This document shows, in pieces, positions 1-50,469 of a stretch of DNA of 50,469 nucleotides (positions within the stretch are counted from its first letter, which is position 1; every line of letters begins with the position of its first letter). The position numbers and the translations under genes are program-made. The notes under the pieces are model-generated. The model was given only the letters and a program-made list of their open reading frames with translations, was not told the origin of the DNA and made no database searches. Origin of the DNA: Rubritalea profundi (GTDB lineage Bacteria > Verrucomicrobiota > Verrucomicrobiia > Verrucomicrobiales > Akkermansiaceae); the NCBI RefSeq assembly GCF_002954445.1, contig NZ_MQWA01000001.1:3937717-3988185 (forward strand), given 5' to 3'.

Positions 1-7
1 GGGTTAA

Positions 8-2596
8 TACTTAGGAGCATCCGACCCAGCCGCAATCCAAAAATTAGCGCAGTTACCCAATACTGAAATAAAAATCAGCTACGACACCAAGCACTCTAGA
101 CTGCACGCAAAAGCGTACTTCATCCATCGCAACAGCGGACTATCTTGTGCCTACATCGGTTCAGCTAATCTATCCCATGCAGCCATGACAAGTGGACTCG
201 AGTGGACAGTTAAACTGCCCAAGCCCGAACTACCCGATCTTTTCAGACGCTGCGAGGCACAATTTGAAAGCTACTGGGAAGCCGCTTCATTTAGCTCTTA
301 CTCAGAAGGCGATTTCGAATATCTCGTAAAATCCACAAAATCTGAAAGGTATACTCCATCAGAGGGAATCAATCTAACTCCATTTGAACTAAGGCCACAC
401 GAACATCAAAAAATCGTCCTCAGTGAATTGCATGAAGCTAGAGAAGATAGAGAGCATTTCCGAAACCTTGTTGTAGCAGCTACTGGAACAGGTAAGACGA
501 TGATTGCAGCCTTTGACTACAAACGTCTCCCTCTACAATTAGGAAAAAGGCCTAAACTACTGTTTCTTGCGCATCGTAAGGAAATTCTCCGACAAGCGCG
601 TGATTCATTCCGCCATGTACTCTCTGATGGAAACTTCGGAGATGAGCTCTACGGTGGAAAAGTTCCTGAAAACTACGACCACTTATTTTGTTCAGTTTCC
701 AGCTTCAATTCACGTCAACTCACCTCCCGCTTTTCGGAGGATCGTTGGGACATCGTCATTCTCGATGAGGCCCATCATGGAAAGGCTGCTAGCTATAAAG
801 AAATCCTCACCAAACTATCACCTAAAATACTATTGGGACTGACTGCCACCCCTGAAAGAACTGATGGATCTTCTATTGCTGAAGATTTCGATACCCCACT
901 AGCCTCCGAGATTCGCTTGCCCGACGCACTTGAGCAAAAACTCCTCTGCCCATTTCACTACTACGCCGTAAGCGATCACACTGTAGACTTCTCTCGTTTA
1001 TCATGGCGCCAAGGCAAATATGATTCAGCCGAGCTATCTAAGATTATTACAGGCAACAGAGCCCGTATTGAACTGATTATTAAAAAAATAGTAGAATACT
1101 TTCCAGCTCCGCTAGATCCCAACGATTTTGATCGTGAACAAGTCAAAGCAATTGGGTTCTGCGTTAGCCAAGAGCACGCACACGAACTAGCAAATGAATT
1201 CAACTCGGCAAACATTCCTGCTATAGCACTAGATGCGAACACCCCAGCAGAGGTAAGAGACAACGCCCGTCACCGTCTAACCAATGGTGAAATCAACTTC
1301 ATCTTCACAGTCGATCTATTCAACGAAGGAATAGACATCCCAGCTGTGAATGGAATTTTGTTCCTGCGACCAACGGAAAGCCATGTCATCTACCAACAAC
1401 AATTAGGTCGAGGCTTAAGAAACTACGACGATAAAGACCAACTAATCGTCCTCGATTTTGTCGGTGCAGCTCACAAAAACTTTCGCTTCGACCTCCGCCT
1501 AAAATCATTACTTCCGGGAAAGAGGCACAATTTACAAAAAGAGATCACACAAGGTTTCCCTCACCTTCCCGCCGGCTGTTACATCAGCTTTGAAAAAACC
1601 GCGAAAGAGACCATTCTGAACAACATCCGACAGACATATAAAAATATAGATAATCGGATCATTGATGCGTTTTCAGCATACTCGACTCCTCCGAGTTTCA
1701 CTGAATTCATTCAAGCTACAAAAGAGTCTCCTGCCGAGCTCCTTACAAAGCGATCGTGGAGTTCGTGGAAAGAGCTAGCTAAGCTGACAACTGTTCCATT
1801 CTACGAGGGTAAATCACCAGAATTGAACTCTCTAGCTAGAGCTAGCATGACTAATGACCCTGAATATCTTAATTTTCTCATACGCTTGATCGAGGCCGAT
1901 GAGACCAGCCTCAAACAACTTCTCATAGGCAGTAAATACACAGCCTCAGCTTACTATTTATTATGGAATAAAAAAGGTGCAGACCTCGGATTCAAATCTT
2001 ACTTACAAGCATTTAAACAGCTTCGCTCCAATTTACGCTACAGCAGCGACCTTCTAGAAATCCTTGGATACGCCAGAACTCAGCAGCTTCCCACTAAGCT
2101 TGAGAAGCCCCCAGAAACTCACAGATTACGTCTTCACGCAAACTACACTATGCGTGAAGTCACGGCAGCATTCGGTAGAGCCGACGTAGTCACATCTGGA
2201 CCGACCGGCACAGGCGTAGTTCATATTGAAGATTCGAAAACTTACCTCCATTTCGTCACTTTTGAGAAAAATGAGAAATTATTTTCCGAGAGCACCATGT
2301 ATCGAGATTATCTCAGTTCAAGAACAACTCTTCATTGGGAAAGCCAATCGAGTACAAGCCAACATAGTCCTACTGGTCAAAATTACATTCACCAGAAAAG
2401 ACGCGGATATACAATTCTAGTCCTTGCTCGGATACGTAAAACTGAAGGTAAGCTCACAAGCCCTTTCACCTTTCTTGGATCGACACAATTTATCAGCGCT
2501 CACGGAGATCGACCTATTTCAATTATTTACGAACTAGACTGCCCTGTTAGCCACAACTTCTTTCATGAAGCAAAAATAGCTACAGGTCTGAGCTAG
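8..2596 (+). CDS. PLD-nuclease / DEAD-box helicase / DUF3427 protein, 5' truncated
   Basis: Superfamily 2 helicase of the PLD-DEAD-DUF3427 architecture, a type often found in accessory or defence loci. Family-like sequence starts at position 8. It includes a phospholipase-D HxK motif (codons at 104-112) and the following GSAN stretch, so the PLD nuclease domain is only partly inside the window. The first ATG (185) is internal to that homology and is not a believable natural start. Counting from that ATG (803 residues): Walker A GTGKT at about 101-105, DEAH at 194-197, motif III TATPER at 220-225, motif VI QQLGRGLR at 405-412, and the DUF3427-type C-terminus from about 640 to the end. An in-frame TAA at 5-7 sits immediately before the homology, so the gene is either cut by the window edge with an artefactual end or genuinely interrupted. 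A NERD pseudogene follows 50 bp downstream. Domain assignment is firm; the defence role is inferred from family and context. Confidence 0.9.
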   Translation, partial: YLGASDPAAIQKLAQLPNTEIKISYDTKHSRLHAKAYFIHRNSGLSCAYIGSANLSHAAMTSGLEWTVKLPKPELPDLFRRCEAQFESYWEAASFSSYSEGDFEYLVKSTKSERYTPSEGINLTPFELRPHEHQKIVLSELHEAREDREHFRNLVVAATGTGKTMIAAFDYKRLPLQLGKRPKLLFLAHRKEILRQARDSFRHVLSDGNFGDELYGGKVPENYDHLFCSVSSFNSRQLTSRFSEDRWDIVILDEAHHGKAASYKEILTKLSPKILLGLTATPERTDGSSIAEDFDTPLASEIRLPDALEQKLLCPFHYYAVSDHTVDFSRLSWRQGKYDSAELSKIITGNRARIELIIKKIVEYFPAPLDPNDFDREQVKAIGFCVSQEHAHELANEFNSANIPAIALDANTPAEVRDNARHRLTNGEINFIFTVDLFNEGIDIPAVNGILFLRPTESHVIYQQQLGRGLRNYDDKDQLIVLDFVGAAHKNFRFDLRLKSLLPGKRHNLQKEITQGFPHLPAGCYISFEKTAKETILNNIRQTYKNIDNRIIDAFSAYSTPPSFTEFIQATKESPAELLTKRSWSSWKELAKLTTVPFYEGKSPELNSLARASMTNDPEYLNFLIRLIEADETSLKQLLIGSKYTASAYYLLWNKKGADLGFKSYLQAFKQLRSNLRYSSDLLEILGYARTQQLPTKLEKPPETHRLRLHANYTMREVTAAFGRADVVTSGPTGTGVVHIEDSKTYLHFVTFEKNEKLFSESTMYRDYLSSRTTLHWESQSSTSQHSPTGQNYIHQKRRGYTILVLARIRKTEGKLTSPFTFLGSTQFISAHGDRPISIIYELDCPVSHNFFHEAKIATGLS

Positions 2597-2646
2597 CAGA
2601 ATTCATTCGCCCACTGGATCCACGACATCTTCGAAGCTTCTCCACC

Positions 2647-3501
2647 ATGAACCTAGATTCAATCATTACTGATTACCTTACCTCCCACTGGCAAATCCTC
2701 ACGCTTGCTGGACTATTCATTCTCACCCTCAAAATCTGTCGCCTCCCAAATATCAAAGGCTGGTTCGGTGAGAAGGTTGTCGAGCGTGGTCTCAAAAAAC
2801 TCAACCCCGAGTAGTACCACGTTTTCCATGATCTCTACTTGCCGCGACCAGATGGCAAAGGGACGGCGCAGGTCGATCACCTTGTGGTGTCGCGCTTTGG
2901 GCTATTTGTGATCGAGACAAAGAACTACAAAGGCTGGGTCTTTGGCGGTGAGAAGCAAAGACAATGGACTCAGCTTATCTACAAGGTGAAGCACAAGTTC
3001 CAGAACCCGCTGCATCAAAATGCTCTACACATCAATGCATTGGTAAAATTGCTAGAGCTGGATAAATCAGCCTTTCACAATCTGATCTTCTTCATCGGCA
3101 ACTGCACTTTCAAAACTGACCTCCCAGCGAACGTGATGACGCGCGGCTTGATTCGCTTCATCAAGAAACACCAAAGCGCTCTGCTCACAGCTGATGAAGT
3201 GCAGAGCTGCCTGAGCACACTAGAACCACTTGCCACCATCGACAACAAACGCGTGGTCGCAAAAAACCACGTCCAACAACTGAGGAAGCGACAGAATCCA
3301 GCACCAAAAGCACCTCCCGCGATTCCTGTCGCGCCACAAACGCAGGGCACCAACACCTCTCCCCCATCCTGTCCCAAATGCGCTCAACCGATGGTTGAAC
3401 ACATCGCCAATAAAGGAACTCACGCAGGCAACCGCTTCTGGGGCTGCGCCCAATTCCCTAAATGCAGAGGCACGGGGAGCTTTGCGCCAATTAAGAATTA
3501 G
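2647..3501 (+). pseudogene. NERD nuclease-related protein with C-terminal zinc ribbon, interrupted by one TAG
   Basis: One reading frame of 285 codons runs from ATG 2647 to TAG 3501 with a single premature TAG at 2812-2814 (codon 56). Upstream of it lie a short N-terminal membrane segment (residues about 17-33) and the start of the NERD fold (GE..V...L..L). Downstream the same frame continues the NERD core: a VDHLVVS stretch, then FVIETKNYKGW, which holds the nuclease-like E-x-K. The C-terminus carries a topoisomerase-type zinc ribbon (CPKC near residue 240, a second Cys pair about 30 residues later). NERD proteins are predicted nucleases or nucleic-acid-processing enzymes. Because the frame is uninterrupted except for this codon, a recent nonsense mutation or a base-call error is likely. 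A start within the downstream part would lack half of the domain. The gene lies 50 bp after the helicase and may have been co-transcribed. Confidence 0.8.
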
Positions 3502-4001
3502 GAATTTTTATGCTTTCGTCTTTTTCGCGGTAGAAAGGTTTCATCGTAAGAGTGGCTACACTCCATTTGATATTTGTAATTTAAGATTTGTGATTAGAAA
3601 CGCGTAAGCCGCGCTCAGCACTCGCTTCATCGTGCTGGCTCGGAAAACTAAAAATGTAGCCCACCACAGATTCCACTGATTAGCACAGATGTTTTAAGGG
3701 CTAAAGTCTTACGACTCATAAACCAATTCTGTAAATTTTGTGAATTCTGTGGTGGGAACTCGCTTCATTATCTGGCCTAGAGCAAAGAGGCTGGAAGCGC
3801 TCTTCTACGCGCCTCGCTCCAGTTAGGAATTAACAATGGAGCTACTAGAGGTCTGATCCTGAGTCCGTATATGACTGCCAGTGTTACCCACAGATCGCAC
3901 CCTTCACGGTGACCAGTTACCATCGACTAATGTGCTTTCTACACTCGCTTCATTTGCTGACTTTCACCACAATGTGTTAGTACGATCACAGACGCATTGA
4001 A

Positions 4002-4018
4002 GTTGGCCTTCAGCCAAC
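4002..4018. repeat. Small hairpin, GTTGGC stem with CTTCA loop
   Basis: GTTGGC (4002-4007), loop CTTCA, GCCAAC (4013-4018). The loop resembles that of the hairpin at 25414-25428 (ACAGC / CTTTA / GCTGT), whose stem is different. Confidence 0.6.
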
Positions 4019-4039
4019 ATACGTTTTTTTTGCGATTAA

Positions 4040-4071
4040 CCTAGGGATGCAGGCTCTGCCTTTTCCCTAGG
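4040..4071. repeat. Composite hairpin with nested stem
   Basis: Outer arms CCTAGGGA (4040-4047) and TCCCTAGG (4064-4071) are perfectly complementary. Inside sits a second hairpin AGGC / TCT / GCCT (4051-4061). The layout of outer stem, short inner stem and three-base loop matches the hairpins near 45 kb. There is no T tract on either side that would make it a simple terminator. Confidence 0.65.
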
Positions 4072-4083
4072 CTTGTATGTTTT

Positions 4084-4096
4084 TCTCCGTTGGAGA
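4084..4096. repeat. Hairpin TCTCC-GTT-GGAGA
   Basis: Five-base stem with a three-base loop. An identical 13-mer occurs at 21217-21229 beside the large inverted repeat there. Confidence 0.6.
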
Positions 4097-4152
4097 ACTC
4101 GGTAAATCGCCTTAACGAAGCGCCTTTTCCCCTTTCCCCTTTCTCCAACCTC

Positions 4153-4200
4153 CTCAACTCTAATAATCCTCAACTCTAATAATCCTCAACTCTAATAATC
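4153..4200. repeat. Three perfect tandem copies of a 16-bp unit
   Basis: The unit CTCAACTCTAATAATC is repeated exactly three times (4153-4168, 4169-4184, 4185-4200) and followed by the partial unit CTC. Confidence 0.9.
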
Positions 4201-4207
4201 CTCTTAC

Positions 4208-4235
4208 AATATCCGCCTAACTATTAGAATGTTAA
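4208..4235 (-). repeat. 28-bp dispersed repeat, copy A
   Basis: The reverse complement of this segment matches 45233-45260 at 25 of 28 positions (core AGTTAGGCGGATA). Both copies lie in gene-free spacers, in opposite orientation. Confidence 0.65.
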
Positions 4236-4291
4236 CTGATATTTGATGCTCAAGTATTGGCTGAAATGATGAGAATGAGGAAGGACAATTA

Positions 4292-4309
4292 GCCGAGCTA
4301 GGGCTCGGC
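4292..4309. repeat. Hairpin GCCGAGC-TAGG-GCTCGGC
   Basis: Perfect seven-base stem with a four-base loop in the spacer. No following T tract, so it is not an obvious terminator. Confidence 0.55.
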
Positions 4310-4527
4310 GCTCCTAAGGAACAACTCGCTGAGCATTCTATAAAATGCTTCGATTAAGAATTTACGTGTTCAGCGTTCAGCGTTCAGCGTTCAGATTTCA
4401 GATTTCAGAAAATCCATTGGTAAGATTAGTGGGATTCGTGGTGAAAACCGTTTCATCCTGCTGGCCATCTTTTTGAAATTTTCGCGTCTTTCGCGGTAGG
4501 GTAACTGTCTCGCAGCACACGACCCGC

Positions 4528-4584
4528 GCTCGTCGAGCCGAGCCAGCCACAGAGCGGTGTCGAGCCACACGCACTCCAGATCAA
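4528..4584. repeat. Dispersed repeat of about 57 bp, copy 1
   Basis: Closely similar to 6521-6576. Each copy contains the octamer GTC(G/A)AGCC twice, and both occurrences carry G in this copy and A in the other. A looser relative is seen near 11066-11105. Confidence 0.7.
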
Positions 4585-4703
4585 GCCATTCGCGAAATTT
4601 GAGAAATTTGAGAGATCTGCGCTAAAACCGCTTCATCGTTCTGGCAATCTTACGGAACTTTCGCGTTTTTCGCGGTAGAGGTCACTTCCTCACTTCCTAC
4701 TTC

Positions 4704-6077
4704 CTACTTTCTCCTTCTTGGCTTGCCTCTTTTGATTGCTGTCGTTGGTTTGCTGGGGTCGTAGTTTGGATTCTTTTGAGGGATGGTGGCATTGGTTGAT
4801 GTGAGTTGCTGGCTGAGCATCTTCTGCATCAACTGCAAGATCTGTGGTTTCGCTGCGCTAAGGTCGTTCTTTTCAGCTATATCGGTGGTGATCGCGAAGA
4901 GATGGTCTAATCCGGATTCATAGTCACGAACTAGCTTGTAGTCATCGTGGTAGAGAGCGCTCACGGGTGTCGAGGTTTGATAATGCGGGAAGTGGAATAG
5001 TAATCCTGGCTGTGAGCGTTCGACCGATGTTTGCTTCCCTTTAAAAAGTTTAGTTAGATCCCCACCTTCTAGGTTGCTAGGCAATGCGCCTTTGACGCCA
5101 GCTAGACTGCAAAATGTAGGAAACAGGTCATAGCCGACGACTCGTTGGTGTGACCAAGAATTTTCAGGGACCCCTGGTCCTCTCACAATAAATACAGCCC
5201 GCGTCCCCCCTTCATCCAAGCTTCCTTTGCCTCCTTTGATGAGTGCATTGCCCCTACCGCCGGCTCCATTGTCGGACATGTAAATCACATAGGTGTCGTT
5301 CTCGATCTTAAGTTTCTTTATTTTATCCAACAACGCCCCCACGCCGTCATCGAGATCCGCAGTGAGAGCCATCCTCTGGACACTGCGTTGCTTCATCTCT
5401 GGGTGCATCTTGGTGAATCTAGCAATATTCTTCTTCGAAGCATTTCCTGGTTGGTGCAATGCGAGGTAGGACATCTGTAGGTAGAATGGCTTTTTTGACA
5501 TCACCTGTTGCTGCATAAACTCCCCAGCGCGTGTCGTCATGCCTACGATATCGACGGGGTTGGAGTCTTTAAATTTCACGGCTGCCTCATTGCCGATGTC
5601 GCCATCACTCACATCGTAGCCACGGCTTTCTGGCCCACCGCCACCGATGTGCCACTTGCCAAAGTGCGCTGTCGCGTAGCCAGCTTGTTGAAGAAATCCA
5701 GCAAATGTTTGTTCCTTCTCTAGCGACTTTCTAGAGCTTGGTGGGAGTAATTTATAATTCCCCGATGCCGAAACTGGGGGGCCGGCCTTGCACCAATGTA
5801 AAGTGGCAGGGCTCAATCCAGTCTGGATGCTCGCACGGGTGGGTGAGCAAACGGGTGCGGGTGCGTAGGCTGCTGAAAACCGCATCCCCTCAGATGCCAG
5901 AGCCTCGAGGTGGGGAGTTTGGTAGTCCGAGTTCTTAGAGTTAGCATACTCTGGATGCATCTGCACCGAGGTCTCATTCCAGTGTTGGTCATCGGACAGC
6001 AGGAAAATGATATTCGGCTGTGCCGCCCCACTCAAAGTCGGGATCGAGATCGCAAGTAAAAATAACAGATGCTTCAT
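4704..6077 (-). CDS. Secreted formylglycine-dependent sulfatase (sulfatase 1)
   Basis: Hydrolyses a sulfate ester; the substrate cannot be read from sequence, though in marine Verrucomicrobia such enzymes usually act on sulfated polysaccharides. I chose the ATG at 6077 because it starts a typical signal peptide (MKHLLFLLAISIPTLSG); a start 36 bases upstream would put charged and polar residues before it. The protein is 457 residues. Visible sulfatase signatures: the DD metal site near residues 29-30, the C-x-P-x-R formylglycine motif CSPTR with Cys77, GKWH (Lys141, His143), and the second metal site DN near 269-270. The C-terminus is basic (RGKPRRRK). It needs a formylglycine-generating enzyme, not in the window. 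The gene stands alone between repeat-rich spacers, with no transporter or glycosidase neighbour. It is not closely similar to the second sulfatase at 30.4 kb (CTPSR motif). Confidence 0.92.
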   Translation of the reverse strand: MKHLLFLLAISIPTLSGAAQPNIIFLLSDDQHWNETSVQMHPEYANSKNSDYQTPHLEALASEGMRFSAAYAPAPVCSPTRASIQTGLSPATLHWCKAGPPVSASGNYKLLPPSSRKSLEKEQTFAGFLQQAGYATAHFGKWHIGGGGPESRGYDVSDGDIGNEAAVKFKDSNPVDIVGMTTRAGEFMQQQVMSKKPFYLQMSYLALHQPGNASKKNIARFTKMHPEMKQRSVQRMALTADLDDGVGALLDKIKKLKIENDTYVIYMSDNGAGGRGNALIKGGKGSLDEGGTRAVFIVRGPGVPENSWSHQRVVGYDLFPTFCSLAGVKGALPSNLEGGDLTKLFKGKQTSVERSQPGLLFHFPHYQTSTPVSALYHDDYKLVRDYESGLDHLFAITTDIAEKNDLSAAKPQILQLMQKMLSQQLTSTNATIPQKNPNYDPSKPTTAIKRGKPRRRK

Positions 6078-6144
6078 AGTAACTTGAACCACACACGCAT
6101 CGAAAAGTTGCACAGGGTCGCTTCGTGGAATTATGAATTCAGAG

Positions 6145-6309
6145 GGCCCTGCGGGCGGTCATTGGTCACGAGTCATTAGTCAATGGGCCAGAACGATGAG
6201 ACCTCGTAGGATGAAACTGGACGACGTGTTCAGTGAGCCCTGCGGGCGGTCAATAGTCAGGAGTCATTGGTCATTGGGCCAGAACGATGAAACTGGACGA
6301 CGTGTTCAG
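6145..6309 (+). repeat. Direct duplication, two copies of 74-89 bp
   Basis: Copy 1 (6145-6233) and copy 2 (6236-6309) both begin GCCCTGCGGGCGGTCA and end ACGACGTGTTCAG. In between are variants of the word GTCATTGGTCA and GGGCCAGAACGATGA. Copy 2 lacks an internal stretch of about 15 bp found in copy 1. Confidence 0.85.
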
Positions 6310-6358
6310 ATTTCAGAAAATCCATTCTAAAGCCTCGCTATCCTCACAAGCTTATCGT

Positions 6359-6432
6359 GAGATTCGTGTCATTCGTGAGATTCGTGAGATTCGTGTCATT
6401 CGTGTCATTCGTGTCATTCGTGTCATTCGTGG
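6359..6432 (+). repeat. Degenerate array of GATTCGTGA / CATTCGTGT units
   Basis: Eight to nine consecutive nine-base units alternate between GATTCGTGA and CATTCGTGT and end in CATTCGTGGTAGAA. Single units of the same word appear near 4435, 12530 and 25250. Confidence 0.85.
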
Positions 6433-6520
6433 TAGAATAGCTTCACCCTGCTGGCCATTTTTCGAAACTTTCGCGTCTTTCGCGGTAGAATATCTACACC
6501 CGCAGTCCACTCCCCCCCTC

Positions 6521-6576
6521 GCTCGTCAAGCCGAGCCTGCCGCAGAGCGGTGTCAAGCCACCGCACTCCAGATCAA
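6521..6576. repeat. Dispersed repeat of about 57 bp, copy 2
   Basis: Pairs with 4528-4584. It shares the ordered blocks GCTCGTC, GCCGAGCC, CAGAGCGGTGTC and CGCACTCCAGATCAA, with a one-base gap. Confidence 0.7.
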
Positions 6577-7021
6577 TTTATCCGTGGGATTAGTGCCATT
6601 CTTGGTGGAACTGCCTCACTCTGGGTAGGTGAATAATGGGTAAACTCTGTCCGCAGGAGCTTTACAAGATCCACCCACTCGGACGTTGTTGGTAGGAACG
6701 TCCCTACCTATCAATACCCTATCACACTAGTTTGTGAAATCTGAGTAATCAGTGGTATAAAACAGCTTCATCGTACAAGAAAAATTACGCACTTTGCGCG
6801 GTTAAAACAGCACTGCAACGGGAAAGCTGTCTAATCAGCGCAATTCTTGGTCGGAAGTCGCTTCATCCTACTTTTGAAACTTTCGCGTCTTTCGCGGCAG
6901 AATATCTGAGGACGTAGCAGATTACCTAAGCGCGGCATATTTTGGCCAAACATTGGCAAGATACGCTAAGCTATTTGAGCCGTGCTCCGCTATTACTTTA
7001 GATGATTTAACTATCAAAATT

Positions 7022-7270
7022 ATGACAATACAAAAACACGACCTCATCCACGAACTTCCAGAGCACAAAGACACAATCCATGACCTTAAAGTGAGCAACG
7101 CCCACTTTGCTCGCCTGTTCGACGAGTACCACCAGGTGGACAAGGAGATGCACCGTATCGAGGAGAATATCGAGACTCCGAGCGACGATTACACCAATCA
7201 GCGCAAGCACGACAGGCTCGCTCTCAAGGATAAGCTGCAAAAAATGATTCTAGCCAGCATAGCTAACTAG
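7022..7270 (+). CDS. YdcH/DUF465 family small protein
   Basis: A short, highly charged, probably helical protein of 82 residues. It has the family's early HDLIHELPEHKDTIHDLK stretch and a central region rich in Asp, His and Glu. I start it at ATG 7022 (MTIQKHD) because that gives the usual family length; an ATG at 6953 would add 23 residues with no counterpart in the family. The role of DUF465 proteins is unknown. The gene is monocistronic, and its stop lies 85 bp from the converging photolyase gene. Confidence 0.8.
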   Translation: MTIQKHDLIHELPEHKDTIHDLKVSNAHFARLFDEYHQVDKEMHRIEENIETPSDDYTNQRKHDRLALKDKLQKMILASIAN

Positions 7271-7354
7271 GCAATCAGCTACGACTATCACTTACGAAAT
7301 GGCTGCCGATCCCCCCTCTTGGCAGCTGATTCGTTTTCAGCTATTATCAAAAAA

Positions 7355-8844
7355 TCATCTTTTTTTCCTGCGACTACCGTGCTTGCGGTACACAGCAGTG
7401 GCTTCAATTCTGGCATCGTTAGATTTACGTATAGAATGGATTTTATCACGAGCCAATCGGTATGCCTCGGTGTGATTTACGATCGGCTCTGGGTAGTCGT
7501 CTCCAATCCGACAGCCGGCAAAGGTTTGCTCCATGACTGGCATCGTATGTGGCTCAGCAAGGTAAGCACTGGGAACATTTGCTAGCTCGGGAACCCATTT
7601 ACGAATAAACGTTCCGTCTGGGTCTTGATCCGTAACCTGCTTGATTGGGCTATAAACTCGCACACTATTGATGCCTGTGGTGCCACTCTGCATCTGCACT
7701 TGGCTCCAATGAATGCCGGGTTCGTAATCGACAAAATAGCGCGCGAGAACCAAGCCGCTTGCTCGCCAATCAATCCATAGATGGTAGCTAGCAAAGGACA
7801 TCACCATCGCTCGCATCCGGAAATTAAGCCAGCCGGTTGCTCGCAGAGCCCGCATACAAGCATCTATCAGCGGATAACCAGTCTTACCGTCTTGCCAAGC
7901 TTCTAACTTAGCTGCATCTTCACCGCGAATCCCATCATAGCTGCGAGCAATGTTTACGGTATCTATATCTGGCTGGTCTTCCATCTTTTGGATGAAATGA
8001 CAATGCCAACGAAGCCTCGATTGGAATGATTTCAGACTCGCTCGCCATTGAGTGAAAGTACCACGTGGTGCCTCGCTATTTTTGATGGCAAGCTGCATCA
8101 TACACACCCTTTGGAATACTTGCTTAACCGAAATATTACCGAATGCTAAATATGGACTCAGTCGGCTGCAGGCTTCATAGGCAGTAACTGGGCTGCTCAT
8201 GGCAGATCGGTAACTCTCACCGCGTCCACCAATAAAGCTCTCAAAACATTGCCATGCTTGCTCACTGCCGCCCCGCTGACGGTCCACCATCGGCCGATCA
8301 TTGAGTTTTAGTTCGGCGGCGGCTAAAACCTCACCACAAAACCGTGAAGCTGGCGACACAAGAAGAGCTGGCGGATCAACGACCTCTAACAACATACGTT
8401 TATTCACAATGTGGCCCAACCGTCGCGATTTTTCAGCCGGCGAATGACACCGTTTTGTGGCTTCTCGACCCATTGAATTCCATTTTTTTTGACCCATTGA
8501 TCGACACGGAGGTCACGGTCGAATGTGACAGAGTTACCATTTTCTTCATGGCTCCAGAGCTTGCTCACACCAAAGTGGCGGCGTACTTGCTCAAATACTC
8601 GCAAAATTTCACCATGGAGGATGAGTAATTCGCCACCAATTTTGCGTAGTGATTCACGAAGTTCTACTAGACTTTCATTGATGAAATAGAGGTGGCAGAC
8701 ATCAAAGTCATCAGCTTGGTAGACAATAGGTTCGTAGACATAGACGCCGAGCATCTGTTCACCTGCCCTACAGGCACGGCCGACTTCAGCCAACAAGCAA
8801 TGGTCATCTACTCGTAGATCCCGCTTAAACCAAACTAAGTGCAC
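7355..8844 (-). pseudogene. Deoxyribodipyrimidine photolyase / cryptochrome, frameshifted
   Basis: Class I-type photolyase/cryptochrome reading from ATG 8844 (MHLVWFKRDLRVDDH, the family's usual first strand) to the stop at 7355, split by one frameshift. The N-terminal photolyase domain runs to GVIRRLKNRDGWATL and stops. The other frame resumes at NKRMLLEVV, then the FAD-binding domain with WRASLKSFQSRLRWH, GYPLIDACMRAL, GWLNFRMRAM and the HWSQVQMQSGTTGIN block. Restoring one G at about 8404/8405 (TTGTG-AAT to TTGTGGAAT) rejoins them through a Trp codon. Without it neither half is likely to work. The downstream half alone lacks the antenna-binding domain. It lies 25 bp downstream of the (6-4)-type homologue on the same strand, so the two form one repair operon. 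Sequencing error versus true mutation cannot be decided here. Confidence 0.85.
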
Positions 8845-8869
8845 CGCTTACTAATCGTTTCATATTTCA

Positions 8870-10363
8870 CTAGAGCATGGCTCCCCAAGTCTTACCCATG
8901 CGCATAGATTCTCTAAATTCTTTTGCCAGAGCATGGTGGGTTGCGAGCTTTTCTACCCCCATTCTATCGAGGTGGCTGACCATCATGCGCATCCGGTATT
9001 GGCCTTCAAAAAAGCTGCGATAGTCGTCGATAAAGCTCCAATAGAGCGCGTCCCAAACCGCACACCATTCGCCTTTCTTGAAATCGGACATTTTCAGAAT
9101 ATAATTGGACCCCGAGATATAAGGCTTGGTCACCATCGTGCCACCATCACTGAACTGGCTCATTCCATATAGGTTTGGAACCATCACCCAATCATAGGCG
9201 TCAACAAACATGTCCATGAACCAGCGGTAGACAGCGTCTGGGTGAATACGTAGCAACAACATAAAGTTACCTAACACCATCAATCGCTCAATGTGATGAG
9301 CGTAGCCCTCACGTTGGACTTTATCTAACACATAGTCGACCGGCTCGATGCCGGTGCGCCAGTTCAAAATGGACGCAGGCATTGGTTCCTTGCATTGCCA
9401 AAAATTCTGGACCCGCATTTCCCGACCGTGGCGTAAGTACATGATAGCGACAAACTCTCGCCAGCCGATGATTTGCCTGACGAATCCCTCTAGATCGTTG
9501 AGCGGTACTGCATGAACTTTAGCGTAATTAATGCAGCGCTCTACGACCTGCTGAGGAGTGAGCAATCCGATATTTAGCATTGGAGTGAGCACACTGTGGT
9601 AGAGGAAATCCCCCCGAGTGCTGAGAGCATCCTCGTAGGTGCCAAAGTCAAGAAACCGTAGCTTTAGGAAATCATCGAGCCATTGAGATGCCGCTGAATG
9701 AGTAATCGGGTAACGGAATCCTTCAGTATCACCAGTCACAGAACCAGAACCTTCCATCCAATATTTTGCAGCTGCTAGATGATTTATCTCAATAGCATCA
9801 GCGATTGCAGCGGGCGGCTCGGGGACTGCGACCTTCTTGGGCAGCTTCTTGCGATTATCCGCATCGTAACTCCACTTCCCGCCCTCGGGCTTCCCCTCAG
9901 CATCAATCATAATATTCATCCTCCTGCGCTGAGCTTCGTAGAATGTTTTCATGAACGGCTTCTTGCCATTACTAAAAAAGTTTTCGCGCCACTCACTGGG
10001 GGTGACGAAGCATGGAGAATCGAGCCACTCGATCGTAATTCCACGGCTACTCGCCCACTCTATAAGCTTCCGCTCTAGCATATCGTCGACAACTCGGCAT
10101 ACTAGAACAGACTTAACCGAATCGGGAATGGCATCAAGGCTAGGTAGATTTTCCACTCGCTTGCCAGACTTTTGAAGCGACTCAGAAAATGCTAGGCCAG
10201 CCGCCTTGAGTAATAAAATGCGTTTAGCGTGTGGAACTACCGGCCACTTTCCTTCCCCCCAATAGAGCAAGGGTTCATCGATAAAAAAACAACTATTTAC
10301 TCCCTCAATGACTGGGTGATTTTCAAATAATTGATGTGGAAAAATAAGTCCTACATGCAGCAT
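8870..10363 (-). CDS. Cryptochrome/photolyase-related protein (DPRP, FeS-BCP/(6-4) type)
   Basis: Full-length 497-residue member of the deoxyribodipyrimidine photolyase-related family, known for bacterial (6-4) photolyases such as PhrB. Visible features: N-terminal LIFPHQLFENHP, the FMKTFYEAQRRRMNI block, FVRQIIGWREF, GYAHHIERLMVLGNF, the MFVDAYDWVMVPN motif and the KPYISGSNYILKMS stretch. In PhrB the segment after that is cysteine-rich and binds a [4Fe-4S] cluster. Here it is shortened to SDFKKGEWCAVWDALYW with one Cys, so the cluster is probably missing or altered. The ATG at 10363 gives the usual N-terminus. It is transcribed divergently from ogt across 124 bp and is followed closely by the broken photolyase, suggesting light-repair co-expression. 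Confidence 0.9.
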   Translation of the reverse strand: MLHVGLIFPHQLFENHPVIEGVNSCFFIDEPLLYWGEGKWPVVPHAKRILLLKAAGLAFSESLQKSGKRVENLPSLDAIPDSVKSVLVCRVVDDMLERKLIEWASSRGITIEWLDSPCFVTPSEWRENFFSNGKKPFMKTFYEAQRRRMNIMIDAEGKPEGGKWSYDADNRKKLPKKVAVPEPPAAIADAIEINHLAAAKYWMEGSGSVTGDTEGFRYPITHSAASQWLDDFLKLRFLDFGTYEDALSTRGDFLYHSVLTPMLNIGLLTPQQVVERCINYAKVHAVPLNDLEGFVRQIIGWREFVAIMYLRHGREMRVQNFWQCKEPMPASILNWRTGIEPVDYVLDKVQREGYAHHIERLMVLGNFMLLLRIHPDAVYRWFMDMFVDAYDWVMVPNLYGMSQFSDGGTMVTKPYISGSNYILKMSDFKKGEWCAVWDALYWSFIDDYRSFFEGQYRMRMMVSHLDRMGVEKLATHHALAKEFRESMRMGKTWGAML

Positions 10364-10487
10364 GAAAAATCATCGCACACTTACTCTAATCAGCAAGTGA
10401 TAAAACAATTAGACCACAAGATACCAGCCGATCCTAGCACTACCCAATTCAGCTCTGATTATTTCGAGCTTTATGGTATAAAAAGCT

Positions 10488-10985
10488 ATGCAGATTTACT
10501 TCAGCTACTTTGACTGTCCGATTGGTAAGATCCGGCTCCGCGCCTGGAACGAAGGTTTGATAGCTCTCGACCATGTGAACCAACAGGGCACCACGTCAGC
10601 TGAATGGATTGAAAACCCACGACACCCCATTTTGCTCAAAGCGACCACGCAATTAGCTGAGTACTTCGCTGGCTCACGTAAATCCTTCACCACTGCTCTC
10701 TCACCTGAGGGAACTCCATTTCAACTCAAGGTCTGGGATGCGCTTTCTCAGATCCCCTATGGAGAAATAGTCAATTACAGCACGATTGCTGAACGCATTA
10801 ACAATCCTAAAGCAGTCCGTGCTGTGGGAGCGGCCAATGGACGCAACCCGCTTTCGATCTTTGTCCCCTGCCACCGAGTCACTGGGAAAAATGGCACACT
10901 CACTGGCTACGCCGGCGGGCTCTCCAACAAACAAATCTTGCTCGAGCTTGAGAGCCGCTACGCTCCAATGAATCATTTACTGTGA
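10488..10985 (+). CDS. ogt: Methylated-DNA-[protein]-cysteine S-methyltransferase
   Basis: Suicide enzyme that moves the alkyl group from O6-alkylguanine (and O4-alkylthymine) to its own cysteine. 165 residues. The active-site PCHRV box is present with acceptor Cys128, preceded by AVGAANGRNPLSIF, and the helix-turn-helix DNA-binding segment (PFQLKVWDALSQIPYG onward) is complete. The ATG at 10488 gives the standard Ogt N-terminus. A TATAAA-like hexamer lies about a dozen bases upstream, too close to be read confidently as this gene's promoter. It is divergent from the two photolyase genes, forming a small DNA-repair locus. Confidence 0.93.
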   Translation: MQIYFSYFDCPIGKIRLRAWNEGLIALDHVNQQGTTSAEWIENPRHPILLKATTQLAEYFAGSRKSFTTALSPEGTPFQLKVWDALSQIPYGEIVNYSTIAERINNPKAVRAVGAANGRNPLSIFVPCHRVTGKNGTLTGYAGGLSNKQILLELESRYAPMNHLL

Positions 10986-11257
10986 ATCATAGTTACTCCA
11001 ACACATCTAGATTAGTAAATGTTCGCGACTCTCGTGGTAAGCTTACAAACGATAGCTTTCGTCCAGCTCTGGCCGAGCCTACAGCTGAGCGGTGTCTAGT
11101 CACGGTATTCCAAAAATTCATATTTTCGCGTTACCTACTTTTCATCGTACTGGCTCTGAAAACTGCCGACTGAACACTAAAAACTCAATCCCAAGATCGC
11201 TCGTTCTAGCCCAATGACTCTTGACCAAGGACCTCTGACTGTGCATGCAATGCAGCT
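10986..11257. repeat. Spacer with dispersed words between ogt and rlmN
   Basis: Contains degraded versions of the spacer words: TTCGCGACTCTCGTGGTAAG (near 11024), a GAGCC...GCGGTGTC relative of the 57-bp repeat (about 11066-11105), TTCATCGTACTGGCTC (near 11142) and CAATGACTCTTGACCAAGG (near 11213). No gene seen. Confidence 0.6.
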
Positions 11258-12340
11258 GTGAGCGAGAAACAGAGCATTTTAGGAATCACCAAAGAAGGGC
11301 TTAGCACATTTTTCACCGAGCACGGAGGTTCCACCTACCATGCCGGCGAAGTGCTGGATGCCGTCTACCGCCGTGATGTCCGTGATTTTTCACTCATCGA
11401 CTCGATCACCGAGCGCTACCGTGCCCTGCTTGCTGAGCATTTCTCGATTGAGCTACCAAAGATCATCAAGGTCCAAGGCTCTGAGGACACCACGCGCAAG
11501 TACCTCTTTCAACTCCGCGACGGCCGCTACATAGAATCAGTGCTGATCCCTGCCACCCAGGCAGCTAATGGAGATCGATCCGACCGCATGACCGTCTGTG
11601 TCTCCTCGCAAGTCGGCTGCGCCTATGGCTGCAAATTCTGCGCCTCTGGCCTCGACGGACTCACCCGCAACCTCAGCACAGCTGAAATCATCAGCCAATT
11701 GATCGCGATCTCCGAGCACTCCGGAAAAACGATTACCAATGTCGTATTCATGGGCATGGGCGAACCGCTCGCTAATTTCAAGAATCTCGATCCAGCGCTC
11801 GATATCATCACCGGCCATTGGGCGCTCAATCTGGCACCACGCTCGGTCACGGTCTCTACGTCTGGCCTAGTCCCGATGCTCTACAAGCTCGCCGAGCGTG
11901 AGAACCAAGTCTCACTCGCTATCTCCCTTCATGGTGCGACCGACGAGGTCCGAAACAAAATCATGCCTGTCAACTCGAAGTGGAATATCGACGAACTGTT
12001 CGAGTCGCTACACGACTTCAAAGAAAAGAACAACCAGCGCATCACGCTCGAGTACATTCTCATCAAAGGTATTAACGACGACCTGGAGCAAGCAACTATC
12101 CTTGCGGAGAAAGCCAACAAGCTCGGCGGCTTCGTCAACCTCATCCCCTACAACACTGTTGAAGGGCTCGAGTGGGAGCGCCCATCCGACGAGCACTGCA
12201 AACTCTTCCGCGACACCGTCAAAAACCTCGGTGTGATGACCACCATGCGCCTGGAAAAAGGCCACGACATCGACGCCGCCTGCGGCCAACTCCGGCTCAA
12301 GGAGATGAAGAAAACGGCGGAGGCGCAGAGCGCTATTTAA
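11258..12340 (+). CDS. rlmN: 23S rRNA (A2503-C2)/tRNA (A37-C2) methyltransferase RlmN
   Basis: Radical-SAM methyltransferase that methylates C2 of A2503 in 23S rRNA and A37 in some tRNAs. 360 residues. The CxxxCxxC cluster motif is CAYGCKFC with Cys121, Cys125 and Cys128. The mechanistic C-terminal Cys342 lies in DIDAACGQLR. FMGMGEPLANF and ISLHGATDEVRNKIMPVN match RlmN rather than Cfr. The start is GTG at 11258; no ATG in this frame lies nearby and the N-terminus has the expected length. Monocistronic, following a repeat-rich spacer. Confidence 0.95.
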   Translation: MSEKQSILGITKEGLSTFFTEHGGSTYHAGEVLDAVYRRDVRDFSLIDSITERYRALLAEHFSIELPKIIKVQGSEDTTRKYLFQLRDGRYIESVLIPATQAANGDRSDRMTVCVSSQVGCAYGCKFCASGLDGLTRNLSTAEIISQLIAISEHSGKTITNVVFMGMGEPLANFKNLDPALDIITGHWALNLAPRSVTVSTSGLVPMLYKLAERENQVSLAISLHGATDEVRNKIMPVNSKWNIDELFESLHDFKEKNNQRITLEYILIKGINDDLEQATILAEKANKLGGFVNLIPYNTVEGLEWERPSDEHCKLFRDTVKNLGVMTTMRLEKGHDIDAACGQLRLKEMKKTAEAQSAI

Positions 12341-12752
12341 GGTTTCAGTGTTCAGATTTTAGTGTTCCGAGCTAGGACAATGGAGCGAGTTTTCACCACA
12401 GATCACACTGATTTATATAGATTTATTTGGAGCTTCGCGATGCTTGCTACTACATAATAGCTACTCCTCCTACGATGAAATTGGAAAGCGTTCAGAAATT
12501 GAGTCCGAAAACTTCATCTATCGAGCAACACCATTCGTGAAATTTCGTGCGATTCGTGGTAGAGGTCGCTTTGCTCCAATTGAGAATGAGGAATTTTATA
12601 CTTTCTAGCATTTCGCCTATTTCGTGGTGAAAAATCGCTTCATCATCCAAGGTTTCATCCATCGGAATAGACGTAACACGTAAAAACAGTGCCGACTCTC
12701 GGCACCCCGTGCTTCATCTAGCTAGCAACATGATTCGTATAATAGTGACAGT
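12341..12752. repeat. Repeat-rich spacer after rlmN
   Basis: No gene seen. Holds words such as TTTCAGTGTTCAGATTTTAG (near 12343), CACCACAGATCACACTGAT (near 12396), ATTCGTGAAATTTCGTG (near 12529) and TTTCGCCTATTTCGTGGTGA (near 12607). The hairpin at 12689-12705 and a perfect TATAAT (12738-12743) lie at its end. Confidence 0.65.
12689..12705. repeat. Hairpin GTGCCGA-CTC-TCGGCAC
   Basis: Perfect seven-base stem with a three-base loop, the same small-loop layout as the other spacer hairpins. No T tract follows. Confidence 0.55.
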
Positions 12753-12927
12753 ATGAAGTTATTCATCAACAGGCACGGGTGCGCATTTGCTAGATATGCT
12801 AGCGCTCTCCCGAAACCCGAATGTGCTGCGACTCAGACGGGGTGATCAGGGTCTATTAGGCTCGAGAAAGGCCCAGCTAGAGCGCGTGGGCGCGATTCAA
12901 AAAGTCAAAGTCACCAGACTCTGCTAA
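12753..12927 (+). pseudogene. Probable remnant of a SixA-like phosphohistidine phosphatase
   Basis: From ATG 12753 the reading is MKLFINRHGCAF, which has the N-terminal strand and RHG motif of SixA and other histidine phosphatases, then ends at TGA 12843. In another frame from 12844 the sequence reads DQGLLGSRKAQLERVGAIQK, resembling the D..R.LT..G...L..VG helix that follows in SixA. Everything after about residue 60, including the second catalytic histidine region, is missing. A perfect TATAAT lies 10 bp upstream of the ATG. The match is short and this identification is tentative. Confidence 0.4.
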
Positions 12928-12980
12928 CCACACTTTCGACCTTCGACACTAACAAAAAATCGCAAAGCTTCAGCACTTCC

Positions 12981-13606
12981 CTACGCTTCTATCTGTTGCT
13001 GAAGCTCCTGCTCGCTCTCGGTTTCTTCTTGGCCTTCCAGCTTCTCTTTAAGTTTTGGCCATTGCTCGCGGCTCACAATGTAGCCGACACAGCATGGGCG
13101 GCCACAGAGACACGGATGATCTTGATAACATTCGATATCGATCCGTAATCGAAGGTAAGCTCCTCACCGTCTTTAATGTCACGTAGTGAGTAGATGAAAA
13201 TTTGGTCATCTTCGATCCAAGCCTCGCAATTGGGCTCACAGGAATGGTTGATCAATCGTGCATCGTTCCATGGCACATCGCCATCGATGTCCCACTTCTT
13301 ATCAAGGGTGAAAATATACACCGCGGCATCGCCAGTTTCTTCTGCCACGGCCGCCTGATCCCAAGCTCGCTTTTCACTTTCGTCTTTGTCGACATACTCG
13401 CCGATGTATTCAATAATTTGAGTCTCATTGGCAATATCTGCTGCAGCATAGACTCCGCGACCGTGAATCTCAGAATTGCGCACATCGCAGAGTTTGCTCT
13501 GGCCGCGCTCATACATTTCCTTCATCAAGCGCGTGATACGAGCCATCTTCTTTAGATGGTCGTAGCGCTTTTCCTTCTTTTTCTCCTTTTTCTCTTTTTT
13601 AGACAT
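12981..13606 (-). pseudogene. SET-domain protein lysine methyltransferase, frameshifted before the post-SET motif
   Basis: SAM-dependent protein-lysine methyltransferase fold. It begins at ATG 13606 with a lysine-rich tail (MSKKEKKEKKKEKR), then a SET domain: HGRGVYAAADI (48-58), IIEYIGEYV, RLINHSCEPNC (117-127) and ELTFDYG (149-155). That frame then runs 22 further, unrelated codons to a stop at 13073. One frame over, the sequence continues DIECYQDHPCLCGRPCCVGY, the expected post-SET zinc cysteine cluster, ending at 12981. One missing base at about 13140/13141 explains both, giving about 208 residues. Without the cysteine cluster the enzyme would probably be inactive. Targets of bacterial SET proteins are mostly unknown. 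The next gene upstream starts in the same direction only 18 bp away and may be co-transcribed. Confidence 0.8.
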
Positions 13607-13624
13607 CTCTCACCTCTACAAAAT

Positions 13625-14239
13625 TTACTTGATTTCAGTGTCAACCTTCTTCGGCAACTCGAGGTTGTGCGGCAGCAGCGGAAAAAGACTGCGGAGGTCT
13701 TTCACACTGATAGTGGCCCCATCGAGAAATGTCCACTCGTTGGTCCCCTCCTTCGCAATTGCTATCTGGAAACTCTCACGTAAAAAACTAAGCTTGGGCT
13801 GATTTTTTAATAAAAACGTCATCTTCATCTTGGTTGGCACAAAAACTAATAACTCGTAGGTTACATCCTCGGACGAACGAATCTCGCTTCGGCCAGCCTT
13901 CATTTTAGGATGCACTCGGTACGCCTTCAATGGTGGGTCAGCCACAAAGGAATTGAGCGTGACCCCTGCCTCTTGCATCTGAGCACCCGCGTTATTGAAT
14001 GCCTCTAATAATTTGACTTCACTCCCTAATTGCTTTGCCTGAAGTATCTTCCAGCGTGGATACATCTTATCGACGGCAAAGCGGAAATTTGACTTCAGCA
14101 CTTCGTTGCCCATCTTCTGGACTGATTCTTGTACCGACTGGCGCGAGGCTTCATTGAGGGCGAACTCACCACCGAAGAGCTGCTGGGCATGCAGGCTCGC
14201 CACAAGGCTAAAGTAGACTAAAAGGAATCGTTTTATCAT
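13625..14239 (-). CDS. Secreted protein of unknown function
   Basis: 204 residues beginning with a clear signal peptide (MIKRFLLVYFSLVASLHAQQ), which is why ATG 14239 is preferred over an ATG 36 bases upstream. No recognised domain. The mature part has alternating helical and strand-like stretches, no cysteines and no repeats. It lies 18 bp upstream of the SET-domain gene on the same strand and divergent from parB. I do not recognise it; a role with the SET protein would be pure inference from spacing. Confidence 0.65.
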   Translation of the reverse strand: MIKRFLLVYFSLVASLHAQQLFGGEFALNEASRQSVQESVQKMGNEVLKSNFRFAVDKMYPRWKILQAKQLGSEVKLLEAFNNAGAQMQEAGVTLNSFVADPPLKAYRVHPKMKAGRSEIRSSEDVTYELLVFVPTKMKMTFLLKNQPKLSFLRESFQIAIAKEGTNEWTFLDGATISVKDLRSLFPLLPHNLELPKKVDTEIK

Positions 14240-14409
14240 AGAACTACGGTATTGATTCCTTGCAATGGCCCTCACGTCAAGCCTACGAGCGCGACATCGA
14301 GTAGAAATTCACCTTATACGGCACTTCTAGCGCTATCTCGTACAAAAACCTTCAATTCTAGAAATTCAGCTTTGCATTCTCTCCACCACTAGATCTATGC
14401 TCCTAGTTC

Positions 14410-15327
14410 ATGGCAAAAAAGGCATTAGGTAAAGGACTCGGAGCGCTTATCAGCAAGCAGGAATCGCCATCTCCCATCTCCCAGAAGACGGCTCCTAAAA
14501 AGGACACTGCTCCCGGCACCCACGATAATGATGTTCGCATGGTTACCATTGGCTCTGTCATCCCTTCACCACTTCAGCCACGTAAACATTTCACCGATAG
14601 CATGCTAGATGACCTGATGGATTCTATTCGTCAGCACGGCATCATTCAGCCACTCATCACTCGGATTGTTGGCAATAAATTAGAACTTATTGCTGGCGAA
14701 CGCCGCTGGCGCGCGTCCAAGAGACTTGGCCTCAAGAAAGTCCCAGTCATCATCCGCAAGGTAGACGACCAAGACGTGCTAGAAATGGCACTCATCGAGA
14801 ACCTCCAGCGTGAAGATCTCAATCCTATCGAAGAAGCAGCCGGTTACATCCGCCTCGCCAAGGAATTTAAAATGAAGCAGGACAGAATTGCTGAGCGCGT
14901 GGGTAAGTCCCGTGCCAGCGTAGCCAATGCTATGCGCCTGCTCGACCTCACCCCTGAAGTTCAGGTATTCCTCTCAAAAGGGCTAATCACTGTAGGTCAC
15001 GCCAAGGCTGTCCTAGCGATCAAAGAACCAGTCGCCCAAGTCCAAACCGCTGAAATCATCATCAAGAAGAAGCTCACTGTCCGCGCAGCTGAGAAGCTCG
15101 CTCAGGACTTCAACAATCCGCCAGCCGAGCCAATTCCTAACAAACACGCCCCCTCAGCAGCCGACCTCGCCATCATCAAGAAGGTTCAATGTCAGTTAGA
15201 AAAGGACTTCGCCACCAAGGTCAACCTCCACCACACCGGTAAAAAAGGAAAGATCGAGATCGAATACAGCGGCAACGCTGACCTCAATCGCATCCTCGAA
15301 CTCCTCGGAGTATCAATCGCGCATTGA
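14410..15327 (+). CDS. parB: ParB/RepB/Spo0J chromosome-partitioning protein
   Basis: Centromere-binding CTPase that loads at parS and works with ParA in chromosome segregation. 305 residues, usual for chromosomal ParB. It opens with the ParA-interacting basic N-terminus (MAKKALGKGLGALIS), followed by the ParB/Srx fold with PSPLQPRKHF and GERRWRA (96-102), the ALIENLQREDLNPIEEA motif, an HTH near 140-180, and a C-terminal dimerisation region. ATG 14410 is the only sensible start. No parA is adjacent, unusual because parA normally lies immediately upstream; it must be elsewhere. I did not find a canonical parS palindrome in the window. Confidence 0.95.
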   Translation: MAKKALGKGLGALISKQESPSPISQKTAPKKDTAPGTHDNDVRMVTIGSVIPSPLQPRKHFTDSMLDDLMDSIRQHGIIQPLITRIVGNKLELIAGERRWRASKRLGLKKVPVIIRKVDDQDVLEMALIENLQREDLNPIEEAAGYIRLAKEFKMKQDRIAERVGKSRASVANAMRLLDLTPEVQVFLSKGLITVGHAKAVLAIKEPVAQVQTAEIIIKKKLTVRAAEKLAQDFNNPPAEPIPNKHAPSAADLAIIKKVQCQLEKDFATKVNLHHTGKKGKIEIEYSGNADLNRILELLGVSIAH

Positions 15328-15431
15328 TCCCCTTCCCCTAACCCTCTGCTTGCCCACCTTCTCACCGATCCACGACAAGCATGATCGAGAGTCTAAGCAC
15401 TCGAGCACGCTTTTCATTTCAATTTAAAGCT

Positions 15432-16415
15432 ATGTTCATTCCAGCGCGTTTTCTCGCACTCTCCCTCCTTTCTCTCCTACTCTGTGGCTGCAAAGACAGT
15501 TCGTCTTCCCCACAAAGTGTCAGCCAAGGTGTCCCACTTCAGCTCGGCGGAAAAGAAATTGCCGATAGGATAGCGCGCAAAGCCTATTCCCACACCGAAA
15601 CTATTCTTAGTTTCGGTCACCGCCAGCCAGAATCCGCTGGACTCGATCAATCCCGAGCCTATGTCATCGCTGAACTTAAAAAGCACGGCTGGACTAGCGT
15701 CGAACAGAAATTCAAAAAGATGACACCCAAAGGAGAAATTCAATTCTCTAACGTCATCGCCCGCTACGCTCCAAACCCTGGCCAAAACCCATGGGGCCGC
15801 AGTGTCACTGGTGTCCTAGCCGCCCATATTGACTCTAAGATCCTGCCAAACTTCCTCGGAGCCGACGACGCGGCGTCCAGTGTTGCCACCATCGTGGCCC
15901 TCGCTGAGCACCTGCACAAAAACCATCCAACCGCAGCCAAACAACTCGAACTCGTTTTCTTCGATGGCGAAGAAGCGGTCGGACCTAACATGGCATTTCA
16001 GGTCGATGGACTCTACGGCAGCATCCATTACTCACGCGCCGTTCAGTCAAGTGTCGCGCAAGCCATCAGCCCCTACAAGAAAGCACCACAGTTCGGTATC
16101 GTGCTCGATATGATCGGTCACAAGAACCTCACCATCAAAATCCCCTCCGACACTCCTAAGAAACTCGCACGCAGCTATGATGCCGCACGCAGCAAGCTTG
16201 AGCTCAAAAACCACTTTGGCAAAAGTTCTGGCTCATTCCTCGACGACCACTACCCCATGATTGTCATCGCAGATATCCCAACAATCGACCTCATCGGTGA
16301 TTTTTCCGCCAATAAATGGTGGCATACCTCTGCCGACAACATGGACCTCATTTCGAAAAAGAGTCTCAGCATGAGCATCCATATGACTCTGGAAATCCTC
16401 TCCAACCATCTCTAG
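15432..16415 (+). CDS. M28-family glutaminyl-peptide cyclotransferase-like lipoprotein
   Basis: 327 residues from ATG 15432, which starts a lipoprotein signal ending LLLCGC with lipidated Cys20; an ATG 51 bases upstream would add a polar extension. The M28 zinc-hydrolase fold is shown by AAHIDSK (131-136), GADDAASS (143-150), FFDGEEA (176-182), and late DDHYPM and WWHTSADNMD segments. The pattern, including the Asp, Glu and His ligands and the DDH/WWHTSAD region, resembles glutaminyl cyclases, which turn N-terminal Gln into pyroglutamate, more than aminopeptidases. An aminopeptidase remains possible. It probably acts on the cell surface or in the periplasm. A pyroglutamyl peptidase, the opposite activity, lies at 29.7 kb. 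Confidence 0.8.
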   Translation: MFIPARFLALSLLSLLLCGCKDSSSSPQSVSQGVPLQLGGKEIADRIARKAYSHTETILSFGHRQPESAGLDQSRAYVIAELKKHGWTSVEQKFKKMTPKGEIQFSNVIARYAPNPGQNPWGRSVTGVLAAHIDSKILPNFLGADDAASSVATIVALAEHLHKNHPTAAKQLELVFFDGEEAVGPNMAFQVDGLYGSIHYSRAVQSSVAQAISPYKKAPQFGIVLDMIGHKNLTIKIPSDTPKKLARSYDAARSKLELKNHFGKSSGSFLDDHYPMIVIADIPTIDLIGDFSANKWWHTSADNMDLISKKSLSMSIHMTLEILSNHL

Positions 16416-16493
16416 GTGAATGACACGCGAAAAATACTGACATTACCGTAATTCTCACAGCGAAAAAAAGAACACTTTCACAGCACTTTTAGG

Positions 16494-16522
16494 TTGTCAA
16501 ATCCAGCGCCACCCCTTACACA
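16494..16522 (+). promoter_or_regulatory. Candidate sigma-70 promoter of tRNA-Phe
   Basis: TTGTCA (16494-16499), 17-bp spacing, TACACA (16517-16522). The tRNA begins 51 bp after the -10 hexamer. Sequence inference only. Confidence 0.35.
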
Positions 16523-16572
16523 ACGCGCACCGCAAAGCAGCTAATGTTTGCTAGCGGTAATCACTACAAAGT

Positions 16573-16648
16573 GGCCCATTAGCTCAGTTGGTAGAGCAAC
16601 GGATTGAAAATCCGTGTGTCCTTGGTTCGAATCCGAGATGGGCCACCA
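16573..16648 (+). tRNA. tRNA-Phe (GAA)
   Basis: Complete cloverleaf of 76 nt including an encoded CCA. The acceptor arms GGCCCAT and ATGGGCC are complementary. The anticodon loop TTGAAAA sits between GGA and TCC stem arms, giving anticodon GAA, and the T-loop is GGTTCGAATCC. A terminator hairpin follows 4 bp later. Confidence 0.97.
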
Positions 16649-16652
16649 CTTT

Positions 16653-16679
16653 AAACCCTGCTTCTACGCAGGGTTTTTT
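16653..16679 (+). terminator. Rho-independent terminator of tRNA-Phe
   Basis: AAACCCTGC and GCAGGGTTT form the stem with loop TTCTAC, and the right arm runs into a T tract (16674-16679). Confidence 0.85.
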
Positions 16680-16864
16680 GTGTCCAGATTGTAGCTTCGG
16701 AGGAGTGGTGGTAGTCCTTTCCGTGGCACTCCAACCATTCGCCTTTTCGATGGAAAGTGTGAGACGCCCAACCCACACTCTCAATACCAATTTCTATTGG
16801 CCAATAAGTCGAGCCTAGTGATAAATTGGAAGCGGCCTCACGGCTATAGAGTAAGAAAACCATG

Positions 16865-16898
16865 AAAAAAAGCCCCTAAACCTATACGGTATAAGGGC
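16865..16898 (-). terminator. Rho-independent terminator of tRNA-Arg
   Basis: Read on the minus strand, GCCCTTATACC pairs imperfectly with GGTTTAGGGGC and is followed by a run of seven T. It lies just downstream of the tRNA 3' end. Confidence 0.7.
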
Positions 16899-16905
16899 GA
16901 ATCAA

Positions 16906-16982
16906 TGGTACTCCCTACAGGACTTGAACCTGTGACCTACGGATTAGAAATCCGTTGCTCTATCCAGCTGAGCTAAGGGAGC
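16906..16982 (-). tRNA. tRNA-Arg (TCT)
   Basis: 77 nt with encoded CCA. The acceptor arms GCTCCCT and AGGGAGT pair with one G-T. The anticodon arm CGGATTTCTAATCCG places TCT at the anticodon, reading AGA/AGG. The T-arm loop is GGTTCAAGTCC. It converges with tRNA-Phe. Confidence 0.96.
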
Positions 16983-17632
16983 GCATTAAAAAAGTAAAAA
17001 AAGTGCCACCCCCGGAGTGGAGCCAGAGGCAGCGGGGATTTGGTACTTCCATAATTTGTCGATGGCAAGCTGAATCTTGTATTTGCGGTAAAATTTCCTC
17101 CATACGACAATAAATGGGCTCTTCACGCGCTACGCATGATCAAACTAGATAAAGGCTGAAGAATTCCTATATACGAATTGGGTTTGCTAGAGATTGGTGG
17201 ATATTAGATATTACTCAATATTCTTAGGTTTCAACTTGAGTTGAATCAGATCGAACAAAACTACCGCTAAGCTATATGGCGGTAGATTTTGATCCATTCT
17301 CTTTAATTTGCAGACTGGAGAGATGCGTAGGCATACGTCATGCATAGCGCGTGAAGAGCCAATAAATGTGAGTGCTCGGTGGCTGCGGCGCTCGACAGGA
17401 TTAACCAACTTTTTCAGAATTGAGTAAATAATCATAATTACTCATCGATAGAGCCATGGATTCCTAGTTCATTTTAGTGGGTATCAGCTGATGAGTTTTG
17501 TGAATCCAGTGGAATTCTGATAATTCTGTCTAAAGCGGTGTAGGGTCGATCTATTCTGTTGATTACTGAGTTCGGGGTTGCTTGTGTGGGTTTTTCTCTT
17601 TAGTCCAGCCAGTCCACACACAAAGTTTTTCT
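16983..17632. other. Gene-free spacer holding a MITE
   Basis: About 650 bp between tRNA-Arg and the SulP gene. Apart from the MITE (17117-17360) and its flanking 8-bp repeats I see no gene. The single open frame (minus strand, 17211-17435) crosses the right MITE end and lacks any recognisable content. Confidence 0.6.
17109..17368. mobile_element. MITE of 244 bp with 23-bp inverted ends and 8-bp target duplication
   Basis: Direct repeats AATAAATG at 17109-17116 and 17361-17368 flank an element (17117-17360). Its ends are inverted repeats of 23 bp matching at 22 positions: left 17117-17139 begins GGCTCTTCACGCGCTA, right 17338-17360 is its complement. The interior (about 200 bp) encodes no transposase, so the element is non-autonomous. 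The 8-bp duplication and the GGCTCTT-type ends resemble the ISL3 family as I know it; family assignment is inference. It sits in a spacer and interrupts no recognisable gene. Confidence 0.88.
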
Positions 17633-19215
17633 ATGTTTCAATTTAAAAAAAAACGCGGCAACCTGAAGGACGACTGTCTTTCGGGATTCACTGTCTCTCT
17701 AGTACTTGTCCCCGAGCTATTGCCTTTTCGTTTATTGCGGGGGTTAGCCCGATCATTGGCCTCTGGTCAGCCGTATTTGTCGGCTTCATCACAGCTGCTT
17801 TTGGTGGCCGCCCAGGCATGATCTGTGGTGCCACTGGTGCTATCGCAATCGTCGCTGCTCAGGCATACCAGCTCGGCGCCGCTACTGGGATCGAAGGGAT
17901 GGACTACAAGTACCTCTTCATCGCGCTGATTCTGGCTGGTATCATTCAGACGACTATTGGCCTGTGCAAACTGGGACGGCTGATTCGACTGGTCCCCCAC
18001 CCGGTTATGATGGGATTTGTTAATGGCCTCGCGGTAGTGATCGCGCTGGGCCAGTTAGTCTTCTTTAAAAATAAGGATGGCTCGTGGATTGAGGGATCGT
18101 CACTAGCAATGATGGTTGGTTTGGTGGTTCTTACGATGGCTATCATCGTGTTCCTACCTAAGCTCACTAAGGCTGTCCCTCCTTCACTCATGGCTATTTT
18201 AGCAGTGGGTCTTGCCACGTACTTCGGAGTAGTGGATGGACGTACTGTGGCTGACGTCTTGGAAACTCTCTCTAAAGATGGCTCACGGACTTTTGATACA
18301 GGCCTTCCAACCTTTCAAGGAGGCCTGTTCGGCGGTGTGACTTTTGATTGGGCCTTCTGGAAAGGCATCCTGCCGATCTCTATCACAATTGCGATTGTCG
18401 GTTTGATCGAGTCATTACTTACTCTCCAACTGATCGATGAGATCACTGACAGCCGAGGTAAATCCAACCGTGAGTGTCTGGCTCAGGGTGCTGCTAATAT
18501 GGCTTCAGGCTTCTTCGGCGGCATGGGTGGTTGTGCTACTATTGGTCAATCGCTTCTCAACATGAAGTCTGGTGGTCGTGGCCGAACATCAGGCATCGTC
18601 GGTGCGCTTTCGCTGGCAGCGTTCATTCTATTCGGATCTAAATTCATCCTAGCGATTCCTATTGCCGCCCTTGTGGGTGTGATGTTCATGATTGTTATTG
18701 CGACCTTCGAGTGGTCGACCTTCAAGACAATCGGCAAGGTTCCCAACTCTGATATCTTCGTGATCCTAGTGGTGACCTTAGTGACCATTTTCTCACACAA
18801 CTTAGCACTGGCAGTGCTCTGCGGCATCATTGTCTCAGCACTCGCATTTGCAGTGAAGAGCTCACAGCACGTCACAGTTGATGTGGTCAAGGACACGGAC
18901 GATGAGAAAGTTTACGCGGTCGAAGGTATGATTTACTTCGCCTCCGTCAGTGACTTCGTTGAGAATTTTAAAGCGAGGAGCGATTCCAAAAACATAGTAA
19001 TCGACTTTGAGAAGGCGCGCATCTGTGACCACTCAGGTATTGATGCCATCCATGCGATGTCCGAGCGCTACCGCAAGGTTGGCAAGACACTGCACCTGCG
19101 TCATCTCTCGGCCGACTGCCGCAACATGATCAAGCGTGCTGGCACCTTGGTAGATATCGAGGTTCTTCCTGACGATCCAGACTACAGCGTGGCGCGTCTT
19201 CGTTCAGACAAGTAA
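17633..19215 (+). pseudogene. SulP-family anion transporter with STAS domain, frameshifted near the N-terminus
   Basis: SulP permease predicted to move sulfate, bicarbonate or a similar anion. It starts at ATG 17633 (MFQFKKKRGNLKDDCLSGF), giving the usual cytoplasmic N-terminus. The frame breaks after VLVPE near 17716 and resumes one frame over as AFSFIAGVSPIIGLWSAVF. Restoring one G (GAGCT to GAGGCT) gives VPEAIAFSF, matching family consensus. The rest is intact: multiple membrane helices, GGMGGCATIGQSLLNMKSGG, and a C-terminal STAS domain from about residue 415 with DHSGIDAIHAM. The downstream open frame from 17818 would lack the first helices. With the frameshift corrected the length is about 527 residues. 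A strong terminator follows. Confidence 0.88.
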
Positions 19216-19240
19216 GTCCGCGCAGTGCCCATTTTTACAG

Positions 19241-19274
19241 CTCCAACGTGATTCTTTCACGTTGGAGTTTTTTT
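19241..19274 (+). terminator. Rho-independent terminator after the SulP gene
   Basis: CTCCAACGTG (19241-19250) and CACGTTGGAG (19258-19267) form a perfect ten-base stem, followed by seven T. Confidence 0.95.
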
Positions 19275-19313
19275 GTTTTGCGCCACTAGCTTGGCTTTCG
19301 TACTAACAATCCA

Positions 19314-19922
19314 ATGGATGAGCAAAAGAAGCGTGGGCTATTGATTGTGGTGGAAGGAATTGACGGCACAGGAAAGTCCTCGCAGGTCAAAATGCTAGCT
19401 GATGCGCTACGCTCAATCGGTGAGGACGCCCTCCAGGACCGTGAGCCATCCGATGGACCATTTGGAAAAATACTCCGGGCTTCAATGACTGAGGGCCGAT
19501 TTTCTCCTGATGCAGAGCTCGAGATGTTTCATAAAGACCGTAGGCAACATGTGAATGATGTCATTCTTCCTGCTCTTGAGGCTGGTACGCATGTGGTGCT
19601 GGATCGGTATTACTTTTCCACCATGGCCTACCAAGGTGCTAATGGCTTTGATGTTGCTGAGTTGCGCGAGACGAATGAGTCCTTCGCTCCAGCTCCCGAT
19701 ATTTTATTTATCCTCGATCTCGATGTCGACCAAGCGCTCGAACGCATTGGCACACGTGGCGACGAGGCCAACGAATTTGAACAACGCGATGCCCTTCAAT
19801 TCTGCCGCGATGTCTTTCTGAGTGTGAAAGATGAGTCCTACGCGAGGGTCATCGACTCCAGCCCATCGATCGAGACGATTCATGCTGAGATGCTGAAATT
19901 AGCTCTGGCTGAAATTCATTAG
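19314..19922 (+). CDS. tmk: Thymidylate kinase
   Basis: Phosphorylates dTMP to dTDP in DNA precursor synthesis. 202 residues. The P-loop is GIDGTGKSS, the DRYYFSTMAYQG motif and the REPSDGPFGK segment (substrate side) are present, and the lid region follows. ATG 19314 is preceded by a strong terminator, so it has its own promoter. A decayed FAD monooxygenase frame begins 9 bp after its stop, suggesting the two were once co-transcribed. Confidence 0.94.
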   Translation: MDEQKKRGLLIVVEGIDGTGKSSQVKMLADALRSIGEDALQDREPSDGPFGKILRASMTEGRFSPDAELEMFHKDRRQHVNDVILPALEAGTHVVLDRYYFSTMAYQGANGFDVAELRETNESFAPAPDILFILDLDVDQALERIGTRGDEANEFEQRDALQFCRDVFLSVKDESYARVIDSSPSIETIHAEMLKLALAEIH

Positions 19923-19931
19923 TGTGACGCG

Positions 19932-21130
19932 ATAAGCAAGCCACTTCGTATCGCTATTGTTGGCTTCGGTAGTGCCGGCGCCGCGAGTGCTATTCTACTG
20001 GCACGCGATGGCCATGCCGTGAGCCTATTTGAAAGGGCTCCAGAAACTCCCCCATCGGCGCTGGATTTCTACTGCAACCGACTGGTCTAGCAGTCCTCAA
20101 AGAGCTTGGGATATACAATGATGTATTGCCTATGACGACGGTCATCAACCAACTCCACTGCATCAACGACCGTGGAGCGACCATGCCAGACCTTCACTAC
20201 GGAGAACTTTGCCAGGGCATCGCTGGGGCTGGGACCCACCGCTGCACACTTTTTGAGCATCTGGAGAAAGCCGTCATTCAGGCTGGTGTTCGTCTTCACT
20301 GGGGGACCGAAATCTCCAAAATTCAGACGAAGGGAAATATCGATCAGCTGATCGACACAGAGGCTAACGGCCATGGCCCATTTGATTTACTTTTAGTCTG
20401 TGATGGATCGCGCTCGACTCTGCGTGACCAAATAGGTCTCCCCTACTCGCATAGACAATTCCCGTGGGGGGCGTTGTGGTTTATCGGGAAACGCACTGAG
20501 GCCTTTCACTCTAATTAGCTGTGGCAGCCGGTCAGTTCCACCGATAAGCTCTGCGGGCTGCTGCCGACTGGAACCGAGCACGATTTACTAAGCCTCTTTT
20601 GGTCGATACGGATGGATAAAGTCGAGCAATGGCGTGACACCCCGCTCGATGAATGGAAGGAGTCGGTTCTCAAGCTCGCACCGCAGGCAGAGGGATTTCT
20701 ACAGCAAATCAACAGCCACGATGACTTGTCTGTCGCTAGTTACCACGATGTGGTGATGAAAAAATGGCACACTAACAATGTGGCTATATTAGGAGACGCT
20801 GCCCATGCTCTGAGCCCGCAATTGGGACAAGGAGTCAACCTCGCCTTGGTGGATGCTAGCACCCTAGCGCAATGCCTAAGAGAGTTAGATCTCCCCGAGG
20901 CGCTCACGAGTTACTCCGAGAGGCGGAAAAAGCATCTCGCCTTTTACCAACGTGCCACACGCTGGGCGACGCCATTTTTCCAATCAGACTACAGGTTGTT
21001 AGGAACAGCCAGAGATCTCTCCTTCCCAGTGATGAATTCTCTGCCATGGGCAAGAAAGCAGATGACGGCGACAATGGCTGGGCTGAAGACCGGCCCGTTC
21101 GGCATACTGTCTCCGGATAATTTCGTTTAG
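19932..21130 (+). pseudogene. FAD-dependent aromatic-ring/UbiH-type monooxygenase, decayed
   Basis: Translating across frames gives a whole flavoprotein monooxygenase. The N-terminal Rossmann segment IAIVGFGSAGAASAILL has GxGxxG and ends in LFER; then IGAGFLLQPTGLAVL; a middle DLLLVCDGSRSTLR (the DG motif); and the C-terminal GDAAHALSPQLGQGVNLAL flavin-binding motif. Three lesions are visible: the expected ATG is ATA (19932-19934), one base is missing at the C run 20049-20053, and a TAG at 20516-20518 interrupts an otherwise continuous frame (HSN stop LWQPVSS). Stretches that remain open cannot produce a complete FAD fold. It follows tmk by 9 bp. Substrate unknown. Several independent lesions make true pseudogene status more likely than sequencing error. 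Confidence 0.87.
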
Positions 21131-21216
21131 CATCTGAGCTAGTCGAATGTATTTATTTTATGCAGGGTTATCAGAATTTTGACAGAATTCAAAAAATCTT
21201 AAACGATGCCTTGATT

Positions 21217-21229
21217 TCTCCGTTGGAGA
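21217..21229. repeat. Hairpin TCTCC-GTT-GGAGA, second copy
   Basis: Identical to 4084-4096. It lies 6 bp before the long inverted repeat. Confidence 0.55.
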
Positions 21230-21235
21230 GGTCGT

Positions 21236-21306
21236 GTGACGGTGGTTTCTAACCGCCTAGTCCGTAGTTGATATATTTTGGTTTGGCGGTTGGAAACCAC
21301 CGCCAC
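21236..21306. repeat. 22-bp inverted repeat around a 27-bp spacer
   Basis: The left arm (21236-21257) and the right arm (21285-21306) are complementary at 20 of 22 positions, with one of the two exceptions a G-T pair. No T tract follows either arm. It lies between the decayed monooxygenase and the stop of riboflavin synthase. Confidence 0.8.
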
Positions 21307-21389
21307 GGAGGTCACTAGCGAATAGAAACTCGCACCTATCCATATCATGAGAATCATGTTATACGACAAAAAGCACTAAAGGCTTGGAG

Positions 21390-21974
21390 CTATTTGGCGA
21401 GTAATTTTTCGGTGTACTTAGCCAGAAGGTCAGCCTCGAGGTTTACTGGCTTGGCTACGGGACAAGCGTGTAAGTGTGTGTGCTCGAAAGTGTGCGGTGT
21501 GATCCAGAAGACCGCACTGCTGTCTGTGAGTTCAGCGATTGTAAGTGAGATACCATCGATAGCGATGGAGCCTTTATCGATGCAATACTTGTGAATTGAT
21601 TCAGGGAGAGCGACTTCGAAACGATGGTCCTGCCCGTGTTTGGAGAGATCGAGAATCGAGCCAGTGTCGTCGACGTGGCCTTGTACAAAATGTCCGCCGA
21701 GGCGGTCGTGTGCTCTAAGAGCGCGCTCGAGGTTGACCACAGAACCCACTTCTAGCTCACCTAGTGAGGTGACTTTGAGCGTCTGAGCTAGGAGATCAAA
21801 TTTGGCTGAATCATCATCAAATTCAGCGACTGTGAGACAGCATCCATTGGTGGCTACAGAGTCACCGAGTGCGAGTTCACTAGCGAAAGGTATAGCAATG
21901 GTGAAGCGTGATTGCTCGCCAAGGTTTTCGATGTGAGTGATGGTGCCGGTAGTTTCGACAAGTCCTGTAAACAT
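21390..21974 (-). CDS. ribE: Riboflavin synthase alpha chain
   Basis: Dismutates two 6,7-dimethyl-8-ribityllumazine molecules to riboflavin. 194 residues, starting with the invariant MFTGLVE. Both lumazine-binding repeats are visible: NGCCLTVAEF in the first and DGISLTIAEL in the second, with GGHFVQGHVD between. Some groups name this gene ribC. No other rib gene is adjacent and no FMN riboswitch is seen in the 54 bp upstream, which instead contains the terminator of the preceding gene. Confidence 0.95.
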   Translation of the reverse strand: MFTGLVETTGTITHIENLGEQSRFTIAIPFASELALGDSVATNGCCLTVAEFDDDSAKFDLLAQTLKVTSLGELEVGSVVNLERALRAHDRLGGHFVQGHVDDTGSILDLSKHGQDHRFEVALPESIHKYCIDKGSIAIDGISLTIAELTDSSAVFWITPHTFEHTHLHACPVAKPVNLEADLLAKYTEKLLAK

Positions 21975-21988
21975 GATGATGTGATGGT

Positions 21989-22015
21989 AAAAAAAAGCCC
22001 CGACATTGTCGAGGC
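21989..22015 (-). terminator. Terminator of the Na+/H+ antiporter-like gene
   Basis: On the minus strand GCCTCGAC, loop AAT, GTCGGGGC, followed by eight T. It lies 14 bp past the stop codon. Confidence 0.92.
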
Positions 22016-22028
22016 CTGTAGATTGATT

Positions 22029-23783
22029 TTAGTGAGGGAGACCGCTGTGAGCGTCGTGATGAGTGTTGAGGCCTGCATCAGTATGTTCAGCATCGTGCTG
22101 GTCTTCAGCATGCTCGTCGTGGTGTTCTACACCGTCAAGAGGATCCACAGTCATACCTTTGGATGGAATAAGCATGAAACATGCTCCCATAATGACCGTT
22201 GGGATTAGGGCTGCTTTCACCAGCTTGAACGGCACTACACCACCCTTGAAATGCTTACCGAGGATTGACTGACCCGCTGGGTTAGGCGCGTTGGCAATGA
22301 CCGTGAGACCTCCACCAGTAACAGCACCTGCTAGGATAGCGTACTTTGCTCCAATAGAGAGACCTGGCGCTTGTGAGGCAAGGTAGGTGATCGCGGCATT
22401 GTCGTTGAATGCTGTGAGCACAGTGGAGCCGATCATGAGGATGTACTTGTTATCGATTGATGTGATCAATGGCTCAATCCACCAGGACTGGCACTTACCA
22501 TGAATCACGAGACCTGCGAGGAAGAAACCAACCAAGAGTGGCGACTTCATACTCACCTCATTCTGGTGATGACCAGTAGTCTGGGTGAATCCGAGGAAGA
22601 ACACGAATCCAAGAATGAAGAGTGGTGGATCGTGCGCGTTGAGCACAGTCCATGCAAGGAATACGATGTGGATGAATGTGACAAAAAATGGGATGGCGTC
22701 TTCACGCTCAGCCCACAGTGGACGTCGTGTTTCCTGACCGTCTTCTGCAGCCAATGCTTTGAAATGTTTTTTGTAGATGAAGAAGTAGAGGGCGTTGGCA
22801 ATGAAGATACCGACCACAGCTTTGAGTCCAAAGTTGAGGAACATGTATTCCAGTCCGAAGTTCCACTTACTAGCAACCATCAAGACTGGTGGAGCCGCAA
22901 AGTGTGAGAGCGTGCCTCCGACAGATATGTTGACGAAGAGCAAGCCAAGTGTGGCGTAGGCGAAGTTCGCTGGTGGATTTTTATCGAAGAATCGCTTAGC
23001 GAGCAACATAGCAGCGATTGTCATCGCTGCAGGTTCGGTAATAAATGAACCAAGAATCGGAGCGATAGTGATGATGGAGATCCACCAAGCTGCTGGGCCG
23101 CCACCAAAGAGTCGAGCCACTGAGCCGATGACTCTTTCTGAGAATCGAACCACTGGGCGAGTTGCAGCAATCGCCATGATGACCACGACAAACACAGGCT
23201 CGATAAAGTTCACGTCACTACCGAAGTAGAGCTGGATCTGATGGTAGCCATCTAGGAATCCATCAAGACCTTCACCGAGGAAACCAAAGAAATAGTAGAT
23301 GGATATAACCAGAGCTGCTACCCAGAGACCGAAGATAACTTCGACTTCTCCGAGGAAGTGCAGAGCCTGAGCTCTGAATGAGACATCATCCTGCGCGTCA
23401 TCTTCGAGTTTAGCGCAGGCTGTGCGACCTTCTTTTTTGATGCGGACCTCGTGTTTTTCTTGATGGTGATGCGCCATATTTACAAAAAATCCAGCCAAGA
23501 ATGTGTGAAGGATAGCGCAAACGAAAATGATTGAGGCGACAAGGTTGAAGCCATTTTGCTGCATTGAGCGGTAGGAAAGAGTCTCACCAAGGTCGATTTT
23601 ACCATCATCGGTGAGTTTTTTATCATAGTAGCCCAAGGGGAGTGGGAATTCGGCAAATTGGTCTTCTGTGAGACCGTATTCACCAGCTTTGTAGGCTGGT
23701 TGCTTTTGTGCGGACGCCATGGCTAGTGAGCTAAGCCCAATGAGGGCCATCATGGCGAAAATGAGGTGTTTGTAGGTGCTCAT
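22029..23783 (-). CDS. Putative Na+/H+ antiporter (Na_H_antiport_3 type)
   Basis: Integral membrane protein of 584 residues with about 12 hydrophobic segments. The overall pattern (GGGPAAWWISIITIAPILGSFITEPAAMT, then FVNISVGGTLSHFAAPP, then GSTVLTAFNDNAAITYLASQ) matches a family annotated as putative Na+/H+ antiporters of the ion-transporter superfamily. ATG 23783 is chosen because it starts a signal-like sequence (MSTYKHLIFAMMALIGLSS); the open frame extends 60 codons upstream without membrane character. An N-terminal cytosolic-looking insert contains HHHQEKHE, and the final 31 residues are rich in His and Asp, which could bind metal. Transport ion is inferred from the family only. Monocistronic, with a strong terminator. 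Confidence 0.82.
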   Translation of the reverse strand: MSTYKHLIFAMMALIGLSSLAMASAQKQPAYKAGEYGLTEDQFAEFPLPLGYYDKKLTDDGKIDLGETLSYRSMQQNGFNLVASIIFVCAILHTFLAGFFVNMAHHHQEKHEVRIKKEGRTACAKLEDDAQDDVSFRAQALHFLGEVEVIFGLWVAALVISIYYFFGFLGEGLDGFLDGYHQIQLYFGSDVNFIEPVFVVVIMAIAATRPVVRFSERVIGSVARLFGGGPAAWWISIITIAPILGSFITEPAAMTIAAMLLAKRFFDKNPPANFAYATLGLLFVNISVGGTLSHFAAPPVLMVASKWNFGLEYMFLNFGLKAVVGIFIANALYFFIYKKHFKALAAEDGQETRRPLWAEREDAIPFFVTFIHIVFLAWTVLNAHDPPLFILGFVFFLGFTQTTGHHQNEVSMKSPLLVGFFLAGLVIHGKCQSWWIEPLITSIDNKYILMIGSTVLTAFNDNAAITYLASQAPGLSIGAKYAILAGAVTGGGLTVIANAPNPAGQSILGKHFKGGVVPFKLVKAALIPTVIMGACFMLIPSKGMTVDPLDGVEHHDEHAEDQHDAEHTDAGLNTHHDAHSGLPH

Positions 23784-23896
23784 AATAAATGTAAGTTTGT
23801 GTGTGTTGTGAAATAAACGTATATTGTCAATCCAGCAATGCTTATTTGTGTCGTTGTTTCCGAGAATGGTGGCTTGAATTGCCTGCCCGCTTTGAT

Positions 23897-24826
23897 ATGC
23901 CTGAGAGCATGCAGCAACTCCTTCGTCTACTCGCTCTGGCAACCACGGCATGCACCATAGCATTTGGCTTCACTAGCTGTGCTGTCATCGGTAGAAATGC
24001 GCAAGGTGTAGGGGATGAGCTCAAGAACCTCACGGGGTTCGGCGAGGACGATGAAAAAAAGGAAAACAGCTCGAGCTTGAAGGATCTAGCAGACATCCAA
24101 GCTACCTTGACGACCGACTCTAGCCAGCTCTACAGTGAAGATAAAATCGTCTGGGCTGACGAAGATCCTGACAAGCCGATGGCTGAGCTCGAAGAAATTT
24201 GGAAAATAGGCCCGCAAGATAATTGGCACGAGAGCTATACCGAGGCCATGCGATTAGCGCGTAAAAATGGCAAACCGGTTCTGCTATGGTTCACCAATTC
24301 ACACCGAAATACAGCGGCCAAGTCTCTGGATAATGAGCTCTTTTCTCATTCAGAATTTGAGGACTGGGCTGCCGAAAATGTCGTACGACTGCGCATGGAT
24401 AGTAATATTAACGAGGATGATGAGCGGCGGAAAGATAAAAAACAAAAGTACATCAACCAACTCCGCAAGCAATACAAGGTTATGGGCTCACCCGTTGTAC
24501 TGATGCTGTCACCTCGTGGGACACAATTCGGCAAGTACAGAGGCTACAAGACAGGAGGGTCTCTCTTCTATTTTGGCCGATTGAAGTCGGCCCATCGCAA
24601 TGCTCTGGCTGACTACGGCAACTGGCGCGAAGAATATGAAGCAAAAGGCTACAGGATTTGGCACGACAACAAAGGCCGTAAGGTTTTTGCCAAGCCCGTT
24701 TCTTTAAAATCTGGCGAAATTACCCTCAAAAACCCTGAGGGGAAACGCTCAAAAACAAGCCTCAAAAAGCTATCACCCGCTGACCAAGCTTGGGTCGCCG
24801 ACTATGTGAAAAAGCAAAAGAAGTAG
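23897..24826 (+). CDS. Lipoprotein with thioredoxin-like fold and C-terminal SHD1 domain
   Basis: 309 residues from ATG 23897 (an ATG 12 bases later is equally possible). The signal sequence ends FTSC with lipidated Cys28. After an acidic linker, residues about 110-220 look like a thioredoxin-like domain: WHESYTEAMRLARKNGKPVLLWFT, then an NELFSHSEF helix and MGSPVVLMLSP. The usual CxxC position reads SHRN, so redox activity is unlikely. Residues about 255-305 form an SHD1-type beta domain (YRIWHDNKGRKVFAKPV, then LKKLSPADQAWV), common in secreted proteins of Planctomycetes and Verrucomicrobia. It is divergent from the antiporter gene. Function unknown; probably an envelope adaptor. Confidence 0.75.
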   Translation: MPESMQQLLRLLALATTACTIAFGFTSCAVIGRNAQGVGDELKNLTGFGEDDEKKENSSSLKDLADIQATLTTDSSQLYSEDKIVWADEDPDKPMAELEEIWKIGPQDNWHESYTEAMRLARKNGKPVLLWFTNSHRNTAAKSLDNELFSHSEFEDWAAENVVRLRMDSNINEDDERRKDKKQKYINQLRKQYKVMGSPVVLMLSPRGTQFGKYRGYKTGGSLFYFGRLKSAHRNALADYGNWREEYEAKGYRIWHDNKGRKVFAKPVSLKSGEITLKNPEGKRSKTSLKKLSPADQAWVADYVKKQKK

Positions 24827-24935
24827 TCTCTAACACCGAGTGGTATAATAGCTATAGGCTGAGTAGACGTTCGACACGGATGAAGTCCGAGGTCAGTGGG
24901 AATGTCAAAGGTCTAAAAGTCGAAAGTCAGGTTTC

Positions 24936-24951
24936 ATCGCGTGGTCGCGAT
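24936..24951. repeat. Hairpin ATCGCG-TGGT-CGCGAT
   Basis: Perfect six-base stem in the short spacer after the lipoprotein gene. Part of the same class of small spacer hairpins. Confidence 0.5.
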
Positions 24952-24973
24952 TGTTGAGCAGAGTTCTTTCCTA

Positions 24974-25177
24974 CTACCTAAGCAGGAAGTAAAACCCGAT
25001 TGCAGCGCCGCCAATCCAAACCGCAATGATGTGGGCTACACCAAAGGAGCGTGCACCAGGGCTTTCGGCTGGATCATCTTTATGGGGGCCAAACAAAACA
25101 TTGTAGCGAGCCACCAGCCAAGCTCCGAGTGAAAACCAAAAGAGAAGAAAGAGGATGAGTCCGATTTTTATGATCAT
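24974..25177 (-). CDS. Small membrane protein of unknown function
   Basis: 67 residues with two hydrophobic helices (residues about 3-22 and 48-66) joined by a polar loop containing GPHKDDPAESPGARSFG. This arrangement is not random and the frame is free of spacer words. No family recognised. It converges with the lipoprotein gene. Confidence 0.5.
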   Translation of the reverse strand: MIIKIGLILFLLFWFSLGAWLVARYNVLFGPHKDDPAESPGARSFGVAHIIAVWIGGAAIGFYFLLR

Positions 25178-25439
25178 GGTGTAGTATAATGTGTGGTAAA
25201 TCTCTCCCCTTTAACTAGCGAGTAGCCAGCCTAGGGAATCTCGAGTATTCGTGGATTTCGTGTTATGAGTGGTAAAGGAATTTCAACGCAACAACATTCA
25301 GCAGTGTGAGTAACACTAACAAGTAATCTGTATAGTCTGCTAAATCTGTGGTTGAGACTAGCTTCATCGTTCCGGCAGCTTTCGTGCTATTTGTTGTAAA
25401 GAGTATCATCGCAACAGCCTTTAGCTGTGAGAGGAGAAA
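25178..25439. repeat. Spacer with dispersed words and a small hairpin
   Basis: Contains CGAGTATTCGTGGATTTCGT (near 25240), AATCTGTGGTTGAGACTAGC and CTTCATCGTTCCGGC (near 25344-25380), and the hairpin ACAGC-CTTTA-GCTGT (25414-25428). No gene seen. Confidence 0.55.
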
Positions 25440-26291
25440 CTACATGATTTCTTCCACGAATTCTTGCTTATTAAAGCGTTTGAATTGGTGGGCTTCTTCG
25501 CCCATGCCGATATAGCGTGGGGCGATATTGAGATCTTGGTAAATCGAGACGATAATGCCGCCTTTACCCGAGCCGTCGAGTTTGGTGACAACTAGGCTAT
25601 CGAGCTCGATTACCTTGTTAAATTCGCGTGCTTGCTGCAGCGCGTTACCACCCGTAGTAGCGTCTACCACGATCATCTTTGTGTGTGGTGCACTAGGGTC
25701 TTGCTTAGCGATGGTGCGTTCGATTTTTTTCAACTCAGCCATCAAGTTGTGCTTAGTGTGGAGTCTGCCAGCAGTATCGAGAATCAGGAATTGTGCACCC
25801 GTGTTGATTGCCTCTTGGTGGGCTTTGTAGCAGACGGAAGATGGATCGGCTTTGGGAGCACCCTTGACGATAGGGATTTGCACTCGCTCAGCCCAGACTT
25901 CGAGCTGCTCTACTGCTGCAGCACGGAAGGTGTCCGCGGCGGCTACCACTACGGAATACCCTTGTTCTTTAAATGAGGTCGCCAGTTTAGCGGTCGAAGT
26001 GGTCTTACCAGTACCATTGACTCCCACCATCAAAATGACGTGAGGTAGTCCATCAGTGCGCGGAGTCAAATCGCTGAGATCATCAGGAAGAATCTCAGCG
26101 ATGTGCTTCTTAGCAGACTCCACCACATCTTCACCAGAAATTTTGCGTCCAAGGTCTTGTAGTTCATCGACAATAGTCATTGTCAGACGAGCGCCGAGGT
26201 CGGCCCCTATGAGATCTGCTTCTAGCTCTTCCCAGTCGATTTCCGCGCGGTTGCGGACCTTGTTGATGAACTTCTTAAAAAATCCTGCCAT
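25440..26291 (-). CDS. ftsY: Signal recognition particle receptor FtsY
   Basis: SRP GTPase receptor that docks ribosome-nascent-chain complexes at the inner membrane. 283 residues: an NG core with no acidic A domain, as in several phyla. N domain 1-80; G1 GVNGTGKTT, ADTFRAAAVEQL, LDTAGRLH (G3), TKLDGSGKGG (G4 and following), then GMGEEAHQFKRF (the FtsY GxGE..DL-type closing motif) and a short C-terminal helix. ATG 26289-26291 gives an N-terminus starting MAGFFKKFINKV, a plausible amphipathic membrane-targeting helix. Monocistronic as far as can be seen. Confidence 0.95.
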   Translation of the reverse strand: MAGFFKKFINKVRNRAEIDWEELEADLIGADLGARLTMTIVDELQDLGRKISGEDVVESAKKHIAEILPDDLSDLTPRTDGLPHVILMVGVNGTGKTTSTAKLATSFKEQGYSVVVAAADTFRAAAVEQLEVWAERVQIPIVKGAPKADPSSVCYKAHQEAINTGAQFLILDTAGRLHTKHNLMAELKKIERTIAKQDPSAPHTKMIVVDATTGGNALQQAREFNKVIELDSLVVTKLDGSGKGGIIVSIYQDLNIAPRYIGMGEEAHQFKRFNKQEFVEEIM

Positions 26292-26735
26292 AACTAGTCC
26301 CCCTTACGCCCAGATCCAGATCTGGTCAAGAACTGCTCGGCACTGAATATCGCAGACACAGCAATTTATTAGACTGAATTATCAGGATCCCTCTGGACTT
26401 ACGAAAATTCTCACGAAAATTCACTAGAGGGAACCTCCGTTAAAAACCATCAGCGGTGCCCTCAAGGGCGCCATCCCAAAAGCAATTTCTAGCAATCTCC
26501 GTCTCAAGCTCTGTCTATTCAATTCAATTTGACTTTCTATCAGCTTCAGAATTTTCTGGCTTTGCCCCCTGCTGGATAAGTAATCAAGCATAGATTACCG
26601 AAAGATTACCGTTGGAATCCGTGTATGACTCTTCACTTGTGCGGTCTCATCAGACGAAATATCTTTTATGAAATACGTTACAAGAACCTAAGCCCTCAGA
26701 AAAAATCAACTCAACTGCAAAGCATAAACAAACTT
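26292..26735 (+). other. Spacer between ftsY and the transglutaminase-like gene
   Basis: Divergent spacer of 444 bp with no supported gene. It contains CCAGATCTGG (a perfect 10-bp palindrome near 26315) and a direct repeat ACGAAAATTC (near 26401 and 26413) flanked by the short complementary arms CCCTCT and AGAGGG. No confident promoter. Confidence 0.5.
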
Positions 26736-28871
26736 ATGAAAAAACAGAAGATGACAGCTATCTGCGTTTTACTGGTCGCCACAGTGATCGGAACACCAAA
26801 CGTATGGGCAAAGAAAAAGAATCCCAAAACGCCCGAAGTGCAACTTACCCAAGCGGGCCAGCAACTCGAGTCTCAGTACTCCAAGCAACTCGAATCCCTC
26901 AAGGCAGAAATATCCAAGGCCTTACCGACAGTCGACGGGCGGAAGAAGTATGACTTTCTGAAGTCTCGTGAGGTCGAAGTGGCTGCAGAGGCTGCGGTCA
27001 GTGCGGCTCAGAATCTTATGAGTGGTATCCATAAGGCGGAAGCTTCAGTCAAGCATGCAACAGGCAAGTGGATCGGTGGAGCCGACAAGGGGATCAAAGC
27101 GTCGACAGCAAAGCTGAAAATGGCTAAAACGGATGCCGAACGCCAAGCCGCGCAAAAAGAATTAGTCACATGGCAGAAGAATCGCGAAGCCGGAGTCTCA
27201 GCGCTCAAAGAGCGCCAGGCAATCTTGGACGAGGCCAAACGTGATGAGTCCAAAACGAAGAAGGCATTGAAGGATGCGCAGGAAGCGCTTGCTCAGGCCA
27301 AGGCCGCTACTTCGAAGGCAATTAAGAACCTCGGTCTGAATTCTTTACTTTCAAGTGATAAACTGGATGCCAAACTTGCGCAGTATGTCGTACTTATGGA
27401 AGCCACTCCACGCGGTCTGGCGGCCTTCTCCCAAAAAGGTGATGAGCAGCGGAAGCTTATTGATAAGATGTTGTCCACTGACGATCTGCTGGTGCAAATG
27501 GCAGTCGCAGACGGTGCCAAGGGTGGCAAATACGGCCAGGCGATGCAGATCTACCAAAACATCTCTAAGGCGAGTGAAAAGGTTGCTGAAGGTCCATTGC
27601 ACCGATTAGCACTAGCGATCAGCTTGGAACACGCAGTTCCCGTTAAGCAGCGCAACGCTGTCGCCAATACAGAGGCAGCCGCCACCGTAGATCCGGTCAA
27701 ACGCTACCTGCATTTTGAGAAGGCTTTTCTGGCTGGTGATCTCGATCCAGCTTTCAAGGATCTCAGCACATGGGACTACCGCATGGTAATCGATGGCGAG
27801 GAACCGGATGAAATCCTCACCTGGGGTCGCGAGATGCTGCGCAACTACCGTCCCGACCAAATCACCAAGCCCGACTACCGCTGGCGCTACGTCGAGGCAG
27901 TTCGGAGCGATATTCGCTATGGATCACAGGACAACAAATACGACAAACCTGAGCTACAATTCTTCCAAAATATCCTGATGAATGGCGGAGTCTGTGGACG
28001 GCGCGCTTTCTACGGCCGCTTCATTCTTCGCTCCTTCGGAATCCCGGTCACGGCGCGTCCTCAGCGCGGTCATGCTGCACTGGCACACTGGACACCCAAG
28101 GGCTGGGTGGTCTGCCTCGGCGCAGGCTGGGGTAGCGGATGGACGAAGACTCAATATAACAAAGATCTTGATTTCCTCGCCACCACGCAAGCGCGTGCAG
28201 TCGGCAAACCATTCATGCAGGTCAAGCGTGCTCAGTGGATTGGTGACAGCATAGGTGAGTCGCGGGTGTTCGGTTTCCAATCCAAAACCAAGCCCGGCTT
28301 ATGGTATGGAGCCTCTCTCTATACTCAGAAAGGTATGATCGAAGCGGCCAAGACTAAAACCTTAGCCGCCGTCGGCGAGGACATCGGCGAAGCTAACGAG
28401 ACTAAAGAGAAAGTTGTCATAGCCAAGGTGACTATGTCCGATAAAGACCGGAAGGTCTCCGTCGACAGTCAAGGCGTGATCACCATCCCTGCTGTGGCCA
28501 CCAGCAAGCCAACCAAGAGTACAGCCAAACTTATCTTCATGAACAGCCATCTCGGCGGTAAGCAACTACACTACAGCCGTACCGGCGGAAATCAGACCTT
28601 CGAATACACCTTCGACGCCCCTGCTGCAGGCGAATACGTGCTCACCGCACGAGTAGTTTCACCTAGCTGGAAACAGCAGTTACAGCTCGCAGTGAATGGC
28701 TCTGAAAAGCAGACAGATATCGCGTTACCTCACACCGTCGGTATGTGGGACAAGACCCAACCGGCTAATGTTACGCTCGTCAAAGGCAAGAACGTACTGG
28801 CTTTCTCACGCGATCATGAAGGCCTCAAGGGAGTGTCCATCAAGGATTTCACACTGACACCCTTGAACTAA
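26736..28871 (+). CDS. Secreted coiled-coil protein with transglutaminase-like domain and C-terminal beta domain
   Basis: 711 residues from ATG 26736, which starts a signal peptide (MKKQKMTAICVLLVATVIG ... VWA); an ATG 111 bases upstream would add a polar leader. Residues 30-200 are Ala/Lys/Glu-rich and predicted coiled coil. Residues about 380-520 carry a transglutaminase-like core: GGVCGRRAFYGRFILRSFGI with candidate catalytic Cys420, and RPQRGHAALAHWTPKGW with candidate His446 or His451. A beta-rich C-terminal domain (about 610-711: YTFDAPAAGEYVLTARV, then NVTLVKGKNVLAFSR) resembles carbohydrate-binding modules of the CBM6/35 kind. It may cross-link or hydrolyse peptides or polysaccharide-linked proteins outside the cell; this is inference. 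A strong terminator follows. Confidence 0.78.
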   Translation: MKKQKMTAICVLLVATVIGTPNVWAKKKNPKTPEVQLTQAGQQLESQYSKQLESLKAEISKALPTVDGRKKYDFLKSREVEVAAEAAVSAAQNLMSGIHKAEASVKHATGKWIGGADKGIKASTAKLKMAKTDAERQAAQKELVTWQKNREAGVSALKERQAILDEAKRDESKTKKALKDAQEALAQAKAATSKAIKNLGLNSLLSSDKLDAKLAQYVVLMEATPRGLAAFSQKGDEQRKLIDKMLSTDDLLVQMAVADGAKGGKYGQAMQIYQNISKASEKVAEGPLHRLALAISLEHAVPVKQRNAVANTEAAATVDPVKRYLHFEKAFLAGDLDPAFKDLSTWDYRMVIDGEEPDEILTWGREMLRNYRPDQITKPDYRWRYVEAVRSDIRYGSQDNKYDKPELQFFQNILMNGGVCGRRAFYGRFILRSFGIPVTARPQRGHAALAHWTPKGWVVCLGAGWGSGWTKTQYNKDLDFLATTQARAVGKPFMQVKRAQWIGDSIGESRVFGFQSKTKPGLWYGASLYTQKGMIEAAKTKTLAAVGEDIGEANETKEKVVIAKVTMSDKDRKVSVDSQGVITIPAVATSKPTKSTAKLIFMNSHLGGKQLHYSRTGGNQTFEYTFDAPAAGEYVLTARVVSPSWKQQLQLAVNGSEKQTDIALPHTVGMWDKTQPANVTLVKGKNVLAFSRDHEGLKGVSIKDFTLTPLN

Positions 28872-28897
28872 GAAACGATTATCTTAATCTAATCTCA

Positions 28898-28928
28898 AAC
28901 GGCGGGGCTAAGGCTCCGCCGTTTTTTG
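28898..28928 (+). terminator. Rho-independent terminator
   Basis: AAACGGCGG (28898-28906) pairs with CCGCCGTTT (28917-28925), and the right arm merges with a run of six T. Confidence 0.92.
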
Positions 28929-29074
28929 TCTGCCGGTTTATGTGCTGGTTGGTCACTGAGATGAACATTGCCGACCGTCCGTCCAGTTTGTCATTGGCCG
29001 CACGAAAATTCACCCATAGCGCTGGTCAGAAATTTCATGACATATTCCTCATTCCAACACTAATGTGATCGAAG

Positions 29075-29600
29075 ATGAAAAATTATTTATGGTGCAACTT
29101 CCTGGCGCATTTCCCAGTCGCCGTAACTTTGTTCCTCTTCGCCTCGTCGTTGTTGGCAGAAGACTCAGCTCAAATAAAAACCTCAGCGGAGAAACAAGCA
29201 CCGTTTTCATTCGTGCAAATGTGCGATACTCAACTGGGTATGGGCGGCTGCGAACACGATGTCATGACCTTCAAACTGGCGGTCAAACAGATCAACGCGA
29301 TGAAACCCGACTTTGTCGTCATCTGTGGCGATCTTGTGCAAAAGGCCAACGACAAGTCCTTCGCTGACTTCAAAGCCATAAAAGCCGGCTTCGTGCTACC
29401 CTGCCACTGCGCCGCCGGACACACCCACAAACAGATCACCAACGAATACAAAGGCATTCAATTGGTGAATGGTGAATGGTGAAACAACCAGTAGGAACAA
29501 TGACCGCCGCCCCATGGGTTTCCGGCTCTGGAATGTTGACTCCAAGAACGGGCTGCGTCACCAATTTGTAGAATTAGAGGGAATGACGAAGGCGAAGTGA
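29075..29600 (+). pseudogene. Secreted metallophosphoesterase, internally deleted and frameshifted
   Basis: Starts with a signal peptide (VTLFLFASSLLAEDSA) and then the first calcineurin-like motifs: FVQMCDTQLG (the D-x-H/Q site) and VVICGDLVQ (GD). The GNHD and following His motifs are missing, and the frame jumps from FKAIKAGF to LPCHCAAGHTH, the final GHTH motif. About 100 residues have therefore been lost. The frame then ends at 29482 in a run of GGTGAAT words; another frame continues the family C-terminus as RPMGFRLWNVDSKNGLRHQFVELE to a stop at 29600. With half the metal ligands gone it cannot be an active phosphoesterase. Convergent with the pyroglutamyl peptidase gene. Confidence 0.8.
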
Positions 29601-29653
29601 CGCACCTGCTCAGCCACATCAATGATAGCTGGCAGGCGGCGATTGGTTTGCCG

Positions 29654-30244
29654 TCAGCTCCGGCTCATCGCTGTGAATTCTACGGCAACCTCGACCGTCT
29701 TAGTCAGCGCGTCTTGGTCGACGAGGCATTCCCCTTTCAGATTCGACAGGTGAATGAACCCAGCGGGGATTTCCGGTGACACCCAGAGTGCCTGGTGGAT
29801 GATCTGATAGAAGAGAAAGTTGCAGAGGAAGGTGCCAGCGTGGGCGGAATTTGTGACGGGTAGATTGGCGTGGGCCAAGGCTTCGTTGAGAAGCTCGATG
29901 GGCAGGGTGCTCCAGTAACCGGCTGGGCCATTGGGGATGACCTGCGTGTTGGATGGGAGCTTACCGTCGACGTCCTCACCTCCAGTCAAATTGATGGCGA
30001 TCTGTTCGAGTGCTATGCCTTCGATGGGGGCGACGCCAAAGGCAAGGACGGCAGCTACGTCCTCAGTCCAGGCTTCAAGAAGGAGATCCAATGCCTCGTC
30101 CCATGATACAGGAAGTCGCACTTTGCACAGCTCCCAACCAGCAGGGAGAACGGGCTTTGCGGCCTCTACGGCAAGCCATGCAGGGTTGGCGGTGAGATCA
30201 CCCCAAGCATCGAATCCACTGACAAGAATGATTGGCATCGTCAA
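29654..30244 (-). CDS. pcp: Pyroglutamyl-peptidase I (C15 family)
   Basis: Cytoplasmic cysteine peptidase that removes N-terminal pyroglutamate. 196 residues, slightly shorter than the typical 200-215. The catalytic triad is recognisable: Glu80 in GIALEQIAINL, Cys141 in HAGTFLCNFLFYQ and His165 in AGFIHLSNL. The N-terminus ILVSGFDAWGD is the family's first strand. ATG 30244 or the ATG two codons later would both work. Flanked by a pseudogene and a sulfatase, with no operon partner. The family's N-terminal FGGxxxNPS appears as WGDLTANPAW. Confidence 0.87.
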   Translation of the reverse strand: MTMPIILVSGFDAWGDLTANPAWLAVEAAKPVLPAGWELCKVRLPVSWDEALDLLLEAWTEDVAAVLAFGVAPIEGIALEQIAINLTGGEDVDGKLPSNTQVIPNGPAGYWSTLPIELLNEALAHANLPVTNSAHAGTFLCNFLFYQIIHQALWVSPEIPAGFIHLSNLKGECLVDQDALTKTVEVAVEFTAMSRS

Positions 30245-30368
30245 AAACGTTCAGAAAAGTTTGGCCCGGGGTTGCCCATGGACCATCCCCCAGAAAACCG
30301 ATAGTGAGTCCTCAAACCCAATATGATCCGACTGCTAGGAATTTGTTTTTTGGCTAAGGTGATCAAGG

Positions 30369-31703
30369 TTATTTTTTCTTATATGACTCGGATAATTCTG
30401 CGGGTCGGGCCTGGTCGAGTTTGCGAATGACGCCAAGCAGGGTTTCGTAACTGGCCTTTGCTTTTCCCTCTAGTTGGTCGATCTCTAACGATTTTGGCTG
30501 GTAGGGAACCGAATAGTCGAGAAACTCGATCTTCCCCTCCCCCTTCATCCGGCGGATCATGTGCGTCTGGGTTCGGGCTAACACCTTGCCCTCCCACCAG
30601 ACGTAGGTCCACGGTTTTTTGCGACCAGATTTCCCCTGGAGGGTGCTCCAGAAGCTGACGCCATCGATGGGGCGTGCAGTCGGAATCGCGATTCCACCGG
30701 CCTCACACATGGTGGGAAACATGTCTGAGAAGTCGACCAGGGCATCACTGACGGCGCCGCTCTGGACTTTCCCTGGGTAGCTGACGATGAGAGGGACGCG
30801 CGTGCCGTTGTCGTTCATCTGTCCCTTGCCAAACTTGATTTTTTTCCCATTGAGTGAAGTGATGATGGGCCTGTCAGTGCCGTTGTCTCCGGTGAAAATG
30901 ACGATGGTATTTTCCCGCAGTTTGTGTTCCTCAAGTTTGGCGATGATGCGTCCGACCACCTTGTCCATGTGGTGAACCATATCGGCGAAGTGCTTCGGAT
31001 CGCCTTTGTAGGTTTCCGCCCCCTTCGATTTGGGATCCCAGTCCTTGCTATCCGGAGTCGGGGTGAACGGGCAGTGGGTCAGCAGCATCGGGTAGTAAGC
31101 GAGGAAGGGTTTTGCTTTGTTTTTTTCTATAAAGTCGCAGATGAAGTCGGCGCAGACATCGGGGCCGTATTCGCCGTTGTCATAATCTTTGAGCTCACCG
31201 TTGATCTCAACCCTTGGATTGCTGAAACGAGTGTCATGGTCTTGCCCCTCGCGGGTGCGTTTACGCGTGTGCTGCCAGAGGCACGACTGGTCGAAGCCAA
31301 AATGTTGCGGGGCATTCTTTTCACTACCAAGCTGCCACTTTCCGGCGATACCGGTAGTGTATCCGGCCGCCTTGAACGCGTGAGCAAACGTCTTTTGTGT
31401 CCGATCCAATTTTCCGAAGCGCACGTAATTGCGGACATTGAACATACCCGTCATGATCTTCACCCGGCTAGGAGTACAAATCGGATTTGAAAAGCAGTTG
31501 GTAAAACGGACACCGTTGGCTGCCAGTTTATCCAGCACTGGGGTTTGGTAATCATCGGATCCGTTGGCACCGATACACTCGAAACCCAGATCATCGGCCA
31601 TGATTAGGATGACGTTGGGCTGGTCCGTCCGCGCATCGGCTAACGAGCCAACGAGCCATGCCATCATCCACAGATATTGACATTTGATTAGAAAATTCTT
31701 CAT
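30369..31703 (-). CDS. Secreted formylglycine-dependent sulfatase (sulfatase 2)
   Basis: 444 residues with a signal segment (residues about 8-24) followed by the sulfatase start QPNVILIMADDLG (DD at 37-38). The formylglycine motif is CTPSR with Cys76, then GKWQLG and FTGDNGTD for the second metal site. The variant GKWQ replaces the commoner GKWH, also seen in some family subgroups. The C-terminus is polar and lysine-rich. Substrate unknown; likely a sulfated polysaccharide or small sulfate ester in the periplasm or outside the cell. Only the fold and catalytic motifs resemble sulfatase 1 at 4.7 kb. No carbohydrate-degradation genes adjoin it. Confidence 0.92.
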   Translation of the reverse strand: MKNFLIKCQYLWMMAWLVGSLADARTDQPNVILIMADDLGFECIGANGSDDYQTPVLDKLAANGVRFTNCFSNPICTPSRVKIMTGMFNVRNYVRFGKLDRTQKTFAHAFKAAGYTTGIAGKWQLGSEKNAPQHFGFDQSCLWQHTRKRTREGQDHDTRFSNPRVEINGELKDYDNGEYGPDVCADFICDFIEKNKAKPFLAYYPMLLTHCPFTPTPDSKDWDPKSKGAETYKGDPKHFADMVHHMDKVVGRIIAKLEEHKLRENTIVIFTGDNGTDRPIITSLNGKKIKFGKGQMNDNGTRVPLIVSYPGKVQSGAVSDALVDFSDMFPTMCEAGGIAIPTARPIDGVSFWSTLQGKSGRKKPWTYVWWEGKVLARTQTHMIRRMKGEGKIEFLDYSVPYQPKSLEIDQLEGKAKASYETLLGVIRKLDQARPAELSESYKKK

Positions 31704-31850
31704 AACTTTGGCAGGCTATGCCGTCTTATTTCCGTTGCCAGTAAAAAAGAACTCTTTGAAATAGTAAACTTGGAAGTCACAGCCTACCCCCCACACTTTT
31801 GGATTCATCTCGGTGCACTTTAGGCGTATTCTTACAAAATCAACACCGAC

Positions 31851-31887
31851 AAAAAAAACGCTGTAACCTTTAGAGTTACAGCGTTTA
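31851..31887 (-). terminator. Terminator of the initiator tRNA
   Basis: CGCTGTAAC and GTTACAGCG form a perfect nine-base stem with a seven-base loop, followed by eight T on the minus strand. Confidence 0.92.
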
Positions 31888-31890
31888 AAT

Positions 31891-31967
<77 letters not shown>

Positions 31968-32116
31968 ATTGAAATTTTGCCAGTCGCCAGAGTGGTTAAA
32001 CCCCAGTGGCGAGACCCTCTCGGGTGCGCCGGAAGCTAGTACTGATTTTAGGATTCCGCAAGCTCTTTCTGCATTAAAAAGTAAACTTTCTTTAAGCAGT
32101 GAAGAGTAAATCTTCA

Positions 32117-32965
32117 TTACTCCTTGTGGCCAGATGACTTCATGAATTCGATGAGCTCAGGATCACGCTGAGGATATTTATTGAGGATGCGCTGCCCCTC
32201 TTCATATGGGAACGCAAATTCCATCCAAACATTCTCAAGAGTGTAAATGACGATAGTTGGCTTGCCTGTTCCTGAGTTAGTTCCCTCAGCTAACACAAAG
32301 TTTCTGATAACTTCGTGTTTTACACCTTTAAGTAAGTGCGCAAATTTTTCCATCGATACGATTGCACGAAGTGCAGCCGGGTCAACTTCGACCTTGGGCA
32401 TACCAGTATCTGGCCCCTGCATGGAAGTGGGGGGTTTAGGCTCCTTTTCATTGACTGCTGCGGCGAATGGATTGTGAAAGCCTTGAGCGCTGGCGGGGCC
32501 AATGGCTACTGGGCCTGTTATTGGGCCAGGCCACTGAACATTTCCCGGTCCAGGAATCGCTTGAGTCCCGGTCTGAGGTCCTGGGATTTCAGCCTTAGCT
32601 GGATTGGGTATTGCTGACTTAGTCGCCTGTTGCTTTGTCTCTTCCTCCACTGCGTGATCTACAGCGCTGACCACATCAGCGTAGTTACGATCTGCGGCTT
32701 CTTCAGAAACAACACCAGCACCTTCAACACTGCCGCCAAACTCTTCGAGTAGGCTGCGATAGCTGATGAGTAATTCATCTCTGCTGGTCCAAGGTATCAC
32801 TGTATTTGAACCCTCAGGTTCAAAAAATGTACCTTTCCCATCAATGAAATGTTCAATCATTTCATGATCTAGGTTCAACTTCGTTTTACGCCATTCCGTG
32901 TGGAATACGCGCTCTATCTTCTCCAGGAGGTCCTGTACTTTATTTTTAAGAACGTCGTCGCTCAT
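32117..32965 (-). CDS. Protein of unknown function with a Pro/Gly-rich linker
   Basis: 282 residues, no signal peptide, no membrane segment. The N-terminal part (1-110) is helical and acidic; the middle (about 120-200) is a Pro/Gly-rich low-complexity linker with repeated PGP; the C-terminal part (about 205-282) contains LKGVKHEVIRNFVLAEG and TIVIYTLENVWMEF and looks folded. No family recognised. Both ends look conserved in character while the linker is typical of a flexible spacer. It precedes tRNA-fMet by 149 bp and follows pyrC by 98 bp on the same strand. Confidence 0.7.
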   Translation of the reverse strand: MSDDVLKNKVQDLLEKIERVFHTEWRKTKLNLDHEMIEHFIDGKGTFFEPEGSNTVIPWTSRDELLISYRSLLEEFGGSVEGAGVVSEEAADRNYADVVSAVDHAVEEETKQQATKSAIPNPAKAEIPGPQTGTQAIPGPGNVQWPGPITGPVAIGPASAQGFHNPFAAAVNEKEPKPPTSMQGPDTGMPKVEVDPAALRAIVSMEKFAHLLKGVKHEVIRNFVLAEGTNSGTGKPTIVIYTLENVWMEFAFPYEEGQRILNKYPQRDPELIEFMKSSGHKE

Positions 32966-33063
32966 TGTTAGTAAACATGTTTGGGGGAATTTTTATTCTG
33001 GGTTATCTACCAGAAAGAGACAAGTCGATTTCTGGCTGCGGCTTTTGATACTCCGAACAAAGC

Positions 33064-34080
33064 TTAACCAATCTGGCTAATACTCCACTCTAGTTCCTCA
33101 TTTGCATGCATGGGGACTACATGTTGATTATGTCCGACATAGGCTGGCGGCACTTGAAAACGCTCATTAGTGACCGTGATCAGCTTCTCTGTAGGTTTTA
33201 TTCCATAGAGTTTCTGAGCATTATCGCTGATGAACACCTGTAGGTTATCCAACTTATCGTGTTTGTCAAAGAGTTGTGCCAATCGGGCGATGGCGATCGG
33301 TGCGGTAAAGACACCAGCAGCACACCCACAGCATTCTTTTTTCTCAATCGGGTGAGGTGCAGAATCACTACCAAACATCAATCTTGGGTGAGCCTCTAAA
33401 GCGGCCTGAAGAAGAGCTTCCCTGTCTTCAGGTCGTTTAGCGATTGGCTTACAGAAAAGGTGTGGATCGAGCATACCACCAGCGACATCATCTAAGGTAA
33501 TAATGAGGTGCTGGAGAGTTACTGTGGCTCGGAGATTCTCGTGTTTATCGAGCATTTCCACAGCATCAGCGGTGGTGATGTGCTCCATGGTGATATTTAG
33601 TTTGGGGAACTTTTTTGCTAAGTAGTCGTAGCTTTCTAGAAATTCCTTCTCGCGGTCCATCACAAAACCGTGTGTCTCACCGTGCACCATGAGTGGGATT
33701 CCCATTTCCTCCATCATTTTGAAAGTCGGCTCAACTGCATCAATCGCTTTGACGCCTGCTTCACTATTTGTGGTAGCTCCAGCTGGATAGAGCTTAATAC
33801 CTATCATGTGTTCCTTCGCTATCGCTAATTCTTGTTCTGAGTACTGACGGAAGAACAACGCCATATAAGGATCAAATTGATGCTGACCGACAGCATCTAC
33901 GATACGTTGCTTATATTCCAATAATCGGTCAAGATTGTCCACTGGTGGCACAAGGTTTGGCATGATGACTGCTCCTGAAAAGGATTCAGCAGTCAATGGC
34001 GCGGCCAGCTTGAGCATATCTCCATCGCGCAGATGAAGGTGCATATCCAGTGGTGAGCGGAGAGTGATTTGCTTAGGCAT
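33064..34080 (-). CDS. pyrC: Dihydroorotase (class II, PyrC)
   Basis: Third step of pyrimidine synthesis, closing carbamoyl-aspartate to dihydroorotate. 338 residues, close to the E. coli type (about 348). Zinc ligands are visible: HLHLRDG (His14, His16), carboxylated Lys96 in GIKLYPAG, His133 in MVHGETHG, His167 in MEHITT and Asp239 in FGSDSAPH. The family closing region [17 protein letters not shown] is also present. ATG 34080. No other pyrimidine genes adjoin it; a DUF5069 gene lies 77 bp upstream in the same direction. Confidence 0.95.
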
Positions 34081-34157
34081 ATAAATGGTCTACAAGTGAA
34101 GGTGACACAGCTTATAAAAGTGTCACGGAAAAGTTATGCGTGAGTTGGAGTTATCCC

Positions 34158-34646
34158 CTAGCGGCCCTCCTCGGCATCCATGAAATCAAAGAAGCTGCAA
34201 ATGTCGTTACGGTGGGCAAGACCAGCAGTTTTCTTACGGTCAGCAAGACGCTCGGACAAGTGATCACGGAAACCCAGATTCCGAGCAAAACTACACCACC
34301 AATCTTTCTGAGGAGATTCTGGCTTTACTCCATTTTCGTAGGCCCAGTCGAGAGCTCCTTGATCGTCTAGACCCTGTGTGACTATCGCTTCTACTAGACT
34401 CGCATACTCAATTTTAAGTAGTTGGCAGGTATAGAGGTCGAGTACTTTACCTAAGTTCTTGTGATAATCTTGGTGTAGCTCCCCCACTGCGCGAAGGCGG
34501 ATCTTGTGACACATTCTAAGAAAATACGGGAGTTCATCGATCTCATCTTTTGAACTACGTGGAAATGTGATGTTTTCAGCCATAGAAGTCATCATCAATT
34601 TTACCACCCTTTCGTCAAGCTGGATGTCCCGCTCAGACACCGCCAA
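34158..34646 (-). CDS. DUF5069 family protein
   Basis: 162 residues matching DUF5069, common in Verrucomicrobia and of unknown function. Recognisable elements are FPRSSKDEIDELPYFLRMCHKIRL, the GELHQDYHKNLGKVLDLYTCQLLKIEY block, GALDWAYENG and a final RNDICSFFDFMDAEEGR. The first ATG (34646) gives about 20 residues ahead of the domain. Internal ATGs around residues 18-22 would begin nearer the domain and are a possible alternative. Soluble. Between pyrC and gcvP with its own spacing, so operon membership is unclear. Confidence 0.78.
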   Translation of the reverse strand: MAVSERDIQLDERVVKLMMTSMAENITFPRSSKDEIDELPYFLRMCHKIRLRAVGELHQDYHKNLGKVLDLYTCQLLKIEYASLVEAIVTQGLDDQGALDWAYENGVKPESPQKDWWCSFARNLGFRDHLSERLADRKKTAGLAHRNDICSFFDFMDAEEGR

Positions 34647-34723
34647 CCGACAGCATATTTCAATGAGTCGATTGAATGCCTAATTTACTCTCACCCCTGC
34701 GACTCAGAGTCAGTTCGTTACAC

Positions 34724-34760
34724 AAAAAAGCCCCTCCAGCATTGATCTGCTAAAGGGGCT
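34724..34760 (-). terminator. Terminator of the gcv operon
   Basis: On the minus strand AGCCCCTTTAGCAG pairs with CTGGAGGGGCT across a short loop, then six T. It lies 25 bp after the gcvP stop. Confidence 0.9.
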
Positions 34761-34785
34761 GAAATATTTGAATTCATTTCAATAA

Positions 34786-37617
34786 TTAGGCATCGCCGTA
34801 CTCTTCCATTCCTGCACAGGAACAGACGAGATTACGATCACCGTAGACGTTGTCGATACGCCCGATGTATGGCCAGAACTTATGACTACGAAGGCTATCC
34901 ACAGGATAAGCCGCCTTCTCGCGTGAGTATGGACGATCCCAGGCATCACTGATCACAATTTGTGCGGTGTGCGGTGCGAGCTTGAGAACGTTGTTTTCTT
35001 TATCAGCAGTGCCATCGATCACTTCTTGGATCTCGCCATGGATGTTGATGAGTGCGTCACAGAAGCGGTCGAGCTCCTGCTTTGACTCAGACTCAGTAGG
35101 CTCGATCATGAGTGTTCCAGTTACCGGGAAAGACATGGTTGGTGAATGGTAGCCGTAGTCCATAAGACGTTTAGATACGTCTTCAACGGTAATTCCAGAA
35201 TCAGCAGAAAGCGGACGGAGGTCGATGATACACTCATGGGCTACGAGACCTTTGTTACCTGTGTAGAGAACTGGGTAGAACTCGTTGAGGCGCTTAGCCA
35301 CGTAGTTGGCATTGAGGATAGCAATCTTGGTTGCCTCAGTGAGACCTTCGCTGCCCATCATAGCGATATACATCCATGAAATGACATTGATGGAAGCTGA
35401 ACCATAGGCTGCAGCACTGACTGCTCCAACCTTGTTCTCTTCACCAACGTGACCAGGAAGGTATGGCACAAGTTGCTCAGCAACACCGATAGGCCCAACA
35501 CCTGGACCACCACCACCGTGTGGAATACAGAATGTCTTATGAAGATTGAGGTGGCATACGTCTGCCCCAATTGCACCTGGGCTAGTGAGACCAACCTGCG
35601 CATTCATGTTGGCGCCATCCATGTAAACCTGTCCGCCATTGTCGTGAATGATCTGGCAGATTTCTTTAATGGTAGATTCGTAAACACCGTGGGTGGACGG
35701 ATAAGTCACCATCAAACAGCCAAGATTCTCACCAGACTTCTCAGCTTTCGCCTTAAGGTCAGCCACATCTATATTCCCCTGCTCATCACATTTTACAGGA
35801 ATCACCTTGAAGCCAGCCATAACCGAGGAGGCAGGGTTAGTTCCGTGAGCGGATGTTGGAATGAGGCAATCTATACGCTGTTTATCGTCATTTGCATGGT
35901 GATAGCGGCGGATCGCTAACAACCCAGCGTACTCACCTTGGGAGCCCGCATTTGGCTGAAGTGAAACAGCCGCAAATCCTGTGATTTCAGCGAGCCAATC
36001 AGACAGGCTGTCGAGCATATCCAGGTACCCATGAGTCTGATCTTCAGGCGCAAATGGGTGCATGTTAGAAACGGTAGGCCAGCTGAGTGGAATCATTTCT
36101 GATGTCGCGTTCAACTTCATAGTGCATGAACCAAGCGCTATCATTGACTCATTGAGTGCTAGGTCACGCTTCTCGAGACGTGCTAGGTAACGGAGCATCT
36201 CGGTCTCTGAACGATAGCTATGGAATACCTCTGCCGTACAGAAATCAGAAGTACGCTCGTTGACTTCATCCCAAGCAACTTCGTCTTCTCCAGGAAGCAC
36301 TGGTTCCTCAACACCAAAGATGGCGAGTAGTGTCACGACATCGTCGGTCACTGTGGTTTCGTCGAATGCTATACCTACGTGGTCAGCATCGATACGGCGC
36401 AGGTTATAGCCCGCTGCGAGCGCTTGCTCGTGGAGATCCTCAGCTTTACCCGGAGTATTAATAGTGAGTGTGTCAAAGAAGCTTTCGTTGACGAGTTCGT
36501 AGCCGTTCGCGCAAATTGAAGAAGCGAATGCCTGCGCCATGTAATGCACATTATACGCAATATTACGGAGGCCATCAGGACCATGGTAGACTGCGTACAT
36601 AGAAGCCATCACTGCGAGCAATACCTGTGCTGTACAGATGTTAGAAGTCGCTTTATCACGGCGGATGTGTTGCTCACGGGTTTGGAGAGCTAGACGATAT
36701 CCTTTGTTGCCTTGCTGGTCGATAGAGACACCAATGATACGGCCAGGAAGCTTGCGTTTGAGCTTATCGATACATGCGATGTAACCAGCGTGTGGCCCAC
36801 CAAATCCGAGAGGCACACCAAATCTCTGGCTGCTACCCACTGCGATGTCTGTCCCAAATTCACCCGGAGCAGTGAGAACTGTGAGCGCTAGAATGTCAGC
36901 AGCAACGATGGTTGTCGCTTTTGCAGCGTGCACACTTTCGTGGAATGCCGTGTAGTCTTCAACGGAACCATCAGCATCTGGGTACTGAACGATGGTTGCA
37001 AAAAGTCCGTCGCAGCTACTTGGGTCAAATGACTTCCAATCACCGACGATCACTTTGAGATCGAGTGGCTCGCAGCGGTTTTTAACAACGTCGATTGTCT
37101 GTGGGAAAACTTTATCAGAAACGAAAACTGTCGTTCCTTTTGGCTTTGTGGAACGCGCGAGAGCGACAGCTTCTGCAGCAGCTGTTGCCTCATCGAGCAG
37201 TGATGAGTTTGCTAGATCAAGACCAGTGAGATCGGTGATCAGAGTCTGGAAATTAAGCAATGCTTCGAGACGGCCTTGAGCGATCTCAGACTGGTATGGC
37301 GTGTAAGCTGTGTACCAACCTGGATTTTCTAACACATTACGCTGAATCACTGCTGGCACTTTAGTTCCATAGTAGCCTTGGCCAATGAAGGACTTTACCA
37401 CTTCATTCTGATCCATCAGCATATTCAATAGATCGAGAGCATCTGATTCGCTCAGAGCTGCGGGAAGATCCATTTCTTTTTCCTCGCGGATCTCAGCAGG
37501 CACAGCGTCTGCGATGAGATCGACAATGCGCTCATAGCCAAGCGATTCGATCATCTGCTGGCGAGTTTCACCGTGTACACCTACGTGACGGCTACAGAAG
37601 TCTGTATAAACTGACAT
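34786..37617 (-). CDS. gcvP: Glycine dehydrogenase (decarboxylating), P-protein
   Basis: PLP enzyme that decarboxylates glycine and passes the aminomethyl group to GcvH. 943 residues, the full-length homodimer form combining both halves. Features: an N-terminal half with [23 protein letters not shown], the C-terminal half from [12 protein letters not shown], and the PLP lysine in [18 protein letters not shown] (about residue 700). It ends in a [13 protein letters not shown] motif. ATG 37617. Last gene of the gcvT-gcvH-gcvP operon; the terminator follows. The 102-bp gap from gcvH contains a hairpin. Confidence 0.97.
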
Positions 37618-37657
37618 ATTCTAAATAGTATTATTTGTTAGATTAAAGAGTAGTACG

Positions 37658-37687
37658 AAGGGCGTACTGAGTACGCAGCACGCCCTT
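37658..37687. repeat. Nested hairpin in the gcvH-gcvP gap
   Basis: Outer arms AAGGGCGT (37658-37665) and ACGCCCTT (37680-37687); inside, GTAC-TGA-GTAC forms a second stem. It lacks a T tract. Its nested design resembles the spacer hairpins at 4040 and near 45 kb, but it could instead tune gcvP mRNA. Confidence 0.6.
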
Positions 37688-37719
37688 GTCTTCTAGGTAA
37701 ATTTAAATTCAGATGAGAA

Positions 37720-38100
37720 TTAAGCCCCGATAAACTCGGAGTATGCAGCGGCATCCATAAGAGCCGCCACCTCAGCAGGATCGCTGACCTTAATTTTGAA
37801 GATCCAGCCTTTGGCATGTGGATCTGTGTTTACCAATGCTGGATCAGATTCGAGCTCTCCATTTGCTTCTACGATTTCACCCGCAACTGGTGCAAAAATA
37901 TCAGACGCCGCTTTGACGGACTCAACCACAGCGATGGCTTCTTCGGTTTCGCACTCGCGGCCAACTTCTGGAAGCTCTACAAATACGATATCAGTAAGCT
38001 CATCTTGCGCGTGGTGTGTGATACCAACAGTTGCGACTTCTCCTTCAAGAAGAACCCACTCGTGATCAGACGTGTAACGGAAATTTTCTGGGACGCTCAT
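37720..38100 (-). CDS. gcvH: Glycine cleavage system H-protein
   Basis: Lipoyl carrier that shuttles the aminomethyl arm between GcvP and GcvT and the dihydrolipoyl dehydrogenase. 126 residues, normal length. The lipoylated lysine is Lys63 in VVESVKAASD. N-terminal YTSDHEWV and C-terminal GWIFKIKVSDP are family standard. Second gene of the operon, 46 bp after gcvT. Confidence 0.97.
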   Translation of the reverse strand: MSVPENFRYTSDHEWVLLEGEVATVGITHHAQDELTDIVFVELPEVGRECETEEAIAVVESVKAASDIFAPVAGEIVEANGELESDPALVNTDPHAKGWIFKIKVSDPAEVAALMDAAAYSEFIGA

Positions 38101-38146
38101 AATACTAGTTATTTTTTGTTATATTGATAGATGGATAGGATAAGAA

Positions 38147-39232
38147 TTAGTCCTTCTTGTAAAAAGGTTTTTTAACAACTTTTGCTTCATAGCGCCGGCC
38201 TCGGACATCGATGTCAACGAGAGTGCCAATTTTTGCCGAGTCGACAGGAAGGTAAGTCATCGCGACACCTTCTTTAAGACTTGGTGACATGGCACCACTG
38301 CTGAGTTCGCTTAGCTGCTCACCGTCTTTAGTAAAGACACCGTAGTGCGCACGTGGCGGCGGGCCTTTACCAGTGTATTTAATGGCGACAAGACGCTCAA
38401 TGAGCCCCTCTTCTTTTTGCTTACGTAACACATCAACTCCAATGAAGTCGGTGTCGAGTGCACAGAAGAAACCTAGACCAGCTTGGAGCGGTGTGCGCTC
38501 GGGTGAGAGGTCAGAGCCGTTGAGCGGGTAGCACACTTCTAGGCGAAGGGTGTCACGCGCACCGAGACCACATGGCTTGGCGCCTGCGTCGACAAATTTC
38601 TTAAACCAAGTTGAACCACTCTCCGCTGAGCTGAAGAACTCGAAGCCGTCTTCGCCAGTGTAACCGGTGCGGCAAACAATGCACTTTTCACCATTTTCTT
38701 CCCAGGTATCAATACCGTTACGCTTAGGAAGCGTGCGGCCAGGGAAAAGTTTAGCGTAGCAAGCGACAGCGTCTGGTCCTTGCACCGCCATAGCAGCCCA
38801 TGCGTCACTCTCATTAGTCAGTGTGAGTCCATCTACTAGATGCTTATTGAGCCAGGCAAAATCCACATCGATCATCGATGCATTCACCACGAGGAAGATT
38901 TGGTCGTCACCGAAACGGTAAATAATAAGATCGTCGATCACTCCACCCTGCTCGTTTAGCATGAATGTGTATTGGGCTTCGCCGATCGCGAGCTTCTTCG
39001 CGTCATTCGCTAGGATGGTATTGAGCCATTCCTCTGCACCAGCACCACTGAGGAAAAACTGGCCCATATGGGAGATATCAAAAATTCCAACAGCCTGACG
39101 CACAGCTGCGTGCTCGTCCATGATGCTTGTGTATTGCACCGGCATGTTCCAGCCCGCAAAAGGTATCATCTTAGCCCCGAGCTCCACGTGAAGATCAGCC
39201 AAAGGAGTTTGTTGAATTTTGTCTGCACTCAT
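38147..39232 (-). CDS. gcvT: Aminomethyltransferase, T-protein
   Basis: Transfers the methylene group from the H-protein arm to tetrahydrofolate and releases ammonia. 361 residues from ATG 39232 (MSADKIQQTPL); an ATG 36 bases upstream would add a non-conserved leader. Conserved GWNMPVQYTSIMDEHAAVR and FDISHMGQ at the N-terminus, then TGYTGEDGFE and LGARDTLRLEVCYPLNGSD. First gene of the operon. I see no glycine riboswitch in the 200 bp upstream. Confidence 0.96.
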   Translation of the reverse strand: MSADKIQQTPLADLHVELGAKMIPFAGWNMPVQYTSIMDEHAAVRQAVGIFDISHMGQFFLSGAGAEEWLNTILANDAKKLAIGEAQYTFMLNEQGGVIDDLIIYRFGDDQIFLVVNASMIDVDFAWLNKHLVDGLTLTNESDAWAAMAVQGPDAVACYAKLFPGRTLPKRNGIDTWEENGEKCIVCRTGYTGEDGFEFFSSAESGSTWFKKFVDAGAKPCGLGARDTLRLEVCYPLNGSDLSPERTPLQAGLGFFCALDTDFIGVDVLRKQKEEGLIERLVAIKYTGKGPPPRAHYGVFTKDGEQLSELSSGAMSPSLKEGVAMTYLPVDSAKIGTLVDIDVRGRRYEAKVVKKPFYKKD

Positions 39233-39433
39233 CGAGCGCAAGATGCAAAGTGTGTCATACTCTGTCAACCCTAGTCCAACACTCCAGCTTAGCTTTATTG
39301 AAGATTGCTAGTTTCATCACTAAAAACGCCATTTCCAGCACAATTCGGCTAAAATTCGCTCGGATATTTACTCACATTTCTAGCTTGCACCCTCCTCTAC
39401 ATAGAGCAACGTATAGTCCAGTCATTCCACCAC

Positions 39434-40234
39434 ATGAATACCTTACTCGATCAACTAGAACGTAAATTCTCCCGATGGTCCATTCCGGGCCTTATACGCT
39501 ATCTCGCCATTCTTTTTGTTGGTGTGTTTTTACTGACAGCATTCAACCCGGCATTTGCTGAAACGCTCGATTTCGATTACCCCAAAATTCAAGCCGGTGA
39601 ATGGTGGCGACTCTTCACGTTCATCTTTGCATCGCAAGTAGGCTCATTTAACTGGCTCTCCATACTTTTCCTCTTTTTCGGAACCATGCTGATGTTCATG
39701 TTCAGTGACGGACTCGAACAACAATGGGGGGTCTTCAGAACTAACCTTTTTGTTTACTGGGGAATTCTCAGCACACTGTGCGCAAATCTGCTCTTCGCCA
39801 TTGTATTTAACCAACCCTCCAGCATGAGTGGTATTTATCTCGCCAGCTCTATCCTGTTTGCTTTCGCCACCTATAATCCGCGCTACACACTGATGCTGAT
39901 GATGTTCATCCCCTGCCCTATCTGGGTCATAGCAGCTATCTCTGGTGGGCTTATGGTGTTAGGATCGCTAGGCAGCCCTCTGACTTTCCTCTTCCTAACC
40001 ATCTGTATTTCCAACTATCTGTTCGTGGCAATCCCGCTATTCATAGCCCATTCAAAAAACCGCAGTTCCACTCACATACGCAGGAAGCGCCACGCTCACC
40101 AGTTTTCCAACAAAAGAGAGGCTTTCCACACCTGCCACAGCTGTGGAGCCAATGACATCACCCATCCCGATGCCGAATTTAGAGTAGCCCCAGATGGCAA
40201 TGACTACTGCTCAGACCACCTTCCTAAATCATAA
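39434..40234 (+). CDS. Rhomboid-fold membrane protein with C-terminal zinc-finger-like segment, probably inactive
   Basis: 266 residues with about six membrane helices. AGEWWRLFTFIFA resembles the GEWWRLLT start of rhomboid proteins, and the stretch MSGIYLASSILFAFATYNPRY stands where active rhomboids have GASG and a later His. No GxSG serine motif is visible, so protease activity is doubtful. After the last helix is a basic linker and a CHSC ... C..H segment (about residues 234-260) that could bind zinc. ATG 39434. Its stop overlaps the selA ATG by one base (TAATG), so the two are translationally coupled; a role in selenium metabolism is not implied by anything else. Confidence 0.72.
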   Translation: MNTLLDQLERKFSRWSIPGLIRYLAILFVGVFLLTAFNPAFAETLDFDYPKIQAGEWWRLFTFIFASQVGSFNWLSILFLFFGTMLMFMFSDGLEQQWGVFRTNLFVYWGILSTLCANLLFAIVFNQPSSMSGIYLASSILFAFATYNPRYTLMLMMFIPCPIWVIAAISGGLMVLGSLGSPLTFLFLTICISNYLFVAIPLFIAHSKNRSSTHIRRKRHAHQFSNKREAFHTCHSCGANDITHPDAEFRVAPDGNDYCSDHLPKS

Positions 40235-41616
40235 TGTCTTCCGCTCTAAAAATCCTACCACCTATCGAGCCGCTCTCCAACAAGCTCGCGGTCACGGTAA
40301 AACTCCCCAAGCCATTGGTGGTGTCCTTCGTCCGAAATGAAGTGACAGCTTGGCGTAAAGAGATCCTCTCTGGTGTGGAAAGCACACGCGCAGCCATCGA
40401 GGAATCGATCGCTGGGAAGCTGCAGGAATTTGCTAACTCTCGACTGCAGCCAGTGATCAATGCCACCGGAGTTTTGATCCACACCAACCTAGGTAGGTCG
40501 CCACTTGGCAAAACTGCTGCCGCCGCGCTCGAGCAAATTGCTACAGGCTACTCAAACTTAGAATTCGACCTGCCACAAGGAACCCGTGGCAAGCGCGCTG
40601 GCTATTTAGAAACAGCACTCGCATGTCTGGTTCAGTCAGAAGCCGCCACAGCTGTAAACAACTGCGCTGCTGCTCTGGTTCTCATTCTCAAACACCTGTG
40701 TAAGGGCGAAAAAAACGAAGTCATCGTCTCACGCTCTGAGCTAGTCGAAATTGGAGGTGGCTTCAGAATTCCTGAAATCCTCGAGACATCGGGAGCACAG
40801 TTAGTCGAAGTAGGAGCCACTAACAAAACACACCTAAAGGACTACGCCAAAGCGATCACCCCTAACACAGCTCTTATTCTCAAAGTACACAGGTCTAATT
40901 TTTACATCGAAGGATTCACCTCTGAGCCAGACATCTCCGAGCTTTCCACCCTTTGTATAGAGCACAACATCCCGCTCGTTGAAGACATCGGTTCAGGAGC
41001 TATGATGAATACCGACGAGCTTGCTCCAATTGATCACGAGCCGACCCCGCAAGAGGCCCTCACAAAAGGTGTCGACCTGATCTGCTTCTCTGGTGACAAG
41101 CTGCTAGGCGGTCCACAGTCAGGAATCATCGCAGGCCGGGGTGACCTAATTGCCGGAATTAAGTCTGAGCCATTTTTCCGAGCCGTCCGCTGTGACAAGC
41201 TGATCCTCACCGTGCTGCAAGAAAGCATCGATGAATACCTCAGAACCCAAGCTTCACCGAAGGACACTGACGTACCCAACCTCAAAGCGCTCGCCATTTC
41301 CTCTGACCAACTGAGAGCACGTGCTGAGATAATGTTAGAAGCCATTGGCGCTACCGACAAAGCCGATATCAGCATCGCCGAATCTGTCGCGACCACGGGT
41401 GGCGGCACCATGCCACGATCAAAAATACCCTCCATCGCTCTACGAATCACACCCACTGGGATAAGCCTCAATAAGCTAGCAAAACTCCTGCGTACAGGCT
41501 CACCAGCCATCGTCGGCTACACACAGGATGACAACTTGCAGTTAGACCTCCGCACGCTATTCGATTGGCAAGATCCGCTTGTTAGTCAAAGGCTTAAAGA
41601 AGTTCTCAATGGGTAA
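40234..41616 (+). CDS. selA: L-seryl-tRNA(Sec) selenium transferase
   Basis: PLP enzyme that turns seryl-tRNA(Sec) into selenocysteinyl-tRNA(Sec) using selenophosphate. 460 residues, normal length. INATGVLIHTNLGRSPL is the diagnostic SelA motif; DIGSGAM and CFSGDKLLGGPQSG carry the PLP lysine (Lys289). ATG 40234 overlaps the stop of the preceding gene. selB, selC and selD are not in the window. The gene implies that the organism makes selenoproteins, so in-frame TGA codons in this genome deserve caution; none of the broken genes here looks like one. Confidence 0.95.
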   Translation: MSSALKILPPIEPLSNKLAVTVKLPKPLVVSFVRNEVTAWRKEILSGVESTRAAIEESIAGKLQEFANSRLQPVINATGVLIHTNLGRSPLGKTAAAALEQIATGYSNLEFDLPQGTRGKRAGYLETALACLVQSEAATAVNNCAAALVLILKHLCKGEKNEVIVSRSELVEIGGGFRIPEILETSGAQLVEVGATNKTHLKDYAKAITPNTALILKVHRSNFYIEGFTSEPDISELSTLCIEHNIPLVEDIGSGAMMNTDELAPIDHEPTPQEALTKGVDLICFSGDKLLGGPQSGIIAGRGDLIAGIKSEPFFRAVRCDKLILTVLQESIDEYLRTQASPKDTDVPNLKALAISSDQLRARAEIMLEAIGATDKADISIAESVATTGGGTMPRSKIPSIALRITPTGISLNKLAKLLRTGSPAIVGYTQDDNLQLDLRTLFDWQDPLVSQRLKEVLNG

Positions 41617-41841
41617 ACATAAGCAACGCGGCAGCACACATCCCTGGGTGAAACTGTTGTTTGTGGTCAAAAAAGACAAACTGATGGAATACCCAAGCTC
41701 CAAAACAACGCACTCTGCATCATCGTCACCAATGTCTTTGCTGCAGGTTTTCTCACTGCTTTAGTGAAACGCCCACCATCTACCAAGTCGATGGACTCAA
41801 TCAGAAAAAATCGTGACTGCTCGATCAGCTATTTTAAGTAA
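41609..41841 (+). pseudogene. Possible small membrane protein with one frameshift
   Basis: From ATG 41609, overlapping the end of selA, one frame reads MGKHKQRGSTHPWVKLLFVV ... KLMEYP. One frame over, after a CCC run at 41692-41694, it continues PKLQNNALCIIVTNVFAAGF, a plausible membrane helix, to TAA at 41841. Restoring one C would give a 77-residue protein. No homologue is recognised, so this may be chance; it is offered because the break has the same form as others in the window. Confidence 0.3.
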
Positions 41842-41874
41842 CTGAGTGAGATTGGATACTTACCTATTGGCGGC

Positions 41875-42030
41875 CTACAAGCCACCTACACCACCCATGC
41901 CAACAGTTTGTGCCGCTCCACGGACAACCTTCCCAGGTAAAGCTAGAGTATTTCTAACCAAAGGGGCGTTGCAAGAACTCAAAGCTGAAAGGGCTAGAGT
42001 CGCGATACAGAGTTTCCAAATTGCTTGCAT
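41875..42030 (-). CDS. Small lipoprotein of unknown function
   Basis: 51 residues from ATG 42030: a short hydrophobic signal ending ALSSC with a lipidated Cys (residue 20), then a mature peptide of about 30 residues containing LPGKVVRGAAQTVGM and a Gly-rich end. The lipobox is good and the size fits the many tiny lipoproteins of this phylum. The upstream open frame extends without signal character, supporting this start. Confidence 0.55.
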   Translation of the reverse strand: MQAIWKLCIATLALSALSSCNAPLVRNTLALPGKVVRGAAQTVGMGGVGGL

Positions 42031-42240
42031 GTGCGTGACACTAAAGCTTTGCTCCTCGCTGTCAAATCTAACCCCGCATTGCGCCAAATAGAATGACTCC
42101 CAGATCCAAACATTATCTAAAAATCTGCCGAACAAAACAACATCCCATATTAAGTTTATACCGAAACGATCTCTGTATTAAATTTGGAGATTCAACCTGA
42201 AAGAGCGCGACTACAGTCAGTTGAGAAATGTGGAGGCACG

Positions 42241-43243
42241 TTACTCGGCATTCATCAGCCCTTTGATGCTATCCATTTGGGCTTTCCACGCGTTCTTGCT
42301 GTAGCCACACCTGCTAGAGTCATCACGTAGGGAACATTGTGTCTCTGGCAATATTGATAGACGAGAAGGTCCCGAGCGGCGATGCCTGCGGCACTCATCC
42401 TCCCATTGGCTAGCGGATCTCCTGCTAGAGAATCGCAACCAGCTACGTGGAAAACGATATCTGGCTTAGATTCGGCGAAAACACGTGGCAGCACCCTCTC
42501 TAAAGAGGCATTGAATTCCGCATCGGTCACACCCTTTTGCACGGGTAAATCAAGATTTCCCAATTGCTTTGGCCATGGATAGATATCCATTTCATGCATC
42601 GAGAAAGTGTAGGTGGTCGGGTCATTTTGCAGGCAAACAATTGTACCATTGCCTTGGTGAATATCTGTATCGATCACCAGAGCTCGTTTGATCACCCCTT
42701 CCTTTTGTAGCTTACGGATAGTGATAGGCACATCGGCGATGATGCAGAACCTTCACCTTTGTCGGGCATGGCATGATGGTAGCCACCTCCTAAGTTGACA
42801 GCGGCACCCAGCTTCAATGCTAAACGCGCAGCAGTCAATGTTCCACCGGATGCGGTGATGAATGGTTGGACCACATTTTTTTCAATATTGATCCCTGGGA
42901 TTTTAGCTATGATCGGTGCTTCTAGATAAGTAGCTACGAGCTGCTTATCTTTTAAATTCTCTAGGTATTGCTCAGAGTGGACTAACAACAAATCCTCACG
43001 TGTGAGTTCCTCTGGCGCATGACTGGATTCCTCGGTCATAAATCCCCCAGCCTTCAATCCTTTATGGATTTTATCGTATTTTTTGATGTCGAATGGATGC
43101 ATTCTTTCTAAACCAAATAATTCGATCGTCGACTTGCTAGAATACACGACAGGGATGAGCTTTTTTGGAGGTGTCTGACCCACACTTTGACAACTCGTCA
43201 TGGCTCCGAGCCCGACACTGGCTAACAATATCCTTTTCAACAT
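42241..43243 (-). pseudogene. Secreted histone-deacetylase-family lipoprotein, two frameshifts
   Basis: Arginase/deacetylase-fold protein related to acetoin-utilisation and histone deacetylases. From ATG 43243 it has a lipoprotein signal (lipobox MTSC), then the family's N-terminal part (VVYSSKSTIELFGLERMHPFD, LVHSEQYLENL) and NLGGGYHHAMPDKGEG. The frame breaks near 42748 and resumes as CIIADVPITIRKL, then ALVIDTDIHQGNGT (the D-x-H zinc motif) and VAGCDSLAGDPL. It breaks again near 42305, after which the third frame reads GYSKNAWKAQMDSIKGL to the stop at 42241. Single-base losses in TTT and GGG runs explain both. It would be about 334 residues and a deacetylase facing the periplasm, which is unusual. 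Confidence 0.8.
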
Positions 43244-43319
43244 GAGTTTATAGCAACATAGATTGAACCCCTCCAACAATTGATTTATTCAATACAACTA
43301 TTAGTCTCAGCTTGCTACC

Positions 43320-43826
43320 ATGAAACAGAAACTCATCTTTATCCTTCTCCCCCTCGTCTGCATCATTGGTTTTCTAATGTGGTGGTTTTCCACCACCCAA
43401 GTATTGCTCCGTCGCAGCGCGGATCTCATCGACTGTGTGCGAATGGAAAAGGACACGGGACGTATTCAGCGAGCCTTCAAGGCTGAGAACCTGCGCGATC
43501 TGGTGGCCAGCGCAATCACCATCACCTACCCGCAGATGGAATCCACTTTTTCTCACAGCCGATCAAGCAACGAGCCCATCACTCTCAGTGAAGATCGCGC
43601 CAAGACTACGCTGCTCTATCTCACGGAAATGGCCGAGTGGATCACTGTCGAGAATGAATCGATAGAAGTCCTCAAAACCGATGATAAATCAGCCGAGGTG
43701 AAGGTAAGCTTCGATCTAGCGGCCAAGCTCAAGGGTAAACCCGAGCAATCCTCAGCAATGCAAGGGACTTTTAGCTTCCAGTACGTCAACAACCGATGGT
43801 TGGTGGATCAAGCCACATTTGAATAA
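43320..43826 (+). CDS. Membrane-anchored protein of unknown function
   Basis: 168 residues with one N-terminal membrane segment (residues about 5-23, with positively charged MKQK before it) and a mixed alpha/beta periplasmic part. SEDRAKTTLLYLTEM and the final GTFSFQYVNNRWLVDQATF look like an NTF2-like or DUF-type fold, but I cannot assign a family. Divergent from the deacetylase pseudogene and 54 bp before the RsmC-like gene. Confidence 0.68.
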   Translation: MKQKLIFILLPLVCIIGFLMWWFSTTQVLLRRSADLIDCVRMEKDTGRIQRAFKAENLRDLVASAITITYPQMESTFSHSRSSNEPITLSEDRAKTTLLYLTEMAEWITVENESIEVLKTDDKSAEVKVSFDLAAKLKGKPEQSSAMQGTFSFQYVNNRWLVDQATFE

Positions 43827-43880
43827 TAAATCGCTCTAGCCAAAGTCTCGATTATCGACTACTCCAGCGGTCTCACTACT

Positions 43881-44903
43881 ATGTCTCAAGCCACCAAACT
43901 TTCCGCTAGCGCCCTCAAGTACTACTTCGAACAAGACGAAGTAGCCAAACCGTGCGGGAAGACCTTGATCGTACAAGGCACACCTGGAACTTGGCTCGAC
44001 TACTTAGAATGCGACACCCCCGACGTGCTTAGCTATCTAGCAAATGAGAACGCGCAGTGGCAACAAGCTGGGGTCACTCCCCTACAGAATAGTGACGAGA
44101 AGTATGATCTGATCATCCATTTTGCTACAAAATTTGCCACCGAGAATCTAAGCTCACTCGGCAAGCTCAGCCAGCAACTTAACCCGAATGGTCGCTGGAT
44201 TTCCGTCGTCCCTAATAAGATGGGTGCGTCCCGCTTAAAGAAGGACATCAAAAAACTCTTCAATGAAGTCGAGACCTGCAGCAAATCAAAGTGCCGGATT
44301 TTCGACACCTACTCTACGATTGATGCACCACTCGCTCGCAAGTGGGCTAGCCTCGGTAAGATCAAAGCGATCAAGGACACCGAGTTCCTTACGACTCCTG
44401 GAATATTTTCCGCTGAGAAGATTGATAAAGGATCACAATTGCTCGCAGAGATTCTTAAGAAGGAATCATTCTATGGATCTGGCGCCGACCTCGGTGCTGG
44501 CTACGGGTTTCTTAGCAAATCAGTACTGGAAACACCTCGCAACAGAATCCGCGAAATCGTTCTTTACGAACTCGATAAGCGAGCTCTCGACTGTGCCCAA
44601 CAAAATCTAGCAGACCACGACAAAACCCTTTTCCAATGGTGTGATGTCACAGCAGGAACCCACCACGAGCGCAAGTTCGACTGGGTAGTGATGAACCCAC
44701 CCTTCCACGAAGCGCAGGACCAGAGCTATGAGCTTGGCAAAACATTCATCCGCGAGGCTGCCCGAATTCTCAAGCCCGGTGGTGGTCTCTACCTCGTGGC
44801 AAATCTCCACCTCCCGTATGAAGAACTCATCCGCACAGAGTTTAGATCCCACAAGCTCCTAGGTGAGGAGAATGGATTTAAGTGCATTTTTGCTAGAGCT
44901 TAG
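43881..44903 (+). CDS. RsmC/RlmG-type rRNA guanine-N2 methyltransferase
   Basis: SAM-dependent methyltransferase of 340 residues with the RsmC two-domain plan: a degenerate N-terminal domain (1-165) and a C-terminal catalytic domain. SAM binding is shown by ADLGAGYGFLSK, acidic YELDKRALDCA, and the catalytic NPPFHE (Asn272). Known relatives methylate G1207 in 16S or G1835 in 23S rRNA; which applies here is not readable from sequence, although TTPGIFSAEKIDKGSQLLAE is typical of RsmC. ATG 43881. Confidence 0.86.
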   Translation: MSQATKLSASALKYYFEQDEVAKPCGKTLIVQGTPGTWLDYLECDTPDVLSYLANENAQWQQAGVTPLQNSDEKYDLIIHFATKFATENLSSLGKLSQQLNPNGRWISVVPNKMGASRLKKDIKKLFNEVETCSKSKCRIFDTYSTIDAPLARKWASLGKIKAIKDTEFLTTPGIFSAEKIDKGSQLLAEILKKESFYGSGADLGAGYGFLSKSVLETPRNRIREIVLYELDKRALDCAQQNLADHDKTLFQWCDVTAGTHHERKFDWVVMNPPFHEAQDQSYELGKTFIREAARILKPGGGLYLVANLHLPYEELIRTEFRSHKLLGEENGFKCIFARA

Positions 44904-44961
44904 CTTTTTTAGCCGCGAAATGTGCGAACTGACCTCCCACACCCAATCGCGTGCATATAGT

Positions 44962-44989
44962 CACGTGAGGCTTAGCCTCTATACGTGAT
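44962..44989. repeat. Covarying hairpin 1 (inner stem GAGGC-TTA-GCCTC)
   Basis: Outer arms CACGT / ACGTG, inner stem GAGGC / GCCTC, loop TTA, then a TAT bulge before the right outer arm. It aligns without gaps with the next three. Confidence 0.75.
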
Positions 44990-45070
44990 ACGCCCCCCGT
45001 TTCATCAGTTCTGCCTGAACTCAAACTCTGAACTCTTCCCGCAGGGATACCAATGACCCGCGTGTGTCAC

Positions 45071-45098
45071 CGCGTGAGCCTATGGCTCTATACGTGGA
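45071..45098. repeat. Covarying hairpin 2 (inner stem GAGCC-TAT-GGCTC)
   Basis: Outer arms CGCGT / ACGTG, inner stem GAGCC / GGCTC, loop TAT, TAT bulge. It matches hairpin 4 except in the right outer arm. Confidence 0.75.
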
Positions 45099-45167
45099 CC
45101 CATGACTCTTGACTAATGACCGCCACAGGCTCTCTGAAAAATGAAAGTTAAAAACTCAACTTCAAAT

Positions 45168-45195
45168 CGCGTGCGCCAAAGGCGTTTTACGCGAC
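45168..45195. repeat. Covarying hairpin 3 (inner stem GCGCC-AAA-GGCGT)
   Basis: Outer arms CGCGT / ACGCG, inner stem GCGCC / GGCGT (one G-T pair), loop AAA, TTT bulge. Both inner-stem sides differ from hairpins 1, 2 and 4, yet pairing is kept. Confidence 0.75.
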
Positions 45196-45232
45196 CCATC
45201 ATTCTTGACAATGCACCAACGAATAACATCGC

Positions 45233-45260
45233 TTAACATTCTATCAGTTAGGCGGATAAT
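45233..45260 (+). repeat. 28-bp dispersed repeat, copy B
   Basis: Matches the reverse complement of 4208-4235 at 25 of 28 positions. Confidence 0.65.
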
Positions 45261-45345
45261 TTTGCAGGGGCCTTGAGTTTGGCTGGTCTTCTTTCAGTTC
45301 AGTTCAGTTCAGTCTGAACTCTGCACTCGAACTCTGTCCGCCAAT

Positions 45346-45373
45346 CGCGTGAGCCTATGGCTCTATACGCGGA
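45346..45373. repeat. Covarying hairpin 4 (inner stem GAGCC-TAT-GGCTC)
   Basis: Outer arms CGCGT / ACGCG, inner stem GAGCC / GGCTC, loop TAT, TAT bulge. Confidence 0.75.
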
Positions 45374-45777
45374 TCTACGACCGCCGCAGGCATCCCCCCC
45401 TCATCACTTGAATAAAAATTGAAACGGAACGTGAAACAAACGGAACACCTAACACACTAATCAATAGCTCGTTCAGCACACCTATCAAAACGGCGCAATA
45501 TCAGCAGCCAACCAGCGACATTGCCCGTCGAAACTTCCCCCTTCACACACCTGCTAGAACTTGCTACTACCCTGCATCATTACTCCCATGTCGTCACTCA
45601 CCCGTTTCATCAGTCTTGTCTGAAAACTGAACTCTGAACACTGCTGCCACAGCCATCCCCCTTTCTCCTTTATCCTTCCCCCTAACAATCTATCACTACT
45701 CCCACGCGCAACTGCGCGATCACTCACACCTTTATCCTTTCTCCTCACCACTTCACACTTTTCCCTAAACTACTTTC

Positions 45778-47399
45778 ATGATCTGGAACGAACCTGCTGA
45801 CACATCTGACACATCCGCCGAGCTAGAGAAGCGCCTATGGGCGACTGCTAACACGCTCTGGGCGGATGCTGACCTCAAGCCCTCCGAGTACTCACCTATC
45901 GTGCTCGGCATCATCTTCCTGCGCTTTGCCGATGCCAAGTTCGCAGCGGTCGAGGCCGACATCCAGCCAGCCGAGGGTTCGCGCCGTCGCCGGGCTATTG
46001 GGCCTACTGACTACCATGCAAAGGGCGTGCTCTACGTGCCGGCATCTGCACGCTTCCAGAATATTCTAGAGCTGCCTGAGGGCGAGGCTATCGGTCAGGC
46101 TATCAACGAGGCGATGAAAGCCATCGAGTCCGACAACCCGGACCTCGCAGACGTGTTGCCGAAGACCTACCACATCCTCGACAACCGCACGCTCACTTCC
46201 CTGCTCAAGGACATCGCCTCTATCCCACTCAGCGAGAGCGGCGACACCTTTGGACTCATCTACGAATACTTCCTTGGAAAGTTTGCCATGAGCGAGGGCC
46301 AGAAGGGCGGCGAGTTCTACACGCCAGTCTCCATGGTCAAGCTCATCGTCGAGATCCTAGAGCCCTACCACGGCCGCATCCTCGACCCAGCCTGTGGCTC
46401 CGGTGGCATGTTCGTCCAGTCCGCCCGCTTTGTGGAGGAACACCAGAAGAACCCCACCACCGAGCTCTCGGTCTACGGTCAGGAGAAAACCTCCGCCACC
46501 TCCAAGCTCGCCCGCCTCAACCTCACCGTCCACAACCTCACTGGCGACATCCGCCAGGGCAACACCTTCTACGAGGACCTCCACGACTGCCCCGGCCGCT
46601 TCGACTTCGTAATGGCGAACCCACCGTTCAACGTCAGCAAGGTCGACAAAGAACGCCTCAGCACAGAGTGCGGGCCGCACGGGCGGTATCCATTTGGGAT
46701 GCCAAAGACGGATAACGCCAATTACCTGTGGATTCAGCAGTTCTATTCTTCTTTAAATGAAAAGGGCAGAGCCGGGTTTGTGATGGCAAACTCCGCCTCC
46801 GATGCACGCTCGTCAGAGGCTGACATCCGCCAGAAGCTCATCGAGACCGGTGCTGTCGATGTCATGATCGCCGCCCCGTCGAACATGTTCTACACCGTCA
46901 CCCTGCCAGCGACTCTGTGGTTCTTTGATAAAGGAGCCATCGCCACACCACGCGAGGACACAGTGCTCTTCATCGACGCCCGCAACATTTTCCGCCAGAT
47001 CGACCGCGCCCACCGCGACTTCACCCCCGCCCAGACCGAGTTCATTGCCAATATCGTCCGCCTCCACCGAGGCGAGCAGCCCGAACTCACCCACGGCTCA
47101 GAAGCCAAGCTCAAGGAGGTCTTTGGTGATCCTTCAGACAATTCACCACTCACCATTCAAAATTCACCATTCAAGAATATCCCCGGCCTCTGCCGCGCGG
47201 CAACGCGTGCTGAGATCGCCGAACAGGGATATTCGCTGAACCCTGGCCGCTATGTCGGTGCTGCACCGGGTGAAGAGCTCAGTGACGAAGACTTCAACGA
47301 GAAGCTCATCAGCCTCAACGAAGAACTCGTCGTCCTCAACGCCGAAGCTCGTGAGCTAGAAGACACTATTGCTGCAAACGTAACGGAGATCTTGGGAGC

Positions 47400-47403
<4 letters not shown>
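45778..47403 (+). CDS. hsdM: Type I restriction-modification methyltransferase subunit HsdM
   Basis: N6-adenine methyltransferase subunit that works with HsdS. 541 residues. N-terminal helical domain ([27 protein letters not shown]), SAM motif DPACGSGG (about 203-210) and catalytic NPPF (281-284), then a C-terminal helical region. Near residue 455, between VFGDPS and [13 protein letters not shown], an insert encodes [14 protein letters not shown]. Its DNA (47141-47175) is a CACCATTCA-type word repeat like those in spacers, and it lies in frame. The stop overlaps the hsdS ATG by four bases (ATGA). No hsdR is present within the window. The gene looks intact apart from the insert. Confidence 0.95.
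47141..47175 (+). repeat. Spacer-type word repeat inside hsdM
   Basis: ATTCACCACTCACCATTC followed by AAAATTCACCATTCAAG. The same CACCATTCA word, on the other strand, sits at the lesion of the metallophosphoesterase pseudogene (29459-29481). Confidence 0.75.
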
Positions 47404-48574
<1,171 letters not shown>

Positions 48575-48578
<4 letters not shown>

Positions 48579-50305
48579 ACCTAAGACAGCAACTAGTTGA
48601 AGAACGCGTAAGCATAACAGAGCAAGATCTAGGCCTACCTCGTGACGAAGCTTTTGAAAGATTTTGCCACACTACTTATACTGGTATTAGCTCTCACGCA
48701 TTTGAAGCTGGTGATTGGGTAGATGGGGCTGAAGACAAACAGATAGACTTGATTACAATCGTTGACAATGAAGGTGAAGCCGACATTTACATCATCTCTA
48801 CGAAATTCGTTAAATCCTTCTCTTCTAACGCGATCATCCAATTCAGAAATGGCCTGAATTGGATTTTCAACAAATCACGATCTGACATTGAATCCATTGA
48901 AAACGTCCGATTTAAAGATAAAATCAATGAAGTTAGATCAACAATCAACGGTATAGGATACTCCAACGCAAGGATCCACTGTGCCTTTATAACTAACGGA
49001 TTAAGTTCCAATTTATCTAATGAGTATGACCGTGAGGTGCTGACAATTCTTCAAGAGTACGACAACTCAACCTTTCAGGATTTCACATTCGAAAGTATTG
49101 GCGCTGATGAACTTATCAGCATGCTTAATATGCTTGAAAAAACAGATCGATCAATCGACGCCGAAATCCCGATAAGGTACGACACCAACAACCCCTCACT
49201 TATTCGGTATCACAGTGAAGGCTTAAAAGGTCTAGTGTGCTCCGCCGCAGCAACCGATATCGCGACAATTGTTAATCAAGATAGAAGCGGTGTAATATTC
49301 GATTCTAACATTCGACGATTTTTAGGTAGTTCAGGAGAGGTCAATAGGGACATAAACAATACTTGCTCTGACGCATCTTCAAGCTACCAGTTCTGGTTCC
49401 TTAATAATGGTATCACAATCATCTGTGACAAGTTCGACCCGACGACCGACCCTGACAACCCCCACGTAAAGGTTACAAATCTCCAAATTGTAAACGGCTG
49501 CCAAACTGCGTCAGCCCTAGCAATTGCAGCTAACAGCGGCAGCCTGAAAGCTGATACTCGAGTGCTACTAAGAATTTACGAAACACAGGACCCTGAGCTG
49601 ATTGATAAAATCGTCCTTACTACAAACAACCAAAATAGGATCAGTAATCGTGACCTTAAAGCCAACGACTCTGTGCAAGTTGATATGGAAGCAGCTTTCT
49701 TAACTTATGGGTTTCTGTATGAGCGCAAAGTAAACCAATTCAGAAGTATCTCCCTAGAGGGTAAAAGGGTTGTCGCTAACGAGGTTATTGGCCAATGCTA
49801 TCTTGCTACCGTAATGAAGAAACCAGCCGACGCTAGACGTCGTAAGTATAAAGTCTGGTCTGATTACTATAACCATATTTTTTCAGGAAATTCCATAGAG
49901 CCGCATCTATTGAGCTTCCTGATTTATGAAGGAGCTAAATCATGGATTAATGACAATAACATTTCTAAAAGTACTAATAATCTAGAACGAAAACTTGTTA
50001 ACAATGGGATATTTCACATCACAAGGATAGTAGCCTTCTTATGGAGAGGCACTGATTCTTGGACTACTAACAACCTAAGTGAGAACATCTCCGCAGTTTT
50101 AAACTCCCCCGAAGTTTTAGTTAGTCACCTACCTCAAACTCTCACTATTTTAACAGAACTTATTGAGTCTAATAATGTATTCATGAGAGACCTCGATGGA
50201 GCTTTGAAGTCCAACATACTAGAGACTGAAATAACCAGAATTTTGCATCAAGGCTCATACCCAGAGGCGCCATCTAACCTATCTCAAGGCTTCCTACCTA
50301 TTTAA
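48575..50305 (+). CDS. AIPR-family protein (abortive-infection phage-resistance type)
   Basis: 576 residues matching the AIPR family, proteins linked to abortive infection and to restriction-modification loci. Recognisable features: an N-terminal nuclease-like region (DKQIDLITIVDNEGEADIYIISTKF, with an acidic residue and K in a restriction-endonuclease-like order), a central FWFLNNGITIICDKF motif, VTNLQIVNGCQTASAL, and VLLRIYETQDPELIDKIVLTTNNQN. It overlaps hsdS by four bases (ATGA), so it is translated from the same mRNA as the methyltransferase subunits. Enzymatic activity is not established from sequence; a defence role is inferred. Strongly AT-rich relative to hsdM. Confidence 0.88.
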
Positions 50306-50348
50306 TAATATACACAAACCTCCACGTCCCCCACGTCCACCTAACTCC

Positions 50349-50469
50349 ATGATCTTTCGATCCTACAGCAACTATCCAAATTCTGTCCCCCATGATACTG
50401 ACTTTTTCTTAGTGGAAGAGAGTTGGGATGATTGGTTTACCTACCAGACGACTTTTGTTCTATTAACCC
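50349..50469 (+). CDS. Start of an unrecognised gene, cut by the window end
   Basis: Open frame from ATG 50349 to the window end (40 codons) starting MIFRSYSNYPNSVPHDTDFF and continuing with LVEESWDDWFTYQTTF. The composition looks like a real soluble protein and it follows the AIPR gene by 43 bp in the same direction, so it probably belongs to the same operon, possibly before hsdR. No family named. If the last nine bases are an artefact (see findings), its visible part ends three codons earlier. Confidence 0.5.
   Translation, partial: MIFRSYSNYPNSVPHDTDFFLVEESWDDWFTYQTTFVLLT

Follow-up and report, generated by a model that had tools for sequence, protein, structure and literature searches.

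The described systems closest to the hairpins studied here are the GTAG-tagged REP sequences, which occur together with a RAYT transposase (PMC3733652, PMC2817692, PMC3116915, and PMC8266576, in the parts of these papers available to us). The accessible part of the 2013 survey also reports CGTC-tagged palindromes apparently without a dedicated transposase (PMC3733652). Genes for GIY-YIG proteins are described in other settings, either as homing endonucleases like SegB (PMC13096335, accessible part) or as an ordinary integron cassette (PMC10609294, accessible part). The spread of palindromic repeats that have no RAYT tag is an open question, one that would become testable with a nuclease gene enclosed by them. 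At the level of titles and the first lines of abstracts, with few subscription journals covered, we recognized no account of the present hairpin family or of a GIY-YIG partner of bacterial palindromic repeats.

The window, i.e., the whole stretch of DNA analyzed (50,469 nucleotides of contig NZ_MQWA01000001.1 from Rubritalea profundi), contains four such hairpins, which are ordinary members of the family lying in a repeat-rich intergenic region and not a system of their own. We propose that the family consists of miniature, non-autonomous mobile DNA hairpins of ~30 bases with a GIY-YIG nuclease as the best candidate for their driver, a reading held tentatively and at somewhat less than even chances.

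The Hairpins of the Window

The original prediction placed hairpins at 44962, 45071, 45168, and 45346, and all were found at these starts on the + strand, with arms, stems, loops, and bulge as described: outer arms CRCGT/ACGYG, inner stems GAGGC/GCCTC, GAGCC/GGCTC (twice), and GCGCC/GGCGT (with one G-T pair), loops TTA, TAT, TAT, and AAA, and a bulge on the 3' side that reads TAT or TTT. The length had been given as 28 nt; the core comes to 26 nt (5+5+3+5+3+5 for outer arm, inner arm, loop, inner arm, bulge, and outer arm), and the last hairpin ends at 45371. Copy 1 (44962..44987, CACGT-GAGGC-TTA-GCCTC-TAT-ACGTG) reaches 46.0 bits with model R1, and copy 2 (45071..45096, CGCGT-GAGCC-TAT-GGCTC-TAT-ACGTG), with an outermost pair C-G like that of the type B hairpin (see below), 41.6 bits. 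Copy 3 (45168..45193, CGCGT-GCGCC-AAA-GGCGT-TTT-ACGCG) has the type A ends (T...A) and scores 48.8 bits with R1 and 52 bits with model R2, and copy 4 (45346..45371, CGCGT-GAGCC-TAT-GGCTC-TAT-ACGCG) 48.4 bits with R1. The outer-arm pattern has exactly these four matches in the 50 kb window; shuffled sequences gave a mean of 0.19, with none of 100 reaching four. When folded as DNA, the + strand of each copy adopts the predicted structure (z from -3.35 to -6.32), and none of 200 shuffles folded equally well; the minus strand was folded for two copies, and in one of them 8 of 200 shuffles were equally good. Rfam gave no match at E <= 1 in the region 44000-46500.

Upstream of the hairpins there is a methyltransferase gene (PF05175), and downstream hsdM, hsdS, and an AIPR gene; a shallow look at this restriction-modification operon revealed no tie to the hairpins. 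The intergenic region contains other repeats too. One of them (45192-45286) lies directly 3' of copy 3, ends in ...GTTAGGCGGATAATTTT, and recurs at no fewer than seven other sites of the genome, with or without a hairpin, and another segment (45532-45599) has 99% identity to the intergenic stretch C1:3410396-3410463 of the same genome, with hairpin copies ~2 kb from the latter. At 42255-43279 (-), a histone deacetylase domain (PF00850) is shared between two adjacent frames, each matching one half of it, which looks like a single gene split by a frameshift.

Family Distribution and Covariation

The original prediction was to be given up if further copies and statistical support for covariation were lacking. 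Further copies do exist, both in the own genome and in its relatives, and covariation is supported. A pattern search found seven in R. profundi, and a covariance model built from eight copies of this genome retrieved 11 there at E values up to 0.0125, three of them outside the training set. With the same approach, copies were found in 10 of 58 genomes, R. profundi among them, and in three of 12 from its own genus. Across the order Verrucomicrobiales, at least 34 of 386 genomes have copies at E <= 1e-4, counts being lower bounds, with 18 candidates scored per genome in this survey and 150 in a deeper one. The latter yielded, for 10 of the 34 genomes, at least 144 (G043), 36, 34, 12, 11, 8, 5, 4, 4, and 4 copies, and a pattern scan of named genomes at least 119 stretches. 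Among the matches listed in the pattern scan, 97 distinct ones came from records titled as Verrucomicrobia, 94 of which end in T(T/A)TACGCGA or TTACGCGA, and 33 from elsewhere, also judged by record title, where this 3' end was seen once, in a contig titled Pelagibacteraceae that may be misbinned. Three contigs of a viral collection match the pattern as well, and two hold a copy with the family 3' end (L485:12302-12329 and L486:2741-2768).

Compensatory changes on both sides of the stem, which had been claimed from four copies, do preserve pairing throughout the family, with 97.6% of cells paired in 100 aligned copies (81 distinct). Neither the covariation score nor the number of cells with a two-sided change was reached by any of 500 shuffles, and pairs with a two-sided change (4 vs. 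2.6) were matched by 53 of the 500; the copies studied come largely from a single genome (G043), and the P values ignore relatedness. If the structure is slid by 1–3 columns, pairing drops to 20–58%. The covariance alignment is fitted to the model, so that the pattern scan, in which pairing was not demanded, serves as an independent check: among the matches listed, both free pairs are complementary in 88 of the 97 from Verrucomicrobia vs. seven of the 33 elsewhere. The unit can be written as A-[TCGCGT...ACGCGA]-C and is ~30 bases long; its inner stem covaries, and its T-rich bulge is unpaired. In 161 copies the only strong conservation outside the stem is the A before and the C after it, further positions being weakly conserved, and some copies form tandem arrays in which a few bases separate one hairpin from the next.

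Copies Inside Genes

Some copies are found within reading frames. In G328, one Y1 transposase gene contains three in-frame hairpins, the first two of which are cleanly absent from 21 aligned homologues (seven of 30 matches, with stops or shorter than 90 aa, were excluded), and the third falls within a variable stretch and is also found in the G353 homologue. In G020, a hairpin disrupts the frame of another Y1 gene. Being dispersed, mostly intergenic, strand-oriented (see below), and, inside genes, absent from homologues, the hairpins behave as small mobile REP-like repeats, and their description as a new, untagged, covarying, REP-like mobile family is well supported. A hairpin of ~30 bases that lands in frame within proteins would rank among the smallest mobile units; the Rickettsia palindromic elements are longer than this.

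Y1 Transposases and RAYT Genes

As short bulged palindromes, dispersed, intergenic, multicopy, and with a covarying stem, the hairpins agree with the REP-like family proposed originally; the link to a RAYT-type transposase, for which a check had been suggested, is not supported, since the RAYT genes inspected carry other repeats at their flanks. Matches to Y1_Tnp are common, with 16 in R. profundi and at least one in each of the 14 other genomes searched for PF01797, and HUH elements are established to use folded single strands with a strand preference (PMC6006769, accessible part). The hairpins could be REP-like repeats moved by an unlinked HUH enzyme (a RAYT or an IS200-type TnpA), with the GIY-YIG gene described below as a passenger. 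We consider this unlikely. Among 81 stretches around Y1 genes (some overlapping), a clear hairpin was found in three and none had it at both gene ends, and no terminal GTAG or GGAG tag is conserved in the 161 copies. Five RAYT-type genes (~180–240 codons) inspected with their flanks had GGAG-tagged repeats in three cases, a GGAA variant in one, and another repeat in the last. One RAYT of G043 does have the hairpin on both sides, as part of composite repeats that also contain a GGAG-tagged repeat; one of the four composites lacks the hairpin, and the GGAG-tagged repeat fits the role of that RAYT's own partner. The RAYT as main partner was therefore dropped, given the three hairpin-bearing Y1 stretches out of 81 and the other repeats at RAYTs.

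The window itself has a GGAG-tagged hairpin at 4285-4314 (-), also present in L021, that resembles the repeats flanking the RAYT gene at C1:2106 kb of the same genome. RAYT-like Y1_Tnp domains were also seen in one open frame within larger proteins, namely methionine synthase MetH (L014:919-3237, -, and L107:1-2349, +; G000 and G010), with its activation domain matched in two stretches, leucyl-tRNA synthetase (L228:70-3273, -; G353), and an HsdR-like protein (L008:52-3246, -; G000). A transposase domain inserted in frame in housekeeping enzymes merits a separate study.

GIY-YIG Nuclease and Integron Integrase Loci

When the reading frames around 117 hairpins were clustered, two families recurred, integron integrases or pieces of them (12 neighborhoods) and a GIY-YIG protein of ~90 aa (eight neighborhoods), the next clusters, including a Y1 transposase and a CysN-like gene, being found in four. 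The integrase matches TIGR02249 with 317 bits (cut-off 265); the GIY-YIG protein matches PF01541 above cut-off in the two proteins scanned, and Y, G, R, H, and E are invariant in seven aligned proteins, of which G, Y, R, and E are residues typical of GIY-YIG. A search of the 386 genomes produced 27 matches to the GIY-YIG family in 22 genomes, seven of them at >=60% identity. All seven close members belong to hairpin-bearing genomes and have a hairpin 24–58 nt upstream, and none of the 20 more distant ones has such a hairpin; the query was chosen from a hairpin neighborhood and the seven loci had already been met via hairpins, the new information from the protein search being that it turned up no close member lacking a hairpin. 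No GIY-YIG relative was confirmed in viral contigs or plasmids.

On the 3' side, six of the seven loci have a sister hairpin (type B), CCACGTGACC-GAA-GGTTTTACGTGG, which is degenerate in R. profundi and whose TGA is the stop codon of the GIY-YIG gene in three loci; in G030, by contrast, it interrupts the gene start. A model built from the copies beside GIY-YIG genes clearly identified only ~12 type B hairpins in 96 sources, so that this type is rare and most copies are lone type A hairpins. The loci lie next to pieces of integrase genes: five of the seven are flanked by such fragments on either side, and the other two have them on the 5' side (one such piece weak, E 0.005). The break points differ, at residues ~27, 33, 77 (four times), and ~90, with the integrase resuming anywhere from ~170 to 326. 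Integrase genes are also interrupted by type A and type B pairs that lack a nuclease gene, both in G043 and G270, where some 11–21 integrase residues are missing, and in a Puniceicoccaceae record, the latter also providing an eighth GIY-YIG gene with the same order. The seven loci may share a common descent. In 27 of the 34 hairpin-bearing genomes there is no close GIY-YIG gene, and a test for co-evolution failed: dispersed copies matched the GIY-YIG-side hairpin of their own genome better in only 18 of 57 cases (11 type B rows excluded), with G000, G342, G270, G256, and G030 in favor and G043 and G291 against.

Given these neighborhoods, the integron integrase itself might recombine the hairpins, treating them like attC single-strand sites of very small size. 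The presence of integrases or their pieces near 12 of the 117 hairpin neighborhoods would agree with this, as would the enrichment of hairpin-bearing genomes among those with a close integrase (11 of 32). Among 30 integrase loci retrieved by protein similarity, three have a hairpin, each directly 3' of the stop codon; the remaining 27 have none, and the three had been met before through hairpins. The attC sites have the box consensus RYYYAAC/GTTRRRY at their stem ends. No such boxes are present in the outer stem TCGCGT/ACGCGA, and the unit is only ~30 nt, for which reasons an attC identity was rejected and movement by the integrase appears improbable. The integron integrases of this order have two features of their own, a part of ~110 aa that precedes the TIGR02249 match at the N-terminus (L427-L456) and, upstream of many of them, a GTTC-N4-GAAC motif that we take to resemble a LexA box.

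Gene Context and Strand Polarity

In a count of 99 copies, 89 lie outside ORFs of >=150 aa. Taking the longest ORFs as genes (no gene-finder predictions, one duplicate row dropped), the hairpin is preceded by a gene in the same sense in 50 of 77 cases and followed by one in 42 of 79. These counts yield no leader rule, and any preference for the 3' side of genes is mild at most; several copies directly precede start codons, yet a role as leader element was rejected because no such preference exists over the 99 copies.

Read in hairpin orientation, the GC skew of the flanks is negative out to 1500 bases, with a ratio of negative to positive of 140:19 in 161 copies and of 101:16 in 117 separate neighborhoods (one copy per neighborhood sharing a 40-mer). 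Genes on the opposite strand also show negative skew (43:8 before the hairpin and 32:14 after it), so that this is an effect of the strand and not of the genes. GGAG hairpins from a loose pattern set show the reverse polarity, in a weaker form (11:30 of 41). In R. profundi, switches in the sampled skew lie near 1.5 and 3.8 Mb, some exceptions aside, and by our reading four of six hairpin loci agree with the regional skew and five with the local one. The polarity would fit insertion into single-stranded DNA at the replication fork.

A strong polarity and a kept stem would also be expected of a polar chromosome motif or a protein-binding site used by the cells, of the KOPS or Chi sort. We find this very improbable for repeats that are present in three of 12 genomes of the genus and in at least 34 of 386 of the order, that form tandem clusters, and that are found within coding genes. 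The least probable explanation, to the point of being barely credible, is an RNA hairpin acting in cis (as a leader, a stability element, or a terminator), which the covarying stem, the 50 of 77 preceding genes in the same sense, and the copies right before start codons would suit, but not the 42 of 79 following genes, the polarity kept over antisense genes, or the lack of any Rfam match, which also discards a known RNA family. With no fixed place near genes and a patchy presence among genomes, the idea of an RNA element or specific binding site that accompanied the original prediction finds no support.

A Possible Mode of Spread

Returning to mobile hairpins driven by a GIY-YIG nuclease, we suggest that the hairpin would spread as folded single-stranded DNA in a manner linked to replication. 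The candidate driver is the ~90-aa nuclease, with its gene between inverted hairpins (type A upstream and type B on the 3' side); it would cut at the hairpins or at their targets, and repair would then paste hairpins in. In this way it may do for the hairpins what RAYT transposases do for REPs. Both this cutting and the resulting movement are predictions. The four copies in the window would then be old and diverged offspring in a repeat-rich intergenic region. Taken as a whole, the hairpins might form a new bacterial class of miniature mobile DNA, inserting with respect to the direction of replication and spread by a small GIY-YIG nuclease in the place of a RAYT, with the nuclease gene enclosed by two inverted hairpins and lodged in integron-integrase genes; we still regard this possibility as doubtful.

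Comparison with Known Systems

The family shares with REP sequences, as presented in the accessible part of PMC3733652, a bulged palindrome of 20–40 nt that is intergenic and multicopy, with variable stems in which pairing is kept. It differs in having no GTAG or GGAG tag, in that the local RAYTs go with other repeats, and in the GIY-YIG gene that stands in the place of the RAYT. The CGTC palindromes of the same survey, as far as its accessible part describes them, are likewise short, but the present hairpins have no CGTC end and no A-T pairs at the first and second stem positions, and show an interrupted stem with a 3-base loop; the C that would begin CGTC occurs in 16% of the 161 copies, and the unpaired CGTC end is absent. 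Some type A and type B hairpins form inverted pairs, with ~16 nt between the stems, like the inverted REP pairs called REPINs (PMC3116915, accessible part), although single copies prevail, the outermost pair is not the same in the two hairpins, and there is no RAYT. In-frame insertion in protein genes is shared with the Rickettsia palindromic elements, which are named in the accessible part of PMC3733652. Integron attC sites are similar in being hairpins with extrahelical bases and, in some loci, in their proximity to an integron integrase, but the hairpins described here have no boxes and at most half the length, and no cassette array was seen in the loci read. Finally, free-standing GIY-YIG homing endonucleases are also small GIY-YIG proteins (PF01541) with a gene lodged within another gene, whereas the gene found here is enclosed by two inverted hairpins of a repeat family whose members are also present singly in the genome.
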